The notes under the pieces: generated by a model | The model's input: the letters and a program-made list of their open reading frames with translations, nothing else | The model's database searches: none | What the model was told of the DNA's origin: nothing | Translations under genes and position numbers: made by a program | Part shown: positions 1 through 64,000 of the stretch, in pieces | How the letters are laid out: each line of letters begins with the position of its first letter | Position numbering within the stretch: the stretch's first letter is position 1 | Assembly: GCA_028707175.1 (NCBI GenBank) | Contig: JAQTUV010000002.1 | Span: forward strand, 310,001 to 374,000 | Direction: 5' to 3' | Length of the DNA: 64,000 nucleotides | From: Sideroxydans sp. | Lineage (GTDB): Bacteria; Pseudomonadota; Gammaproteobacteria; Burkholderiales; Gallionellaceae

Positions 1-295
1 CTGTCATGTACGCAGCCATTGACGGTGCGCTATCAGTCACTTGGGCATCATTGGAAAAGGTTTTAACAAATGCACTTTCTGGCAATGTGTCAATCGTCAG
101 ATTGCCTGTCTCACCCACTGAATAGATTCGAGCAGCAGTGAGCGTCGTCATCCCCATGCCATCGCCCAAGAAGAAGATCACATTTTTCTTTGGACCACTG
201 ACCGAGGCGGTTGTCGTTCCACCACAACCGACTAGCATCATGCTGAGTACAAGCGCACTAATCGCACTCGCTTTCACTTTCGAGTTAACTTTCAT
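1..295 (-). CDS. Alkaline phosphatase family lipoprotein (5' part only)
   Basis: This is the N-terminal part of a gene that runs off the left edge of the window. The start ATG is at 293-295. The protein begins with a short hydrophobic signal followed by a lipobox (LVGC), so it is probably a lipoprotein. It then shows the metal-binding motif NVIFFLGDGMG and the nucleophile region VTDSAPSMAAYMT, in which the Ser after Asp is the expected phospho-accepting residue. Both motifs belong to the PhoA-type alkaline phosphatase superfamily, which hydrolyses phosphomonoesters outside the cytoplasm. The last residues visible are still in the N-terminal third, so nothing can be said about the remaining metal ligands. 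Confidence 0.8.
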   Translation of the reverse strand, partial: MKVNSKVKASAISALVLSMMLVGCGGTTTASVSGPKKNVIFFLGDGMGMTTLTAARIYSVGETGNLTIDTLPESAFVKTFSNDAQVTDSAPSMAAYMT

Positions 296-412
296 TTGTC
301 GTCTTCCATCTGATTAAAAGGAACAAGCAAGATACGATCTGAAAATTAAAACCAAGTGAACTATTAATTAAGTATTTATGCGAAATGTCCTGAGATATTT
401 TTGGTAAATAGA

Positions 413-438
413 AAACGGGCGTCCGAAGACGCCCGTTT
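413..438 (-). terminator. Rho-independent terminator after the porin gene
   Basis: A perfect 11-bp inverted repeat (AAACGGGCGTC / GACGCCCGTTT) with a 4-nt loop ends in a T-rich tract when read on the minus strand. It lies 28 bp past the porin stop codon. Confidence 0.8.
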
Positions 439-466
439 GACTTCTTAGCTAACTGAGGAGGTTAGA

Positions 467-1540
467 TTAGAAAGCGTGAACGATACCGCCACCCAAGTAA
501 GTCAGCGTAACGCTAGTTGGAAGAGCTATAGTTCCTGCATTTGTTTTGTTGCTTGTATAAGCAGCAAACAGTTCAGTGCGCTTCGAGAAGTTGAAAGCGT
601 ATTTCAAGCTCAATTGATTAACGTCGTTAGCTGCGTTTGTGCCTGTCGCTGTAGAACCAGCCTTAGCGTAACTAACTGCGAAATGATTTGGGCCCATCTT
701 GTATTGACCAACTACTTCAACGTTGTTGGCCTTTACACTTGCAATAGCAGATGTGTTTGTTGTGAAGCTTTCAGCCATTGCGCCAATTGAAAAATCAGCA
801 ATGTCGTAATTACCAACCAAGCGGAATGCTTTATCAGTCGTGCCTTGAGTTGAGTTTGCAGTTGTTACAGCACCTACATCATTACGACCTTCGTAAGCTG
901 CCGCAACGTAGATATCTGCAACAGCATACGTAGCAGACAATGAGTAGATAGACTTATTAGTTGCCTTCAAAGTGCCATTCGCAGCTGTTGCAGCTTCGTC
1001 TGGGCTGAACATTGCAGCTACTTGGAAACTATCCATCAACTTTGGAGACCAGTACTGCACCATGTTTGTTTGGCGTGTGTTGTAGTTCTTACCAGCGGAA
1101 CGACCAATAACGGCTGTGGATGTCCATGATGTTGCGTTATCGAACAATTCAATCTTGTTGTGCGCAACCTTGAATGGTGTATCCCAGATACCCAGCATTA
1201 CTTTACCGAAAGCACCTTCGATACCCGCACCGCTGTTACGCGACTTGGCCAAACCAGAGGTTGTGGAACTGCCATCAGCATCCATCTCAAGTTCGAACTG
1301 GTAAACAGCGCTCAGGCCTTCGCCCAAATCTTCTTTGCCCTTCACGCCGAAACGAGAAGCATTGGTATTTACGCGCACTTGAGTTGCTACACCTGGTGCA
1401 CCTGCTGCAACTGTTGCATTGCTACCTTTTGCATCAATGGTCATCAATGCCTTGCCGTAAACGGTCACGTTTGCGTTGTCGGCGAATGCCGGAGTTGTGA
1501 ATGCAGCTGCAACTGCCAGTGCTACGATTGTCTTTTTCAT
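467..1540 (-). CDS. Outer membrane porin (Porin_4 / OmpC-like)
   Basis: This 357-residue protein starts with a clean Sec signal peptide (MKKTIVALAVAAAFTTPAFA, cut before DNAN). It continues with the typical betaproteobacterial porin opening NVTVYGKALMTIDA, then RFGVKGKEDLGEGLSAVYQFE, alternating beta-strand pattern and a terminal Phe, the signal for outer membrane assembly. The length is normal for trimeric 16-stranded general porins. It would form a diffusion pore for small hydrophilic solutes; substrate preference cannot be read from the sequence. The start has an SD-like GGAGCAACA just upstream. It stands alone, ended by the hairpin at 413-438. Confidence 0.93.
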   Translation of the reverse strand: MKKTIVALAVAAAFTTPAFADNANVTVYGKALMTIDAKGSNATVAAGAPGVATQVRVNTNASRFGVKGKEDLGEGLSAVYQFELEMDADGSSTTSGLAKSRNSGAGIEGAFGKVMLGIWDTPFKVAHNKIELFDNATSWTSTAVIGRSAGKNYNTRQTNMVQYWSPKLMDSFQVAAMFSPDEAATAANGTLKATNKSIYSLSATYAVADIYVAAAYEGRNDVGAVTTANSTQGTTDKAFRLVGNYDIADFSIGAMAESFTTNTSAIASVKANNVEVVGQYKMGPNHFAVSYAKAGSTATGTNAANDVNQLSLKYAFNFSKRTELFAAYTSNKTNAGTIALPTSVTLTYLGGGIVHAF

Positions 1541-1925
1541 TGTTGCTCCTAGTCATTAAATAAAATTGCTCTGAATTCCTCAACTCACGAGGGAGGATTA
1601 AGGCGAGCGAATTATGGGGAGGCTTTATGACAGGCGAATTACATGAAAATGACAGCTGTGTTACAGCGAGGTTTCTTTCTTCAGCCGCTTAAAACGAAAA
1701 TGCACTCTACATTATTCGATGTGCCTCTGTTTATAAAAGTATCATTCAGCGGGCCTCACTTCACGGATTTCTTGAAAGAGTCCATCTCTGCGAACCTCAA
1801 TAACACGCACCTCAAGCTGGCAAAGATAGAAATGGACTAGGTGAACAGTTCAAGACGCGGTGTTTCTTTACAGGGCATGACTGAAAATCGGCCATAAGAG
1901 ACATTTAGTTCGCCCATTAACGGGC
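1541..1925. other. Gene-poor stretch left of the cassette region
   Basis: No convincing gene is visible. The first 60 bases are the porin leader. The rest holds the decayed isochorismatase gene end (see 1756-1840) and one copy of the GTCTCTTATGGCCGA motif in reverse (1888-1906). A 65-codon plus-strand ORF here has no SD and overlaps the remnant, so it is not called. Confidence 0.5.
1756..1840 (-). pseudogene. Remnant of an isochorismatase-family gene 3' end
   Basis: Read on the minus strand this stretch ends in LLRFAEMDSFKKSVK followed by a stop at 1756-1758. That resembles the C-terminus of the intact hydrolase at 4704-5270, which ends LLRVAGTDSFKKLSKLVK. The DNA also aligns (shared GGACTC and TTCAAGAA blocks, with a deletion near the end). 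Upstream the frame meets a stop within about 25 codons, so only the tail of a related gene survives. It is best read as a decayed partial copy rather than a gene; a chance match is possible because the similarity is short. Confidence 0.5.
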
Positions 1926-1985
1926 GATCAACGTTTGACATAAGAGGCTTGCGTTAGCAAGTCCCGCTTGATGGATAGGTTGGGC
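1926..1985. repeat. attC-like site (candidate)
   Basis: This 60-bp stretch is bounded by GATCAAC and GTTGGGC, close to the integron inverse core RYYYAAC (one mismatch) and core GTTRRRY. Between them lies an internal palindrome (GCTTGCGTTAGCAAG). It sits 4 bases past the stop of the minus-strand ORF 1990-2361, the place expected for a cassette attC. Orientation is ambiguous. It is weaker than the site at 3894-3971. Confidence 0.4.
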
Positions 1986-1989
1986 ATAG

Positions 1990-2361
1990 CTACACCGCAC
2001 CCGACAACAAATATGCAATGGCTAAGAGGCCAAGCCAACAAGCTATGGTTTTACTCAAATCTCTTTCGTGCTCCATATTTGTGTAAAAGAAGTGCCCTAA
2101 CAACGTGGCAAATTTACTCGTGCCCATCATAAAACCTGCAATGGCAGGAAGTAATCCAGCAACAAATACGACGAGAAAAGCTGACCAATGAGCTTGATAG
2201 AACAAAAACCTACCAAGAAACCTAGTGCGGCGGAAAACCATTGCTAAAACGATGATTATAGAAATATTAAAAGCAATGGGTGCTAAAACGGCCATAAATA
2301 ACCGGTCTTGAATGCTAGGCCGTTCGTTTTTTTCTTCGGATTGTCTTGATCTATTTAACAC
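1990..2361 (-). CDS. Hypothetical membrane protein, probable gene-cassette ORF
   Basis: A 123-residue protein of unknown function. It has a charged N-terminus (about 20 residues) and then three likely membrane segments: roughly residues 24-42, 58-80 and 106-122. I do not recognise a family. The start is a GTG twelve bases after a GTTGGGC core-site sequence on the same strand, and the stop lies directly before another attC-like site, so both ends have the geometry of an integron gene cassette. Small membrane proteins of no known family are common in such cassettes. The region is AT-rich compared with the housekeeping genes nearby, which fits horizontal origin. Confidence 0.5.
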   Translation of the reverse strand: MLNRSRQSEEKNERPSIQDRLFMAVLAPIAFNISIIIVLAMVFRRTRFLGRFLFYQAHWSAFLVVFVAGLLPAIAGFMMGTSKFATLLGHFFYTNMEHERDLSKTIACWLGLLAIAYLLSGAV

Positions 2362-2373
2362 TTGTTTTTATAA

Positions 2374-2426
2374 GCCCAACAGCTATTAGACATATCCACC
2401 TGTCTGTACTATTAAAAATAGTTTGG
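2374..2426 (-). repeat. attC-like site (candidate, minus orientation)
   Basis: Read on the minus strand, CCAAAC (2421-2426) is followed by AATAGTACAGACA, a loop, then TGTCTAATAGC and the core GTTGGGC (2374-2380). The outer ends and the AGACA/TGTCT inner arms can pair into the folded form that integron integrases recognise. The last 18 bases match those at 3553-3570 except for one transition. It precedes the start codon of the ORF at 1990-2361. Confidence 0.45.
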
Positions 2427-2745
2427 AATGAAAAAATTTTGGCCAGTAATTGATTCATCATAGACCTTCGTTATTTTCTTTCACCATATGCTCAATAGTA
2501 TGGGTGTATGGCGAATGTCTCTTATTGGCCGACCTCGCCAGTACACCTTCGCCATACTTGAACGACCGAATCTTGGTAGACATCAGCCCTTCGTTTTGCA
2601 TTTTAGCCTCCGGCTCCACATAACCAGAAGCCGTCATTGCCACATGCGAATTGGTTGCCGAAAAGCAGTCGATTGTTAAGTACATCTGTCGAGACGAACC
2701 AGTATTTCAACATGCCATAACGCAGATGAAGCAATCCATGCTGGA
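2427..2745. other. Stretch without a supportable gene
   Basis: A 75-codon minus-strand ORF (2458-2685) exists but has no SD and contains the dispersed motif AATGTCTCTTATTGGCCGA at 2514-2532, so it is not called. I see nothing else that can be supported. Confidence 0.4.
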
Positions 2746-3036
2746 TCAGCTCGACAAGGAAGAACAACATTGTTTAATTTCACAATGTTGGCAAAATTTG
2801 CGGCTTGCTACTCGTGCATTTGCGTGTTCTAAATTCCAACTTACACACTGTTCACTATACTTTTCTTTAAACGATGGTGAATTCTTTAGCATGTATTCAA
2901 TTACATGTTTTTTAAAGCAAGGGGTGTGCATTGCTGAAGAACTATTAAGAATTCTTTCCCATATAAATTCTTCTGGCAAAACTCCTTGCGTCTGCATTTT
3001 GGGCGTGTAGCCAATTACTTTGAATATCTCTTTCAT
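2746..3036 (-). CDS. Hypothetical protein, possible cassette ORF
   Basis: A 96-residue ORF of unknown function. It begins MKEIFKVIGYTPKMQ and has an amphipathic, lysine- and glutamate-rich middle with protein-like composition. Cys/His residues cluster in the second half (CFKKH, CQHCEIKQCC), which could suggest metal binding, but no known motif spacing is recognised. There is no clear SD, as is frequent in integron cassettes, and no convincing attC flanks it. It is called only because the composition is better than that of the neighbouring chance ORFs; it could be a decayed gene. Confidence 0.35.
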   Translation of the reverse strand: MKEIFKVIGYTPKMQTQGVLPEEFIWERILNSSSAMHTPCFKKHVIEYMLKNSPSFKEKYSEQCVSWNLEHANARVASRKFCQHCEIKQCCSSLSS

Positions 3037-3522
3037 GTTTAAAGTTGTAGCAGGATATGTGGAATTAATAAACTTTTATCGAGTGACTCTAACCCTTACT
3101 ATGCCCTACAATTCCTGACATAGGTTGCCACAAACCCGCCATTCGCCACTGGCATAACTTGGCCGTTTGCGCACGTTGACTTTCGCTAACACGAACGTCT
3201 TCTGTACTCTCAGAATCAGGCAGTTTGTAGACCGCGAGAAACCTACTCCTTCTACCCAAAAACACAATATGCCAAATGGCCTATACCTCGGCCTATATAT
3301 TCATGGTGGTTGCGCTAGAACTGCTTTTGAAGCACGATTCTTTTTAAGTGACTGCTAGCAGATTAGGAGCGGTCGTTCACCAACTGGCTATTTGCGTTTT
3401 GGAATCGTCGCAGGTCGGCCAGAAGCGGGCATTCTGTTCTGTCTATACTATTAATGCATATGAGGTAGGTGGTTTTTGGGGATACTGATGAATCAATTGG
3501 TTATCGAAATTTCGCACACTTC
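3037..3522. other. Eroded intergenic stretch
   Basis: No gene is supportable in these 486 bases. One degenerate copy of the dispersed motif lies at 3413-3433 (reverse complement AATGCCCGCTTCTGGCCGA). A 63-codon plus-strand ORF at 3167-3358 has no SD and no recognisable content. Confidence 0.4.
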
Positions 3523-3570
3523 ACTAATTTAAAAATACGGACCGATGCGTCCGTCTAATAGCTGTTAGGC
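3523..3570 (+). repeat. Degenerate attC-like end before cassette 1
   Basis: The right half is good: a hairpin ACGGAC-CGATGC-GTCCGT (3537-3554), then CTAATAGCT and the core GTTAGGC (3564-3570). The left half is poor (only CTAAT resembles the inverse core). The core ends two bases before the ATG of the ORF at 3573, typical of a cassette junction. Confidence 0.45.
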
Positions 3571-3572
3571 CT

Positions 3573-3899
3573 ATGAAACATCGCGATTGTCCTGCGTGCG
3601 GCGACACCGTTCCAAACTCGGGTCTGCGTACTGAAATTGCCCCTCCTAGGCGGCTCACTTCATCTTGGCCGCGTTTCTTCTGCCCCCATTGCGGTGTTGA
3701 GTTGCGTTCCAGCGGTCGATCACTGCGTCCGTCACTCGCCTTCTTCGTTGTGGGACTCACACTCCTCCTCGGAAGTGGACATGTTCCCGAGAACATCAGG
3801 GGCTTGGCACAACTCTTCGGCTCTGTCGCCATCGCCGCATGTCTAATTTGTGTTTACTGGTTTCATCGGTGGGAGGTCGTAGATGACGGTTCAGCCTAA
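3573..3899 (+). CDS. Gene-cassette protein with zinc-ribbon-like N-terminus and two membrane helices
   Basis: A 108-residue protein of unknown function. The N-terminus carries CPACG (about residues 8-12) and CPHCG (about 43-47), a pair of Cys-x2-Cys knuckles that could form a zinc ribbon. Two hydrophobic stretches follow (about residues 58-74 and 81-98). The ATG lies two bases after a GTTAGGC core, and the stop TAA is inside the GCCTAAC inverse core of the attC at 3894-3971. This arrangement, a promoterless ORF filling a cassette with its stop in the attC, is standard for integron gene cassettes. The family is not recognised. Confidence 0.65.
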   Translation: MKHRDCPACGDTVPNSGLRTEIAPPRRLTSSWPRFFCPHCGVELRSSGRSLRPSLAFFVVGLTLLLGSGHVPENIRGLAQLFGSVAIAACLICVYWFHRWEVVDDGSA

Positions 3900-3971
3900 C
3901 CCTACACTCAAGTTCGCTCCCTTTGGTCGCTGGGACGCGGCTTCGGCGCGCCCCTTGGCTACACGTTAGGC
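3894..3971 (+). repeat. Integron attC recombination site (59-base element)
   Basis: A 78-bp site with perfectly matched ends: inverse core GCCTAAC (3894-3900) and core GTTAGGC (3965-3971). Inside are the expected partly matching L boxes (CTCAAG near the left, CCTTGGC near the right) and an imperfect GC-rich palindrome. It separates two ORFs, each of which starts within nine bases of a core site. This is the best evidence that the region is a cassette array. The predicted recombination point is between G and TTAGGC at 3965/3966. Confidence 0.85.
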
Positions 3972-3979
3972 TGCTTAGC

Positions 3980-4465
3980 ATGAGTGCACCTCAGACAGAT
4001 GCTGCAGAAGCAATGTTTCATCAATTGCAGAGGCAATTTCCTAATTTAAGGATGACTGTTAATCGTCCGGCGACCCACTATTTAGTTGATTTGCTGATTG
4101 ATCGGCAGTCAGGGCTGGTTTTTGACGTCTATCTGTACTTAGAAAACAACGATGAATTGCACTTGGTAGCGGGAGACCATCATTATGAGTGGTTCCCGTG
4201 CACCGATCCATCACTAGTCGAGGAGTGCTTCACAGCAACGTGCGGCTTGCTAAATGGTGAGTACCGAATCCTTGAGTGCAGACGTAGCACAGACATTGTT
4301 CGAGGTGAACTGCAACGGCAGACCGTGACCGATCCAGAGAAGTGGGAAACGACCCTGCACTCGATCAGTGCTGGATTCTCCTTTCGCCTGTGGAATGAAA
4401 AAACATGCGACATCCTGCAAAATATTCAGCCACCTAACCAGTCGGTCGAGGGAGACGATTCGTAA
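3980..4465 (+). CDS. Gene-cassette protein of unknown function
   Basis: A 161-residue soluble-looking protein starting at the ATG eight bases past the attC core. It has no signal peptide or membrane segment. The composition is mixed and acidic, with a likely alpha/beta fold (VYLYLENNDELHLVAG in the middle). I recognise no family. The coding sequence runs into the next attC-like site (4434-4509), so the stop is inside that site, as in many cassettes. A longer frame extends upstream to 3923 but would start within the attC, so the ATG at 3980 is preferred. Confidence 0.6.
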   Translation: MSAPQTDAAEAMFHQLQRQFPNLRMTVNRPATHYLVDLLIDRQSGLVFDVYLYLENNDELHLVAGDHHYEWFPCTDPSLVEECFTATCGLLNGEYRILECRRSTDIVRGELQRQTVTDPEKWETTLHSISAGFSFRLWNEKTCDILQNIQPPNQSVEGDDS

Positions 4466-4509
4466 ACGGTGTCGACGCTCGCTCTGCGCGCCTCGCCTTA
4501 CCGTTGAGT
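4434..4509 (+). repeat. Probable attC site closing cassette 2
   Basis: Inverse core ACCTAAC (4434-4440) and core GTTGAGT (4503-4509) both fit the RYYYAAC / GTTRRRY consensus, 76 bp apart, nearly the same length as the clear site at 3894-3971. Inner boxes TCGAGG and CCTCGCC pair. The cores pair imperfectly with each other, so the call is weaker. Confidence 0.5.
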
Positions 4510-4586
4510 GTCCGCTATCTGGTTTTCTATGACTGCTATGGATTAGCAAGCGACGGTCAATCCCCATCAAGCTCTCAATTTTGAAC

Positions 4587-4611
4587 GTCCGCTATCAGGA
4601 GTGAAGCGGAC
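4587..4611. repeat. Inverted repeat GTCCGCT / AGCGGAC
   Basis: Seven-base arms with an 11-base loop. It belongs to the same GTCCGCT...GGCCGA sequence environment as the motif copies at 1888, 2514, 3413 and 4656. There is no T-tract, so it is not a typical terminator. Confidence 0.4.
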
Positions 4612-4703
4612 ATCCCTTTAGAATTCTCAAGCAGCCTTCTCAGCATTTCCCCAGCGTCTCTTATGGCCGACTTGAGACATTTAGCGCTATCGAGTCGGCC
4701 GCC

Positions 4704-5270
4704 TCACTTAACCAGTTTCGATAGCTTCTTGAACGAGTCCGTCCCTGCGACTCTCAGCAATTGAAACACCACTGACTCTGTGCTGGTGGGTATAGCCCCT
4801 GCCAATGTCATCGCTTCCATTGCAGTTTGTCTGTTGTCGTTGCTGCGGCTCATCACCGCGTCTTTAACGACGTGTACGTCGAAGCCTTCCGCGAGCAGAT
4901 CGATAACGGTTTGCAACACACACACATGCGTCTCCATGCCGGCGATGATGATCTGCGTTCTGTCGCTGTCTTTTAGGTGTTTGATGAACGCTTCGTTGCC
5001 GCAACAACTGAACGACATTTTTTCGATCGCGGGGGCTGCTGGCGCTCGGCTGCGCAGTTCGTTCAATGTCGGCCCCAAGCCTTTGACGTATTGTTCGGTG
5101 AAGATCACGGGCACACCCAATTCGGCTGCGCTCTCTAATAGGATGCCGGCATTTTTTGTGAGTTGCGCCAGCACGCTCTGATCCATCGCTGCACAAAGTT
5201 TTTCTTGCACGTCGATGACGACGAGTGTGGCTCTGGCGGGATTCAGTAGGAATTTATTTCTGATCGACAT
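4704..5270 (-). CDS. Isochorismatase-family cysteine hydrolase (YcaC-like)
   Basis: A 188-residue cytoplasmic hydrolase of the isochorismatase superfamily. The predicted catalytic triad is visible: Asp20 in VVIDVQEKL, Lys84 in AIEKMSFS and Cys117 in METHVCVLQ. The order and spacing match YcaC-type members, which act on small amide or ester substrates; the true substrate is unknown. The start at 5270 is chosen because AGGAGA lies just upstream; an in-frame Met six codons earlier lacks an SD. A decayed copy of the gene's 3' end appears at 1756-1840, the other side of the cassette region. Confidence 0.85.
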   Translation of the reverse strand: MSIRNKFLLNPARATLVVIDVQEKLCAAMDQSVLAQLTKNAGILLESAAELGVPVIFTEQYVKGLGPTLNELRSRAPAAPAIEKMSFSCCGNEAFIKHLKDSDRTQIIIAGMETHVCVLQTVIDLLAEGFDVHVVKDAVMSRSNDNRQTAMEAMTLAGAIPTSTESVVFQLLRVAGTDSFKKLSKLVK

Positions 5271-5392
5271 GATTTCTCCTAAAGACATTTCATTTCAGAT
5301 TATGAAGAACACCCTATGCAGCTTTTGTTTAATACGACCTCAGAGCCAAGGTGCCTTCTCCCATGGAGGAGGAAATCTTGTAGCACCTAAAT

Positions 5393-6538
5393 TTATTTCG
5401 GACGGTTGCTTCCCGCCACGATCTTGTATTCGAACAAACGGCACTCGATAGCACCGTTATACAGCGGCGTACGTTTAGAGGGTGAGAGTCGCATCAGTTT
5501 GGCGATGCGCAGATCAGCGGTGAACAGATAGGCATTCCAACCGCCGAATTTCTGTTTCAACACGTTACCCAGTTGCGGATACAACTCAGCCAATTCGTCT
5601 TCATCACCCATGCGCTCGCCGTAAGGCAAGTTCGCCACGAGGATGCCTTCCTTCTCTGGCGGCGAGGCTTCCAATGCGTTGCACTGTTTAAGATCGACCG
5701 TCTCGCGGATGCCCGCGTCTTCCAGATTCTGATGCGCGGCTTTGAGTGCATCGCCGTAGAGGTCGCTGCCGTACAGTGGCAATTCGCTCACTGGCAGTTG
5801 CGCGGCGATAGCAGCCTCGCGCATCGAGTTCCAAAGTTTGGTGTCGAAATTCTTCAACTTCTCGAAAGCGAAGTTCCGGTCGATCCCCGGTTGGATGTTG
5901 AGCGATATCTGTGCGGCTTCGATGAGGAAGGTGCCGCTACCGCACATGGGGTCGAACAGGGGGATGCCCGGCTTCCAGCCGGTCATCTTCAAGATACCAG
6001 CGGCGAGGTTCTCGCGCAGGGGAGCAATGTTGGTGTGGAGGCGCACGCCGCGTTTGTACAGCGCGTCGCCCGAGGTATCCAGATACAAGGTGAATTGTTC
6101 GCCCTCGAAGAACGCGTGGATGCGCATGTCGGGATCGAGCTTAGCCACGCTGGGGCGTACATCCTTTTCCATGCGGAACTTGTCGCACACTGCGTCTTTG
6201 ATCTTGAGCGTGATGAATTCCAAACTCTTGAGCGGACATTTGATGGCGGTGACTTTGACAAGGATGGTGCAACTCACATCGAACCACTTCGTCCATGGCA
6301 AGGCATACGCAGCTTGGTACACATCGTCCTCGGTGCGGAAACGCGCCGGCTCTTTGACACGCCACAAGATGCGCGAGGCCAAACGGCTTTGCAGATTGGC
6401 GCGATAGTTCAGCGCCCAATCACCTGTAAAGCCAACACCACCATCGGTGGTGCGCACGTCTTTGGCACCGAAGCTGGTCAGCTCATCGGCGAGTAATCTT
6501 TCGAGTCCGCGAGGACAGGTAGCGAAGAAATCAGGCAT
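5393..6538 (-). CDS. rlmL: THUMP-domain RNA methyltransferase, RlmL type
   Basis: A 381-residue protein matching the N-terminal half of E. coli RlmKL. That half makes N2-methylguanosine at position 2445 of 23S rRNA using S-adenosylmethionine. An N-terminal THUMP-like RNA-binding part (about residues 1-160) is followed by a Rossmann methyltransferase with FDPMCGSGTFLIEAA (SAM-binding motif I) and the catalytic NLPYGERMG. The separate RlmK domain of the gamma-proteobacterial fusion is absent, which is normal in betaproteobacteria. No strong SD is seen before the ATG. Confidence 0.87.
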   Translation of the reverse strand: MPDFFATCPRGLERLLADELTSFGAKDVRTTDGGVGFTGDWALNYRANLQSRLASRILWRVKEPARFRTEDDVYQAAYALPWTKWFDVSCTILVKVTAIKCPLKSLEFITLKIKDAVCDKFRMEKDVRPSVAKLDPDMRIHAFFEGEQFTLYLDTSGDALYKRGVRLHTNIAPLRENLAAGILKMTGWKPGIPLFDPMCGSGTFLIEAAQISLNIQPGIDRNFAFEKLKNFDTKLWNSMREAAIAAQLPVSELPLYGSDLYGDALKAAHQNLEDAGIRETVDLKQCNALEASPPEKEGILVANLPYGERMGDEDELAELYPQLGNVLKQKFGGWNAYLFTADLRIAKLMRLSPSKRTPLYNGAIECRLFEYKIVAGSNRPK

Positions 6539-6576
6539 TTTTAGGTACTCAAATAAACTGCAACGTTAGCGCTTTA

Positions 6577-6604
6577 TCCCTTCCCCACTTGCAGGGGGAA
6601 GGGA
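6577..6604. terminator. Hairpin between rlmL and hemJ
   Basis: TCCCTTCCCC and GGGGGAAGGGA pair around a short ACTTGCA-type loop. The core matches one unit of the palindromic repeat family at 7069-7153 and 19212-19302, so it is a single repeat copy that may also end hemJ transcription. Confidence 0.5.
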
Positions 6605-6632
6605 TCGACTAAGCCTAACAAATAATCTGTGG

Positions 6633-7049
6633 CTAAAATGGTTTTACAACAACCAAAATCACAACGGCCAGCAGCACGAGCACGGGCACTTCATTAAAGA
6701 AGCGGAACCACACATGGCTGCGAGTGTTACGGTCTGCGGCAAACTCTTTCACCAGATGCCCGCAGTACAAGTGATAACCCACCAGCCCTGCGACCAAAGT
6801 AGTTTTGACGTGTATCCACCCGCCCGTAAAAATATCGCTATACGCGATCCACAACCACAAGCCCGTGATGACAGCGAGCGCGCCGATGGGCGTGACGAAA
6901 CGGTAGAGCTTGCCCGCCATCAGATTCAATCTGTCTTTATCCGCTTTATCCGTCGCCATCGCTTGATTGACGAAGATACGCGGCAGATAGAACAGCCCCG
7001 CGAACCAGCTCACGACCAAGATGATATGAAATGCTTTTAACCACAACAT
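6633..7049 (-). CDS. hemJ: HemJ-type protoporphyrinogen oxidase
   Basis: A 138-residue integral membrane protein with four predicted helices, matching the HemJ (UPF0093) family, which converts protoporphyrinogen IX to protoporphyrin IX in bacteria lacking HemY/HemG-type oxidases. Typical features are the opening LWLKAFHIILVVSWFAGLFYLPRIFV with a conserved His, and the WIHVKTTLV and YHLYCG segments. Its presence fits the other heme genes of the window (hemB, hemC, hemD). An SD-like GAGGAGAGC precedes the ATG. Confidence 0.87.
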   Translation of the reverse strand: MLWLKAFHIILVVSWFAGLFYLPRIFVNQAMATDKADKDRLNLMAGKLYRFVTPIGALAVITGLWLWIAYSDIFTGGWIHVKTTLVAGLVGYHLYCGHLVKEFAADRNTRSHVWFRFFNEVPVLVLLAVVILVVVKPF

Positions 7050-7068
7050 GATTTAGCTCTCCTCATTT

Positions 7069-7153
7069 CTACCCCCACCCTAGCCCTCCCCCTGCAAGGG
7101 GGAGGGTAGTTGACTCCTTCCCCCTTGCAGGGGGAAGGCTGGGATGGGGGTAG
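7069..7153. repeat. Composite palindromic REP/BIME-like element
   Basis: Two inverted repeat units, CCCTCCCCCTGCAAGGGGGAGGG and CTTCCCCCTTGCAGGGGGAAG in essence, are joined by a ten-base spacer. The outer ends CTACCCCCA and TGGGGGTAG are also complementary, so the whole 85 bp can fold as one cruciform-like structure. The same family appears at 6577-6604, 19212-19302 (inside polA) and, more distantly, 25807-25846 (inside the helicase gene). Confidence 0.8.
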
Positions 7154-7178
7154 ATGCTTTCAATTACCGCCAACCTGA

Positions 7179-7958
7179 CTATCTCGACAACCTTCTACGG
7201 AACAACACCAACGACACATAGAACGCGACTAAAGTGTAGACCAGCAATACGCCCACATGCATCAAAGTCTGCGGCGGGATATCCCCGTTCATCAAGGGCC
7301 GCGCCAGATCGATGGCATGCGTCAAAGGCAATAGACTCGCCACAACTTGCATGCTTTCCGGTAACTGAGTGACCGGAAAAAAGACGCCGCATAGTAGCAT
7401 CATCGGTGTGATGACCAGCGTGAAGTAGTACATGAAGAAATCATAGGCTGGCGCCAGTGCAGTCATGATGAGGCCGATGGAAGCGAAGGCCAAACCAATC
7501 AACAAAGCCAGCGGAATCATCCACAACGACATCAATGAATTTGACAATCCCAGCACCCAGATAACGACCAGCACTGCCGTGCCGGACATCAGACTCTTGG
7601 TCGCCGCCCACAATATCTCGGACAGCACCACGTCATCCAATCCGACAGGCGTGTTCAATATCGCCTCCCACGTGCGCTGCTCATGCATGCGAGCAAAGCC
7701 AGAATACAAAGCTTCGAAGCTCGCACTGTTCATCGTGCTGTAGCACACCGTACCTGCCGCCAAAAAAGCCATATAGGACATGCCGCCCATCTCAGGTAGC
7801 AGACTACCCAGACCGTAACCCAAGCCCAGCATGTAGATCACGGGGTCGGCCAGATGCCCGAGAATGGAAGGCGCAGCGATCTTTTTCCACACCAGCCAAT
7901 GCCTGCGCCAGATCGGCAAGAAACGCAAACTCAATTGGGGAAACGCAAAGATACTCAT
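7179..7958 (-). CDS. ABC-2 type transporter permease (NodJ family)
   Basis: A 259-residue permease with six likely membrane helices and the ABC-2 signature region near the C-terminus (GVFFPVTQLPESMQVVASLLPLTHAIDLAR). It pairs with the NodI-type ATPase encoded at 8419-9333 to form an exporter. The NodIJ name reflects family similarity to lipo-oligosaccharide exporters; here the substrate is unknown. The gene overlaps the thioesterase gene by four bases (ATGA), so it is translationally coupled. It is the last gene of the cluster, followed by the divergent end near the repeat at 7069. Confidence 0.9.
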   Translation of the reverse strand: MSIFAFPQLSLRFLPIWRRHWLVWKKIAAPSILGHLADPVIYMLGLGYGLGSLLPEMGGMSYMAFLAAGTVCYSTMNSASFEALYSGFARMHEQRTWEAILNTPVGLDDVVLSEILWAATKSLMSGTAVLVVIWVLGLSNSLMSLWMIPLALLIGLAFASIGLIMTALAPAYDFFMYYFTLVITPMMLLCGVFFPVTQLPESMQVVASLLPLTHAIDLARPLMNGDIPPQTLMHVGVLLVYTLVAFYVSLVLFRRRLSR

Positions 7959-8422
7959 CTCAATTTATCCTGTTCGACAGCGGCGATAGCATCGGCAGGG
8001 CTAACCACACCTTTGCCGCGCGCATATACACATCCCTTCGATGTGCCTTCTGCGACGACACGCTGTCCCACCTTGAACGTATGCACCATGTAGAAATATT
8101 TCTCATCCCACTTCATCACTTCCAAACTCACCTCGTAACGTTGGAACAGATCGAGCGGCTTCTTGTACGTCATCGTGTGTTCGGCGATGACAGGTATCCA
8201 ACCTCGCTTGAACATGGCTTTCAACAAGCCACTACGCGCGAACACATCCACCCGATTCAGGTCGCAGATAGTGAGGTAGCGCCCGTTGTTCATGTGGAAG
8301 TTAATGTCGATGTCATTGGGCAACACACGCAACTTCAGCGAACTGACGACACTCGCCATCTCCAAACGCGGAAGAAAAAAGGAACGCACGATGACCCACA
8401 ACATTCTGAAGACCAGATTCAT
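7955..8422 (-). CDS. Hotdog-fold acyl-CoA thioesterase-like protein
   Basis: A 155-residue protein of the 4HBT/hotdog superfamily. The region [19 protein letters not shown] (from about residue 36) contains the Asp-x-Asp...His-Met-Asn-Asn-Gly-Arg-Tyr pattern of the YbgC / THEM6-like thioesterases. The N-terminal 20 residues are hydrophobic and may anchor it to the membrane. It overlaps both neighbours by four bases, between an ABC exporter ATPase and its permease. The position suggests that it processes an acyl substrate linked to that exporter, which is inference. Confidence 0.8.
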
Positions 8423-9333
8423 TCGCGCATCTCTCTTCCCGTCAACTTGAGGAACACATCTTCCAAGTTCGCGGGGCGATGCAAATAGCGCAGCTCAGAT
8501 TGCGCTTGCAGATGAGCCACCAGCGGCTGTGCATCGCGCACATAACAGAACACCGACTCCCCACTCACTTCAAAACGCTGCGCATATTTCGCCGCGTGTT
8601 CACTCGCCCATTGCCCTGATGTCTCACCGAACACCTCCACCACCTGCGGCTCGATATTCTGTTCGATGAGTTCGCGCGGTGAGCCTTGGCTGATAAGTTT
8701 GCCGTTATCCATCACCGCAAGGCGATGACATAGGCGCTCGGCTTCATCCATGAAGTGGGTGGTGAGTAGCAACGTCTTTCCTTGCTGTGTCAACGTGTGA
8801 AGGCGTTGCCAAATAAGATGGCGCGCTTGCGGATCGAGGCCGGTGGTGGGTTCGTCAAGAAAGATCACATCGGGATCGTTCACCAGCGCACGCGCCAAAG
8901 TGAGGCGACGTTTCATACCCCCCGACAGCGTCGGCACTTTCGCGTCGCGCTTATTGGTGAGACTGGCGAATTCCAGCAACGACGGGATACGCGCTTCGAT
9001 CTCCGCATCCTTCATGCCGAAGTAGCGGCCGTACACCAGCAGGTTCTCCGCCACGGTGAAATCGGGATCAAGGTTATCCATCTGCGGCACCACGCCAACG
9101 CGGATACGCGCCTCGCGCGCCGCTTGCGGAACGGGCAGATCGAGCAACATGGCGCTGCCCGCATCGGGCGCGATGAGCCCAAGCAGCATGCGCAATGTCG
9201 TGGTCTTGCCCGCGCCATTGGGGCCGAGCAGACCGAAACATTCACCTTTGCGAATGGATAGATCAAGACCATCCACCACTCGATGACCGCCGTAGGATTT
9301 TTGTAAGCCGATAGCTTGGATAACGGGTTTCAC
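8419..9333 (-). CDS. ABC transporter ATP-binding protein (NodI/DrrA family)
   Basis: A 304-residue ATPase with a full set of ABC motifs: Walker [14 protein letters not shown]-loop VVPQMDNLD, signature [15 protein letters not shown], Walker [15 protein letters not shown] and the switch His in [11 protein letters not shown]. The extra C-terminal domain of about 80 residues is typical of NodI/DrrA proteins. It energises the ABC-2 permease at 7179-7958. It overlaps the hydrolase gene upstream and the thioesterase gene downstream by four bases each. Confidence 0.93.
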
Positions 9334-9950
9334 AACTGCACTCCGATGAAATGCTTCCTCACGATGTCACGTAGCTGCGTGAGTCGCCCGTGAAAATAAT
9401 GGTCGGCAGCAGGTAACACGGTGATAGGTAATTTTTGTGGGCGCGCCCACTCGAAAGCGTCCGCCAGTGGCACGACATCATCATGTTCGCCGTGAATAAC
9501 CAGCGTGTCAGGCGACACCGCAGGCATGGCAAAACGCCCCACCGCAGGCCCAGCCAAAACGAGGTGTTGCGGCTGCAGTGTCTGCGCAGCACGTGCGGCG
9601 ACGTAACCACCGAAAGAGAATCCAGAAAGGATGAGCGGCAGTTCATCGCCGAATTGCTCTTGCGCGTAGCGGGCAACAGAGATCATGTCTTGCTCTTCGC
9701 CGTCCCCGCCGGTGTACTCGCCCTCACTCGCTCCCACACCGCGAAAATTAAAACGGAAAGTCACGCAGCCAAGGTCAGCAAAGGTCTTGGCCAGAATCAC
9801 CGCGACCTTGCTCTCCATGTTGCCACCCATCGTTGGCAGCGGATGTGCCACGACCGCGATAGCGCAAGGGATCTCATCAGGCACGTGCACGACACCTTCA
9901 AGTTGTCCTGCGCCACCATCAACGGAGAATTTTTGTAGTGCGATGCTCAT
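9330..9950 (-). CDS. Alpha/beta hydrolase (dienelactone hydrolase-like)
   Basis: A 206-residue cytoplasmic alpha/beta hydrolase. The nucleophile elbow GFSFGG places Ser112; the acid is in HGEHDDVVP (Asp157 or Asp158) and the base is His184 in [10 protein letters not shown]. The [14 protein letters not shown] segment is characteristic of the small KANL3/Tex30 and YpfH-like group. Substrate unknown. It shares one base with the ferredoxin gene's stop and overlaps the ATPase gene by four bases, so the five genes 7179-10261 look like one coupled operon. Confidence 0.85.
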
Positions 9951-10261
9951 TAGATCTTCAGACGCTCCACAACCTGCCCGTTCTTCAAATGCGATTCGAT
10001 GATCTCATCCAGATCACTCTCGTCCACGAAGGTGTACCAAACGCCCTCAGGATAGACGACCAATACAGGGCCGTCGTCGCAACGATCCAAACAGCCCGCC
10101 GAGTTGATGCGAATCTTGTTCTGGCGATTGGATAAGCCCAATGCTTTGACTTTGTCTTTTACGTAATCGCGTGCTTTTTGCGCGCCGCGATTGCCGCAGC
10201 AATCACTGCCGTCTTCACGTTGATTGGTGCAGAAAAATACATGTTTGTCGAAATAACTCAT
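9950..10261 (-). CDS. Thioredoxin-like [2Fe-2S] ferredoxin
   Basis: A 103-residue protein with the shy1/thioredoxin-like 2Fe-2S ferredoxin pattern. Cysteine ligands are in HVFFCTNQR, DCCGNRG and SAGCLDRCDDGPVLVVYPEG. The ATG at 10261 has an AAGGAG box seven bases upstream and is preferred to the GTG one codon earlier. As first gene of the coupled cluster it may provide electrons, but no partner in the cluster is an obvious redox enzyme. Confidence 0.88.
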   Translation of the reverse strand: MSYFDKHVFFCTNQREDGSDCCGNRGAQKARDYVKDKVKALGLSNRQNKIRINSAGCLDRCDDGPVLVVYPEGVWYTFVDESDLDEIIESHLKNGQVVERLKI

Positions 10262-10282
10262 CACTCACTCCTTGTGAACAGA

Positions 10283-11332
10283 TTATAGGCGGCGGCGCGA
10301 CCACAGCAGATACAGGCCCAGCAACAATGGGAACATGACCGACAACGTTTGCGAAAGTCCGTTGTAGTTGCGCATATGTCCATAACGCCACTCGAATAAG
10401 GCCAATGCAGATGAGGGCGTGCCGCTATCCAATACGCCGAAGGCAAGCACCATATATACCGATGCGACACCGGCGATCAACCAGAACAAACGCTCTCCCT
10501 GCAGTGAGCGTGCGAACCACATCAACAACAAACCCGCCACAATCCCTAACATCGCTTCGCCATTCAGCCATAGCAGTAGCGCCCATGATTTTAGCAATAC
10601 AGCCGCTGAGAAGAATTTTGCCAACCCCACTATTGCTAGTATCAATACCAATGCAACGATTGCGTGACGACGGGTGCGCAGCAAGGTTTGCATCAGCAAG
10701 CCCATCATCAGCAGATTCAGCGCAACGGCAGCGCTTTCCCAAATGCTAAAAGCTTGCTCGGGTTGCACCGCAAAGATGCGATGCGCGGCATCCGTAATGA
10801 ATACATTTCCCAACATCGGCAAAGATGGGTTGATCTGCGCAAACATCCAGAGCAGTGTCAAAGCAAGTCCGAAATCAACGCTGCTTTCGCGCATGAAGAA
10901 TCCTTCACGCCATTTAATGATTCGTGCGAACCACGCACGTGCCGCAATCGACCAAGCCAAAAGCGCACCTAACAATCCACCCAAACTATTGGTCATCACG
11001 TCCACATTCGAACTCGTGCGACTCGGCAAATACATTTGCAGATATTCCATTGAACATGAGAGCGCCATCGCCGCCAGTATCGCCAACACCAAACTCGTCA
11101 CACTTGAAAAATGCGCACGTAATGTCAGCGCCAACAAAGCGCCAAAGGGGATGTACGCCAAGCAATTCAGGACTGCATCAAAGGTTGTATAGGTCAATCC
11201 GAGTGGCGAGGTAAATACGTCGTACAGGGTCAAACCTTGTTCTTGCCAGCCTGAAAATGGAGACAGGCTGACATACAAAATTAGTAGGGTATATGCGACT
11301 AAAAGATAGCGCCGCAGCAACGAATTCTTCAT
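10283..11332 (-). CDS. VanZ-family membrane protein
   Basis: A 349-residue polytopic membrane protein with about nine helices. The N-terminal third matches the VanZ-like domain (YVSLSPFSGWQ..., DAVLNCLAYIPFGALLAL, DVMTNSLGGLLGALLAW). In enterococci VanZ gives low-level teicoplanin resistance, but in proteobacteria the family has no settled role. The C-terminal part has five further helices with no assigned domain. It ends 21 bp before the ferredoxin start and is probably the first gene of that transcription unit. Confidence 0.82.
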   Translation of the reverse strand: MKNSLLRRYLLVAYTLLILYVSLSPFSGWQEQGLTLYDVFTSPLGLTYTTFDAVLNCLAYIPFGALLALTLRAHFSSVTSLVLAILAAMALSCSMEYLQMYLPSRTSSNVDVMTNSLGGLLGALLAWSIAARAWFARIIKWREGFFMRESSVDFGLALTLLWMFAQINPSLPMLGNVFITDAAHRIFAVQPEQAFSIWESAAVALNLLMMGLLMQTLLRTRRHAIVALVLILAIVGLAKFFSAAVLLKSWALLLWLNGEAMLGIVAGLLLMWFARSLQGERLFWLIAGVASVYMVLAFGVLDSGTPSSALALFEWRYGHMRNYNGLSQTLSVMFPLLLGLYLLWSRRRL

Positions 11333-11389
11333 TTATTGCACCAAATAATCATGAGTACGTTGCGCGTGAAAAAATATTATTCATTTAGG

Positions 11390-11418
11390 TTGACGCAAGA
11401 ATACGTGTCGAGAAGAAT
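11390..11418 (+). promoter_or_regulatory. Possible sigma-70 promoter for the hemerythrin gene
   Basis: TTGACG, 17 bases, then AAGAAT. The -35 is good and the -10 weak. It lies about 75 bp before the hemerythrin ATG. Confidence 0.3.
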
Positions 11419-11492
11419 GCCGCCCGCATCACCAACACATAAAAATAAATAGTGATGAAAGTGATTGTTCGTTCGCATTTCAAGGGGGAATT

Positions 11493-11954
11493 ATGTCATA
11501 CCTACACTGGTCAGATGACCTGAACACAGGCATCTCGGTCATCGACTCTCAGCATCGACGCATCGTTGATCTGATCAATCAATTGAACACATCTAACGAT
11601 AGTGGCGATCATGAAAAGATCAATGCAGTGTTAGCTGAATTGATTGATTACACGCTCTCACATTTCGCTTTTGAAGAAGAGCTGCAACTGAAAGCCGAGT
11701 ATCCGTTTTTTAAAGCACACAAACGTGTACACGAGGTGTTTGCAAAACGCATCGCACAATTCCAAATACGTGCAAACAACGGCGAGAACGTCGCAACCGA
11801 AGTGCTTTCATTACTCAGAATATGGCTCGTCAACCATATCAAAGGGGATGATCGCGACTACGTGGACATCGTAAAAAAGACGCTCGGCTTGCAGGCCACA
11901 GAGCCCAAGGATCAGGTGTGGGTAGTCAGCCTATTGAAAAAAGTATTTGGCTGA
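11493..11954 (+). CDS. Bacteriohemerythrin
   Basis: A 153-residue single-domain hemerythrin. All seven di-iron ligands are present: His21 (DSQH), His57 and Glu61 (SHFAFEEE), His76 and His80 (AHKRVH), His115 and Asp120 (NHIKGDD). It would bind oxygen reversibly, useful for storage or sensing at low oxygen. An excellent SD (AAGGGGGAA) precedes the ATG. It is monocistronic, with the convergent pseudouridine synthase gene 23 bp downstream. Confidence 0.93.
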   Translation: MSYLHWSDDLNTGISVIDSQHRRIVDLINQLNTSNDSGDHEKINAVLAELIDYTLSHFAFEEELQLKAEYPFFKAHKRVHEVFAKRIAQFQIRANNGENVATEVLSLLRIWLVNHIKGDDRDYVDIVKKTLGLQATEPKDQVWVVSLLKKVFG

Positions 11955-11977
11955 AAAGAACAGCAACGAGCGGAAAA

Positions 11978-12682
11978 TCAGAACCGCTCGTATTGCAATA
12001 GATAGCGCCATTGCGCCGAAGTGAGTTTGGACATTGACACTCGCCCTATGCGCAAGCGGCGCATTGCCACCACTTGCAAACCGACCGCCTTACACATGTG
12101 CGCAATTTGCCCGGGTTGCACGCCTTTCAGCGCAAAGCGCAAACGCGTTTCATTCTGCCAACTCACTTTGGCCGGTGACAACAACTTGCCATTGAATGTC
12201 AGCCCGTGATTGAGCAATTTAAGCCCCTCTTCTGGCAACTCACCCGACACATCCACCACATATTCCTGCTCGATCGTCGATGCATCCGCAGTCAACTTGC
12301 GAGATACCTGAAAATCTTGTGTGTACACAGATAAACCACTCGCCCCCGCTTCCAAGGGTAAGCAATGTGTCAATCGCAGGAAGTGTTGTTTGAGTACACG
12401 AATGCCCGAATGATCTTCAGGCGCATGCGTATCAGGCGTAAAGGTTTGTGATGTCAGCTGAAATTCGGCAGGCTGATGGAATACTAACGTCACGGGTGGC
12501 AGCGGCGCCAACTTAGCCCCCGAGAGCAAGGTAACTTGCTGGCTTCCCACCATGAATTGCGGCTCTTCCACCACCACACCATCCACGCTCACCCAGCCGC
12601 CCATAATGTACAGCTCGGCTTCTCGGCGCGAGCATCGCGTCAACTCAACAAGGCGTTTCGCTAGGCGGATAGTGTCAGTCAT
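11978..12682 (-). CDS. Pseudouridine synthase-like protein (RsuA/RluF family) with Asp-to-Glu change
   Basis: A 234-residue protein with an N-terminal S4 RNA-binding domain (RLAKRLVELTRCSRREAELYI, about residues 5-25) and an RsuA/RluF-type synthase domain. In this family the catalytic Asp sits in GRLDxxxxGL. Here the matching segment reads LPLEAGASGLSVYTQD, so the Asp position holds Glu. Downstream conserved parts (EQEYVVDVSG, MCKAVGLQVVAMRRLRIG) are intact. The enzyme may be inactive or altered, possibly keeping RNA binding. The start at 12682 avoids overlap with the divergent VF530 gene, which the longer frame from 12775 would require. Confidence 0.75.
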   Translation of the reverse strand: MTDTIRLAKRLVELTRCSRREAELYIMGGWVSVDGVVVEEPQFMVGSQQVTLLSGAKLAPLPPVTLVFHQPAEFQLTSQTFTPDTHAPEDHSGIRVLKQHFLRLTHCLPLEAGASGLSVYTQDFQVSRKLTADASTIEQEYVVDVSGELPEEGLKLLNHGLTFNGKLLSPAKVSWQNETRLRFALKGVQPGQIAHMCKAVGLQVVAMRRLRIGRVSMSKLTSAQWRYLLQYERF

Positions 12683-12754
12683 AAATAGGGGAGCTTGATT
12701 TAAAGATGGCGCATTGTATGCGCTCAACAAATGAATACTCGGTAAAATCCAACT

Positions 12755-12991
12755 ATGGACACACAAAACAAGCACAGTAGCAGACCACCTCTAGAAGGCA
12801 TTACCCTAGAAAAAATTGTCACGTATCTTTCCGAAACTTTAGGCTGGGAAGCCATGGCGGACAGCATTCCTGTGCGCTGTTTCACCCATGATCCCAGTAT
12901 CAAATCCAGCTTAAAATTTTTGCGTAAAACGCCTTGGGCAAGGGAGCGTGTAGAAGCCTTGTATCTGCTTCAAGTCCGCAAAAATGGCTAA
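12755..12991 (+). CDS. VF530-family (DUF2132) putative DNA-binding protein
   Basis: A 78-residue protein closely following the VF530 pattern: [21 protein letters not shown], then [31 protein letters not shown] structure of the Vibrio fischeri member shows a small helical fold with proposed DNA binding; the physiological role is unknown. It overlaps the hybrid kinase gene by eight bases, so the two are probably co-transcribed. Confidence 0.9.
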
Positions 12992-15827
12992 TCTCCCATC
13001 GGCCGATATTTCGGCGATGCGCAATCGCCTGCTTAATGACACATTGGGCTGGGTATGCATTGCCGGCTCTATTGGTGCATCAATCTCCCTCACCCGAGCG
13101 CTCTATATCGGATGGAAGCCATTGATGGCTCTCCACATCGCCATAATCGCCATGCTTTGGACGACTTGGTGGGCACGCGACAAGATTTCCTATTCAACAC
13201 GCGCCTTCATATTGCTAGGCACAATTTGGCTCACCGCCTTTGCTGGTGTGCTGCAATTAGGGCCTGCTGCAACAGCTGGATTTTCAGTCATCTTGCTGGG
13301 TTTTGTCGCTGTCCTGTTTCTCAGCACTCGCACCGCAATCTGGCTCATTACAGTCAATACACTTTGTTTTGCTCTTTTGGGAACTGCCGCCAGCCTGCAC
13401 TGGATTGAGTTTGATCTTGATTACTCGACATACTCACACTTACCCATTGCTTGGGTTCAAACCGTGTGGGGCATGACCTCCTACTCGGTTATTTTTGCAA
13501 TGGTTGGTTGGCGCATGTCGCAAGAACTCATGGAACATGCGATGACCGCGCAAAACCTTGCGACAATTCAACACAAAATTGCCTCCAATGTACCTGGGGT
13601 CATCTACCAATTTTTGTTGCGGCGTGACGGCAGCTCATGCTTCCCTTATTACAGTGAGGGCGCATTGCGCGTGTTAGGGCTTGATGCAGAGAAACTAAAA
13701 GAAAGCTCTACATTTGTATTTGATCTGATTCACCCTGATGACCTAGCCAATGTAAAACGCACAATCGAGTCTTCAGCTCGCAATTTATCCACCATCCAAG
13801 AATCTTTCCGCATTCGGCACCCGCAAACAGGTATTCGGTGGGTAGAGCGTAATTCAACCCCGGAACGACTTCCCAATGGCGACACGCTTTGGCACGGCTA
13901 CTTAAAAGACATTACTGACGTGCGATTGGCCGAGCAACGCCTCTCTGCCACTTTGGAAAACACGCCCAATGTAGCCGTGCAATGGTATGACGCAACAGGC
14001 AAAATTTTGTATTGGAACCAAGCTTCTGAAAAATTCTATGGCTGGGCAGCGGATGAGGCGCTGGGCAAGACCTTAGACCAATTGATTTATACAAAGGCTC
14101 AAGCAGACGCATTTCTATTAAGCCTGCAACAGATTTCTGACACACACAAACTTACGGAGTTAACCGAGTGCCATATCGTTAATCGCTCAGGACAAGAGCG
14201 CATTATTTCAACCTCAGTATTCTCGATTCCCGGCGAACTCACCCCTATCTTTGTGTGCATGGACATCGATGTCACAGAACATCGGCAAGCTGAACAAGCG
14301 TTACGCACGAGTGAAGCTCAATTCCGCATGCTATTGGATTCCTCCCCCTTACCCATTTTAGTGAAGGGTGCTGATGAAAAAATAGTGATACTTAACCAGC
14401 GCTTCACAGAAATTTTTGGCTATGCGCTTCAGGATATTTCAGATATCTCACAATGGTGGGCTCTCGCCTATCCCGATAGTGATTACCGAAAAAGCTTGGC
14501 GCATGAATGGACTCAAGGCTTGCGCGTCGCAACTGAAACGCACTCGGTATTCACGCTCGAATCCTCTGTCACCTGCGCAGATGGCTCGGTACGATTAGTC
14601 GAATCGAAGGCCTCAGTCACCTCAGATTTTGCAGTCATCGTATATAGCGACCTCACGCAAAAACGTATCGCTGAAAATGAGCTCATTCGCGCAATGGAGA
14701 CGGCCGAGCATGCAAACCGTGCAAAATCCACCTTCTTGGCCAATATGAGCCATGAACTACGCACACCGCTCAATTCCATCATCGGCTTTGCTCAAATGTT
14801 GGATATGGGTATTCCTGTTGCTGTCGACCCTTCCCAAAAACAAGCCGTCAGCTACATTCTGGGTAGCAGTCGGCATCTGTATAACCTCATCAACGACATC
14901 TTAGATTTAGCCCGTATCGAATCTGGAAAGCTGGAAATCAGCCGCACCGTGATGTCACTTGATAGCGTGATCAATGAGTCTATCGCGCTCATTGAAACTG
15001 CCGCGAACAATCGCAATATCAAGCTAAAGCATAGCCACCCTCACGATAAGTTTATCTATGCCGATGCAGTGCGTGTCAGACAAATCCTGCTCAATTTCTT
15101 ATCTAATGCCGTCAAATACAATCGACTCGGCGGTAGCATTACTATCACCTGTGAAGAAAAAGGGCGATCGATTCGCCTCACCATTTCTGACACAGGCCAT
15201 GGCATTCCCTATGCGCAACATGCCCTGCTATTCAAACCCTTCCAACGGCTAGGAGCAGAACACACATCTATTGAAGGCACAGGTATCGGCCTAGTCATCT
15301 GCAAACGACTTGCGGAAGCTATGGACGGTAGTGTCGGATTTAACAGCATCGAAGGTGTCGGCAGCCATTTCTGGCTAGAACTACCCACCTCCTTACCCGA
15401 TCAAAAAAGCGCCACCATCGAAAAAGTTAGTAACGTGGAAATATCCAGAGATGTTTCCACCACAGGACGTGTGTTATACATTGAAGATAATCTCGTGAAT
15501 GTTTCGGTCATGCAGCACATCTTCATTCAGCTACCCAATGTTGAATTGCAAACTGCGGATACTGCAGAAATCGGTCTCGCTATGATGCAGCAAAACCCTC
15601 CAAACCTAGTATTGATGGACATCAACCTGCCAGGCATGAGTGGTATGGAGGCACTTCAAAAAATCAGAGCCAACCCACTCACCGCTCACATACGCGTTAT
15701 CGCCGTCAGCGCGGCGGCACTGCCACATGAAGTGCTAGCAGGGATCAATGCAGGCTTCCTCGATTACCTAACGAAACCATTCGACATGACGGAATTGATA
15801 AGGCTGGTTAAGGAAAGTTTGAAGTAG
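12984..15827 (+). CDS. Membrane-bound hybrid sensor histidine kinase
   Basis: A 947-residue kinase. The N-terminal 190 residues hold about six membrane helices (a MASE-like input module). Three PAS-type domains follow (about 205-320, 325-440 and 445-570). A HisKA domain carries the phospho-acceptor His590 in [12 protein letters not shown], then an HATPase domain ([38 protein letters not shown]) and a C-terminal receiver with Asp879 in VLMDINLPG. No HPt domain or output regulator is adjacent. The start overlaps the VF530 gene; ATG 12984 is the first Met of the frame. Signal unknown. Confidence 0.9.
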
Positions 15828-16175
15828 CTGTTCTATGAAACAGTGCGCAAATTAGGGCTGCGATTGAGGTGAAGATGACGGCTCATAATTCCCTAATGCC
15901 GTTCGTCCTAAGTAGGCGCATCGAAGCCTGTCCTGAGCTACCCAAAGGAGATGGACGAAGCCCGTAAGTTTGGCAATTCAAACCCAACACCGTCGGGGGT
16001 AGCCCGACAGCTAGTTACTTTTTCTTGTTTCGCCAAAGAAAACGTAACCAAAAAGAAGGCGACCCCAGTGCACCGCTGCTGCGCAACTCCCTCGATTAGT
16101 CGCAAACGAGCAGGGCTGCGTACGGGGAAGGAAAATCAAACCATAAAACCACCTAGAGAGCACTTCGTGCCCTCT
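15828..16175. repeat. Intergenic repeat block, left copy (plus orientation)
   Basis: From about 15981 the sequence runs AACCCAACACCGTCGGGGG, then the dispersed AGTTACTTTTTCTTG...GTAACCAAAAAGAAGGCGACCCC block. It ends in an inverted repeat around GAGAGCACTTCGTGCCCTCTC (16153-16173). The same block recurs in opposite orientation at 16925-17200. Before it, 15900-15960 shows a remnant of the TTCGA..CCTGAGC repeat family. There is no gene; a 108-codon ORF here is only the repeat translated. Confidence 0.75.
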
Positions 16176-16901
16176 CTACAGAGTTCCACCTGCTTCATTC
16201 ATTGCCCCACCCCAAGCATTATTCATATCCTGAAACGCCGCCTCAAACACCCCTTCAGGGAACCAAGCGCTTTTTGACATAGATTCGGCTGCAACTACAA
16301 TCACTCTAATCGCTATTGAAAAAATCAGCTCAACGACATCAGGTGAATCAGGAGCCATATAGGTCATGGCGTTATCTCCCTGATGGCGCAAAGCAAGAAC
16401 ACTAAGATCATGATGGGAGAACCCGCATAACATGCTGTATGGCACACTCAAATCTGAAAGACCCGCAGCTACAATATCATCGGTAATTTTTCCTGGTCGC
16501 ATCCCATTTGCGTACATAGTTTCAAAACGAGGCTTGCATTCATCCATTCTCGCCTGAAGAATCAGGCGGTATTCAGCAGGTAGGTTTACATCTTTAAGCA
16601 AACTCTCATACACCTTCTTCTCACTACGAAGTTGGTTGTATTTCATCTGCTCAACATACTTACCATCCTTACTTAGCATATGCATGTAAACCAAGCCTTC
16701 CAGCATCGACCGCACATGAACCGAGGCATGAGAGGCCATACCCAAACGCGCCAACTGCAAACTCGCTTCAAATTGCTCCGCAATTGCTAGAAACAATGCA
16801 GCTTTTAGCCTATCCGGACTAACCTTGGAAGGACGCATGCTGTCTATCAATTGACGAGCTGCCATGGCTATTTTTTCTGCTGCTGCAATAACCGAATTCA
16901 T
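16176..16901 (-). CDS. DUF5677-like hypothetical protein
   Basis: A 241-residue mostly helical protein. The middle (HASVHVRSMLEGLVYMHMLSKDG) resembles the conserved Arg...Leu-Glu helix of DUF5677 proteins, and a His-His pair (GFSHHDLSVLALRH) lies in the second half. No catalytic function is established for this group. A GGGGATG SD-like box stands before the ATG. The gene is enclosed by two inverted copies of a dispersed repeat (15981-16175 and 16925-17200); its last codons touch the left copy, so gene and repeats may have arrived together. Confidence 0.55.
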   Translation of the reverse strand: MNSVIAAAEKIAMAARQLIDSMRPSKVSPDRLKAALFLAIAEQFEASLQLARLGMASHASVHVRSMLEGLVYMHMLSKDGKYVEQMKYNQLRSEKKVYESLLKDVNLPAEYRLILQARMDECKPRFETMYANGMRPGKITDDIVAAGLSDLSVPYSMLCGFSHHDLSVLALRHQGDNAMTYMAPDSPDVVELIFSIAIRVIVVAAESMSKSAWFPEGVFEAAFQDMNNAWGGAMNEAGGTL

Positions 16902-17313
16902 AACATCCCCGAATTAATAAATACTCTGCCAAATATCGTGGGCACTTCGTGCCCACGCGGTGGTTTTAGATTTTGACTTTCTCTCCCCTGTGCGCCGCCG
17001 AGTAGCGCAGACTGGTCAGGAGATTTCGGCGAGGACTGTCTGAGCGCGGAGCACGAGTTCCGCAGCCGCCTGACCAGTCGAGCAACGCAGGGAACTGCGA
17101 AGCAGCGGCGCACCGGGGTCGCCTTCTTTTTGGTTACTTTTTCTTGGCGAAGCAAGAAAAAGTAACTAGCTGTCGGGCTACCCCCGACGGTGTTGGGTTT
17201 TAATTACCAACCCTGCGGGCTGCGCCCATCCTTCGATACGGCTACGCCTACTCAGGACGAACGGGTTGAGGTGTTCACCCTTCGACAAGCTCAGGGCGAA
17301 CGGCATAAATTAC
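16902..17313. repeat. Intergenic repeat block, right copy (minus orientation), plus TTCGACAAGCTC repeat
   Basis: 16925-17200 is the inverted partner of the block at 15981-16175, with near-identical CCAACACCGTCGGGGGTAGC and the lysine-codon-rich AGTAACTTTTTCTTG segment. This copy is about 70 bp longer, carrying an extra inverted repeat CTGACCAGTC...GACTGGTCAG. From 17228 two units of a different family follow, including CCCTTCGACAAGCTCAGGG (17278-17296). There is no gene. Confidence 0.75.
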
Positions 17314-20157
17314 TTAATGCGCCTCATCCCAATTCGCCCCTTCACCCAATCCCACTTCCAATGGCACTTTCAACTGCGCCACATTGCACATCAGTTCGCG
17401 CAGCTTCTCTTTCACCAAGGCCAACTCGGATTCTGGTACTTCCAATATCAATTCATCGTGCACCTGCATGATGAGTTTGGTTTGCAGTTGTTCTTTTTCC
17501 AACCAATCTTGTACCGCGATCATCGCGAGTTTGATGAGGTCGGCGGCGGTGCCTTGCATGGGGGCGTTGATGGCGGCGCGTTCGGCGGCTTGTCTTCTCA
17601 TGCCGTTAGCACCGTTGATCTCGGGTAGCCACAGGCGGCGACCGAACCATGTCTCGACATAGCCGCTTGCTTTGGCTTGTTCGCGCGTGTCGTCCATATA
17701 GCGCTTCACGCCGGGGTAGCGTGCAAAGTAGAGGTCGATGTATTGCTTGGCGGCGCTGTTCTCGATGTTGAGTTGACTTGCCAGACCGAACGCGGACATG
17801 CCGTAGATGAGGCCGAAATTGATGACCTTGGCATAACGACGCTGTTCGCTACTCACTGCATCGAGTGCGACGCCAAACACTTCGGCAGCAGTGGCGCGGT
17901 GGATGTCTTCACCAGCAGCGAAAGCTTTGAGCAAGCCTTCGTCACCGGACAGATGCGCCATGATGCGCAACTCAATTTGAGAGTAGTCAGCAGAGACGAT
18001 GCGCGACCCCGCAGGGGCGATGAAGGCTTCGCGGATGCGGCGGCCCTCGGCGGTGCGCACGGGAATGTTTTGCAGATTCGGCTCGTTAGATGACAAGCGC
18101 CCTGTCACTGCCACCGCTTGCGAATAGCTGGTGTGCACACGACCTGTCTTTTGATTCACCATCTGCGGCAACTTGTCGGTGTAGGTCGATTTCAGCTTCG
18201 CCATGCCGCGATGCTCAAGCAATATCTTGGGTAGCGGATAGTCGAGCGCGAGTTCTTGCAATACTTCTTCGTCGGTTGAGGGTGCGCCGGTGGCGGTCTT
18301 CTTCTTAACCGGTATTCCAAGCTTCACGAACAGTATCTCGCCCAACTGTTTGGGCGAAGCGAGGTTGAACGGTTGCCCCGCCATCTCGAACGCCTGCGCT
18401 TCGATGGACATCAGCTTCTCGCCCAACTCGTGGCTTTGGCGCGATAACTTCACGCTATCGATGAGCACACCGTTACGTTCCATCTTGAACAACACTTCAC
18501 GCACGGGCATCTCGATGTCGCGATACACCTCGGTCAGTCGCCCTTCCAGTTGCGGCGACAAGGTCTGGTGCAGTTGCAAAGTGATGTCGGCATCTTCTGC
18601 GGCGTAACGGGTGGCGGTATCGAGATCGACTTGATCGAAGCCGATCTGTTTCGCGCCTTTGCCCACCACATCGGTGTAGCTCACGGTTGCCAGCCCGAGG
18701 TGGCGTAACGCGAGGTTGCCCATCTCGTGCGGCTTGTGCGATTCCAACACATAGGATTGCAGCAAGGTGTCTTCGGCGATACCGCGCAAGGCAATGCCAT
18801 GATTGGCGAATATGTGCTGATCGTATTTGAGGTTCTGCCCGAGCTTTTTGTGTTCTGCACTTTCCAACCACGGCTTGAGTTTTTGCAGCGCGAGTTCGAA
18901 TCCGACTTGGTCTGGCGCGCCGGGGTAGTGGTGTGCGAGGGGTAAATAAGCCGCGCTATTTGTCAGCATTTGTAGGTCGGGATTCATCCCGACTAACGAG
19001 GCTTGTCTGGATGAATCCAAACCTACATTCACATCATCCACAACGGCGAACGAGATACCCACCAATTGCGACGCCATCGGGTCGAGTCCGGTGGTCTCGG
19101 TATCCAAGCTCACCAAGGGAGCAGACATCAATTTCTCCAACCACACATCCAACTGCGCCTCTGTGCGGATGGATTCATATCGACTGGTGTCGTTGGTTCT
19201 CGCCACTTCATCCCCTCCCCCATGCAGGGGGAGGGCTAGGGAGGGGGTGGACTCTTTGCGAACTCTACCCCCATCCCAACCTTCCCCCTGCATGGGGGAA
19301 GGCGTTTGAGCAGCGCCATTTAACTCGCGCAGCATGGTTCTAAAACCATAACGTTCGAACATCGCCTTCAACTTCTCTTTGTCTTCCGCTGGTGCAGCCA
19401 ACTCGTCGTAACGTTTGTCCAGCGCCACATCACATTTCACCGTGACTAGTTTCCTGCCCATCGGCAACCATTCCAACGCGGCACGCAAGTGTTCACCCAC
19501 CGCGCCACCCACGTTCGCTGCATTGGCAATCACGCCATCAAGCGAATCATATTGAGTGAGCCATTTCACTGCTGTCTTGGGGCCACATTTATTTACGCCC
19601 GGCACGTTGTCCACGGCATCACCCACCAGCGATAAATAATCCACGATGCGATTTGGCGGCACGCCGAATTTCGTCAGCACGCCCGCCTCATCCATGATTT
19701 CGTTGCTCATGGTGTTGACTAGCGTGACGTTGGCGTTCACCAACTGCGTCAAATCTTTGTCACCGGTGGAGACGATGCAACGCGCGCCGCTATTCGAAGC
19801 CTGCTGTGCGAGCGTACCGATGACGTCATCGGCTTCCACACCATCCACCATGATGATGTTCCAACCCGCCGCCGCAACTAACTCATGCAAGGGTTCGATC
19901 TGCGCACGCAAATCGTCTGGCATGGAGGGACGATTGGCTTTGTATTCGGGATACCAGTCGTCGCGGAACGTCTTGCCCTTCGCGTCGAACACGCAGGCGC
20001 TATAATCCGCTGGGTAATCGCTGCGTAATTTTTTCAGCATGTTGAGCACGCCGTGTAGCGCACCTGTAGGTTCACCTTGTGGGCTGCGCAAGTCAGGCAT
20101 GGCGTGGAATGCGCGATACAAATAGGACGAGCCGTCCACCAGCAACAATGTCTTCAT
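17314..20157 (-). CDS. polA: DNA polymerase I with two in-frame repeat insertions
   Basis: A 947-residue replication and repair polymerase. The 5' nuclease domain is N-terminal (LLLVDGSSYLYRAFHAM). The 3'-5' exonuclease has all motifs: Exo I SLDTETTGLD, Exo II GQNLKYDQHIFA, Exo III YAAEDAD, so proofreading should work. The polymerase domain shows motif A ADYSQIELRIMAHLSGD, motif B RRYAKVINFGLIYGM and motif C MQVHDELILEVP. Two repeat elements are read through in frame: residues about 286-316 (linker) and about 376-397 (between Exo I and Exo II). The start at 20157 gives the canonical MKTLLLVDGS; the upstream frame would overlap the divergent gene. Confidence 0.95.
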   Translation of the reverse strand: MKTLLLVDGSSYLYRAFHAMPDLRSPQGEPTGALHGVLNMLKKLRSDYPADYSACVFDAKGKTFRDDWYPEYKANRPSMPDDLRAQIEPLHELVAAAGWNIIMVDGVEADDVIGTLAQQASNSGARCIVSTGDKDLTQLVNANVTLVNTMSNEIMDEAGVLTKFGVPPNRIVDYLSLVGDAVDNVPGVNKCGPKTAVKWLTQYDSLDGVIANAANVGGAVGEHLRAALEWLPMGRKLVTVKCDVALDKRYDELAAPAEDKEKLKAMFERYGFRTMLRELNGAAQTPSPMQGEGWDGGRVRKESTPSLALPLHGGGDEVARTNDTSRYESIRTEAQLDVWLEKLMSAPLVSLDTETTGLDPMASQLVGISFAVVDDVNVGLDSSRQASLVGMNPDLQMLTNSAAYLPLAHHYPGAPDQVGFELALQKLKPWLESAEHKKLGQNLKYDQHIFANHGIALRGIAEDTLLQSYVLESHKPHEMGNLALRHLGLATVSYTDVVGKGAKQIGFDQVDLDTATRYAAEDADITLQLHQTLSPQLEGRLTEVYRDIEMPVREVLFKMERNGVLIDSVKLSRQSHELGEKLMSIEAQAFEMAGQPFNLASPKQLGEILFVKLGIPVKKKTATGAPSTDEEVLQELALDYPLPKILLEHRGMAKLKSTYTDKLPQMVNQKTGRVHTSYSQAVAVTGRLSSNEPNLQNIPVRTAEGRRIREAFIAPAGSRIVSADYSQIELRIMAHLSGDEGLLKAFAAGEDIHRATAAEVFGVALDAVSSEQRRYAKVINFGLIYGMSAFGLASQLNIENSAAKQYIDLYFARYPGVKRYMDDTREQAKASGYVETWFGRRLWLPEINGANGMRRQAAERAAINAPMQGTAADLIKLAMIAVQDWLEKEQLQTKLIMQVHDELILEVPESELALVKEKLRELMCNVAQLKVPLEVGLGEGANWDEAH
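18969..19029. repeat. TGTAGGTCGGG palindromic repeat inside polA
   Basis: TTTGTAGGTCGGGATTCATCCCGACTAA begins the element and AAACCTACA ends it, giving nested inverted repeats. A copy of the same family lies between genes at 59059-59136. In polA it is translated as about 21 extra residues between Exo I and Exo II. Confidence 0.8.
19212..19302. repeat. Palindromic REP/BIME-like pair inside polA
   Basis: Two units, CCCTCCCCCATGCAGGGGG(AGGG) and its partner CCTTCCCCCTGCATGGGGG, face each other across a 14-base spacer. It is the same family as the intergenic pair at 7069-7153 but with the two units in the opposite order. It stays in frame in polA and encodes a stretch rich in Pro, Gly and Ser (TPSPMQGEGWDGG...). 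Confidence 0.85.
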
Positions 20158-20174
20158 AATTTTTGGAGTCCGAG

Positions 20175-20891
20175 ATGAACAACGATTTGAAATTGCCCGC
20201 CGCTCAAGCCCCCGAATTGATGCAGTCGAAGGAGTCATGGCGTGTGTTTGGCATTATGTCAGAATTCGTCGCCGCCACTGAACGTCTGCGCGACATCCAT
20301 CCTGCCGTGAGCATCTTCGGCAGCGCACGCACTCCGCATGACCATCCCTATTACAAGCTCACCGAAGAGATTGCGCGCTTGCTTTCCGATGCGGGATTTT
20401 CCGTTATCTCGGGCGGTGGCCCTGGCATCATGGAGGCGGCAAACAAAGGTGCGTTTTACGGCAAATCTGCCAGCGTCGGCTTGAACATCCAATTACCTCA
20501 CGAACAACACGACAATCCTTACCAAAACATCAGCCAAACCTTTCAACATTTCTTCACGCGCAAGGTGATGTTCGTTAAATTCGCCAGTGCTTATGTGGTG
20601 ATGCCCGGCGGCTTTGGCACGCTGGATGAATTGATGGAAGCGTTGACGCTGGTGCAAACCGGCAAAACACGCCGCATGCCCATCATCTTGGTCGGCTCCC
20701 AATTCTGGGGCGGCATGATGGAATGGATTAAGAACTCCCTACTCGCCGAAAAAATGATCAGCCCCGGCGACATCGACTTGATTCAAGTCATCGACGAACC
20801 CGAACAAGTGGTCGCTGCCATCTTTAAGCACTACGAAACACGCGGCTTCGAACCTTCTGCCGCAGAGCGTGAGTTGCAGCTGAACCTTTAA
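20175..20891 (+). CDS. LOG-family Rossmann nucleotide-binding protein (TIGR00730)
   Basis: A 238-residue member of the LOG / YgdH-type family with the nucleotide-binding GGGPGIMEAANKGA and the PGGFGTLDELMEALTLVQTGK signature. Relatives release free cytokinin-type or AMP bases from nucleoside monophosphates by cleaving ribose 5'-phosphate; the older name 'lysine decarboxylase' is a misannotation. The ATG at 20175 has GGAG seven bases upstream; the TTG four codons earlier is not needed. It starts only 17 bp from the divergent polA start. Confidence 0.9.
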   Translation: MNNDLKLPAAQAPELMQSKESWRVFGIMSEFVAATERLRDIHPAVSIFGSARTPHDHPYYKLTEEIARLLSDAGFSVISGGGPGIMEAANKGAFYGKSASVGLNIQLPHEQHDNPYQNISQTFQHFFTRKVMFVKFASAYVVMPGGFGTLDELMEALTLVQTGKTRRMPIILVGSQFWGGMMEWIKNSLLAEKMISPGDIDLIQVIDEPEQVVAAIFKHYETRGFEPSAAERELQLNL

Positions 20892-20927
20892 GCGTAAAAT
20901 CCCGCCATTACTTGTGAGAATAAAATC

Positions 20928-21239
20928 ATGCGCCTACTTACTCTGTTATTTCTTGCCGGCTTGAGCTTCACTGCTAGTGCAGTTGAGCCTATTCCCCCGT
21001 CTACCACACCGTTAATTGAAGACGGTGCGGTGGATGAACCTGAAGTCACCATCACCAAGCAGCCCGTTCAAAAAGTTGAAGAGTTCCGCGCCAACGGCAA
21101 GTTGTACATGATCAAAGTAACACCCAAACATGGCGTACCTTACTACTTAGTCGATGATCGTGGCGATGGCAAATTTGCCCGCCAAGAAGGCTTGGATTCT
21201 GGCCTGCGCGTGCCGCGTTGGGTCATCTTCAAATTTTGA
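20928..21239 (+). CDS. DUF2782 family exported protein
   Basis: A 103-residue protein with a signal peptide cleaved near TASA-VEP. The mature part ends in the DUF2782 signature: EEFRANGKLYMIKVTPKHGVPYYLVDD, then a short basic C-terminus WVIFKF. Function unknown. In betaproteobacteria and gammaproteobacteria this family commonly sits between polA and thrB, exactly as here. It ends 15 bp before thrB, so the two are likely one operon. Confidence 0.9.
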   Translation: MRLLTLLFLAGLSFTASAVEPIPPSTTPLIEDGAVDEPEVTITKQPVQKVEEFRANGKLYMIKVTPKHGVPYYLVDDRGDGKFARQEGLDSGLRVPRWVIFKF

Positions 21240-21254
21240 TTTAGGAACATCTGC

Positions 21255-22196
21255 ATGGCTGTTTTCACCCGCGTCACCGAATCCGATGTCTCTGCTTGGC
21301 TGTCTGATTACTCTTTAGGTTCTTTACTCGAATTGCAGGGCATCCCTGCGGGTATCGAAAATACGAATTATTTCGTGACTACCAGTAATGGTCGTTTCGT
21401 CCTCACCCTTTTTGAAAAGCTCACCTCTGCGGAATTACCTTTCTTTCTCAACTTGATGTCGCACTTGGCACGGCATGGCATTCCTTGCCCAGCCCCCGTG
21501 GCAAATGGCAAAAATGATTTTTTGGGTGAGTTGAACGGTAAGCCAGCCTGCATCGTAAGTCGCTTGAGTGGTAAGTCAGTGACACAGCCGAGTGTGGCGA
21601 ATTGTGCAGCGGTAGGCGCGATGTTGGGACAGATGCACAGCGCCAGTTTGAGCTTTGGCAGTGAGATGGTGAATCCACGCGGCAGCGCATGGCGCAGTAG
21701 TGCTGCGCAACAAGTGCGCGGTTTTATTTCTGCTGAAGAAGCGGCCTTGCTCGATAGTGAAGTGGCTTTGCATACGCACTACCCCGCTGCTGGTCTGCCA
21801 CGCGGGGTGATTCACGCTGATCTGTTCCGCGACAATGTGCTGATGGATGGTGAACGCGTAGGCGGGCTGATCGATTTCTATTTCGCCTGCACCGATGCGT
21901 TTATTTATGACGTGGCGATTACGGTGAATGACTGGTGTATGGCCGCTGACGGCACATTGGATGCGGGACGCACACGCGCTCTGCTCAATGCCTATCATGC
22001 GGTACGCCCCTTCACCGCCGCCGAAGCAGCTGTGTGGGCGATGACTTTGCGCGTGGCGGCTTTGCGTTTTTGGATTTCGCGTTTGTACGATTTGCATTTG
22101 CCACGCGATGGCGAAATGGTAAATCCACATGACCCCAACCATTTCAAACGCATCTTGCAAAATCACATCGCTACACCGCAGCCTGTTTGGCTATAA
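21255..22196 (+). CDS. thrB: Homoserine kinase, type II (APH fold)
   Basis: A 313-residue kinase of the aminoglycoside-phosphotransferase fold. It phosphorylates homoserine in threonine synthesis. Motifs: GIENTNYFVTT near the N-terminus, the catalytic loop GVIHADLFRDNVLMDG and the metal-binding GLIDFYFACTDAFIYDVA. The length is standard for the proteobacterial ThrB2 form, unrelated to the GHMP-type ThrB of E. coli. An SD-like TAGGAAC lies before the ATG. Confidence 0.93.
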   Translation: MAVFTRVTESDVSAWLSDYSLGSLLELQGIPAGIENTNYFVTTSNGRFVLTLFEKLTSAELPFFLNLMSHLARHGIPCPAPVANGKNDFLGELNGKPACIVSRLSGKSVTQPSVANCAAVGAMLGQMHSASLSFGSEMVNPRGSAWRSSAAQQVRGFISAEEAALLDSEVALHTHYPAAGLPRGVIHADLFRDNVLMDGERVGGLIDFYFACTDAFIYDVAITVNDWCMAADGTLDAGRTRALLNAYHAVRPFTAAEAAVWAMTLRVAALRFWISRLYDLHLPRDGEMVNPHDPNHFKRILQNHIATPQPVWL

Positions 22197-22207
22197 GAGA
22201 ACACACC

Positions 22208-22996
22208 ATGGAAATTCAAAAACTCAATGCAGCTCGCGGTTGGACTTGGGTAAAACAAGGCTATCAACTGATCATGCGCAGTCCTATCTTGAGCATCACC
22301 ACGGCGTTGATTGGTGCAATGGCGCTACTGATGGCAATGATGGTACCTATGGTGGGCCCATTGCTACTGATCGTTCTAATACCGTTGCTTCTGGCTGGAT
22401 ACATGCGCATCTGCCGTGCTCTGGAAGAAGATGAAGAAGTCGAATTGACCGATCTCTTGGCTGGTTTCAAAAAGAACACCCCCGGATTAATTTCACTGGG
22501 TGCATTTCTCATGTTGGGAATGCTGTTTGCCTCTTCAGTGATGGTGTTTGTCGGCGGCGAAGATCTATCGACACTGATGCAACAAGTGCAAGCCAGCGAA
22601 GACCCGCAAGTGCTTGTCGAGGCATTTGGCTCTGCTGGCGGCTCAGTTGCACTGGCGATTTTGTTAGGGTTTTCATTAGTCATCGCCTTGGTGATGGCTT
22701 GGCAATACGCACCGATTTTAGTTTTCTTCAGTGGCCTTACCCCGTTTGCGGCGATACAGGCCAGCTTCACAGGCACCGTTCGCAACATTCTGCCTTACAC
22801 CGTGTATAGCTTGATCATGCAAGTGCTTGCGCTTCTGCTCGGTATTCTGCCGTTCGGCATCGGAATGATCTTGCTGCTCCCTCTCGGCCTGACCTCGCTT
22901 TATGTAAGCTATCGTAATATTTTCCCTTGGTTAGATGCGCCAATCACGCCTGTCGTGGTTGATCATTCCACTCCCAACAATGACGGTGCTGCCTGA
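22208..22996 (+). CDS. BPSS1780-family membrane protein
   Basis: A 262-residue membrane protein with six predicted helices and the conserved N-terminus LNAARGWTWVKQGYQLIMRSP seen in the betaproteobacterial BPSS1780 family. Function unknown. The ATG at 22208 is preferred over an upstream TTG that would overlap thrB. It shares the base A of its stop TGA with the ATG of the next gene, so the two are translationally coupled. Confidence 0.85.
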   Translation: MEIQKLNAARGWTWVKQGYQLIMRSPILSITTALIGAMALLMAMMVPMVGPLLLIVLIPLLLAGYMRICRALEEDEEVELTDLLAGFKKNTPGLISLGAFLMLGMLFASSVMVFVGGEDLSTLMQQVQASEDPQVLVEAFGSAGGSVALAILLGFSLVIALVMAWQYAPILVFFSGLTPFAAIQASFTGTVRNILPYTVYSLIMQVLALLLGILPFGIGMILLLPLGLTSLYVSYRNIFPWLDAPITPVVVDHSTPNNDGAA

Positions 22997-23496
22997 TGAA
23001 ACTTTCCGCAACAGATGACGAACGTAAAGAGGCTCAACTTCCACACAATATCTTTGTGGCAGGTGTGTTTGCTTTTGATTTATTGATGACGCCCGCTGTA
23101 CTAGGCTTAAAGATCGGCATGATCGGATTGCTCATCCCGCTCATTTGTTCTGGCGGTTTACTCACCTATATCTATCTGCGAAGCCGCAAACAGACGAGCT
23201 GGTTCGTGGATATGCACTGGCGTTTGACGTGGAATCGTAGCCGTCTGTTGCTACTGGGCTATGCCATCTCAGCGACACTGGTGCTGATCGCTTGGTTGCT
23301 CAGCATGATCTCCAGCGACCCGCACATGGCGAGCATCATCTGGACTGCGCTCACGCGTATCGCCCTGATGCCCACCCTGATCTTCGTGTTATTTACTTCG
23401 GTGCTGGAAGCCGGCGCAATCGCTCAAGCCACCAATGGAGAAGTACCAGACAAACTGGCGGCGAAGTATCCGCCGCCAGCTGAGTTGCTTTCTTGA
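22996..23496 (+). CDS. Hypothetical membrane protein
   Basis: A 166-residue protein with about four membrane segments (roughly residues 20-38, 40-62, 87-108 and 118-142) and a cytoplasmic tail ending in a Pro-rich stretch. No family recognised. Coupling by TGATG to the BPSS1780-type gene suggests that the two membrane proteins act together. Confidence 0.75.
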   Translation: MKLSATDDERKEAQLPHNIFVAGVFAFDLLMTPAVLGLKIGMIGLLIPLICSGGLLTYIYLRSRKQTSWFVDMHWRLTWNRSRLLLLGYAISATLVLIAWLLSMISSDPHMASIIWTALTRIALMPTLIFVLFTSVLEAGAIAQATNGEVPDKLAAKYPPPAELLS

Positions 23497-23498
23497 AT

Positions 23499-23846
23499 TT
23501 AAGCTTTCGTACTGAATTCGTCGAAGGCGTGTAACACTTCACCCGCATACATCAACGATGGGCCACCGCCCATATACACCGCGACGGACAGCATCTCATT
23601 GATCTGCTCGCGTGTCGCCCCTAGACGCACCAACGCTCTGACGTGATACGCGATGCAACCCTCGCAACGGGTAGAAACTGCGATAGCCGTAGCAATCAAT
23701 TCTTTATCTAACGCAGAGATGACACCTGCCGTCATCGCAGCCTTTGACATCGCATCGAAGCCGGTCATCACTTCAGCGGATTCTTTACGAAATGCGCCCA
23801 AAGGTGGATTGAGATGCTGGATCAGTTCTTTATATGAGTTGCTCAT
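23499..23846 (-). CDS. AhpD-like carboxymuconolactone decarboxylase family protein
   Basis: A 115-residue member of the CMD/AhpD fold. The redox pair CEGCIAYHVRALVRLGATREQI has the C-x2-C...H arrangement of AhpD-type peroxidase partners rather than true decarboxylases. It likely has a hydroperoxide or disulfide reductase role; no ahpC neighbour is present. An AAAGGA SD box precedes the ATG. It converges on the membrane gene with only two bases between them. Confidence 0.88.
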   Translation of the reverse strand: MSNSYKELIQHLNPPLGAFRKESAEVMTGFDAMSKAAMTAGVISALDKELIATAIAVSTRCEGCIAYHVRALVRLGATREQINEMLSVAVYMGGGPSLMYAGEVLHAFDEFSTKA

Positions 23847-23904
23847 GGGGCATTCCTTTGCGTCTTGAAGAGGATTTGTATATTAGACTTTGCTAATGTG
23901 CAAA

Positions 23905-24357
23905 TCAAGCGCTCATCACAAATACCGCAGCTTGCCCATGATGAACGCCCGCTTCATCCAATAGGTTCCACACAGTCGTGTCTGTGATCATGAAGCGTTT
24001 GCCACTCTTTGCGATGCGCATGCCCGAGTAGCCATCGATGTAACCTTGCTGCGTCACCTTCTCCAACAACTTCACCCGCGCTTCCTGCGCCATCGGCTCA
24101 GCGGACAAGCGGGAGGGTAGTCGAGCGAACTCATCCTCGCTCATCTCGAACAGTTGCAACGCCAAACGATTGCCATAGAAGAAGATAGGGTCGGCTTCCG
24201 TGCCGTGCGCGACGATGGCGCGCGGCGCTTCCCATATGGCAGTGCGCAACGCGTTCGCATCAGTTGGAACAGTGGGGATGAGCGGTTTGCCGGTGAGCCG
24301 TTGATAGCTCTCGACGATCAGCCGCAGCGTGGCATCAGAGGGCTTCGAGCTTGGCAT
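23905..24357 (-). CDS. MEKHLA domain protein
   Basis: A 150-residue PAS-like sensor-type domain protein. The pattern from IVAHGTEADPIFFYGNRLALQLFEMSEDEFARLPSRLSAE onward is typical of MEKHLA proteins, which are found free-standing in bacteria and at the end of plant HD-ZIP III factors. The ligand is unknown. It starts inside the helicase gene (23-base overlap, different frame), so it is probably expressed from the helicase transcript. Confidence 0.85.
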   Translation of the reverse strand: MPSSKPSDATLRLIVESYQRLTGKPLIPTVPTDANALRTAIWEAPRAIVAHGTEADPIFFYGNRLALQLFEMSEDEFARLPSRLSAEPMAQEARVKLLEKVTQQGYIDGYSGMRIAKSGKRFMITDTTVWNLLDEAGVHHGQAAVFVMSA

Positions 24358-26572
24358 ATTCGAGTGCCAGCCATTTGCTGCCGGCGCGTTTGAAATTCAC
24401 TTGTACGCGACCTTCCGTGCCACTGCCTTCGCTGCCCGTCACCACGCCCTCGCCGAACTTTTGATGGAACACGCGCTGACCGATGCGCCACATTGCACTT
24501 GGCGCAGGCGGCGCTTTCTCCATTGGCACGGCGTTGAATGCTTTGGTGTAACTGTTCGTTTCATAGCTGCTGGACTGAAACGATGGGCTGGCGCTGTAGC
24601 GCGGCGTGATCCAATGCAGCAGGCCTTCAGGCAATTCACGCATAAAGCTGGACACGCGACTGAAGTGCGTCTGCCCATGCAACATGCGACGTTGTGCGAA
24701 GGTGAGATACAAACGACGACGCGCTCGCGTGATCGCCACGTACATCAGTCGCCGCTCTTCGTCGAGATCGTTATTGTCGATACTGTTCTGGTGCGGGAAC
24801 AAGCTCTCTTCCAAGCCCGTGATGAACACGGTGTGGAACTCCAATCCCTTCGCCGCATGCACCGTCATCAGATGTAGCGCGTCATCACCTTCGCCCGCCT
24901 GATGTTCGCCCGATTCGAGCGAGGCATGGGTGAGGAATGCCGTGAGGCTGTCGTCCTCATTCTCATACACGAACAAAGTGGCGGAGTTGATGAGCTCGTT
25001 CATGTTCTCCAAACGCTCTTCCGCTTCACGACGTTTAGAGGCGACTGCTTTTTCACCTTCGTAATGCGCCACCAAGCCACTGTGGTGCAACACATGTTCC
25101 ATGATCTCTGGCAGCGGCAGACCCGCGATGCCACTGCGCAGTGATTCGATGAGCCCAACGAATGCAGTCACCTTGCCGCCCGCCCGCGCAGCGGCATCCC
25201 ATAGCGTCGTGTTGTTGATACGTGCCGATTCTTGCAACTGCTCGATGCTACGCGCACCGATGCCACGCGTGGGGAAGTTGATGATGCGCAACAAGGCGTT
25301 GTCGTCGTCCGTATTCTCCATCAAACGTAGATAGGCCAATGTGTGCTTGATCTCTTGCCGCTCGAAGAAGCGCAAGCCGCCATACACACGGTACGACAAC
25401 CCCGCCGATACCAGCGCATGTTCCAACACACGCGACTGTGCATTGGAGCGATACAGCAATGCCATCTCAGTCAGCTTCACCCCTTCGCGTTTGAGTTCTT
25501 GGATCTCCTCCACGATGAAACGCGCCTCATCCACATCGGTCTCTGCTTCATATACACGCAACTGCTCGCCACCATTCTCCGACGTCCACAGGTTCTTGCC
25601 GAGACGATTCTTGTTGTTGGCGATGAGCGCGTTAGCCGCATCGAGGATGTTGCCGTGCGAGCGATAGTTCTGCTCCAGCTTGATGACGTTCTCCACATGG
25701 AAGTCGCGCAGCAGCTCTTGCATGTTGCCCACGTTCGCACCACGGAAGGCATAGATGGATTGGTCATCGTCGCCCACGGCAAAAAGCGACGAAGTCGCGG
25801 CGTTTGCTCCCTCGCCCGCAAGCGGGAGAGGGTTGGGGTGAGGGCGTCTGCGATACTCACCCGCTCCCGCCAGCAGCTTCAACCAGCGATATTGCAGCGG
25901 GTTGGTATCTTGGAACTCATCCACGAGGATGTGTTTGAAGCGCTCCTGATAATGCTCGCGCAAAGCTTGATTGCGCGACAACAACTCATAACAGCGCAAT
26001 AACAACTCGGAGAAATCCACCACACCTTCGCGCTGACACTGCGCATCGTATTCGGCGAACACTTCCACCTTGCGTCGTGTGAACTGATCGTAGGCTTCAA
26101 CTTCGTGTGCGCGCAATCCTTGCTCTTTGCTGCCGCTGATGAAGTTCTGAATATCGCGCGGGATAAATTTTTCTGGATCAACATTCAGCGCTTTCATAAC
26201 ACGCTTGATGGCGGAGAGTTGATCTCCGCTATCCAGAATTTGAAAAGTCTGCGGCAGATTCGCCTCGCGGAAATGTGCGCGCAACAAACGATTACACAGT
26301 CCGTGGAACGTGCCTATCCACATGCTGTTGATGTTGACGGGAAGCATGCTCGACAAGCGCGTCTTCATCTCCTTCGCCGCCTTGTTGGTAAAGGTCACCG
26401 CCAAGATACTGTGAGGATTAGCTTGCCCCGTGCTGATGAGATAAGCGATGCGCGTGGTGAGCACGCGCGTCTTGCCGCTCCCCGCACCCGCCAATATCAG
26501 TGCAGATTGGGCAGGCAATTCGACGGCGGCTCGTTGTTCGGGATTAAGACCGGAAAGTAGGACAGGATTCAT
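24335..26572 (-). CDS. uvrD: UvrD/Rep-type DNA helicase with in-frame repeat insertion
   Basis: A 745-residue superfamily 1 helicase acting in mismatch and excision repair. All motifs are present: I AGAGSGKTRVLTTR, II VDEFQDTNPLQY, III VGDDDQSIYAFRGA, IV LEQNYRS, V MTVHAAKGLEF, VI RRLMYVAITRARRR. About 14 residues (HPNPLPLAGEG core) between motifs II and III come from a palindromic repeat at 25807-25846. The start at 26572 (MNPVLLSGLNPEQRAAV) fits the family; a longer frame to 26686 has no SD. The C-terminus ends in the usual Tudor-like GQRVFHQKFGEGVV segment. Confidence 0.93.
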   Translation of the reverse strand: MNPVLLSGLNPEQRAAVELPAQSALILAGAGSGKTRVLTTRIAYLISTGQANPHSILAVTFTNKAAKEMKTRLSSMLPVNINSMWIGTFHGLCNRLLRAHFREANLPQTFQILDSGDQLSAIKRVMKALNVDPEKFIPRDIQNFISGSKEQGLRAHEVEAYDQFTRRKVEVFAEYDAQCQREGVVDFSELLLRCYELLSRNQALREHYQERFKHILVDEFQDTNPLQYRWLKLLAGAGEYRRRPHPNPLPLAGEGANAATSSLFAVGDDDQSIYAFRGANVGNMQELLRDFHVENVIKLEQNYRSHGNILDAANALIANNKNRLGKNLWTSENGGEQLRVYEAETDVDEARFIVEEIQELKREGVKLTEMALLYRSNAQSRVLEHALVSAGLSYRVYGGLRFFERQEIKHTLAYLRLMENTDDDNALLRIINFPTRGIGARSIEQLQESARINNTTLWDAAARAGGKVTAFVGLIESLRSGIAGLPLPEIMEHVLHHSGLVAHYEGEKAVASKRREAEERLENMNELINSATLFVYENEDDSLTAFLTHASLESGEHQAGEGDDALHLMTVHAAKGLEFHTVFITGLEESLFPHQNSIDNNDLDEERRLMYVAITRARRRLYLTFAQRRMLHGQTHFSRVSSFMRELPEGLLHWITPRYSASPSFQSSSYETNSYTKAFNAVPMEKAPPAPSAMWRIGQRVFHQKFGEGVVTGSEGSGTEGRVQVNFKRAGSKWLALEYAKLEAL
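25807..25846. repeat. Palindromic repeat inside the helicase gene
   Basis: The element contains CCCTCGCCCGCAAGCGGGAG and a GGTTGGGGTGAGGGCG tail. Read on the coding strand it gives HPNPLPLAGEG, a translation product often met where this repeat family lies in coding DNA. It is in frame. Confidence 0.8.
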
Positions 26573-26753
26573 CTGCGGATTATCCCATAGGATGGGATTG
26601 AAACGATTTCCCATACAGAGCACAAGCATTACATTTTCAGCATATTCATCGATTAATTTGCTATCAGCTAATCGTATGTTATTCAAATCTGGAATAAACG
26701 GTGTACGCGGTATATTCTGCTGACTCGGCGCTTTTATATTTAGGAGTTACCTC

Positions 26754-27206
26754 ATGGAACTAATTCTTTGGCGACACGCAGAAGCGCATGACGGCTCTCC
26801 CGATATGGAGCGAGAATTAACGGGTAAAGGGAAAAAACAAGCCGACAAGATGGCGACTTTTTTACGCGCTCGATTGCCCGAGGATATTCGCATCCTTGTG
26901 AGTCCGGCTAGGCGAACTCAACAAACAGCACGCGCACTCACCCATGATTTCATTACCGAACCTGCGATTGCACCTGATGCATCGCCTCAAGATGTCCTGA
27001 AAGCAGCCAACTGGCCTCATGGGGTCGGCACGGTGCTTATCGTGGGGCATCAACCTACATTAGGACAGGTAGCCGCGTTGTTGTTGGCCAACTCTAAAAG
27101 TGGCTTTAGCGTTAAGAAAGGGGCTGTGTGGTGGTTCAGTGAGCACAGCAGCACTGGCGATTACCAAACCAATTTGCGCTTAGTCATCGCGCCGGACAAT
27201 CTGTAA
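26754..27206 (+). CDS. sixA: Phosphohistidine phosphatase SixA
   Basis: A 150-residue histidine-phosphatase-superfamily protein. The catalytic RHA motif is at residues 7-9 (LWRHAEAHDG), and the second Arg and His lie in VSPARRTQQTA and LIVGHQPTLGQVA. SixA removes phosphate from HPt domains or phosphotransferase proteins. The SD TAGGAG is five bases before the ATG. It is followed by the AMP phosphotransferase gene 19 bp later, probably the same operon. Confidence 0.9.
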   Translation: MELILWRHAEAHDGSPDMERELTGKGKKQADKMATFLRARLPEDIRILVSPARRTQQTARALTHDFITEPAIAPDASPQDVLKAANWPHGVGTVLIVGHQPTLGQVAALLLANSKSGFSVKKGAVWWFSEHSSTGDYQTNLRLVIAPDNL

Positions 27207-27225
27207 TTCTTTGAAGGAGTAGATC

Positions 27226-28722
27226 ATGTTTGAGTCTGCCGAGTTAGGTCACAAGATCGAGAAAGCACTCTACGAGAGGGAGGTGCCGAAATTACGGGAA
27301 GCATTGCTGAATGCGCAGTTCGATCTGGCGGAAAAAGCGACCTTCCCAGTCATCATTTTGATTGGTGGGGTGGATGGTGCAGGCAAGGGCGAGACAGTTA
27401 ATTTGCTTAACGAGTGGATGGATCCGCGCCATATTCAAGTTCATGCAACAGGCGAGATGTCGGATGAGGAGCGCGAACGTCCCGCAATGTGGCGTTTTTG
27501 GCGTGCTTTGCCCCCCAAGGGAAAGATCGGTGTGTTCTTTGGCTCTTGGTACACAGCGCCAATCGTGCAGCGCGTCCTCAAACATAGCGACAACGCAACA
27601 CTTAACCAACACATCGAGGAAATCAATCGCCTTGAAAAAATGCTCACGGATGATGGGGCATTGGTATTGAAATTTTGGTTCCACCTTTCAAAGGTGAATC
27701 AAAAGAAACGGCTGAAGACACTGGAAAAAGATCCCGATACTCGCTGGCGAGTCACCAAGCTTGATTGGAAGCGCTTTGAGCTGTACGACCGTTTTCGCAA
27801 GGTCTCCGAGCATACGCTGAGAGAAACCAGCACCGCAGAAGCTCCATGGATTGTCGTTGAGGGTAGCGATGCGAACTACCGTAGCCTGACGGTAGGCAAG
27901 ATATTGTTAGATGCTCTACGCAAGCGTATCGACGTCCCCGCCAAGAAAGCTCGTTCGAAAGCTGCGCCATTGCTAGCCTCCATTGATGGCTTGGATGTTT
28001 TGGACAGACTCGATATGTCGCAAAAGCTTGCGAAGAACAAGTTCGAATCTGAGTTAGAAAAATATCAAGGTAAGCTAAATCTCCTCACACGTGATGCCAG
28101 ATTTCGCAAAATTTCTGTCATTGCAGTATTTGAAGGCTCGGATGCGGGCGGCAAGGGAGGCGCAATTCGGCGCATCACTGGCGCACTGGATGCAAGACAC
28201 TATCGTATTGTTCCTGTTGCAGCGCCAACTGAAGAAGAGCGCGCTCAGCCTTATTTATGGCGCTTCTGGCGGCAAGTGCCACGTGTCGGTCGGTTCACGA
28301 TATTTGATCGCTCTTGGTATGGGCGTGTGTTGGTTGAACGTGTTGAACGATTCTGCTCGGAAGCAGATTGGATGCGCGCTTACAACGAAATCAACGATTT
28401 TGAGGAACAACTAACAGCGCACGGTGGTGTGGTTGTTAAATTTTGGCTAGCCATCACCAAAGAGGAACAATTACGTCGATTCAAAGCTCGCGAGAAGATA
28501 TCCTTCAAGCGTTTCAAGATCACGCCTGATGATTGGCGTAATCGTGAAAAGTGGGGAGACTACGAACGTGCGGTTTGCGACATGGTTGATCGAACCAGCA
28601 CCAGTCTAGCTCCGTGGACCTTGGTAGAAGCAAATGATAAGAATTTTGCGCGTATCAAGATACTCAAAACGCTATGTGAACGTATCGAAGCAGCCATGGA
28701 TAAAGTTAAATCAAACAAGTGA
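27226..28722 (+). CDS. pap: Polyphosphate:AMP phosphotransferase (two-domain PPK2)
   Basis: A 498-residue fusion of two PPK2 domains. The N-terminal domain has GGVDGAGKG (residues 47-55); the C-terminal one has EGSDAGGKGG near residue 300 and the lid EERAQPYLWRFWR. The double-domain form is the class that phosphorylates AMP to ADP using polyphosphate. In Acinetobacter PAP the C-terminal half is catalytic; the N-terminal copy here keeps its P-loop but has a changed lid. An AAGGAG SD precedes the ATG. Confidence 0.92.
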   Translation: MFESAELGHKIEKALYEREVPKLREALLNAQFDLAEKATFPVIILIGGVDGAGKGETVNLLNEWMDPRHIQVHATGEMSDEERERPAMWRFWRALPPKGKIGVFFGSWYTAPIVQRVLKHSDNATLNQHIEEINRLEKMLTDDGALVLKFWFHLSKVNQKKRLKTLEKDPDTRWRVTKLDWKRFELYDRFRKVSEHTLRETSTAEAPWIVVEGSDANYRSLTVGKILLDALRKRIDVPAKKARSKAAPLLASIDGLDVLDRLDMSQKLAKNKFESELEKYQGKLNLLTRDARFRKISVIAVFEGSDAGGKGGAIRRITGALDARHYRIVPVAAPTEEERAQPYLWRFWRQVPRVGRFTIFDRSWYGRVLVERVERFCSEADWMRAYNEINDFEEQLTAHGGVVVKFWLAITKEEQLRRFKAREKISFKRFKITPDDWRNREKWGDYERAVCDMVDRTSTSLAPWTLVEANDKNFARIKILKTLCERIEAAMDKVKSNK

Positions 28723-28770
28723 CGAACGACTAGCCCACCTATTGGGTTGGTGTTGGCAAATCTCGTCGCT

Positions 28771-29082
28771 TTATCGAGGCTTATTTTCCTGCACCAGAAC
28801 GTATGGCCTTGCCACAACAGCCCAAACGATGGCATCAGACTCATACCATGCCATCGCCTGTTCATCAGTGACTCGCCCAATTTTCCCTACTTGCATCCAC
28901 TCAGCCACTTGCTGTGCATTATCTTGAGAGATTTTCACAGCAACTTCGACTAAGTCGAGTTCTTGACTTACTGCTATCGCCACACCACTCGCAAAATAGC
29001 GCTGCAATTCTTTCCATGCAATTTGCGCAGTTTCTAAATTTACTTGAGCGCGAGAAAATTCTTCGGGAGTCATCGTGGTCAT
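28771..29082 (-). CDS. DUF2288 family protein
   Basis: A 103-residue protein with the DUF2288 pattern: LETAQIAWKELQRYFASGVAIAV, LDLVEVAVKISQDNA and a Trp-rich ending AIVWAVVARPYVLVQ. Function unknown. The first Met is used; a second Met three codons later is equally possible. It converges with the phosphotransferase gene upstream. Confidence 0.85.
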   Translation of the reverse strand: MTTMTPEEFSRAQVNLETAQIAWKELQRYFASGVAIAVSQELDLVEVAVKISQDNAQQVAEWMQVGKIGRVTDEQAMAWYESDAIVWAVVARPYVLVQENKPR

Positions 29083-29134
29083 ATATTTTCTAGATTTGGG
29101 CCCATGCTTTGGCCCATGAGCCCAACTTATATCT

Positions 29135-30200
<1,066 letters not shown>

Positions 30201-30206
30201 GTCTGC

Positions 30207-30309
30207 AAGTAGCGAAAGTTACTTCCCGTTTCTCCTCCCTGAGCGGGCGTCTTTACCCTGTAAAGACCCTTTGCCCCTAGTCATCCCCTTTGACTAGGGG
30301 TATTTTTTT
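30207..30309 (+). ncRNA. Candidate trans-acting small RNA with CUCCUCCC loop
   Basis: A 103-nt region between hemB (divergent) and DUF486 that holds four consecutive hairpins. Hairpin 1 is AAGTAGC-GAAA-GTTACTT with a GNRA tetraloop. Hairpin 2 is CCCG...CGGG whose 15-nt loop contains CTCCTCCC (30232-30239), complementary to Shine-Dalgarno sequences. Hairpin 3 is a perfect GTCTTTAC-CCT-GTAAAGAC. Hairpin 4 is a perfect 10-bp stem CCCCTAGTCA / TGACTAGGGG followed by TATTTTTTT, a strong terminator. The loop motif is the one found in the alphaproteobacterial CcsR / 'cuckoo' small RNAs. The RNA would act by base-pairing with ribosome binding sites. Confidence 0.7.
30274..30309 (+). terminator. Rho-independent terminator of the small RNA
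   Basis: A perfect 10-bp stem with a 7-nt loop (TCCCCTT) and a seven-T tail. It lies about 100 bp before the DUF486 gene, so it ends a separate short transcript rather than hemB, which reads the other way. Confidence 0.9.
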
Positions 30310-30405
30310 GCTTCTTGCTCCCACAATTTTGCACGTTCAAGCCTGTCGCAGAATGCTATTCTACTGCGCCTGTACTAGCTTCAACAGCCACACATTCGAA
30401 TCCGC

Positions 30406-30759
30406 ATGAACCTAATATCAAATCCAATACTGATCACCGTGCTGATGCTAGCCGTGTCTAATTTGTTTATGACATTCGCGTGGTACGGACATTTGAAGAA
30501 TCTGACTTCTTCACCTTGGTATATTGCAGCACTAGTCAGCTGGGGAATTGCGCTTTTCGAATATCTGTTGCAAGTACCCGCTAATCGGATCGGCTACACC
30601 GAGTTGAATCTTGGACAACTCAAAATTTTGCAAGAAGTCATTACCCTAACTATTTTTGTCCCTTTTGCAGTTATTTATATGAACCAACCGCTAAAGATGG
30701 ACTACCTTTATGCTGGTCTGTGCCTAATGGGTGCGGTGTATTTTATTTTTAGAGCCTAA
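30406..30759 (+). CDS. DMT-superfamily small membrane protein (DUF486)
   Basis: A 117-residue protein with four membrane helices and the DUF486 pattern: LMLAVSNLFMTFAWYGHLKN, then ALFEYLLQVPANRIGY and LKILQEVITL. It is related to small multidrug-resistance-type transporters but has no proven substrate. The stop is four bases before the mpl ATG. Confidence 0.88.
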   Translation: MNLISNPILITVLMLAVSNLFMTFAWYGHLKNLTSSPWYIAALVSWGIALFEYLLQVPANRIGYTELNLGQLKILQEVITLTIFVPFAVIYMNQPLKMDYLYAGLCLMGAVYFIFRA

Positions 30760-30763
30760 ACTA

Positions 30764-32113
30764 ATGAGCGAACTTAAACACATCCACATTCTCGGCATCT
30801 GCGGCACCTTCATGGGGGGCATCGCGGCTATCGCCAAACAAGCGGGATATCGTGTCACTGGCTGCGACGCCAACGTATATCCGCCCATGAGCACACAACT
30901 CGAAGCTCAGGGAATCGAACTAATTGAAGGTTTTGATGTGAGTCAGCTCGATCTTAACCCCGACGTGTTCGTTATCGGCAATGTCGTTTCACGCGGCAAT
31001 CCACTGATGGAAGAAATCCTCAATCGTAGCCTACCCTATGCCTCTGGCCCTCAATGGCTAGCAGACACGCTTTTGCGCGACAAGTGGGTTCTAGGGATAG
31101 CAGGTACTCACGGCAAGACCACCACATCCTCTATGCTGGCTTGGATTTTAGAATACGCTGGGCTGAACCCAGGCTTTCTAATTGGCGGTGTCCCACAAAA
31201 TTTCGACATCTCTGCACGCATCACTGAATCACCATTTTTCGTTATTGAAGCCGATGAATACGACACCGCCTTCTTCGACAAGCGCTCAAAATTTGTTCAT
31301 TACCACCCGCGCACCGCCATCCTCAACAATCTTGAGTTTGACCATGCCGACATCTTTGCGGACCTTGCCGCTATCGAGACACAATTCCATCACCTGGTAC
31401 GCACTGTTCCAGGTAACGGCTTAGTGTTAAGTAATGGACGGGAAGCGGCTTTAACGCGTGTCATAAAGCGTGGCTGCTGGACACCTGTGGAGTGCTTTGG
31501 AGTGAACGATGGCTGGAGTATTGACGAAGCCAACGTCGTCTCTCTACAAGGCCAAGTACAAGGAGCGCTGCAGTGGGACTTAATGGGCGAACACAATCGC
31601 ATGAACGCGCTCGCTGCACTTGCTGCTGCTCGTCATGCTGGCGTACCCATTGCTCAAGGGTTAGCTGCGCTTTCTGAATTCAAAAACGTAAAGCGTCGCA
31701 TGGAAGTTCGTGGCACAGTCAATGGCATCACGGTATATGACGATTTTGCCCATCATCCGACTGCCATCGACACTACAGTGGCAGGCTTGCGTCGTAAGGT
31801 TGGTTCAACACGAATCTTGGCTGTACTAGAGCCTCGTTCTAACACGATGAAACTTGGCGTAATGAAAGATGCGCTACCCACCAGCTTAAAAGATGCTGAC
31901 TTAGTTTTCTGTTACGCAGGCAATTTAGGCTGGGATGCACGAGGCGCACTTGCGCCGCTAGGGAACAAGCTAACCGTTAAAGATGATCTAAATGAACTCA
32001 TCGAATCCATTGCAAATGTAGCTCAATCTGGCGATCAGATTTTGGTTATGAGCAATGGCGGTTTTGGCGGTATTCACGAAAAGTTGTTAGAACGACTGCG
32101 ACGCAGCAAATAA
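30764..32113 (+). CDS. mpl: UDP-N-acetylmuramate:L-alanyl-gamma-D-glutamyl-meso-diaminopimelate ligase
   Basis: A 449-residue Mur-ligase-family enzyme that reattaches recycled murein tripeptide to UDP-MurNAc. The N-terminal Rossmann part begins HIHILGICGTFMGGIAAIAKQ, the ATP loop is GTHGKTTTSSM and the central EADEYDTAFFDKRSKF is characteristic of Mpl. The start at 30764 follows the family; the longer frame overlaps the DUF486 gene. SD is weak, and translation may be coupled to the gene four bases upstream. Confidence 0.94.
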   Translation: MSELKHIHILGICGTFMGGIAAIAKQAGYRVTGCDANVYPPMSTQLEAQGIELIEGFDVSQLDLNPDVFVIGNVVSRGNPLMEEILNRSLPYASGPQWLADTLLRDKWVLGIAGTHGKTTTSSMLAWILEYAGLNPGFLIGGVPQNFDISARITESPFFVIEADEYDTAFFDKRSKFVHYHPRTAILNNLEFDHADIFADLAAIETQFHHLVRTVPGNGLVLSNGREAALTRVIKRGCWTPVECFGVNDGWSIDEANVVSLQGQVQGALQWDLMGEHNRMNALAALAAARHAGVPIAQGLAALSEFKNVKRRMEVRGTVNGITVYDDFAHHPTAIDTTVAGLRRKVGSTRILAVLEPRSNTMKLGVMKDALPTSLKDADLVFCYAGNLGWDARGALAPLGNKLTVKDDLNELIESIANVAQSGDQILVMSNGGFGGIHEKLLERLRRSK

Positions 32114-32131
32114 ACTGCGCCGCAGCGCCAA

Positions 32132-32569
32132 TCAATCCTTGTCCTTACCTTCAACTTGCATATGCAATTTGGTGATGCAGTTCACCGTTTTTTTAGATTG
32201 ATGCGCAAACTGGTCTGACAAAATTTGTTCTGCAAGCACAGTGTTTCCTGCTTGATGTGCCTCAACTACTTTTGAAGCTTGATAGTGAAATTTAGCGTGC
32301 TCATCCATCAATTGCTGGAAAGTGCCGATGCCGCCAAAACGCTCTTTACCCGGCCCGTGAATCCACTTACCCAAAACACAGCGATTATCTACACAGATAG
32401 TGTGCGGCTCTAAATCCTCTTTAGAGCGTCCCGCCAAATAGTCGTTCAAACGCAACTTCCAAGACAAGTGTGCTTCAACTGCTTCATAAAAATTGATCTC
32501 GCGGCGAACTTCCTCTCGCGCCTCAAAACTCATACCAAATGCAGACTTTAGTGCTGAAATAAAACCCAT
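32132..32569 (-). CDS. Free-standing CZB (chemoreceptor zinc-binding) domain protein
   Basis: A 145-residue cytoplasmic protein made almost entirely of a CZB domain. The zinc ligands fit the family 3His/1Cys set: His34 (EAHLSWKLRL), Cys64 (DNRCVLGKWIHGPG), His91 and His95 (DEHAKFHYQ). CZB domains sense zinc or hypochlorite and usually regulate chemoreceptors or diguanylate cyclases in cis. A stand-alone form suggests action in trans; no chemotaxis gene is adjacent. Confidence 0.87.
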   Translation of the reverse strand: MGFISALKSAFGMSFEAREEVRREINFYEAVEAHLSWKLRLNDYLAGRSKEDLEPHTICVDNRCVLGKWIHGPGKERFGGIGTFQQLMDEHAKFHYQASKVVEAHQAGNTVLAEQILSDQFAHQSKKTVNCITKLHMQVEGKDKD

Positions 32570-33026
32570 GAATCGCTCCTATATTATTGTTTATTAGCAT
32601 TTGATGGCTTTGCTATCTGCCACCAATTTCATTAAGTATTCAGCTTCCCCTAGCTACACTCAATGTGTATGCATATTTTAGCAGTATTAATCACTTTCAT
32701 CATTTATTAATATTCCCCACCTTAAAACCGGTCAACGTTCGACCAAAACTGCCACTCAAATCACATCGACATTCTTTCCTCGAATCAAAATTCCCCCTTT
32801 ATCCAGCGCTGCCACTCCAAAAAATTGCCTATGGCGACCGGTGTTGGCCTAAAAATTCATTTGCTATTAGCTCCAATCCAGTACATAGTGCGCGCCGCGA
32901 TTCTCAAGTCTGTCGTTGTTGTCTGGTAAGTCTCCGTTCTACGGTAATTCCTTCCTTCATCTTCTCGCCGTCTTGATCATCGCCTTACACAGGGTTTTGC
33001 CCTATTTTTATTCAAGGAGATTCAAC
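32570..33026. other. Long leader region of the cold-shock operon
   Basis: 457 bases between the divergent CZB gene and the cold-shock gene. Long untranslated leaders that fold differently at low temperature are usual for cspA-type genes, and the C/T-rich, repeat-poor run from about 32890 to 33010 could be such a leader. No promoter can be assigned with confidence. No other gene is seen. Confidence 0.35.
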
Positions 33027-33230
33027 ATGGCACTAGGTACAGTTAAGTGGTTCAACGACGCTAAAGGTTTTGGCTTTATCACCCCAGCAAACGGCGGCGA
33101 CGATCTGTTCGCACATTTTTCAGCAATCCAAAGTTCGGGTTTCAAGACTCTGACTGAAGGTCAACAAGTCAGCTTCGACATCGTTGCCGGCCCTAAAGGT
33201 CAGCAAGCGTCGAACATTCAGGCTGCTTAA
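33027..33230 (+). CDS. Cold-shock domain protein (CspA family)
   Basis: A 67-residue single cold-shock domain. RNP1 KGFGFI and RNP2 LFAHF are intact in [21 protein letters not shown] and [10 protein letters not shown]. It binds single-stranded RNA/DNA as an RNA chaperone. The ATG at 33027 has AAGGAGA seven bases upstream; the longer frame is not supported. It is followed after three bases by infA, so the two are co-transcribed. Confidence 0.95.
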
Positions 33231-33233
33231 GAC

Positions 33234-33494
33234 ATGGCTAAGGAAGAACTTCTCGAGTTCAATGGCGTGGTGGATGAGGTCCTACCGGACTCTCGCTTCC
33301 GCGTCACGCTAGAGAACGGTCACCAACTGCTTGCCTATAGCGCAGGGAAGATGCAGAAGAACCATATCCGCATCATCGCTGGCGACAAGGTATCGTTGGA
33401 GATCTCGCCTTACGATTTAAGTAAGGGGCGTATCACGTTCCGTCACATTGAAGGTCGTGGTGCATCCGTCCCTCCTGTGAAACGTCGATTTTGA
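33234..33494 (+). CDS. infA: Translation initiation factor IF-1
   Basis: An 86-residue OB-fold factor. It shows the family segments [24 protein letters not shown] in outline and [21 protein letters not shown]. The extended C-terminus (about 14 residues beyond the usual end) is typical of the second betaproteobacterial infA copy, often coupled to a cold-shock gene. It probably supports translation in cold conditions together with the CSP gene three bases upstream. Confidence 0.93.
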
Positions 33495-33517
33495 TCTTGG
33501 TTTGATTCGTCAAAGCT

Positions 33518-33556
33518 AGAAAGCAAAAAGCCCGCATCGCGGGCTTTTTGCTTTCT
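33518..33556. terminator. Bidirectional terminator between infA and ppc
   Basis: An 18-bp perfect stem (AGAAAGCAAAAAGCCCGC / GCGGGCTTTTTGCTTTCT) with a three-base loop and T runs on both strands. It can end the cold-shock operon and ppc. Confidence 0.92.
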
Positions 33557-33573
33557 GCTATCGCGCACCTTGC

Positions 33574-36336
33574 TTAACCACTGTTACGCAATCCTGCAGC
33601 GATGCCGTTGATAGTGAGGTGGATAGCACGCTTCACCTTCTCATCGCTGTCACCAGCACGATGGCGATACAACAACGCTACTTGCAAGTGATTAAGTGGA
33701 TCGATGTAAGGTGTACGTGTTGTCAGACTCCGCGCCAAGGTTGGGTTATCCGCCAACAATTTGGATTCGCCCGTAATCGCAAACAACATTTCAACTGTTG
33801 TCTGCCATTCTGCCTCGATAGCGCCGAAGATGCGTGCGCGCAATTCTTCATCCGGCACCAACTCAGCGTAACGCGAAGCGATACCCATGTCGGTCTTGGA
33901 TAGCACCATGTCCATGTTGGACAACAGACCGCGGAAGAACGCCCAGTTCTTGTTCATCGCGCGTAGCTGTTCCAACCCCGCATCACCTTCACGTTCGACG
34001 AACTGTTTCGCCGCGCTACCGAAGCCGAACCAGCCCGGCAGGATGGCGCGGTTCAGACTCCAACTGAACACCCAAGGGATGGCACGCAGGTCTTCGATGT
34101 TCTGTGTGGCGCGACGTGCGGAGGGACGACTGCCGATGTTGAGCTCGGCGATCTCACGGATCGGTGTGGCAGCAAAGAAGTAATCAGTGAAGCCCGGTGT
34201 CTCGTACACCAGCTTGCGATAGGAGGCGAACGCGTCGCGGCTCATGCCTTCCATGATGCGATGGAACTCAGGCATGGTGGAATCATCACCGTGGTGATGC
34301 ACCATGGTCGCTTCCATCGTTGCGGCGACCAATATCTCCAGATTGCGACGACCGATCTCGGGATCGGAGTATTTACTGGAGATGACCTCGCCCTGCTCGG
34401 TGATACGAATCTGCGCGTTCACGCTGCCGGGCGGTTGCGCCAAGATCGCTTGGTAGCTGGGGCCACCACCACGACCGACCGTACCGCCGCGACCGTGGAA
34501 CAGGCGCAACTCGATGCCGTGTTTCTCGAACACTTTCACCAGCTCAACCTCGGCCTTGTACAACTCCCAGTTGGCAGTGAGGTAGCCACCATCCTTGTTA
34601 CTGTCGGAGTAGCCCAACATCACTTCTTGTGTGTTGTTGCGGCTCTTCAACAGCTCGCGATAGAACGGGATGGAGAACAACTCGTCCATGATAGGACCGC
34701 AACCGCGCAAGTCTTCGATGGTCTCGAACAGCGGGATGATGTTGATGTGCAAATCGTTGCCATTCAGCAGGCCGCTTTGTTGCACCATCAGCGCCACTTC
34801 CAACAAGTCGCTCACAGCATCGGTCTTAGAGATGATGTAGTTAGGCAGCGCATCACGGCCAAATCGCTTATGAATATCCGCCGCCGCGCGCATCAATTTC
34901 AGTTCGCCCTTGGGCACGTCTGAGAATTTTTCCAAATCGGCAGCGAGTATCTTGCCGGCTTGCAACGCGACGAGCAACGCCTGACGACGTCCCGTTTCAT
35001 CCAATGATGAATATTCTGCAACACCCGCATTCACCAACAATTCGCCAACGGTTTGTTCATGAATAGCGCTGTGTTGACGCATATCCAATGGGGCAAGGTG
35101 AAATCCGAACACTTCAGCTGCACGGCGCAGATAAGCCATGCGTCCACGTGACAGATACAGCGCGCCGTGGTGTTCCAACGAATTGATAACAATATCAAGT
35201 TCTGCAATAAACTCTTGCGCCGTCGCATAAGGCTCGACACTTTTGCTAACCGAATGTAGATGTTGGACGTGATGTCCCAAATGTTCCGTCGTCGCCACAA
35301 GGCGAGCATATACAGCCAACAATGCACGGCGATACGGTTCATCTGCACGACTGGCTTCCGTATCAGGTGATTGCGCCGCAAAAATTTCCAGCTCATCGCT
35401 CACATCGACCAATCGATCAGACAAGCTCAAGCGCGCACTGAGCAGATTAGTTTCTGCCAAATAGTAATCCATCACCGTACTGGAATGGCGCTGCGCTGCG
35501 TCCAGCATCACCTCGTGTGTCACAAAAGGATTGCCGTCTCGGTCACCACCAATCCAGCTACCCACACGCAAGAACGGTGGTAACTCGATACGTTTGCCGA
35601 AGCGTGCTTCGATTTGTTTTTCTAGTCCCGCATACAAGCGAGGAATCTCACGCAAGAAAGTGTAATCGTAGAAAGACAGACCGTTCTTCACCTCATCCTG
35701 CACCGACAATTTTGACGTACGCAACATGCGCGTACTCCACAGAATGAGCACGAAGCGATGCAACTTCTCTTCGTTGTCTTCCAACTCTTCCGGCGTCATA
35801 TCCAAGCGATCACGCTCATCCAGCAAACTAGAGATGATGAGCTGACAATTCAAAATACTCTTACGTTGAACTTCGGTCGGATGGGCGGTCAATACAGGCG
35901 CAATTAATGCCTTATTGAAAAACGCCTGCACCTCCGCCACGCCCAGATTCTTTTCCTGCACATGGTCCAACACCAACTGCACACTACCTTCTTGCGGCGG
36001 CGAACCTGCCTTCAAGTGCGCGCGACGGCGGCGGTTGTGATGCAAATCTTCGGCAATATTGGAAAGTTGTGAGAAATAACTGAAGGCACGCACCACCAGC
36101 AGCGTCTCTTCAGGACTCAGGGCATCCAGCATTTCTTCCAACAAAGCACCGTCACGCTCGTCCTGTGTCTTACGGAAACGCACAGCAGTACGGCGTACTC
36201 TTTCAATCAACTCGTAAGTGGCTTCGCCTTCTTGTTCACGTAACGTGTCACCAAGAATACGGCCCAATAAGCGAATGTCATCGCGCAAAGGCGCGTCTTT
36301 ACTGGAAATGTCGGAGGGGGCTGAGATGAGATTCAT
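33574..36336 (-). CDS. ppc: Phosphoenolpyruvate carboxylase
   Basis: A 920-residue carboxylase forming oxaloacetate from PEP and bicarbonate. Catalytic signatures include VLTAHPTEVQRKS (active-site His), VGSWIGGDRDGNPFV, the GYSDSNKDGGYLTANWELY motif, the mobile loop FHGRGGTVGRGGGP and the C-terminal RNSG end conserved for allosteric binding. The ATG at 36336 is used; the longer frame begins at a TTG three codons upstream. Confidence 0.97.
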   Translation of the reverse strand: MNLISAPSDISSKDAPLRDDIRLLGRILGDTLREQEGEATYELIERVRRTAVRFRKTQDERDGALLEEMLDALSPEETLLVVRAFSYFSQLSNIAEDLHHNRRRRAHLKAGSPPQEGSVQLVLDHVQEKNLGVAEVQAFFNKALIAPVLTAHPTEVQRKSILNCQLIISSLLDERDRLDMTPEELEDNEEKLHRFVLILWSTRMLRTSKLSVQDEVKNGLSFYDYTFLREIPRLYAGLEKQIEARFGKRIELPPFLRVGSWIGGDRDGNPFVTHEVMLDAAQRHSSTVMDYYLAETNLLSARLSLSDRLVDVSDELEIFAAQSPDTEASRADEPYRRALLAVYARLVATTEHLGHHVQHLHSVSKSVEPYATAQEFIAELDIVINSLEHHGALYLSRGRMAYLRRAAEVFGFHLAPLDMRQHSAIHEQTVGELLVNAGVAEYSSLDETGRRQALLVALQAGKILAADLEKFSDVPKGELKLMRAAADIHKRFGRDALPNYIISKTDAVSDLLEVALMVQQSGLLNGNDLHINIIPLFETIEDLRGCGPIMDELFSIPFYRELLKSRNNTQEVMLGYSDSNKDGGYLTANWELYKAEVELVKVFEKHGIELRLFHGRGGTVGRGGGPSYQAILAQPPGSVNAQIRITEQGEVISSKYSDPEIGRRNLEILVAATMEATMVHHHGDDSTMPEFHRIMEGMSRDAFASYRKLVYETPGFTDYFFAATPIREIAELNIGSRPSARRATQNIEDLRAIPWVFSWSLNRAILPGWFGFGSAAKQFVEREGDAGLEQLRAMNKNWAFFRGLLSNMDMVLSKTDMGIASRYAELVPDEELRARIFGAIEAEWQTTVEMLFAITGESKLLADNPTLARSLTTRTPYIDPLNHLQVALLYRHRAGDSDEKVKRAIHLTINGIAAGLRNSG

Positions 36337-36428
36337 GTTTATCAACTTCGTCGTGGGCGCAAAGCAAAATTAGGGCGCACCTGCTAGAATGCGCCGCACT
36401 TTTCATTCAATAAAATTTAGGAAAACTG

Positions 36429-37373
36429 ATGAGTCAGGTTACTTTCAATCCGCCGTCCCGTTTGGTGATCGCCTCACGCGAAAGCGCGTTGGCCATGTGG
36501 CAAGCAGAACACATACGCGACAGACTACGTGCATTATACCCACAAACCTCCGTCAGCATCTTGGGCATGACCACCCAAGGTGACCAGATTTTGAATGTGA
36601 CTTTATCCAAAATTGGCGGCAAAGGGCTGTTCGTCAAAGAGCTGGAAACCGCGCTGGAGAACGGCAGTGCCGACATCGCCGTACACTCACTTAAAGACGT
36701 TCCGATGAATTTGCCTGATGGATTTACACTGGCCTGCATCGGCGAACGCGAAGATCCACGCGACGCCTTCGTTTCAAACAACTTCGACAGCCTAGCCGCA
36801 TTACCCCCTGGTAGCGTAGTCGGTACTTCCAGCTTACGTCGTGAAAGTCAGTTGCGTGCGCGCTTCCCACATCTGGACATTCAACCACTACGCGGCAACG
36901 TACAGACTCGTTTGCGCAAGCTTGACGAAGGCCAATACGCCGCCATCATCTTGGCTGCGGCTGGGCTGAAACGTTTGGGATTGGGTGATCGCATCCGCGC
37001 TGTCATCTCTAGTGAAGATAGCTTACCTGCGGTAGGGCAAGGTGCATTGGGCATCGAAACCCGTGCCGACCGCCCCGACCTGAAAGCCGTGCTAGCCGCC
37101 TTGCATCACGCCGACACCGCTGCTTGTGTCTTCGCAGAACGCGCCATGAGCCGCGCTTTGGCGGGCAGCTGCTCCGTCCCATTGGGCGGCTTCGCGGAAG
37201 TGCAAAATGGCAAACTGCGTATGCGCGGCTTCGTCGCCACACCGGATGGTTCACGTTTGTTACGTGCCGAACATATCGGCGACATCACACAACCCGAAGC
37301 ATTGGGCGACTTAGTTGCTCAAGACTTACTGAAGCAGGGAGCGGGAGAGATTCTCGCGGCACTTAGCGCCTAA
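36429..37373 (+). CDS. hemC: Hydroxymethylbilane synthase (porphobilinogen deaminase)
   Basis: A 314-residue enzyme polymerising four porphobilinogens. Features include [19 protein letters not shown], the [13 protein letters not shown] loop with the catalytic Asp, [13 protein letters not shown] and the cofactor-attaching Cys in [13 protein letters not shown]. It is the first gene of hemC-hemD-hemX-hemY (36429-40402), transcribed away from ppc. Confidence 0.96.
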
Positions 37374-37381
37374 CACGCCCA

Positions 37382-38137
37382 ATGGCCGCATCTCTTTCTG
37401 GCCTCAACATCGTCATCACGCGCCCGCGCGAGCAAGCACTTGAACTCACGCAACGCATCCAACAGCAGGGCGGCAACGTCCTGCTGTTTCCTTTGTTGGA
37501 CATCGCACCAGCCAACAACCAAGTGGCATTACACGCCTTTGCGCAACGAGTAGCCAGCTACGATTTCCTGATATTCATCAGCCCTAACGCAGTCAAATAT
37601 GGGCTAGCCGCACTTGGAAAGATTCCCCCTTCAGTCAAAGTAGCCAGCGTTGGGCAGAGTAGCGCGCAAGCTTTGCGCGACTCGGGCATCTCGCACGTCA
37701 TCGCTCCGACCGAGCGCTTCGACAGCGAATCCCTGCTCGCTTTGCCCGAATTAACTCATGTGATGGGGCAACGTATCGCCATTTTGCGGGGCGATGGGGG
37801 ACGCGAATTGTTGGGAGACACCCTTAAAGAACGCGGCGCAAAAATCGAATACATCACCTGCTACCAACGTAGCAAACCAGAATTAGACCCCGCCGCCTTA
37901 TATGCTGCTCAACCCGATGCGCTCACCGTGACCAGCAGCGAAGCGCTTGCTCACTTATGGCAGATGCTCGACAACTCAGACAAATCAATCCTATCCTCGC
38001 TCCCATTGTTCGTTCCGCATCCGCGCATCGCCGCCTTGGCACATGAGCAAGGTTGGCAAAATATATTCACCACCGCATCAGGAGATGACGGATTACTCGC
38101 GGCTTTGGTAGCATGGTCGCCCACTGCAAGGAATTAA
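37382..38137 (+). CDS. hemD: Uroporphyrinogen-III synthase
   Basis: A 251-residue cyclase that closes and inverts ring D of hydroxymethylbilane. The family is weakly conserved; recognised parts are VITRPREQALEL, FISPNAVKYGL, ASVGQSSAQAL and ILRGDGGRELLGDTL with the YQR element. The position between hemC and hemX settles the call. It begins eight bases after hemC. Confidence 0.92.
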   Translation: MAASLSGLNIVITRPREQALELTQRIQQQGGNVLLFPLLDIAPANNQVALHAFAQRVASYDFLIFISPNAVKYGLAALGKIPPSVKVASVGQSSAQALRDSGISHVIAPTERFDSESLLALPELTHVMGQRIAILRGDGGRELLGDTLKERGAKIEYITCYQRSKPELDPAALYAAQPDALTVTSSEALAHLWQMLDNSDKSILSSLPLFVPHPRIAALAHEQGWQNIFTTASGDDGLLAALVAWSPTARN

Positions 38138-38141
38138 CACC

Positions 38142-39227
38142 ATGAGCGATAGCACTCCCACACCAACCACATCCGAGAATGCCCCCCCTGAAGCCACTGC
38201 CTCGACAAAACCACAAGGCAATCCTCTGGGCAACCTGATCTCACGCATGAGCCTTACTCAACTTACCTTAGCGGTGTTGGTGATTGTGTTCGTTTGGCAG
38301 TGGGTAGCGGCACATGGAGAACTTAATCAAGTTCAACAAGAAGTAGCGCGACGCCTAGCCGAGGTCGAGGGCACGAATAAAGCCAACCAAACTCTGGTCA
38401 CCCAAAATCAAGAATTAGTCCGCGAACTCGGCGGCAAGTTAAGTCTGCTGGAAAGCCGTTTCGCTGAAACTCAAAGCCAACGTGAGTCACTTGAAGCCTT
38501 GTACGAAGCTATGTCTAGCAGTCGCGACCAGACTGCACTAGCCGATGTAGAACAAATGGTGCTGATCGCTGACCAACAATTGCAACTGTCCGCCAATGTC
38601 AAAGCTGCCTTGATTGCCTTGCAACATGCCGAATCTCGCTTAAAAGAATTGAATCGCCCCGCATTCAGCGGCCTGCTCAATCACATCAATAGCGATATTG
38701 AAAGGCTGCGTGCGTTACCTACCGTAGATGTTCCCGCATACAACCTTCAGCTCGACACGCTCATCAATGCTGCCGATACACTCCCCCTGATCCAAGACCT
38801 GCAACCCTCACAAATCATCGCACCGACCAGCACACCGACCAAGGTACTTGGTGCATGGGATGCTTTCTGGCAGGAGCTATGGCAAGAGATACGTAACTTG
38901 GTGCGCATCGAGAACATGCAGCAAGAAGTCATGCCGCTGCTCTCACCCGACCAGACTTTTTTCCTGCGCGAGAACCTAAAACTAAGATTGCTGAACGCAC
39001 GCCTGTCCCTCGCCTCACACGATGAAGCCAACTTCTTGCGCGAGCTCAAAACTACACAAAATTGGATCAAGCGTTATTTCGACCCAAAGTCGGCCGAAAC
39101 AGCCAAAGCATTGGCACTGATCCAGCAACTCGAAGCAGCGAAGATCACCGTTAACGTGCCCGATATCAGCGGCAGCCTCAATGCTGTGCGCACTTACCGC
39201 ACGACCCATGACAAAGGTGCGCAATGA
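38142..39227 (+). CDS. hemX: HemX family protein
   Basis: A 361-residue inner-membrane protein. One helix (about residues 45-61, LTLAVLVIVFVWQWVA) anchors a large coiled-coil-rich periplasmic region with the typical QTALADVEQMVLIADQQLQLSANV segment. HemX was once called a uroporphyrinogen methyltransferase but lacks that domain. The role in heme synthesis is unclear. It overlaps hemY by four bases. Confidence 0.9.
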   Translation: MSDSTPTPTTSENAPPEATASTKPQGNPLGNLISRMSLTQLTLAVLVIVFVWQWVAAHGELNQVQQEVARRLAEVEGTNKANQTLVTQNQELVRELGGKLSLLESRFAETQSQRESLEALYEAMSSSRDQTALADVEQMVLIADQQLQLSANVKAALIALQHAESRLKELNRPAFSGLLNHINSDIERLRALPTVDVPAYNLQLDTLINAADTLPLIQDLQPSQIIAPTSTPTKVLGAWDAFWQELWQEIRNLVRIENMQQEVMPLLSPDQTFFLRENLKLRLLNARLSLASHDEANFLRELKTTQNWIKRYFDPKSAETAKALALIQQLEAAKITVNVPDISGSLNAVRTYRTTHDKGAQ

Positions 39228-40402
39228 AATCGCTCATCTGGCTAGTGGCCCTCTTCGCTGCCGCAGTCGCAGTGACTTTAATCTCACACAACACAGGCTA
39301 TCTCTTGTTGGTGTTCCCGCCCTATCGCATCGAGATGTCATTGCCGATGTTCATATTCGGCCTCGTCGGTATCTTTAGCATCAGCTATCTGATCGTACGA
39401 TTCATCTCTACCGCCATCCACCTTCCACAACAAGTGCGCACATTTCGCGCAGAGCGCGCGCAAAGCAAAGGGCGCGCAGCAATGACCGAAGCGCTGACCG
39501 CATTTTTTGAAGGCCGCTACGCTGCTGCAGAAAAAGCCGCCGTACGCGCAATGGAGCTGGGAGAGCATTCTGGCCTCAACTCCATCATCGCCGCACGAGC
39601 CGCCAACGCATTACACGAATTTGAGAAACGCGATGCCTACTTGAGCGAAGCACAAGGCAAATCGGTTGGCGAAGAAACGATGCGCCTCATGGCTCAAGCC
39701 GAGTTCCATCTGGATCATAAACAACCTCAATCGGCACTGAGCTCCCTCAAAGAACTCAGTGAGACAGGCTTGCGCAAACACATCGGTGCGCTCAATTTGG
39801 AATTGAAGGCTCAACAACAAGCGCGCAACTGGGATGCCGTACTGGATGTCGCCAATCAACTAGAGAAGCGCAACGCGATCAACAAAACCTTGTCGATCCA
39901 AATGCGCCAACAAGCTTGGATTGAAAAATTACGTAGTAGCGCACATGACAGTGCCTTGTTGCGTGGTACGTGGAAATCCATGCCAACCCCACTCAAACAA
40001 CGCAACAAAGTTGCTGCCGAAGCCGCACGCGCATTCATCCAACTGGGCGAAAGTTCGGCCGCACGTAATCTACTTGCAGATAGTTTGAATGATCACTGGG
40101 ATAGTGAGCTCGCCTCGCTCTACGGAGATTGTCACGCCGGCAGTGTGACAGGACAGATCGAACAGGCGGAACGTTGGTTACAACAACATCACGATGATGC
40201 CGGCTTACTACTCGCCTTGGGCAAACTGTGTCTGCATCAAGAGTTGTGGGGCAAGGCGCAAAACTATTTGGATGCCAGCTTAAGCGTACAACCTTCCCGT
40301 GAAGCCTACCTCACGCTCGCCAAACTTGCCGAAAAGCTCGGCAAAACAGACGATGCGACTCGGCACTATCAAATGGCTGCACAGCTATCTGCGATGCAAT
40401 AA
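39224..40402 (+). CDS. hemY: HemY-type protoheme IX biogenesis protein (TPR)
   Basis: A 392-residue protein with two N-terminal membrane helices (about residues 5-20 and 42-62) and a cytoplasmic TPR-like solenoid. Landmarks are ALTAFFEGRYAAAEKAA and QERWLQQHHDDAGLLLALGKLCLHQELWGKA in outline. This is the proteobacterial HemY, unrelated to the Bacillus protoporphyrinogen oxidase of the same name. It is the end of the hem operon. Confidence 0.92.
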   Translation: MKSLIWLVALFAAAVAVTLISHNTGYLLLVFPPYRIEMSLPMFIFGLVGIFSISYLIVRFISTAIHLPQQVRTFRAERAQSKGRAAMTEALTAFFEGRYAAAEKAAVRAMELGEHSGLNSIIAARAANALHEFEKRDAYLSEAQGKSVGEETMRLMAQAEFHLDHKQPQSALSSLKELSETGLRKHIGALNLELKAQQQARNWDAVLDVANQLEKRNAINKTLSIQMRQQAWIEKLRSSAHDSALLRGTWKSMPTPLKQRNKVAAEAARAFIQLGESSAARNLLADSLNDHWDSELASLYGDCHAGSVTGQIEQAERWLQQHHDDAGLLLALGKLCLHQELWGKAQNYLDASLSVQPSREAYLTLAKLAEKLGKTDDATRHYQMAAQLSAMQ

Positions 40403-40405
40403 GCA

Positions 40406-40440
40406 AATTGGGGAAGGTGGCATCGCCACCTTCCCCAATT
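40406..40440. terminator. Strong hairpin ending the hem operon
   Basis: A perfect 16-bp stem AATTGGGGAAGGTGGC / GCCACCTTCCCCAATT with a 3-nt loop, just after hemY. It also faces the end of the convergent reductase gene. The T tail is weak, so it may work partly as an mRNA-stabilising structure. Confidence 0.8.
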
Positions 40441-40465
40441 GTTAATACCGCTAGTGATGCGTTGC

Positions 40466-41470
40466 TTATTTCTTAGGAACGAAGGTGAATGCATCCGAGA
40501 AAAATGCCTCATTCGGCAAACCGCGTTGCGCGGTGAAATCGCGATGCGCCGCTTCCACCACAACAGGTGCGCCACAGGCATACACGGCGTAATCGGAAAG
40601 ATCGCTGAAATCTTCCAACACCGCTTGATGCACAAAACCACTCCGCCCAGCCCATTGCTCATCCGACACAACCGGCGTGAATTTGATACCGTGCTGCGTT
40701 CCCCAGCCCTCGATCTTATCTAGCATGTACAAATCAGATGCTTTGCGCACGCCCCAGTAAAGGTGCATCTCACGTTTAAAGCCTATCTGAATAGCATGTT
40801 CAATGATCGCTTTAACTGGTGCAATCCCCGTACCACTAGCAACAAACACGATCGGCCTCTCTGAATCCTCGCGCAAGAAGAACGTACCCAACGGGCCTTT
40901 GATGCGCATGATGTCGCGCTCTTTCATCGTATTAAACACATGGTGCGTGAACGTACCCCCGGCGATGTTGCGCACGTGCAACTCAAGCAAGGCATCATCA
41001 TGCGGCGCATTCGCCAGCGAGAATGCACGCGGCTTATCGTCTTTTTGCAAAATCTCAATGTACTGACCCGCGAGGAATTGCAAACGTTCATTCGCTGGTA
41101 ATTTAAGGAAAATGATCATCACATCATCTGCCACCTTCACCATCTTCTCCACGCGGCACGGCAACAACTTCACCTGAATATCCTGCGCAACACTCACCTC
41201 ATGACTTTCGATCACCAAATCAGAAAGCGGTTTTGCACAACAGAAAAGCGCCATACCCGCAGCCTTATCCGCATCACTCAATGTGCTCGATGGCGCATCG
41301 CCATAATCCACCGTTCCCTCCAATACCTTACCCTTGCAAACACCACACGCACCATTGCGGCAACTGTAAGGCAGCACATAACCGTGGTCTAACGCTGCGC
41401 CTAAAATTGTTTCATCTGACTCGATGGGGAATTGATGCTGACTTGGTTTGATCGTTGCTTTAAAGCTCAT
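40466..41470 (-). CDS. Plant-type 2Fe-2S flavin reductase (CDP-6-deoxy-delta-3,4-glucoseen reductase-like)
   Basis: A 334-residue electron-transfer enzyme. The N-terminal ferredoxin domain has CRNGACGVCKGKVLEG with three cluster Cys and a fourth in ALFCCAKPL. An FAD-binding part (PRAFSLANAPHD) and NAD-binding part (GTGIAPVKAIIEHA) follow. Family members include RfbI/AscD and oxygenase reductases; without a partner gene the acceptor is unknown. A nearly identical gene arrangement next to hem genes is not diagnostic. Confidence 0.88.
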   Translation of the reverse strand: MSFKATIKPSQHQFPIESDETILGAALDHGYVLPYSCRNGACGVCKGKVLEGTVDYGDAPSSTLSDADKAAGMALFCCAKPLSDLVIESHEVSVAQDIQVKLLPCRVEKMVKVADDVMIIFLKLPANERLQFLAGQYIEILQKDDKPRAFSLANAPHDDALLELHVRNIAGGTFTHHVFNTMKERDIMRIKGPLGTFFLREDSERPIVFVASGTGIAPVKAIIEHAIQIGFKREMHLYWGVRKASDLYMLDKIEGWGTQHGIKFTPVVSDEQWAGRSGFVHQAVLEDFSDLSDYAVYACGAPVVVEAAHRDFTAQRGLPNEAFFSDAFTFVPKK

Positions 41471-41520
41471 GGTGCATTTCCAGTTCGTTGAATGGCGCGA
41501 TTTTATCGCATAATCACGAC

Positions 41521-42381
41521 ATGAAACGCTTACTCCTTATTGGCTGCGGGGACATTTCACTGCGCACCATCTCCTTACTGCAAGGGCATTACCGCTTGTA
41601 TGGCTTAGTGCGCAATCCGGCCAAGGCCGCGCAACTACGCACACTCGGCGTCACACCCATCATGGGTAATCTGGATGAGGTGCGATCACTGTCGCGCCTC
41701 ACGGGAATCGCCGACGTGGTACTCCATTTCGCACCGCCCCCTGTCGGCGCAGATACAGACAGTCGCACTCGGCACTTACTCGCCGCCTTATCGGGTAACA
41801 CATCGCCAAAAAAATTCATTTACATCAGCACCAGTGGCGTCTATGGCGATTGCCAAGGCAACATTGTGAGCGAGACACACCCCCTCAATGCACAAACACC
41901 GCGCGGCAAATTGCGAATCGATGCAGAACAACAGATTCGCACTTGGGCACAACGCAACCAAGTACGCGCCCACCTGTTACGCGTCCCCGGCATCTACGCC
42001 GCCGAACGCTTACCGCTCGAACGCCTACGCAACGGAACCCCCGCCATCAACGTCGCTGAAGACGGCTATAGCAATCACATCCATGCCGACGACCTCGCCC
42101 GTATCGTGGTCGCAGCACTACGCCACGGCAAACCCAACCGTGTGTATCACACCGTCGATGATGATCAAATGAAAATGGGCGACTACTTCGACACCCTTGC
42201 CGATGCATTCAAACTACCCAGGCCAACCCGCCTATCCCGTGCCGAAGTACAACGCACCGTATCCCCCATGATGTGGTCGTTCATGAATGAATCACGGCGC
42301 TTGACCAATATACGGATGAAGCAGGAATTGAAAGTTCGATTGCGCTACCCCGATGTACGTTCCGCCCTGACTGTAAGATAA
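41521..42381 (+). CDS. NAD-dependent epimerase/dehydratase family protein (YeeZ-like)
   Basis: A 286-residue short-chain dehydrogenase-like protein. The nucleotide motif is LLIGCGDISLRTI near the N-terminus; the active-site-like region is YISTSGVYGDCQG with a Ser-x5-Tyr shape, lacking the classical YxxxK beyond it. YeeZ-type proteins of this length have unknown substrates. ATG at 41521 is chosen because it begins the Rossmann strand; the longer frame has no SD. Confidence 0.82.
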   Translation: MKRLLLIGCGDISLRTISLLQGHYRLYGLVRNPAKAAQLRTLGVTPIMGNLDEVRSLSRLTGIADVVLHFAPPPVGADTDSRTRHLLAALSGNTSPKKFIYISTSGVYGDCQGNIVSETHPLNAQTPRGKLRIDAEQQIRTWAQRNQVRAHLLRVPGIYAAERLPLERLRNGTPAINVAEDGYSNHIHADDLARIVVAALRHGKPNRVYHTVDDDQMKMGDYFDTLADAFKLPRPTRLSRAEVQRTVSPMMWSFMNESRRLTNIRMKQELKVRLRYPDVRSALTVR

Positions 42382-42462
42382 GTCCAACTTAGCAAGCGTA
42401 GAATGCCAGCTAAGCCAACCGATCAAACTCGGTAGTTTTTCGATGCACATTGCAGGTTTTGC

Positions 42463-43917
42463 ATGAACCAATCGTTATTCGATCTACCCCAACTTCGTTT
42501 TATTCATGCGCTCCTCGGCGTATGTACTGTTGCGCTATCTCCCTGCAGCGCACATAGCGAACTGATCCTTGACCACCACCTTTCAACGCCATCACAACCC
42601 GGCGTAACGTGGCAAGCACCTCAAGCATTGGCTGTCACTGAGCCTGCGCTGGTGCTGAAATCATCCGCGCCCTTATCGCTCGCTGAACTTACCGACCTCG
42701 CCTTGCGCAACAGCCCTCTCACGCGTGAGGCATGGGCGATGGCGAATGCGCAGGCGGCTGCGGTGGGTGTCGCTGAAGCAGACTATTGGCCTACCGTCGA
42801 TGCCAACGTGGCGCTGACGCGAGGCAAAACTTCCATCAATAGCAGCACGGGTGTCATCTCGGGCAATATGCAAACGCGCTTATCCCCCAACATCAGCTTG
42901 AGTTACACCTTGTTTGATTTTGGCGCGCGCTCGTCGTCGGTTGATGCAGCGCGCTACAGTTTGCTGGCGGCGAATCTTAATCAGAACCGCACTTTGCAGA
43001 GCGTCGCCTTTCAAGTTGAACAAGCGTATTACCAACTGCTCGCTGCACAGCAAACCGTGGCAGCAGGAGAGCAGACCATCAAGGCGGTGCAACTGAGTGT
43101 GGATGCAGTCAACGCGCGACGCAAAGCGGGCTTGGCGACCATCGGCAATGTGTACCAAGCCGAGACTTTGTTAGCACAGAGCAAGCTGCAACTGCGTCAA
43201 GCGCAAGGCGCAGCGAGTAAATTCAAAGGCGTATTGTGTAATGTTGTCGGCTTACCGATTACCACCCCACTTGAACTCGTGCCGCTAGACACTCAGTTAC
43301 CTACACAACAAGTGCGTCTCACGGTTGAACAATATTTGGCGCAAGCCAAATCAGCGCGCCCTGATCTGAGTGCTGCCGAAGCACAAGCGCGCGCCGCACA
43401 TGCCAGCATCGATGCCGCCTCTGCGCAGGGTTATCCCTCGCTTGACCTCACCTTGAGTGGCGGCAAGACTTACAACAACTTTCAACTCGGCGGCCCATAT
43501 AACGGTAGCACCAGCAGTTCTTTAGGGATCAATCTGCGCGTACCTTTGTTCAGTGGATTCCGCACGGCGAACACGGTGCGGCAAGCACAAGCTCGCGCTG
43601 AGCAACTCGATGCCAACCGTGATCAAGCAGTGCATCAAGTAGAACTGGAAGTATGGCAAGCGTATTACGACCTCGACACCGCTGAGGCGGCCATCAGTAG
43701 CGCTCGCGCGTTGATGCGCAGTGCGGCGCAATCCCGCGAAGTGGCCGAAGCGCGTTACAAAGCGGGTGTAGGTAATCTGCCTGACTTGCTATCTGCCTTT
43801 GCCACTGAGGCGAATTCAAAGATGGAAGTGATACAGGCGGAGATGGGTTGGTATTCCAGCTTGTCTCGTTTGAACAATGCGATCGGTAGCTTTGCGTCGG
43901 AGTCCACACCCCAATGA
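42463..43917 (+). CDS. TolC-family outer membrane efflux protein
   Basis: A 484-residue outer membrane factor with a hydrophobic signal region (about residues 12-31). Two OEP repeats follow, each with long helices rich in Ala and Gln (ARSSSVDAARYSLLAAN, LDANRDQAVHQVELEVWQAYYDL). No lipobox Cys is apparent. It is the first gene of a tripartite efflux operon; its stop overlaps the adaptor ATG by four bases. Confidence 0.92.
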   Translation: MNQSLFDLPQLRFIHALLGVCTVALSPCSAHSELILDHHLSTPSQPGVTWQAPQALAVTEPALVLKSSAPLSLAELTDLALRNSPLTREAWAMANAQAAAVGVAEADYWPTVDANVALTRGKTSINSSTGVISGNMQTRLSPNISLSYTLFDFGARSSSVDAARYSLLAANLNQNRTLQSVAFQVEQAYYQLLAAQQTVAAGEQTIKAVQLSVDAVNARRKAGLATIGNVYQAETLLAQSKLQLRQAQGAASKFKGVLCNVVGLPITTPLELVPLDTQLPTQQVRLTVEQYLAQAKSARPDLSAAEAQARAAHASIDAASAQGYPSLDLTLSGGKTYNNFQLGGPYNGSTSSSLGINLRVPLFSGFRTANTVRQAQARAEQLDANRDQAVHQVELEVWQAYYDLDTAEAAISSARALMRSAAQSREVAEARYKAGVGNLPDLLSAFATEANSKMEVIQAEMGWYSSLSRLNNAIGSFASESTPQ

Positions 43918-45092
43918 AAAAACTCATCCTTACTCTCCTCATCATCGTTGCTGCAGGTGCGGCGGTCTGGTTATACACCAAACCCAAAATGGAAGGCCAA
44001 GCTGCCGCAGGTGCACCACTTGGCCCAAAAGCGATCCCAGTACGGGGAGCAACGGTGGAGACACAAGCCATGCCTTATGTGTTGGATGCCGTGGCAACAG
44101 TGGAGGCAGAACAGAGCGTGGCGATACGCGCGGAAGTGAGCGGTGTATTGCAGAAGATCACCTTCCGCGAAGGCGATATCGTCAAGGCAGGGCAGGTATT
44201 GTTTCAAATTGATGGCGGTTCGCAGCAAGCCGAAGTCGACAAAGCGCGCGCCAATCTGGCGCGTGACCAAGCAGCGTTGACGGAAGCCTCCGCACAAGCC
44301 CGTCGCTTGGAATCTTTGGTCGCCAAAGAATACGTGACACAGCAGGAATACGCGCAAGCTGCCGCACAAGAACAAGCCGCACTTGCCACGGTACATGCCA
44401 ATCAAGCTGCATTGAAATCCATGCAACTGCAATTCGGCAATACACGTATCACCTCCCCCATCAGTGGTCGGGCAGGCATTGTGAATGTGAAGCAAGGCAA
44501 CCTAGTGAGCGCCGCCTCAACCACGCCCTTAGTCACCATCAATGCCACGCAAACCGTGATGGCAAATTTCACCGTGCCACAACAACAACTACAAGCCATC
44601 CGTGAAGGTCAGCGCAAACACCCCATGGCGGTGGAAGTTCGTCATGACGCTAAGGATGCGGTGATCGCCACAGGCACGCTGGCATTCATCGACAACGCGG
44701 TGGATACCCAGACTGGCACGCTGCGCATGAAGGCGCGCATCGCCAACAAAGATGAAGTCTTGTGGCCAGGCGAATTAGTGACTTTGCGTATGGTGTTGGA
44801 TGTGCAACAAGACGCGCTGGTGATCCCAGAGACGGCCATACAACCCAGCCAGAGCGGCGCTTTCGTGTATGTGATGGCAGAGGGAAAAGCACAAGCGCAG
44901 CCCATCACTGTGGCGCGCCAAGTGGGTGCGCAAGTGGTGGTGACAAACGGCCTGACAGCAGGCCAGCAAGTGATCCTTAACCCGCCCAAGAACTTACGCG
45001 CAGGCGGCGCAGTAGAATTGATGGGCGCAAAGAAAGAAAACAAAGAGCGCAAACCGAATATCGACGCAGCCAGTGGAGTGAAACAACCATGA
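43914..45092 (+). CDS. RND efflux periplasmic adaptor (MFP)
   Basis: A 392-residue membrane fusion protein. An N-terminal anchor helix (about residues 4-19) is followed by lipoyl-like halves around a coiled-coil hairpin (VSGVLQKITFREGDIVKAGQ and ISGRAGIVNVKQGNLVSA) and a beta-barrel/membrane-proximal end. It joins the RND pump to the TolC-type channel. It overlaps both neighbours by four bases. Confidence 0.93.
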   Translation: MKKLILTLLIIVAAGAAVWLYTKPKMEGQAAAGAPLGPKAIPVRGATVETQAMPYVLDAVATVEAEQSVAIRAEVSGVLQKITFREGDIVKAGQVLFQIDGGSQQAEVDKARANLARDQAALTEASAQARRLESLVAKEYVTQQEYAQAAAQEQAALATVHANQAALKSMQLQFGNTRITSPISGRAGIVNVKQGNLVSAASTTPLVTINATQTVMANFTVPQQQLQAIREGQRKHPMAVEVRHDAKDAVIATGTLAFIDNAVDTQTGTLRMKARIANKDEVLWPGELVTLRMVLDVQQDALVIPETAIQPSQSGAFVYVMAEGKAQAQPITVARQVGAQVVVTNGLTAGQQVILNPPKNLRAGGAVELMGAKKENKERKPNIDAASGVKQP

Positions 45093-48000
45093 GCTTCTGG
45101 CGTGTCTTTATTGATCGCCCCGTGATGACCACGGTGTTGGTCAGCGCGGTGACGCTGTTCGGCACGTTCGCCTTCCTGAAATTGCCCGTGAACGAATTGC
45201 CGAATGTGGATTTTCCCACCATCCAAGTGACGGCCAATCTGGCTGGCGGCAACCCAGACAACATGGCAGCCACCGTTGCCACTCCGCTGGAGCGCCAGTT
45301 CTCCACCATCGCCGGATTGGATTCGATGACCTCGGTGAGCAACACTGGCTCAACGCGTATCACGCTGCAATTCAATTTGGATCGCGACATTGATGCGGCT
45401 GCGCAAGATGTACAGACCGCTATCGCTCAAGCGGTGCGGTCGCTACCACCACAGATGGACAACGCACCACAGATGCGCAAGGTGAATCCGGCGGACAGCC
45501 CCATCCTCTTTTTGGCCCTTACGGCCAAAGACTTGCCACTCACCACGCTCAACGCGTTTGCTGACGATCAGATCTCACAACGTATCTCCACCTTGCCCGG
45601 TGTGGCACAGATGGTGGTGTATGGTTCGCAAAAATATGCGGTGCGCTTGTATCTCGATCCGAATGCCTTGGCACAACGCAAGCTAGGCATCGAGGATGTA
45701 TCGTCTGCGCTGCAAAAATCCAACAGTAATTTACCCTCGGGTACGTTGGATGGCCGCAGTCAAAAATTCACCGTCAAAGCCAGCGGCCAACTGGAGAATG
45801 CGGCTGATTTCAATTCCGTCATCCTCGCCTATGCGAACGGTTCACCCATTCGCTTTTCTGACATCGGGCACGCGGAAGACAGCGTAGAGAACAACCGCAC
45901 GGCGACATGGTTCAACGGCGAACGAGCTATCGTGCTGGCGGTGCAAAGACAGCCGGGTGCGAACACCGTTGAAGTGGTGAAGAGCATCCGCGCCCTGTTA
46001 CCCGGGATGCGCACGCAATTGCCCGGTGATGCAAAATTGGAGGTGTTGTTCGACCGTTCTGAGTTCATCGGCGAATCCATCCGCGATGTGGAATTCACGC
46101 TGATGTTAGCGGTGGTGTTGGTGGTGCTGGTGGTGCTGGCTTTTTTGCGCAACTACTCTTCCACTTTGATCGTGGCCATCGTGCTGCCCATCTCACTCAT
46201 CGGTACGTTCGCGGCGATGAAGCTGCTGGGTTACAGCCTCAACAACATCTCGTTGATGGCGCTCACGCTGGCCGTGGGTTTCGTGGTTGACGATGCCATC
46301 GTGGTATTGGAGAACATCACGCGCCACATGGAGATGGGTAAAGACCGTCTCACTGCCGCCATCGACGGCACCAAGGAGATCGGGTTCACTGTGCTGTCCA
46401 TGACCTTGTCGCTGGTCGCCGTGTTCCTGCCTATCTTGTTCATGGGCGGGGTGTTAGGGCGCTTGTTCACTGAGTTTTCCGTCACTATCGGCCTCGCGGT
46501 TTTAATTTCAGGCGCAGTGTCGTTGAGTCTGACGCCGATGTTGTGTAGCCGTTTCTTGCGCCCCAGTCATCGTCATGGTCGACTGTTCGATGGCTTCGAC
46601 AAACTTTTCCATTACGTTGAGACAGGCTATCGCGACAGCCTGCAATGGAGCTTGCATCACCGTGGTTTCATGCTGACCATCGCGGGCGTCATCTTAGTGG
46701 TGACGGTGTGGCTGTTCGTGGTCGTACCCAAAGGATTCATCCCACGCCAAGACACGGGACAACTAATGGGTAGCACACAGGCAGATGACGAAGGCATCGT
46801 ATTCACCGAGCTGGTAGCCAAACAGTTACAACTGACCGACATCATCCGCAAGAATGAAAATGTCGCCGCTGTGCTCTCCAGTGCAGGGCAAGCGGGCGGT
46901 GGTGTGGCAGGCAGCAACGTAGGCCGCATCATCATTCGCCTCAAACCTAAGAGCGAACGTAAATTGAGTGCGGATGAAGTGATCCAAGAGCTGCGTTCAC
47001 AAACGCGCGTGGTGAGTGGCATGAAGCTATTCCTGCAAAATCCGCCGGCCATCAACATCGGCGCACAACAATCTAACGCAGAGTTCCAACTGGTGTTGCT
47101 CGGTACGGACACCGATGTGCTGTATCCCGCTGTGAACGACCTCGTGCAAAAATTACGCAATGAAAAGAGCTTGCTTGATGTGAACAGCAACTTGGAATTG
47201 CGTAGCCCAGAGATTCGTATCGACATCCAGACTGACCGTGCGGCGGCGTTGGGCATCACCCCACAACAAATTCAATCCACCTTGTACGATGCCTATGGCA
47301 CGCGCCGTGTGACCAGCATCTACGCAGCGGCTGATCAGTATTCGGTGTTGATGCAATTAGACCCGCAGTTCCAACAAGACATCAACTCGCTGAACGCACT
47401 GACCATTAAGAGCAGCAATCAGCAGATGGTGCCGCTGTCCTCGGTGGCGAGCATCCATAGCGGTGTCGGACCTATGTCTATCTCACACTTCGGCCAACTG
47501 CCTGCGGTCACGATCTCATTCAATCTTGCCCCCGGCGTTTCGCTAGGAGAAGCCACCGACAAAGTGAAGCAAATCGCACAGGAGAACTTGCCACAAGGTG
47601 TGACGACCACCCTGTCCGGCTCGGCCAAAACCTTTAGCGATTCGATGACCGACCTGCCCATCTTGTTGCTGATCACCATCTTGGTGATCTACATGATTTT
47701 AGCCATCTTGTATGAACATTTCGGCCATCCCATCACTATCCTCACTGCCTTGCCGCTGGCGGGTTTTGGGGCGCTCATCATGCTCATCATCTTCCACCAA
47801 GACCTGAATATCTTCAGCTTCGTGGGCATCATCTTGCTGGTGGGCTTAGTGAAAAAGAACGGCATCATGATGGTGGATTTTGCCGTGGCGGCACAGCGCG
47901 AAAAGAATCTGAGTGCGATGGACGCGATGAGCGAAGCGTGTCTGGTGCGCTTCCGCCCGATCATGATGACGACCTTGGCAGCGATCCTCGCAACCTTACC

Positions 48001-48175
48001 TATTGCCTTGGGTTACGGTGCTGGCGCTGAAGCACGTAGGCCGCTGGGTATCGCGGTGGTAGGCGGATTGATGTTCTCGCAATTCCTCACGTTATATCTA
48101 ACCCCAGCGTTCTACGTGAGCATGGAGAACCTCAAACAACGCTGGACTGCCTACAAATCAGGCGCGCTACGCTAG
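45089..48175 (+). CDS. RND multidrug efflux permease (HAE1, MdtC-like)
   Basis: A 1028-residue proton-driven inner-membrane pump. The opening FIDRPVMTTVLVSAVTLFG and the TM4 aspartate pair in AVGFVVDDAIVVLENI are typical of the HAE1 branch. The second half repeats the fold (FSFVGIILLVGLVKKNGIMMVDFA). Substrate range cannot be told; family members export drugs, bile salts or detergents. The whole operon 42463-48175 is complete, with no regulator adjacent. Confidence 0.94.
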   Translation: MSFWRVFIDRPVMTTVLVSAVTLFGTFAFLKLPVNELPNVDFPTIQVTANLAGGNPDNMAATVATPLERQFSTIAGLDSMTSVSNTGSTRITLQFNLDRDIDAAAQDVQTAIAQAVRSLPPQMDNAPQMRKVNPADSPILFLALTAKDLPLTTLNAFADDQISQRISTLPGVAQMVVYGSQKYAVRLYLDPNALAQRKLGIEDVSSALQKSNSNLPSGTLDGRSQKFTVKASGQLENAADFNSVILAYANGSPIRFSDIGHAEDSVENNRTATWFNGERAIVLAVQRQPGANTVEVVKSIRALLPGMRTQLPGDAKLEVLFDRSEFIGESIRDVEFTLMLAVVLVVLVVLAFLRNYSSTLIVAIVLPISLIGTFAAMKLLGYSLNNISLMALTLAVGFVVDDAIVVLENITRHMEMGKDRLTAAIDGTKEIGFTVLSMTLSLVAVFLPILFMGGVLGRLFTEFSVTIGLAVLISGAVSLSLTPMLCSRFLRPSHRHGRLFDGFDKLFHYVETGYRDSLQWSLHHRGFMLTIAGVILVVTVWLFVVVPKGFIPRQDTGQLMGSTQADDEGIVFTELVAKQLQLTDIIRKNENVAAVLSSAGQAGGGVAGSNVGRIIIRLKPKSERKLSADEVIQELRSQTRVVSGMKLFLQNPPAINIGAQQSNAEFQLVLLGTDTDVLYPAVNDLVQKLRNEKSLLDVNSNLELRSPEIRIDIQTDRAAALGITPQQIQSTLYDAYGTRRVTSIYAAADQYSVLMQLDPQFQQDINSLNALTIKSSNQQMVPLSSVASIHSGVGPMSISHFGQLPAVTISFNLAPGVSLGEATDKVKQIAQENLPQGVTTTLSGSAKTFSDSMTDLPILLLITILVIYMILAILYEHFGHPITILTALPLAGFGALIMLIIFHQDLNIFSFVGIILLVGLVKKNGIMMVDFAVAAQREKNLSAMDAMSEACLVRFRPIMMTTLAAILATLPIALGYGAGAEARRPLGIAVVGGLMFSQFLTLYLTPAFYVSMENLKQRWTAYKSGALR

Positions 48176-48180
48176 GGCCA

Positions 48181-50796
48181 TCATGTACTAGCCTGACTCA
48201 AGGCAAGCAACTTGCTATTCAATTCTGCGGAATTAATCGGCTTGCCGACAAAGTCAGTCATGCCCACTTCGGTGCATAAAGCTTGTTCATTCAGTGTCAC
48301 GCCCGCACTCATCGCAATGATGGGTAGATTCACAAAGCGCGCATCCTGACGGATCCGACGCGTTGCTTCCAGCCCGTCCATAACGGGCATTTGAATATCC
48401 ATCAACACGATGTCGTAGCTTGCGGCATCCAACTTCTGAATCGCCTCGCCACCATGATTGGCCACCTCAACGAACACGCCGTATTTTTGCAAGATACGCG
48501 TCGCCAGAACTTGGTTCACGCGGTTGTCTTCGACCAATAAGATGCGTTTACCTTCTAGCGTGTGTTCTGTAACTTGGGGAACAGGTTCGGGCTTATCGTC
48601 CATACCGCACTCAGCCATTTGTTCAACACTCGCTTCAACCAACCTCACTTGTAAGCGGAAGGCACTTCCTTTCCCCTCGACGCTCTCGATAACGATATCT
48701 CCACCCATGAGTTGTGCCAGATTGCGACTGATGGATAACCCTAGGCCCGTCCCACCAAAGCGTCGTGTAATCGAATTGTCTGCTTGCGCAAAAGGTTGGA
48801 ACAAGCCGTCCATCTGCACTTGCGTCATGCCGATGCCCGTGTCCCTAATGCAGAAATCCAACATCACGCCTTGCTCGTCACGCGCCATCTGCGTAATCTC
48901 AAAAGTGACTTTTCCATGCTCGGTAAACTTGATCGCATTGCCCAATAAATTGGTCAACACTTGGCGCAATCTAAGTTCGTCACCTACCACCATAGCGGGC
49001 ACCTCTGCAGCCTTGGTGACGCTAAATTCCAATCCTTTTTCTTGGGCTCGTTGAACAAACATACGGTCCAAATTTCTCATTAAGGTATTCAAATCGAACA
49101 CCTTGTTTTCCACCGTCATTTGACGCGCTTCAATCTTGGAGAAATCCAAGATGTCGTTAAGAATGCCCAATAGGGCTTTAGATGATTCAAGAATTTGGCG
49201 CAGATGACTCTGCTTATCTTTTTCATCGTGACTATCAAGAGCCAATTCAGAAAAACCGATCACCGCGTTCATCGGCGTACGAATTTCATGCGACATATTG
49301 GCTAGGAAGTCACTTTTGGCACGATTGGCCGCTTCGGCCTTATCTTTCGCTTGCTCCAACAAATGTGCTTGCAGCTTACGCTCGGTCACATCGTTAAAGA
49401 TGACCACCGCCCCTTCAAGACTGCCATGCATATAGATCGGCGATGTCGCGTATTCCACGTCAAATTTTGAGCCATCTTTACGCCACAACACCTCATCTGA
49501 CGCGACACGCTCGACACCATCTTGGCCGGTTATGAACATAGGGCATTCTGTCTGTTTATACGGCACACCATCCGAGTGAGAGTGATGAACTGTTGCATGC
49601 ACAGGCTTACCAATCAATTCTTCCGGCTTATAACCGAGCTTCTTCGCGGCCTCTTTGTTGATGAAAGTACAGATCCCCTCTGGGGTTTGGCCCCAAATTC
49701 CACAGTTAGCAGACTCCAAGATCAGGCGTAAACGAGTCTCACTCTCTAGCGCATTATTCTTGGTGCGTTGCAACACACTGAAGACATAAGCGATCAACAC
49801 CAAACCTGCAGACAACACACTCATCAGTAAGAAGTTTGTAAATCGCTCACGCTCTAATGCAAAATATCCAGGTAGATCATTCTCTGCAAATACCGTCAGC
49901 CCATATTCTGGCAGGTCGCTAGAAGCCAAACTATGAGGGAAATTTTCACTCTTGATACGCTTCAGAGTGGGATGATTCTTCCACGCTTCCATCTGTAACT
50001 CGGGGAACTCGCTGCGCTGATAGATAGCCTGTTTGGCCGCACTACTCATCTTACTGACAGCCGCCCCTGGTACAGCCCCCATATTCATATCCGCATCATG
50101 GGCTAGGATGATCACCCCTTGCCTGTCAACAATATAGGCATCTGGCTCACGTACCAAGAACGACAAGGCTGATATATCCATCTTGGCTACGACCGCCCCT
50201 AAAAATTTCCCATCACGCATCACAGGTGAGGCGAAGTACAAACCCGCACGATGCGTCGATTTGCCCACGGCGTATTGCATACCCGTCCGGCCTTGTTTCA
50301 CTTCTGCGAACCAATGTCGTTCAGCCAGATTTGCGCCAATAACGCTTTCTTTTTCCTGCCAGTTGCTCGCCGCAACCACATCACCCGATGCGTTGACCAA
50401 GTAGGCCAGATTAACCCCCAACGAACCCTTAATGAGGTTCAAGTATTGACTAAGGTCTTGCAAGGCTGGATTGGCGTTCCAGTTTGTAGCCGCATCCATC
50501 TGAGATAGCTTGGTTCTTTCCACCGACGGGCCAAACTGATCTAACGCCCTTCGAACGCGAAGCCCTTCTTTAAAAGTCTCTGGAATCCCCGCGACATAAT
50601 GTAGATTGCGACGCATGCTATCGGCCACATCATCTGCAACACTTTGTGCATGTACTTGTTCGCTCTCTACCAGTTTTTCTAGGTCAGTCTCAAATTTGGC
50701 ACTGGTACCGAACCACGCAATCGACATCCAGAACCCAACCAAAACGAATAGAAATAGCTCCCTATAACTCTTTGGCGACTTTGTATTGGTTTGCAT
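48181..50796 (-). CDS. Hybrid sensor histidine kinase with periplasmic sensor
   Basis: An 871-residue kinase. A membrane helix (about 13-31), a periplasmic dCache-like sensor (about 45-310, with VSKMDISALSFLVREPDAYIVDRQG in outline) and a second helix (about 322-342) lead into a PAS domain (about 355-470). HisKA carries His503 in NMSHEIRTPMNAV; the HATPase shows NLLGNAIKFTEHG and GTGLGLSISRNLA; the C-terminal receiver has Asp800 in VLMDIQMPVMDG. Similar in kind to the kinase at 12984-15827 but with a different input. Signal unknown. Confidence 0.92.
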   Translation of the reverse strand: MQTNTKSPKSYRELFLFVLVGFWMSIAWFGTSAKFETDLEKLVESEQVHAQSVADDVADSMRRNLHYVAGIPETFKEGLRVRRALDQFGPSVERTKLSQMDAATNWNANPALQDLSQYLNLIKGSLGVNLAYLVNASGDVVAASNWQEKESVIGANLAERHWFAEVKQGRTGMQYAVGKSTHRAGLYFASPVMRDGKFLGAVVAKMDISALSFLVREPDAYIVDRQGVIILAHDADMNMGAVPGAAVSKMSSAAKQAIYQRSEFPELQMEAWKNHPTLKRIKSENFPHSLASSDLPEYGLTVFAENDLPGYFALERERFTNFLLMSVLSAGLVLIAYVFSVLQRTKNNALESETRLRLILESANCGIWGQTPEGICTFINKEAAKKLGYKPEELIGKPVHATVHHSHSDGVPYKQTECPMFITGQDGVERVASDEVLWRKDGSKFDVEYATSPIYMHGSLEGAVVIFNDVTERKLQAHLLEQAKDKAEAANRAKSDFLANMSHEIRTPMNAVIGFSELALDSHDEKDKQSHLRQILESSKALLGILNDILDFSKIEARQMTVENKVFDLNTLMRNLDRMFVQRAQEKGLEFSVTKAAEVPAMVVGDELRLRQVLTNLLGNAIKFTEHGKVTFEITQMARDEQGVMLDFCIRDTGIGMTQVQMDGLFQPFAQADNSITRRFGGTGLGLSISRNLAQLMGGDIVIESVEGKGSAFRLQVRLVEASVEQMAECGMDDKPEPVPQVTEHTLEGKRILLVEDNRVNQVLATRILQKYGVFVEVANHGGEAIQKLDAASYDIVLMDIQMPVMDGLEATRRIRQDARFVNLPIIAMSAGVTLNEQALCTEVGMTDFVGKPINSAELNSKLLALSQAST

Positions 50797-51025
50797 CTAG
50801 CATCCATTCATGAAGGTTGAAAGCCCCTAGTTCGACACTACTCAGTCGAGGGGCAAATCTACATTACTTGTTTTACGGCAGATTCTGAGGGTTCTTGAGT
50901 GCTTTCTATTCGATGAATTGCCCCGCAGAGTAGGGGCTATTTGTAGATTTAAATATGCTCACGACATTGATAGACTCTCCAAGTCATATCGCCCATGACG
51001 CCAACTACTCAAGGAGAATTTAGGA

Positions 51026-52255
51026 ATGAGGATCGCTGCGCTATTAATCGCAATGTGCTTTGCGTCGCAAGCTGTCGCGGGAATGGATGAAGGAATCGCC
51101 GCATATAAAAAACATGATTACGCCACCACATTGGTCGAACTTGCGCCATTGGCCGAGCAGGGAAACCTATCTGCGCAGGATATTTTAGGACTGATGTACC
51201 TATTAGGTCAGGGCATCCCCAAGGATGAAGCGAAGGGTGTACAACTAATCACGGCGTCCGCTGAAGGGGGCTTTGCCGATGCGCAATTCAACTTGGGGGC
51301 TATGTTTGAAAATGGCCACGGCGTCGAAAAAGATCTCGCTGCAGCATTGGCGTGGTACACAAAGTCTGCTGAACAAGGTTATGCGGCTGCTCAAGGCAAT
51401 CTGGGCATGATGTATGCCAACGCACGAGGCGTTGATCAGGATGATGAAGTTGCGGTGGAGTGGTACGCCAAAGCCGCCGAGCAAGATTATGCAGTCGCTC
51501 AGCGCCTATTGGGCGCCATGTATCTATTGGGGCGCGGCGTAGAACAAGACGATGACCTTGCCTTCGAATGGACAAACAAAGCCGCCGCGCAAAACGATGA
51601 GTTCGCGCTGGCTATCTTGGGCGAGATGTACGAGAACGGAAATGGCACAGAGAAAGATCTCGCCAAGGCTGAGCACTACTACACCCTTGCCAGCAAAACC
51701 GGCAATGAACTGGCTCGCAAAGCGTTGGGCCGCCTACAAGCCAGCAAAAATTGTGTTGCCAAGGCCACTACCTTCTTATTCAACGAAGCGGTGATGTGTA
51801 CCAACAAAGATACCTTGCGTGCTGCCATCCAAGAGGGCGGCGCGGTCGTGGAACGAGAGGACGATGGTTACTGGTACGACATCTATGACAGCAGCGAGAT
51901 ACTTGAAGGAACAAGCAAGTTATCAGTCAGCTACATCAAGGACAAATTCGCGAGAGCGTTCTATGAATACGACGCCGACATGGACACAGCAAAGGTCGTG
52001 GAGGTACGCGATATGGTGGCCAGTAAATATGGCAAACCTGCGACCAGTAGCGGCAATCCTGCTGTAGGCGAAGTACGTTACACCTGGAAGCTAAAAGATG
52101 GCATACAACTTGAAGTCAATCGCGGCTGGCCAGACACGACGGTTTATCTTACCTACACCCACCCCGCGAATTTTGCCGCATTAGAGGCGGAACAAGAACG
52201 ACAAAAACATGCCGCCGAAGTCGAAAAGCGCGGCAAACAAAACCGCGCTTTTTGA
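51026..52255 (+). CDS. Sel1-repeat protein with uncharacterised C-terminal domain
   Basis: A 409-residue exported protein: signal peptide (MRIAALLIAMCFASQAVA), then about five Sel1/TPR-like repeats to residue 235 (motifs such as AQFNLGAMFENGHGVEKDLAA and AQGNLGMMYANARGVDQDD). The C-terminal 170 residues have no recognised domain; they contain many acidic and aromatic residues and end in a Lys/Glu-rich helix. Sel1 proteins typically scaffold periplasmic complexes. SD AAGGAG precedes the ATG. Confidence 0.88.
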   Translation: MRIAALLIAMCFASQAVAGMDEGIAAYKKHDYATTLVELAPLAEQGNLSAQDILGLMYLLGQGIPKDEAKGVQLITASAEGGFADAQFNLGAMFENGHGVEKDLAAALAWYTKSAEQGYAAAQGNLGMMYANARGVDQDDEVAVEWYAKAAEQDYAVAQRLLGAMYLLGRGVEQDDDLAFEWTNKAAAQNDEFALAILGEMYENGNGTEKDLAKAEHYYTLASKTGNELARKALGRLQASKNCVAKATTFLFNEAVMCTNKDTLRAAIQEGGAVVEREDDGYWYDIYDSSEILEGTSKLSVSYIKDKFARAFYEYDADMDTAKVVEVRDMVASKYGKPATSSGNPAVGEVRYTWKLKDGIQLEVNRGWPDTTVYLTYTHPANFAALEAEQERQKHAAEVEKRGKQNRAF

Positions 52256-52263
52256 TTTACCCG

Positions 52264-52875
52264 CTACATCGGCGCAACAGATATCGTCACACTACGCCGT
52301 GCGCTGATACGTTCGAACCAAGCAGCGAGATTGGAATGCGCGCCACGCCAGTCTCGCTGCGCTTGACGCAGATCAAGATAGATTAAGGCACTGGCTAACG
52401 CCAAATCCGCTAAGGTCAATACCTCACCTTCACACCAACGTCGTCCTGCTAACGATTCGGAGGCATAAGCCAAAGCTTGGCTCACGGCGGTGTCGTGCAG
52501 TTCGATAACACTGGCTTGTTGTTTCTCAGTAGGGCGCTGGGTCTCATTTCGCACCAAAACCGCCGAATCCATAATCCCATCGGCCAATGCCTCCCAACGT
52601 TTCACACGCAATCTTGCCGCAGCATCATCACGCGGAATAAGGATCGGTGCGTCATTCAGTGTGTCGACATACTCGGTGATCACAGTTGAATCAAACACAC
52701 AGAATCCATCATCCAAAATCAAAGCTGGGATACGCCCCAGTGGATTGACTTGCAGCACCAGACTGCCTGGCTCTTGTGGCGGGTCGATGACATATTCGTG
52801 AGGAATGTTCTTTTCGAGTAAGACCAAACGGGCCTTACGCACATAAGGACTGGTGTGGGTTCCAAGTAGTTTCAT
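52264..52875 (-). CDS. Glutathione S-transferase family protein
   Basis: A 203-residue GST: thioredoxin-like N-domain (LLGTHTSPYVRKARLVLLEKNIPHEYV with the Ser-Pro-Tyr start of the catalytic helix) and a helical C-domain. The GSH-binding turn is NPLGRIPALIL followed by VFDSTVITEY. It resembles the YibF-like group, which detoxifies electrophiles. It is convergent with the Sel1 gene (8 bp apart). Confidence 0.9.
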   Translation of the reverse strand: MKLLGTHTSPYVRKARLVLLEKNIPHEYVIDPPQEPGSLVLQVNPLGRIPALILDDGFCVFDSTVITEYVDTLNDAPILIPRDDAAARLRVKRWEALADGIMDSAVLVRNETQRPTEKQQASVIELHDTAVSQALAYASESLAGRRWCEGEVLTLADLALASALIYLDLRQAQRDWRGAHSNLAAWFERISARRSVTISVAPM

Positions 52876-53025
52876 TGCGGCTCCAAGAGTGATTGGTGGA
52901 GCATCTGATAGGGGTGCTCACTGTTGGATGGTATTCCATTTTTCCGTCTCATCCAATTCGGATACTGCGTTTAAATCTTCCCCTTTTTGCTTTGCGACAA
53001 ATATCTGGCCTCTCTAAAAACACAA

Positions 53026-53052
53026 AAACCTCCGCCCAATCGGGGGAGGTTT
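53026..53052. terminator. Terminator after the SQR operon
   Basis: AAACCTCCGCCC and GGGGGAGGTTT pair around an AATC loop, 38 bases past the small-protein stop on the minus strand. A run of A on the plus strand gives the T tail on the minus strand. Confidence 0.8.
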
Positions 53053-53089
53053 CTATGTGTTCTATGCGTTCATTCAGAACGCTGCTAGA

Positions 53090-53254
53090 TCAATGATGCG
53101 ACTTCATCATCAATTTTAGAATCTTAAAATTGATGACGATGAAACGAACGAACTGCCATACCAATGACGTCCGCATATAACGCGTGAATCCTGTTGGTGC
53201 AGGCGGATAGTAAGCCTGTTGATAGGGCTCTCTGTTGGTGATCTTAACTGACAT
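53090..53254 (-). CDS. Small 54-residue protein linked to sulfide:quinone oxidoreductase
   Basis: A short gene of 54 codons with a strong SD (AGGAG, six bases before the ATG at 53254). The protein starts MSVKITNREPYQQAYYPPAP, then has a hydrophobic/aromatic stretch (about residues 31-45) and ends with His-His. It follows the SQR gene by 31 bp on the same strand and the terminator at 53026 closes both. It could be a membrane partner of SQR or help attach it to the membrane. The function is unknown and I recognise no named family. Confidence 0.7.
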   Translation of the reverse strand: MSVKITNREPYQQAYYPPAPTGFTRYMRTSLVWQFVRFIVINFKILKLMMKSHH

Positions 53255-53285
53255 GTTTAACTCCTAATTGATGTGTAAGTAAAGT

Positions 53286-54743
53286 TCAGTCCGGCATAAT
53301 GGACCAGCCAGGCTTCATCTTCGCTTGATAGATGAAAGCATGATGCAACAAGTATTTCATCCAATGCCCTGCCAACCCGATCTCGCCTGTGGTCAGACTG
53401 ATGTCTCTTCCGTACTCAGGATATTGCTCAAAATCTGGCACCACAGGGAACACAGTCATGGTGGCCGCAGAACCCGAGAAGAATGAGGCTCCGGTCGAAG
53501 CCACGCAAGCAGCGCCCATCTCAGCCATCGAAGCGGTGTGCGTAGGTTTTGCTGCGCCGTTGATCATGTCGCGGATGCTCATGGCCACGGCTTTCGCCAT
53601 TGCTGCAGAAGGCATACCTGTGCGCGGCGCAGTTGGATTAATCGGCGTACCGTTCGGACTTTGCATCGGCTTGCTGATCATATGGGGTGGCGCAAAAGCG
53701 ATGCCCACAGCAAAGATGTTTTTGTAGGACGGTGTCTGATACGTACGCGGCCAGTCTTTGGCACTCCACTCCATGTAGGGACGCGCTGTGTAATCAGCAT
53801 CCACTTTCATAAAGCCGTTGGGGGCAAACATCTGCGTCGTGATGTCAGCACCTGCTTTGTCGAAGGCTTTCAGGCCAACGCCCGCGAAAGGCGGAATCAA
53901 CATAGAGAAGTCGAAATCAAGCTCGTGGAAGCTGCCATCCAATGTCTCGTAATGAATCTTGCCTGCTTCTACTTTCTTCACATGCGCACGGGTGATCCAT
54001 TCGATGCCGCGCTCGACCATCAGCGATTCAGCAAACACTTTACCGTTAGTCACATAACCGCCACGCTCGATATGTACGCCGCCCATACCAAAGTCGCCCA
54101 GTTCGTACTCGTTGCTGATCCACATGATGTGCGCTTTGTCACGTACACCTGCTTCACGCAACACGTGATCCACGTTGTAGATGTATTCGAATGCTGCGCC
54201 TTGGCAAGTACACATACCGTGGCCCGTACCGATCACGATGTTCTGACGTTTGCCTGCACGCATCGCCTCGATCGAGGCTTGCAGCTTTTTGTTGGCTTCT
54301 AACGCATGTGATGCCGTACATACTGAAACGGTGTGGCCATGCTCTGGACCTAGACCTTCTGTCGCACCAAAATTCAATTTAGGGCCTGTGGCATTGATCA
54401 GATAGTCGTAAGCGATAACTTCCTGCTGGCCTGCTTTAGAAGCGTGAGTATGTTCAACAGTAACGAAAGGCCCTGCGGCATCTGCATTGCCTTCAGGATT
54501 TATCGACAGTGCTTTGGCTTGCACAAAGCGCATGCCAGTCTTGCTGTAGAGCTGGGCCAGATCGAACGTGACCTCATCTTCTGTCATCTGTCCTACGCCC
54601 ACCCAGATATTTGAAGGAATCCAATTCCATTTAGCATTAGGAGACACTACCGTGATCTCATGTTGCTTACCCAACCATTTATTCAAATATCGAGCTGCAG
54701 TGTGCCCCGCAATACCCGCCCCTAAGATCACAATCTTTGACAT
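53286..54743 (-). CDS. sqr: Sulfide:quinone oxidoreductase-like flavoprotein
   Basis: A 485-residue FAD enzyme. The dinucleotide motif is KIVILGAGIAGHTAARYL (residues 3-20). Cys residues stand in VCTASHALEAN, GHGMCTCQGAA (about residue 178) and GAACVASTGASFFSG (about 413), consistent with a type III/IV-like SQR that takes electrons from sulfide to quinone at the membrane. The C-terminal region (WMKYLLHHAFIYQAK) is amphipathic as expected for membrane contact. Flavocytochrome-like relatives are an alternative. SD AAGGGGAATAA is before the ATG. Confidence 0.82.
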   Translation of the reverse strand: MSKIVILGAGIAGHTAARYLNKWLGKQHEITVVSPNAKWNWIPSNIWVGVGQMTEDEVTFDLAQLYSKTGMRFVQAKALSINPEGNADAAGPFVTVEHTHASKAGQQEVIAYDYLINATGPKLNFGATEGLGPEHGHTVSVCTASHALEANKKLQASIEAMRAGKRQNIVIGTGHGMCTCQGAAFEYIYNVDHVLREAGVRDKAHIMWISNEYELGDFGMGGVHIERGGYVTNGKVFAESLMVERGIEWITRAHVKKVEAGKIHYETLDGSFHELDFDFSMLIPPFAGVGLKAFDKAGADITTQMFAPNGFMKVDADYTARPYMEWSAKDWPRTYQTPSYKNIFAVGIAFAPPHMISKPMQSPNGTPINPTAPRTGMPSAAMAKAVAMSIRDMINGAAKPTHTASMAEMGAACVASTGASFFSGSAATMTVFPVVPDFEQYPEYGRDISLTTGEIGLAGHWMKYLLHHAFIYQAKMKPGWSIMPD

Positions 54744-55158
54744 TTATTCCCCTTTAAGTGAATAACGATTTCACTCGTTATTGAAAACTAAAAGCTGATT
54801 TATTCTCGCTTTTTTTGATCCACCAATAAAAACCAAGGACTTGAGCTAAGCCACCCCCAGCTGGGGTGAGCCTAACAATAACTTCATAGGGTTGTCATGC
54901 ACCCTTTTGGGGGGGGGGTACGAAATCATTCGGGCTATGGGGATACTACATTTCCAGAGATGGAAAACTTAGAAGTGCCGGTGCCAACTGGCACAACTGC
55001 CCGTTAGCAAGCTCAGAAAATTCCTACACGGGCGAATTGATATCTAGTTGATTGAAATTTCCCCACCCTGCCAATGAACTATCAAACCTATAGCAGGTGG
55101 AGAACTTAGAGGGAGCACAATCCAAAACAGCAGGTGCTGTCTCGCCGGCTTATGCTTG
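54744..55158. other. Regulatory gap upstream of the SQR gene
   Basis: 415 bases without a gene. Inverted repeats CACCCC-CAGCT-GGGGTG (54852-54868) and GTGCCA-AC-TGGCAC (54981-54994) are present, and a run of ten G lies at 54909-54918, about 166 bp before the SQR start. Any of these might be regulatory; no consensus promoter is obvious. Confidence 0.4.
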
Positions 55159-55782
55159 TTATCGTATAGGTCGCCAAATCGCGATCAACATCAACAAGAA
55201 AAGAGCCACAAGACTCTGCTCAATCCGATTGTTCGATTTTGCGATTAACCGTCCATTGATCCGTGATTTCTCATCGTCCATCTCTGCATCCGCAGCTTCT
55301 AGCGTTTTGATAAGGGCTTGGTCGATGCCTTTCACGCTGTCATCGGCCAGGTGTGGATTGAAATTATTTTGCGCCAGTATCTCGCTGCTTTTCTTGTACA
55401 ACAGAAAATTTGCCTCATGCGCATCAGCAAAAGCTTGCAACCTAAAATTGATCGCCCTGACGTCGTTGTTAAGCATGCCTTGCTTAGTTGCATCCGCTAC
55501 TTTTTTATATTGATTCTCGAATGCAAGCCAATTCTTAGCGAGGCTTTCTTCGCTCTCACTGCGCAACAACACATTCTTCCATTCTTGCACTTCGCTCTTG
55601 TATTCGATCTGCAAGTCATGCACCACGGCGAATTGATCGGTATTCGCTTTCAGCTTTCCTTCCAATTCCGCAGAGCTACTCCAAATAAGATACAAGAAAA
55701 AACAGAATGCCGCCGTCAATCCAACTCTCTCTAATGTCTCCATTGAAAAAAATGCGTTTTTGCGTCTTTCTACTCTACTCAT
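55159..55782 (-). CDS. Membrane sensor-like protein without output domain
   Basis: A 207-residue protein with one helix near the N-terminus (about residues 18-36), a helical extracytoplasmic region of about 140 residues and a second helix at the very end (LVALFLLMLIAIW). The layout is that of a four-helix-bundle sensor as in chemoreceptors and some cyclases, but no HAMP or signalling domain follows. It lies 65 bp after the PAS-GGDEF-EAL gene on the same strand, so it may supply the sensory part in trans. The start at 55782 has GGAGA upstream. Confidence 0.6.
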   Translation of the reverse strand: MSRVERRKNAFFSMETLERVGLTAAFCFFLYLIWSSSAELEGKLKANTDQFAVVHDLQIEYKSEVQEWKNVLLRSESEESLAKNWLAFENQYKKVADATKQGMLNNDVRAINFRLQAFADAHEANFLLYKKSSEILAQNNFNPHLADDSVKGIDQALIKTLEAADAEMDDEKSRINGRLIAKSNNRIEQSLVALFLLMLIAIWRPIR

Positions 55783-55847
55783 CGTCACTCTCCGTTATGT
55801 CAATCATCCGCGTATTCCGCGAGCGAACTTAGTCAGCTCATCGCGCA

Positions 55848-58004
55848 TTAAGTTCGATAGGCACTCAGCAACTTTTCAAATACATCCAGTGGAACGGGCT
55901 TGCTATAGAGATAGCCTTGGTAAGTGTTGCACCCGTTGTCTTGCAAGAAGCGCTGATGTGCCTCTGTTTCTACACCTTCCGCGATCACCTGCAATCCAAA
56001 GTTGTTTGCCATGCTGATAATGGCCTTGACCATCCCCGCATCGCCGGCATCCAAGGTCACATCACGTACAAAGCTCTGATCAATCTTGATTTGGTTCAAA
56101 GGTAACCGTTTCAAATACGACAGCGATGAATAGCCTGTACCAAAGTCATCCAATGACAAAGTCACGCCGACCTCATCGCGCAACGTACGCATTTTAGTCA
56201 CCACTGATTCCATATCGTCCAGCGCGATACTCTCAGTCAATTCTAGCTTCAGGTGTGCGGGGTCGATATTGTGTCGCCTGATCGCACTGACAATCTGGGC
56301 CACGAAATCCAATTGCTTGAATTGTTTCGCACTGATGTTGACCGCCAACACCAGATTGCAAGTCAGCGTTGACTGGGACCATTTGTGCAATTGTTGGCAG
56401 GCCGTTTCGATGACCCAGTTGCCGATGTCCAAAATGAGTGCGCTTTCTTCAGCGGCGGGGATAAACTCGGCGGGGGACACCATCCCTCGATGGGGATGCG
56501 GCCAACGTATCAATGCTTCGGCCCCTATCACTTGCTGATTTTGATCGACCTGAATCTGGTAGTACAACTCAAACTGATGCTCAACGATGGCCGTTCGTAT
56601 ATCTAGTTCTAACATCGTGCGCGTTTCCACCGAACGCTGCATCGCGGGGTCAAAGAATCGCACACTGTTACGGCCAGCTTCTTTGGCTTCATACATGGCA
56701 GTATCGGCTCGCTTGAGCAACTCATCGACCGTGTCCTGATGATCTTTGAACAGACAGACACCGATACTTGGCGATGTGTGATGTAGATGGCCTTTTAGGT
56801 GGTAGCTTGTCGCCAACACCGCGCGTATTTTTTCAGCGACTTGCGCCACTTGTTGCGTCGCCAATTCGACATCACTTCCCAAATTTTCGATCAGCACAAC
56901 AAACTCATCCCCCCCAAGTCGCGCAACCGTGTCGTTCTCGCGGACACACAACCTGATTCGGTTGGCGACTTCGATCAACAATATGTCGCCATATTCATGC
57001 CCTAACGTGTCATTGACCGACTTGAATTTATCTAGATCGAGAAACATCAGCCCGCCAAATTGCAAACTCCGCGCTGATTGCGCCAAGGCTTGTTTCAAGT
57101 GGTCGAGCAACATGCGACGGTTCGGCAAGCCTGTCAAAGGGTCATTGAAAGCCAAGTTGCGAATCTCTTCTTCAGCATTCTTGCGTTCGGTGATGTCATT
57201 GAAGATGGCTACATACTGAGCTGTTTTGCCCTGTTTATCCTTCACAGCGCTGATAGTCATGAATTTAGGGTAGAGATTACCAGCCTTACCTCTGTCCCAA
57301 ATTTCACCACTCCATGTACCCGTTTCCAAAATGGACTGCCACATACGGATATAGTCCGCCCTGTTATGTCGACCCGAACTTAAAATCCGTGGATTTTTGC
57401 CAACCACTTCACTTTCTTGATACCCCGTGATCCTTTCGAAAGCGTGATTGACGCGCAAGATATTGGCATCTGCATCGGTGATCATGATGGCTTCATGGGT
57501 TTCGAATGTAGCCGCTGCTAGATGAAGGTCTGCTTCAGCTTGCTGCAAACTCTCGATATATCTATTCAATTTCTTGTTCAGGTCTGACATCCTATCGTTC
57601 GCTTCAAGCGTCTCTTTCAGCTGAGCGTCATAACTCACTCGATAGCGATGCATCCCCTCAATGATGACCGACAGCATCACGCCATCAATCAGAAACACAA
57701 GGTTTGCCCACTGCACCGCGTGTAATTTCTCAAAGGAAATGTGGTAGTGCGGTGCGTTGAAAATCAGTGTGGCGAAAAACATCCCAGCAACGCTTGCAAC
57801 TAATCCTGCTCGGTAACCCGCCACCGCTGCCGCCAACGTCACTGCTGGGAAAAAAGTGATGTACTGCAACCCCTCATCTATCGGTGCAAGTGCCAAACGT
57901 ATCCATAACGCCACAGCGATCAGCGCAAGCGCGATTGCAGCCTCATGTAAAAAATGACGCTTCTGATACAGCAGATAGGGAAATCGTGTTGCAAGTATGT
58001 TCAT
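55848..58004 (-). CDS. Membrane PAS-GGDEF-EAL cyclic-di-GMP enzyme
   Basis: A 718-residue protein: N-terminal DUF4118-type membrane module (four helices, about 20-125), coiled coil, PAS domain (about 165-285), GGDEF domain with intact RLGGDEFVVLIENLG (near residue 364) and EAL domain with intact GAEALIRWPHP (near 495). Both signatures are complete, so it could make and break cyclic di-GMP. The start at 58004 has AAGGGCAC upstream; a longer frame adds 20 unlikely residues. It is probably co-transcribed with the sensor-like gene 55159-55782. Confidence 0.92.
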   Translation of the reverse strand: MNILATRFPYLLYQKRHFLHEAAIALALIAVALWIRLALAPIDEGLQYITFFPAVTLAAAVAGYRAGLVASVAGMFFATLIFNAPHYHISFEKLHAVQWANLVFLIDGVMLSVIIEGMHRYRVSYDAQLKETLEANDRMSDLNKKLNRYIESLQQAEADLHLAAATFETHEAIMITDADANILRVNHAFERITGYQESEVVGKNPRILSSGRHNRADYIRMWQSILETGTWSGEIWDRGKAGNLYPKFMTISAVKDKQGKTAQYVAIFNDITERKNAEEEIRNLAFNDPLTGLPNRRMLLDHLKQALAQSARSLQFGGLMFLDLDKFKSVNDTLGHEYGDILLIEVANRIRLCVRENDTVARLGGDEFVVLIENLGSDVELATQQVAQVAEKIRAVLATSYHLKGHLHHTSPSIGVCLFKDHQDTVDELLKRADTAMYEAKEAGRNSVRFFDPAMQRSVETRTMLELDIRTAIVEHQFELYYQIQVDQNQQVIGAEALIRWPHPHRGMVSPAEFIPAAEESALILDIGNWVIETACQQLHKWSQSTLTCNLVLAVNISAKQFKQLDFVAQIVSAIRRHNIDPAHLKLELTESIALDDMESVVTKMRTLRDEVGVTLSLDDFGTGYSSLSYLKRLPLNQIKIDQSFVRDVTLDAGDAGMVKAIISMANNFGLQVIAEGVETEAHQRFLQDNGCNTYQGYLYSKPVPLDVFEKLLSAYRT

Positions 58005-58075
58005 CAGCGTGCCCTTGAGGTTACTTTCATTGCTTATTGGTGGATATCGCCATTGCCGCCACAAACTTGAGCGCT

Positions 58076-58981
58076 CTATCCTTTTGCCATAAAACGTTCG
58101 ATATGCTCAAGGAACACTCGCGTCTTGGCAGGTAAATAACGGCGCATCGGCATCACAGCCCATGCGGTGACGGAAGGGAAACACCACTCCGGCAACACAC
58201 GTACTAAGCGATTTTGTTGAACATCTTCCCGCACAAAGCGAATCGGTAGCGCACCGATGCCTGCGCCATCCAACAGCAGTTGTTGAATAACACCCATGGA
58301 ATTTAAGGTGATACGCCCAGGTGCAATGCCTTCCCATACCTCTTTGCCACGCAACAATTTCCAAGGTAACGCTTGGCCTTGGCTAGACAACATGCGCACA
58401 GCGGAGTGGTGTAACAGATCATCAGGATGTTGCGGCGCGGGATACAAACTTAGATAGATAGGACTGGCAAATAACCCAAGGTGTTGTTCATCAATTTTTT
58501 TCGCCACCAAGGTGGAATCGTTTGCCAGCACGCCCATACGAATAGCCAGATCAAATCGCTCGCCAATCAGATCAACTAGGCGCGAACTCAAATCAAGGTC
58601 GAGTTGTATCTCAGGATAGGTTTCAATGAACGTCGCCATGGCGCGCGACAAATTGTGGCGCGCATAATCCTCTGGCATAGAGATGCGCAATCGCCCATGC
58701 GGCTGTATTTCTTGGCTACGCACAAAATCTTGTGCCGTAGCCACTTCTTCGGCCACGCGACGGCTATGGTCGAGGAACTCCTGACCAAAATCAGTCAGCG
58801 TGATGCGTCGCGTGGTGCGAATCAACAAACGCTGCCCCAGCGCAGATTCCAGATTGGTCAAACGTCGCGAAACCGTCGCCTTAGGCATTCCCAAATAGTC
58901 GGCAGCACGTACCAAACTAGCCTGTTCCACAATCGTGGCGAACAGGATGAGGTCATCTGCAGATATCTTTACTTGTTCCAT
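58076..58981 (-). CDS. LysR-family transcriptional regulator
   Basis: A 301-residue LTTR: N-terminal winged helix (FATIVEQASLVRAADYLGMPKATVSRRLTNLE, about residues 13-44) and a periplasmic-binding-like effector domain. It is divergent from the pirin gene (190 bp gap), the usual arrangement for a regulator of the neighbouring operon. Effector unknown; pirin-linked LTTRs often respond to electrophiles or quinones. Confidence 0.92.
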   Translation of the reverse strand: MEQVKISADDLILFATIVEQASLVRAADYLGMPKATVSRRLTNLESALGQRLLIRTTRRITLTDFGQEFLDHSRRVAEEVATAQDFVRSQEIQPHGRLRISMPEDYARHNLSRAMATFIETYPEIQLDLDLSSRLVDLIGERFDLAIRMGVLANDSTLVAKKIDEQHLGLFASPIYLSLYPAPQHPDDLLHHSAVRMLSSQGQALPWKLLRGKEVWEGIAPGRITLNSMGVIQQLLLDGAGIGALPIRFVREDVQQNRLVRVLPEWCFPSVTAWAVMPMRRYLPAKTRVFLEHIERFMAKG

Positions 58982-59058
58982 TTATGGAACAGTCTATCTC
59001 GATTTAACGGCTTTACCTATTATTTTGAGCCGCCTAATATGCGACTCAATTACTTGGT

Positions 59059-59136
59059 TTTTGTAGGTCGGGTTTTAACCCGACTAATCGCGTCGGGATG
59101 CACCCAAAACCCTTACGGGGAATCCCGACCTACACA
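59059..59136. repeat. TGTAGGTCGGG palindromic repeat between LysR and pirin genes
   Basis: TTTGTAGGTCGGGTTTTAACCCGACTAA starts the element and CCCGACCTACAC ends it, so the whole 78 bp can fold. It is related to the copy inside polA at 18969-19029. Its place in the divergent promoter region may affect both genes. Confidence 0.8.
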
Positions 59137-59170
59137 AGACAGCGAATCATCTGTTCTAAAGGACACCAAC

Positions 59171-60037
59171 ATGAACACCGCCACATCAATCAGCATTCAC
59201 CAAACCCGCACCGTGGAACACCTCATCCAAGGCGTCGCCACCTCTGATGGCGCAGGCGTGAGCCTAACGCGCATACTCACTGGCAAATTGCAGCGCCGTC
59301 TTGATCCCTATCTGATGTTAGATGCTTTCGGTAGCAACGACCCAGACGAATACATCGCCGGTTTCCCCGATCATCCGCATCGTGGCTTCGAGACCATCAC
59401 CTACATGTTGCACGGGCGCATGCGCCACCGTGACAGCGCGGGGCACGAAGGCTTGCTGGAGAACGGCGGTATGCAATGGATGGTCGCTGGGCGTGGCGCC
59501 ATCCACTCCGAGATGCCAGAACAGGAAGACGGCCTGATGGAAGGCTTCCAACTCTGGCTCAACCTGCCCGCAGCCAACAAGATGGCCGCGCCTTGGTATA
59601 AAGATTTCCCTAGCTCGACCATCCCCGAATACACCACACAGGATGGCGTGACCGTGCGTGTCATTGCGGGAGAAAGCAATGGCGTGTCTGGTGCGGTGAG
59701 CCGCGAAGTGACCGAGCCGCTCTATCTCGATATCCATCTGCCCGCAGGGGCGTCGTTCTCGACGGCGATTCCTGCCACGCACAACGCTTTCATCTACACC
59801 TATCGCGGTGCGACGCAGGTGGCGGGTACGCAAGTGGATATGCAACGTATGGGTATCTTGAAAAACACGGAAGGGGCTGATGGCATCACCGTCTCCGCGA
59901 CCGAGCCGACACGTCTCATCTTGGTGGCAGGCAAACCGCTGAACGAACCCATCGTGCAATACGGCCCGTTCGTGATGAACACACAGGAAGAGATCCATCA
60001 GGCGCTGGATGATTTCCGTAGCGGTCGCTTGGCTTAA
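59171..60037 (+). CDS. Pirin family protein
   Basis: A 288-residue bicupin. Metal ligands are in the N-terminal cupin: GFPDHPHRGFETITYMLHGRMRHRDS, followed by the family WMVAGRGAIHSEMPE. Bacterial pirins can oxidise quercetin-like flavonoids (quercetinase) or bind redox partners. The ATG at 59171 has AAAGGAC upstream; the long upstream frame from 58604 is antisense to LysR and rejected. It begins a run of same-strand genes to 63545. Confidence 0.92.
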   Translation: MNTATSISIHQTRTVEHLIQGVATSDGAGVSLTRILTGKLQRRLDPYLMLDAFGSNDPDEYIAGFPDHPHRGFETITYMLHGRMRHRDSAGHEGLLENGGMQWMVAGRGAIHSEMPEQEDGLMEGFQLWLNLPAANKMAAPWYKDFPSSTIPEYTTQDGVTVRVIAGESNGVSGAVSREVTEPLYLDIHLPAGASFSTAIPATHNAFIYTYRGATQVAGTQVDMQRMGILKNTEGADGITVSATEPTRLILVAGKPLNEPIVQYGPFVMNTQEEIHQALDDFRSGRLA

Positions 60038-60047
60038 GGAGAGGGCG

Positions 60048-60596
60048 ATGAACTCATCTATCCTGCGTTACAACAACACCGCGATGGCGTTGCATTGGCT
60101 GGTCGCGTTGCTGATATTCGCGGCTTTCCCGCTTGGCGTGTACATGCACGATCTGCCGTTGTCGCCCACCAAGTTGCAGTACTACAGCTATCACAAGTGG
60201 ATAGGCATCACGATCTTGCTGTTGGTCATCACGCGTGTGGTGTGGCGCTTCACGCACACACCGCCGCCGCTGCCCGCTTCGACACCACGCTGGGAAGTGG
60301 TGGTGAGCCACATCACGCATCTGGCACTGTATGGATTGCTGCTCGCCATCCCACTCTCGGGTTGGTTGATGAGTTCCGCCAAAGGATTCCAGACCGTGTG
60401 GTTCGGTGTGTTGCCACTGCCCGACCTCGTGGAGAAGAACAAAGAATTGGGTCAATTATTGGCGACCGTGCATCAGGGACTGAACGTGTTCCTCTTCTTG
60501 CTGGTAGGTATGCACATCGCCGCCGTCATCAAACACAAGTTCATCGACCACGATCAGATACTGGAACGTATGTTGCCGAAAGGAATGAGCAAATGA
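60048..60596 (+). CDS. Cytochrome b561 family protein
   Basis: A 182-residue di-heme membrane cytochrome with four helices. Heme-ligand His candidates are in ALHWLVALL, YYSYHKWIG, SHITHLALYG and HQGLNVFLFLLVGMHIAAVIKH. It passes electrons between quinol and an acceptor. An AAGGAGAGGGCG SD leads to the ATG at 60048. It overlaps the first YceI gene by four bases, linking the two products functionally. Confidence 0.92.
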   Translation: MNSSILRYNNTAMALHWLVALLIFAAFPLGVYMHDLPLSPTKLQYYSYHKWIGITILLLVITRVVWRFTHTPPPLPASTPRWEVVVSHITHLALYGLLLAIPLSGWLMSSAKGFQTVWFGVLPLPDLVEKNKELGQLLATVHQGLNVFLFLLVGMHIAAVIKHKFIDHDQILERMLPKGMSK

Positions 60597-61165
60597 AATC
60601 ACTCTTGCGAGTCGTCTTATTGAGTAGCGCTTTAATCAGCAGCTTCGCCTCTGCTGTTGAATTCAAACAAGTGCAGGCGAATGAAAGCACGGTCACCTTC
60701 GGCTACAAGCAGATGGGTGTACCCATGGAAGGCAAGTTCGCGAAGTTCACCGCGCAGACCAGCTTCGACCCTGCCAAGCTAGCCAAGGCACAAGCACGTA
60801 TCGACATCGATCTCGCCAGTATCGATACCGGCTCGGAAGAAGCGAATGATGAAGTAGTCGGCAAGCCCTGGTTCAACGCTAAAGCCTTCCCCAACGCTGG
60901 TTTCGTTTCCACTGGCGTGAAGGCGCTGGGTGGCAATCGCTACGAGGCGACGGGCAAGCTCACCATCAAAGGTAAGACCTTGGATGTCAGCGCGCCCTTC
61001 ACCTTCCAAGCTAACGGCACACGCGGGCTGTTCGATGGCGTGTTCACTATCAAACGTCTCGACTACAACATCGGCGAAGGCGTGTGGGCAGATGTCAGCA
61101 CCGTCGCCAATGAGATCCAAATCAAGTTCCACCTTGTATTAATCGCAGCACCCAACAAGAAGTAA
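60593..61165 (+). CDS. YceI family periplasmic protein (copy 1)
   Basis: A 190-residue protein: signal peptide (about residues 1-21, ending SFASA) and a lipocalin-like barrel (FKQVQANESTVTFGYKQMG, YEATGKLTIKGKTLDVSAPF). YceI proteins bind isoprenoids such as polyprenyl chains or quinone-like ligands, often together with cytochrome b561. Copy 2 follows 28 bp later; the two are only moderately similar. Confidence 0.9.
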   Translation: MKSLLRVVLLSSALISSFASAVEFKQVQANESTVTFGYKQMGVPMEGKFAKFTAQTSFDPAKLAKAQARIDIDLASIDTGSEEANDEVVGKPWFNAKAFPNAGFVSTGVKALGGNRYEATGKLTIKGKTLDVSAPFTFQANGTRGLFDGVFTIKRLDYNIGEGVWADVSTVANEIQIKFHLVLIAAPNKK

Positions 61166-61193
61166 GCCCTCAACCCACCACAGGAGAACAACC

Positions 61194-61760
61194 ATGAAAA
61201 GACTCGTCGCACTCACCCTCGCAGCCACCTTCACTTCGCTGGTTCATGCTGCACCAGAGACCTACAACATCGAACCGTCTCACACCATGCCGCGTTTCGA
61301 ATACAGCCATTTTGGCTACTCGACCCAAGTGAGTCGTTTTGATAAGACCTCAGGCACGATCACCATCGACCGTGCGGCCAAGACAGGCTCTATCGATGTC
61401 GTCATTGATGCCAAATCCGTAAGCACTGGCTCAGCGGTATTCAATCAACACATCCAAGCTGCCGACTTTTTCGATACCGAGATGTTTCCAACGATCACTT
61501 ACAAGTCGAGCAAGCTGAAATTCGATGGCGACAAAGTGGTAGCAGTCGAAGGTGACCTGACCATCAAAGGCGTGACCAAACCCGTGAAGCTCACCGTCAA
61601 TTCCTTCATGTGTATGCCACATCCGATGGTGAAGAAAGATGCCTGCGGTGCGAATGCCGTTGCTGTCATCAAACGTTCTGATTTCAACATGGGCAAATAC
61701 GCACCTTATGTGGGCGATGAAGTGACACTGACCATTCCAGTCGAATCGATCAAGCAATAA
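61194..61760 (+). CDS. YceI family periplasmic protein (copy 2)
   Basis: A 188-residue YceI protein: signal peptide (ending LVHA), then the family start ETYNIEPSHTMPRFEYSHFGYS, and GDLTIKGVTKPVKLTVNSF. It has two Cys (CMPHPM, DACGANAV) near the end that could form a disulfide, as in E. coli YceI-like members. The SD is AGGAGAACA. A palindrome at 61772-61791 follows. Confidence 0.92.
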   Translation: MKRLVALTLAATFTSLVHAAPETYNIEPSHTMPRFEYSHFGYSTQVSRFDKTSGTITIDRAAKTGSIDVVIDAKSVSTGSAVFNQHIQAADFFDTEMFPTITYKSSKLKFDGDKVVAVEGDLTIKGVTKPVKLTVNSFMCMPHPMVKKDACGANAVAVIKRSDFNMGKYAPYVGDEVTLTIPVESIKQ

Positions 61761-61771
61761 CAGCCACACCA

Positions 61772-61791
61772 CCCCTCCCGATCGGGAGGGG
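61772..61791. terminator. Hairpin after the second YceI gene
   Basis: A perfect palindrome CCCCTCCC-GATC-GGGAGGGG. The T tail is short, so it may end only part of the transcripts and let the rest read into the next gene. Confidence 0.55.
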
Positions 61792-61820
61792 AATTTGAAG
61801 AGACACACAAAGGAACAGCT

Positions 61821-62888
61821 ATGACTGCAACATTATTCACCCCGACCACCCTCGGCAAACTGCAACTCAAGAACCGCGTCGTGATGGCACCGCTGACACG
61901 TTCGCGTGCAACGGACAATGTCCCCAATGCTTTGCTGGAAACATATTACAAACAACGTGCGGGTGCCGGACTCATCATCTCTGAAGGTACCTCACCATCA
62001 GCCAACGGCCTAGGTTACGCACGTATCCCCGGCATGTTCTCTGATGCACAAGTGGCCGGATGGAAACGTGTGAACGACGGCGTGCATGCAGCGGGCGGCA
62101 AAATATTCGTACAACTGATGCACACCGGGCGCTGTAGTCATCCTGCCAACATGGCAGAGGGAACAAAAATCGTCGCCCCTTCCGCACTCGCGTTAACAGG
62201 TGACATTTGGACTGACACCCAAGGCATGCAACCTTATCCTGTGCCGTCCGCGATGACTGAAGCAGACATCGCGACTGCCATCGCCGAATATGCAAATGCT
62301 TCCAAGCGCGCTATCGAAGCAGGTTTTGATGGTGTCGAGTTGCACGCAGCCAACGGCTACCTCATCGACCAGTTCCTCAACACCGCCACCAATCAGCGTA
62401 CCGGCCAATGGGGCGGCAGCGTAGAGAACCGCATCCGCTTCGCCGTGGAGGTTGCCAAGGCATCTGCTGCTGCCATCGGCGCAGAACGTATCGGCATGCG
62501 CATCTCTCCTTATGGCGCATTCAACGGAACCGCACCAGATGAGAAGATGGATGCCTTGTATCTGCGCTTGATCGAAGAGTTGAACGCCATCGGCCTGGTG
62601 TACATCCACGTGGTCGATCACAGCTCGATGGGTGCGCCCGAAGTCAGCGCGGAATTGAAAGCTAAGATTCGCGCCAACTTCAAAGGCAAGTACATCTTGT
62701 CCGGCGGCTACGATGCCACACGTGCGAATACCGATCTGGATGCACAGAAAGGCGACCTCGTCGCATTTGGCCGTCCGTTCATCTCCAACCCAGATTTGGT
62801 GGCGAAATTGCAAAGTGGTGCAGCACTCACTGCGCCGGATTTCAGCACCTTCTACACACCGGGTGAAAAAGGTTACACGGATTATTGA
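61821..62888 (+). CDS. Old Yellow Enzyme (NADH:flavin oxidoreductase / alkene reductase)
   Basis: A 355-residue FMN barrel enzyme of the NemA/XenA group. Motifs: LQLKNRVVMAPLTRSRATD, FVQLMHTGRCSHPAN, FDGVELHAANGYLIDQFL and the ENRIRFAVEV segment. It reduces activated C=C bonds, quinones and nitro compounds. The pairing with pirin, cytochrome b561 and YceI suggests an electrophile or quinone response. SD AAAGGAACAGCT is before the ATG. Confidence 0.94.
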   Translation: MTATLFTPTTLGKLQLKNRVVMAPLTRSRATDNVPNALLETYYKQRAGAGLIISEGTSPSANGLGYARIPGMFSDAQVAGWKRVNDGVHAAGGKIFVQLMHTGRCSHPANMAEGTKIVAPSALALTGDIWTDTQGMQPYPVPSAMTEADIATAIAEYANASKRAIEAGFDGVELHAANGYLIDQFLNTATNQRTGQWGGSVENRIRFAVEVAKASAAAIGAERIGMRISPYGAFNGTAPDEKMDALYLRLIEELNAIGLVYIHVVDHSSMGAPEVSAELKAKIRANFKGKYILSGGYDATRANTDLDAQKGDLVAFGRPFISNPDLVAKLQSGAALTAPDFSTFYTPGEKGYTDY

Positions 62889-62912
62889 ACCCCAACCAAG
62901 GACGGATGAATC

Positions 62913-63545
62913 ATGCAAATAGAGATCTGGTCAGATGTGATCTGCCCTTGGTGTTACATCGGCAAGCGACGCTTCGAAGCAGCGCTTGCCGCTTTTCCGC
63001 ATAAAGAAAAAGTGACTGTGGTCTGGCGTAGTTTCGAGCTTGACCCGCATGCACCCAAACAATATCCCGAATCCTTAGAGGCGATGCTCTCGCGCAAATA
63101 CCACGTCAGCCCGCAAGAAGCGGCGGCGATGAATACGCGCGTTTCCTCACTCGCAAGAGAGATCGGACTTGAATACCGTTTGAGCGAAGCGCGTCCAGGC
63201 AACACCTTTGACGCGCATCGATTGTTACATTTCGCTGCCTCACGCCAACTCGGCGAACAAGCCACCGAACGACTGATGCACGCATATTTCTGCGAATCTT
63301 TGCCCGTTGGGGATGCCGATGCCTTGGCGTTGCTTGCCCCTGAACTCGGCCTAGACACAGACGAAGTACGTGCCATACTCGCCAGCGATGCCTTCGCCGC
63401 CGAGGTGCGTGCCGATGAAAAACGCGCCACGGAATTAGGCATCACGGGCGTGCCATTTTTTGTATTCGATGGAAAAGCGGGCATCTCAGGCGCACAGGCC
63501 GTAGAAACCTTTGCCGATGCGCTCGCACAATACGTGCCTAACTAA
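62913..63545 (+). CDS. DsbA-family oxidoreductase (FrnE-like)
   Basis: A 210-residue cytoplasmic DsbA/FrnE-type protein without a signal peptide. The redox motif is CPWC in SDVICPWCYIGKRRFEAAL; cis-Pro lies in TGVPFFVFDGKAGISGAQ. FrnE proteins act in oxidative stress or polyketide synthesis in other bacteria. It begins 24 bp after the OYE gene. Confidence 0.92.
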   Translation: MQIEIWSDVICPWCYIGKRRFEAALAAFPHKEKVTVVWRSFELDPHAPKQYPESLEAMLSRKYHVSPQEAAAMNTRVSSLAREIGLEYRLSEARPGNTFDAHRLLHFAASRQLGEQATERLMHAYFCESLPVGDADALALLAPELGLDTDEVRAILASDAFAAEVRADEKRATELGITGVPFFVFDGKAGISGAQAVETFADALAQYVPN

Positions 63546-63558
63546 GCACCGATTTATT

Positions 63559-63654
63559 CCTCCGTTCGTGGTGAGCTTGTCGAACCATGAACGGAGGAAT
63601 AAATCAATTCATGGCGTTAGCCACAAAGCCCTTCGACAAGCTCAGGGCGAACGG
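63559..63654. repeat. TTCGACAAGCTC repeat pair between frnE-like and DUF484 genes
   Basis: CCTCCGTTCGTGGTGAGC...ATGAACGGAGG (63559-63598) is an inverted repeat, followed by the direct-type unit CCCTTCGACAAGCTCAGGG (63629-63647). The second unit recurs at 17278-17296. This dispersed family is widespread in proteobacteria. Confidence 0.75.
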
Positions 63655-63795
63655 ATTAAATCAGCGCTCCTAACGAAGCCGTCTGAAGCACACGCAGTCA
63701 ATTGCATGAATTAGCCTAAAAATATCCCTCTTCACGTCCTTTTGGACGCACGACGTATTCCCTAGAATGCTTTCATCCTTCCGTGCGACTTTCTA

Positions 63796-64000
63796 ATGGA
63801 CTCGCTAGAAATCGAAAATCAGCTCTTGCGCCGACAACTTCAATCGTTGCTGGATGAAGCGCGCTTGAATGAAAAGAAGTGGCAGCATGTGGATCAGTTA
63901 GAAAAGAAACTGATCGCAACACGCGCCTTGCCTGAGTTACTTCAAATCTTGCTGGAAGATTATCGGTCCGACACAGAATCAGTCACGCTAGCCTTACTTG
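63796..64000 (+). CDS. DUF484 family protein (5' part)
   Basis: The first 68 codons of a gene cut by the window edge. The protein starts MDSLEIENQLLRRQLQSLLDEAR and continues with a long charged coiled-coil helix, then LPELLQILLEDYRSD, matching the DUF484 family (GAF-like proteins often upstream of xerC). The rest lies outside the window. Confidence 0.8.
   Translation, partial: MDSLEIENQLLRRQLQSLLDEARLNEKKWQHVDQLEKKLIATRALPELLQILLEDYRSDTESVTLALL

Follow-up and report, generated by a model that had tools for sequence, protein, structure and literature searches.

The locus and its RNA family

The window, a 64-kb stretch of a Sideroxydans genome, holds a gap of 263 nt between the hemB gene and a gene coding for a DUF486 protein. 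Among named genomes, the top three matches to this hemB come from MAGs of Sideroxydans and Gallionella, with 91-93% identity, which makes an origin in the Gallionellaceae most likely. The features that an initial annotation had placed in this gap are all found there on direct reading of the letters and on folding, namely the GGAACT and TCTGA boxes, four hairpins, a loop with the sequence CTCCTCCC and a terminator (Table 1). Elsewhere in the window, positions 27226-28722 (+) encode a two-domain PPK2 polyphosphate kinase with PF03976 recognized in two stretches.

Table 1. Features of the hemB-DUF486 intergenic region and its flanking genes, in window coordinates
Feature	Position	Strand	Basis or remark
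hemB (delta-aminolevulinic acid dehydratase)	29135..30142	-	PF00490; divergent neighbour
RpoE (sigma-E)-type promoter: GGAACT (30172-30177), 18-nt spacer, TCTGA (30196-30200)	30172..30200	+	motif, in-register conservation
Predicted sRNA, homologue of anti-hemB, about 103 nt	30207..30309	+	predicted start, 7 nt after TCTGA
Hairpin 1, almost wholly outside the Rfam model	30207..30224	+	fold; covariation
Rfam RF02837 anti-hemB match, model positions 1-81 (complete)	30223..30308	+	63.9 bits, E 1.3e-12 over the window
Hairpin 2, presents the UUCUCCUCCCUGA loop (candidate seed)	30225..30247	+	fold, alignment, covariation
CUCCUCCC motif	30232..30239	+	letters read directly
Conserved core CCUCCCUGA	30234..30242	+	loop comparison over 110 loci
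Hairpin 3	30249..30267	+	fold; covariation
Intrinsic terminator, loop with second C/U stretch UCCCCUUU	30272..30309	+	fold; terminator scan
DUF486 / DMT_6 gene	30406..30759	+	PF04342; downstream neighbour

The sequence belongs to the known anti-hemB sRNA family (RF02837): its score lies well over the gathering cut-off of 49.5 bits, it is the single over-cut-off Rfam match in the entire window, and its own genome contains one copy. It also displays the features of the family, i.e. conserved stem-loops with a CCUCCC loop, a terminator and a divergent hemB. The earlier statement that no such RNA had been described in this lineage was thus wrong, as the element has been reported in Burkholderia under the names anti-hemB and ncS04 (PMC3521395, PMC5688073). 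It is tabulated as a trans-acting RNA in a study of B. pseudomallei (PMC3521395), and the Burkholderia cenocepacia J2315 homologue ncS04 is an RNA of 105 nt, with its start mapped by dRNA-seq and its 3' end by RACE, which was seen on a Northern blot, for which Hfq binding is cited, and whose level was unchanged in all seven tabulated conditions (PMC5688073). Neither the Rfam entry nor the available text of the Burkholderia papers gives a function for it (PMC5688073, PMC3521395). Among the literature matches listed for ncS04 only PMC5688073 concerns the RNA, and those for the CUCCUCCC motif contain, by title and abstract, nothing on anti-hemB. A transcriptome study of C. metallidurans reports the B. 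cenocepacia sRNAs as undetected (PMC7563307).

The covariance-model search of betaproteobacterial genomes that the initial annotation had suggested as a check recovers RF02837 matches at E 0.001 in 299 of 399 genomes in an order-level sample (245 over the family cut-off) and in 53 of 61 relatives (52 over the cut-off). Sub-cut-off matches also turned up in 3 of 14 control genomes, and weak matches therefore need careful reading; there was no matching plasmid record. For comparative analysis we used a non-random set of 110 loci, composed of the best-scoring matches (same-genus ones included) and hand-chosen loci, mostly one per genus, after dropping from 112 two in which the RNA core was not found (L106 and L109). 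A divergent hemB lies within the fetched 1.5 kb at 89 of these loci and is the commonest neighbour seen; the DUF486 gene, found near the RNA in 4 of the 110, is not generally conserved with it.

Several genomes contain additional copies. Five loci from the same genus (L113-L117, in genomes G425, G417, G404, G402 and G024) are second anti-hemB copies with no hemB match nearby, two of which (L113, L114) pass the Rfam cut-off. Their promoters differ: those of L113 and L117 are of the TTGACA type and that of L116 is of the RpoE type; L114 and L115 have a GGAACTT box with an imperfect -10. These paralogues were excluded from the promoter counts given below and retained in the alignment. Two further genomes, G251 and G234, have six anti-hemB matches apiece, where the family may have expanded locally.

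Conserved structure and the anti-Shine-Dalgarno loop

For the sequence from 30207 to 30315 the predicted fold has four hairpins and an energy of -42.5 kcal/mol (z -6.62); none of 200 dinucleotide shuffles is as stable. The terminator, on which the fold and the terminator scan agree, consists of a 12-pair stem at 30272-30302 followed by seven T. An alignment of 87 loci (one per genus, four from the genus of the window, plus the five paralogues) yields a consensus of four helices. With this structure fixed, 92.8% of cells are paired and 20 of the 26 pairs are changed on both sides; double changes occupy 254 cells against a shuffled mean of 67, with 0 of 500 shuffles as high, although the test is somewhat in favour of a structure derived from the same alignment. 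Sliding the partners by one column lowers pairing to 50-56%. Hairpin 1 belongs to the conserved structure in spite of its absence from the Rfam model, all five of its consensus pairs having both-side changes across the 87 sequences. The stem-loops are thus conserved above chance, by covariation and by the Rfam match. The initial annotation had held that a lack of structural conservation in related genomes would speak against it, and there the four helices covary; its proposal of a small RNA gene with a loop complementary to Shine-Dalgarno sequences gains support from the same two lines of evidence.

The loop of hairpin 2 is retained, and the paralogues, which share it, alter the underlying stem in matched pairs. 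Of the 110 loci, 108 have the loop core CCTCCCTGA and 73 the exact CTCCTCCC. The exact CUCCUCCC was accordingly rejected as a conserved signature; the conserved part is CCUCCCUGA. A second C/U stretch recurs in the terminator loop, with CCCC[TC]T at 92 and TCCCCTT at 74 of the 110 loci, and this conserved UCCCCUUU-like stretch could be a second seed. In two loci (L035, L037) tandem repeats of a terminator-like hairpin adjoin the sRNA gene just outside its terminator.

An RpoE-type promoter conserved in register

Upstream of the RNA, the strict motif GAACT-N15-19-TC[TA]NA is present at 78 of the 110 loci, which represent 31 of the 38 families and 51 of the 79 genera; from dinucleotide shuffles one would expect 0.32 such loci, and the motif occurs in one of 4207 control windows drawn from the same loci. 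Its spacer takes just two lengths, 17 (55 loci) and 18 (23 loci); the usual spacing of E. coli RpoE promoters is 17-18 in the counting used here. A leave-one-family-out weight matrix places 97 of the 110 loci over a 1% control threshold and 93, from 35 of the 38 families, over a 0.1% threshold of 9.0, against which the site of the window scores 19.0. The distance from the motif to the RNA core has a standard deviation of just 1.9 nt, compared with 104 nt for the distance to the hemB match (n=74), indicating that the promoter motif belongs to the RNA. A relaxed form of the motif is also present at 13 of the 21 loci without an identified hemB, or 12 of 19 if two loci cut by contig ends (L072, L110) are set aside. 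The boxes resemble those of E. coli RpoE, which has GGAACTT at -35 and requires a C at -10 (PMC8103513).

A lone match to such a motif is uninformative. In the genome of the window GGAACT-N16-18-TCNNA occurs 25 times, no more commonly than a reversed control pattern (59 times), and promoter evidence from the single genome was therefore rejected; the site rises above chance because it is conserved in register in other genomes. Taken this way, the guess of a sigma-E-type promoter in the initial annotation bears out well, and control of the RNA by sigma-E, as deduced from the motif, has strong comparative support.

The motif is lost or altered in certain lineages. From 80 loci in named organisms we counted 50, having dropped 27 in which the core was not found and three with a poor core; 21 of the 50 have the motif in its relaxed form, among them Gallionellaceae, Nitrosospira, Dechloromonas and Aromatoleum, and it is missing from all seven Burkholderia, Paraburkholderia and Cupriavidus loci and all five Variovorax loci. 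Judged by eye, the loci of these last four genera have TATGAT/TATCAT boxes or a TTGA..-TTAAAT pair instead. Family f31, with four loci in the 110-locus set, corresponds by sequence to the named loci from Burkholderia, Paraburkholderia and Cupriavidus. Its loci L003 and L079 exceed the 0.1% matrix threshold; their boxes, GAAACTT or TAAACTT plus ATCATA, overlap with a stretch that resembles TATCAT or the like. One more locus narrowly passes the 1% threshold, suggesting that the loss of the RpoE-type motif in this family may be partial. In B. ambifaria, taken as a substitute, a 105-nt transcript that stops at the T-run would begin 7 nt past TATGAT, the same geometry as in the window, where a 103-nt RNA would begin 7 nt past TCTGA. 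As Burkholderia lacks a clean motif, the result on ncS04 in that genus neither contradicts nor positively supports the sigma-E idea.

The genome of the window contains the corresponding regulatory genes: rpoE (308.9 bits), with rseA and rseB directly behind it, and hfq (97.7 bits). Across the 399 genomes, 276 have matches to both the sRNA and RpoE, 23 to the sRNA only, 63 to RpoE only and 37 to neither, a co-occurrence with a Fisher p of 4e-11 when relatedness is left uncorrected. Among the 23 genomes with the sRNA only, 13 have weak matches (E above 1e-8) and 5 more are under 90% complete. The remaining ones combine a strong sRNA match and a more complete genome with no RpoE match (G033, G159, G230, G234, G344). 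In G033 and G344 the strict motif is present (at L071 and L073) despite the missing RpoE match, and these two genomes speak against a strict link between the sRNA and RpoE, unless rpoE lies in missing sequence. Within 400 nt of the start of rpoE itself no GAACT-TCNNA box was found upstream in the genome of the window.

Candidate targets

In its own genome, TCAGGGAGG occurs within reach of an ATG at two sites. Both read TCAGGGAGGA, which is complementary to the loop over 10 nt and occupies the Shine-Dalgarno position; one precedes a gene for a FadL-type outer-membrane protein (PF03349) and the other a gene which, from its letters, we take to be PrpE-like. As the pattern that led to the choice of both genes derives from the loop, their top pairing rank is circular. 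A complement of 8-10 nt is found at the Shine-Dalgarno of FadL-type porin genes in 9 of the 13 strong loci (L340-L352, own gene included), encoding proteins with about 50% identity to that of the window genome, and is lacking in L346, L349, L351 and L352; 17 weaker loci (L353-L369) were left out of the count. By comparison, 3 of 410 background gene starts, which were set by a simple rule with no gene caller, have 8 nt or more of loop complement. The background contains some false genes from a CRISPR-array-like run of repeated GTAGCGCTCGCACC...GATTGAAAC units in the same genome (C8, about 92500-95600; L374). The FadL-type porin may therefore be regarded as a lead, a candidate target picked by pattern at loci that share ancestry.

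The other candidate is rpoE in the Gallionellaceae. Codons 3-6 of rpoE hold CAGGGAGG in 18 of the 19 Gallionellaceae loci examined; codons 3 and 4 are invariable and codon 5 varies once, and among the first 60 codons only 5 of 45 codons for invariant residues are fixed in these genes. This set was gathered with a pattern already holding GACAGGGA, which all 19 Gallionellaceae rpoE loci shown passed. AGG is not rare in these genes, accounting for 68 of 386 other Arg codons. The pairing energy of rpoE with the loop ranks 10 of the 410 background gene starts. In other families CAGGGAGG is absent from rpoE at all 11 loci with the start found; two of these (L285, L298) instead have a complement of 7 nt located upstream of where rpoE begins.

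Pattern scans for targets in 60 and 100 genomes returned many sites, of which only those in the own genome were examined; because some of the matches represent the sRNA itself in antisense, the scans were not used to compile targets. AGGGAGG was also observed at starts that we take, from their letters, to be PrpE-, SerC-, CysT-, DctM- and NuoA-like.

Proposed function and alternative explanations

Taken together, the evidence is best explained by an anti-hemB sRNA that is transcribed by RpoE and acts in trans with Hfq to block translation, a reading that we consider fairly probable as a whole. In this lineage the RNA would be transcribed by RNA polymerase with RpoE from GGAACT-18-TCTGA and ended by its own terminator. 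Envelope stress would free RpoE from RseA, leading to synthesis of the sRNA, whose CCUCCCUG loop, with Hfq, would pair with selected mRNAs around the Shine-Dalgarno and the beginning of the coding sequence and thereby block their translation. The best candidates for such targets would be the FadL-type outer-membrane protein and, in the Gallionellaceae, rpoE itself.

The same trans-acting RNA might instead come from a different promoter, such as a housekeeping one, with the GGAACT-TCTGA pair unused by RpoE here. The sigma-70-like boxes seen by eye at Burkholderia-type and Comamonadaceae-type loci, the fitting distance from TATGAT in B. ambifaria, the TTGACA start at two of the five paralogue loci and the unchanged level of ncS04 across the tabulated conditions (PMC5688073) would all agree with this. 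A consensus scan of window positions 29800-30700, however, found no sigma-70-type promoter, and the in-register conservation of the RpoE-type motif far exceeds the controls, making this explanation rather unlikely for the window. Antisense regulation of hemB in cis, at which the family name hints, would fit the prevalence of the divergent gene, but the predicted RNA begins outside hemB and runs away from it; moreover, hemB was not found in the fetched 1.5 kb at 21 of the 110 loci (two of them cut by contig ends, and hemB may lie further off), nor at the five paralogue loci, and for pairing with the loop the start region of hemB comes 316th of 410. We accordingly rejected hemB as a target on its pairing rank and on the loci where it was not found, and regard cis action as very improbable.

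The RNA might also lack specific mRNA targets and serve in titration, its loop mimicking the 16S anti-Shine-Dalgarno or its body holding Hfq. The conserved core CCUCCCUGA is generic and Hfq binding is cited for ncS04 (PMC5688073), both in keeping with such a role; against it, the conserved loop CCTCCCTGA exceeds a minimal Shine-Dalgarno complement, and most of the FadL-type genes (9 of 13) contain a matching 8-mer or longer, so we find titration improbable. Still less credible, to the point of being nearly dismissible, is a betaproteobacterial version of the cuckoo/CcsR/ar14 RNAs. The initial annotation had equated the loop with their motif, and in this it was right insofar as CUCCUCCC is common to both; the likeness goes little further, as sub-threshold alignments to ar14 (16.8 bits) and mmgR (21.5 bits) fall far below cut-offs of 58.8 and 41, there is one motif hairpin and not three, and the flanking genes belong to PF00490 and PF04342, with no DUF1127. 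The model score, the number of hairpins and the neighbouring genes thus led us to reject membership in the cuckoo/ar14 group.

Within the preferred reading of an RpoE-transcribed, trans-acting RNA, we tentatively combine two further elements: negative feedback on rpoE in the Gallionellaceae via CAGGGAGG at codons 3-6, and a rewiring of the RNA to sigma-70-like promoters in Burkholderia and Comamonadaceae. Such a rewiring, if true, would explain why the RNA has remained function-less in the genus of its discovery. The RpoE-type promoter across 35 of the 38 sampled families suggests when the anti-hemB RNA should be made, and thereby turns an orphan RNA family into the subject of a direct experiment on a testable envelope-stress role. 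Among the literature matches listed for RpoE and sRNAs in or near this group, in which subscription papers are under-represented, none was recognized, judging by title and opening of the abstract, as a betaproteobacterial sigma-E sRNA.

Comparison with known systems

The closest counterpart is ncS04 of RF02837, which the window RNA resembles in sequence and structure, in the hemB neighbour that gives the family its name, in its CU-rich loop and terminator, and in length (103 nt predicted against 105 nt mapped). It differs from the Burkholderia anti-hemB loci seen in having an RpoE-type promoter in place of a TATGAT-type one, and from the RF02837 model in its hairpin 1, which the model does not include. 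The Burkholderia 'toxic small RNA' (RF02278), of which the window contains no over-cut-off match, is likewise short, and its CU-rich loops complement ribosome binding sites (PMC5688073); as far as described there, it is a double-hairpin RNA, unlike the four-hairpin RNA of the window.

The alphaproteobacterial RNAs ar14, NfeR1, cuckoo and CcsR share with the window RNA an anti-Shine-Dalgarno, CCUCCUCCC-like loop (PMC10746234, PMC10253847, PMC8307010). Of these, ar14 has three CCUCCUCCC hairpins, compared with one such loop here, and CcsR comprises four RNAs homologous to one another that are partnered by a DUF1127 gene, in contrast to the hemB and DUF486 neighbours in the window.

With the sigma-E sRNAs MicA, RybB, MicL, VrrA/MicV and FoxI/FoxJ the window RNA has in common an RpoE-type promoter and the form of a small terminated RNA, and further a candidate outer-membrane-protein target and a candidate damping of rpoE output (PMC11005410); the likeness is one of promoter and predicted features, and homology is not claimed. 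Overproduction of FoxJ and FoxI lowers rpoE (PMC11005410). A comparable circuit is found with NfeR1, an anti-Shine-Dalgarno sRNA that represses the ntrB mRNA of its own regulator via a predicted 8-nt pairing (PMC10746234), and this NfeR1-ntrB feedback parallels the feedback between anti-hemB and rpoE that we tentatively propose for the Gallionellaceae.
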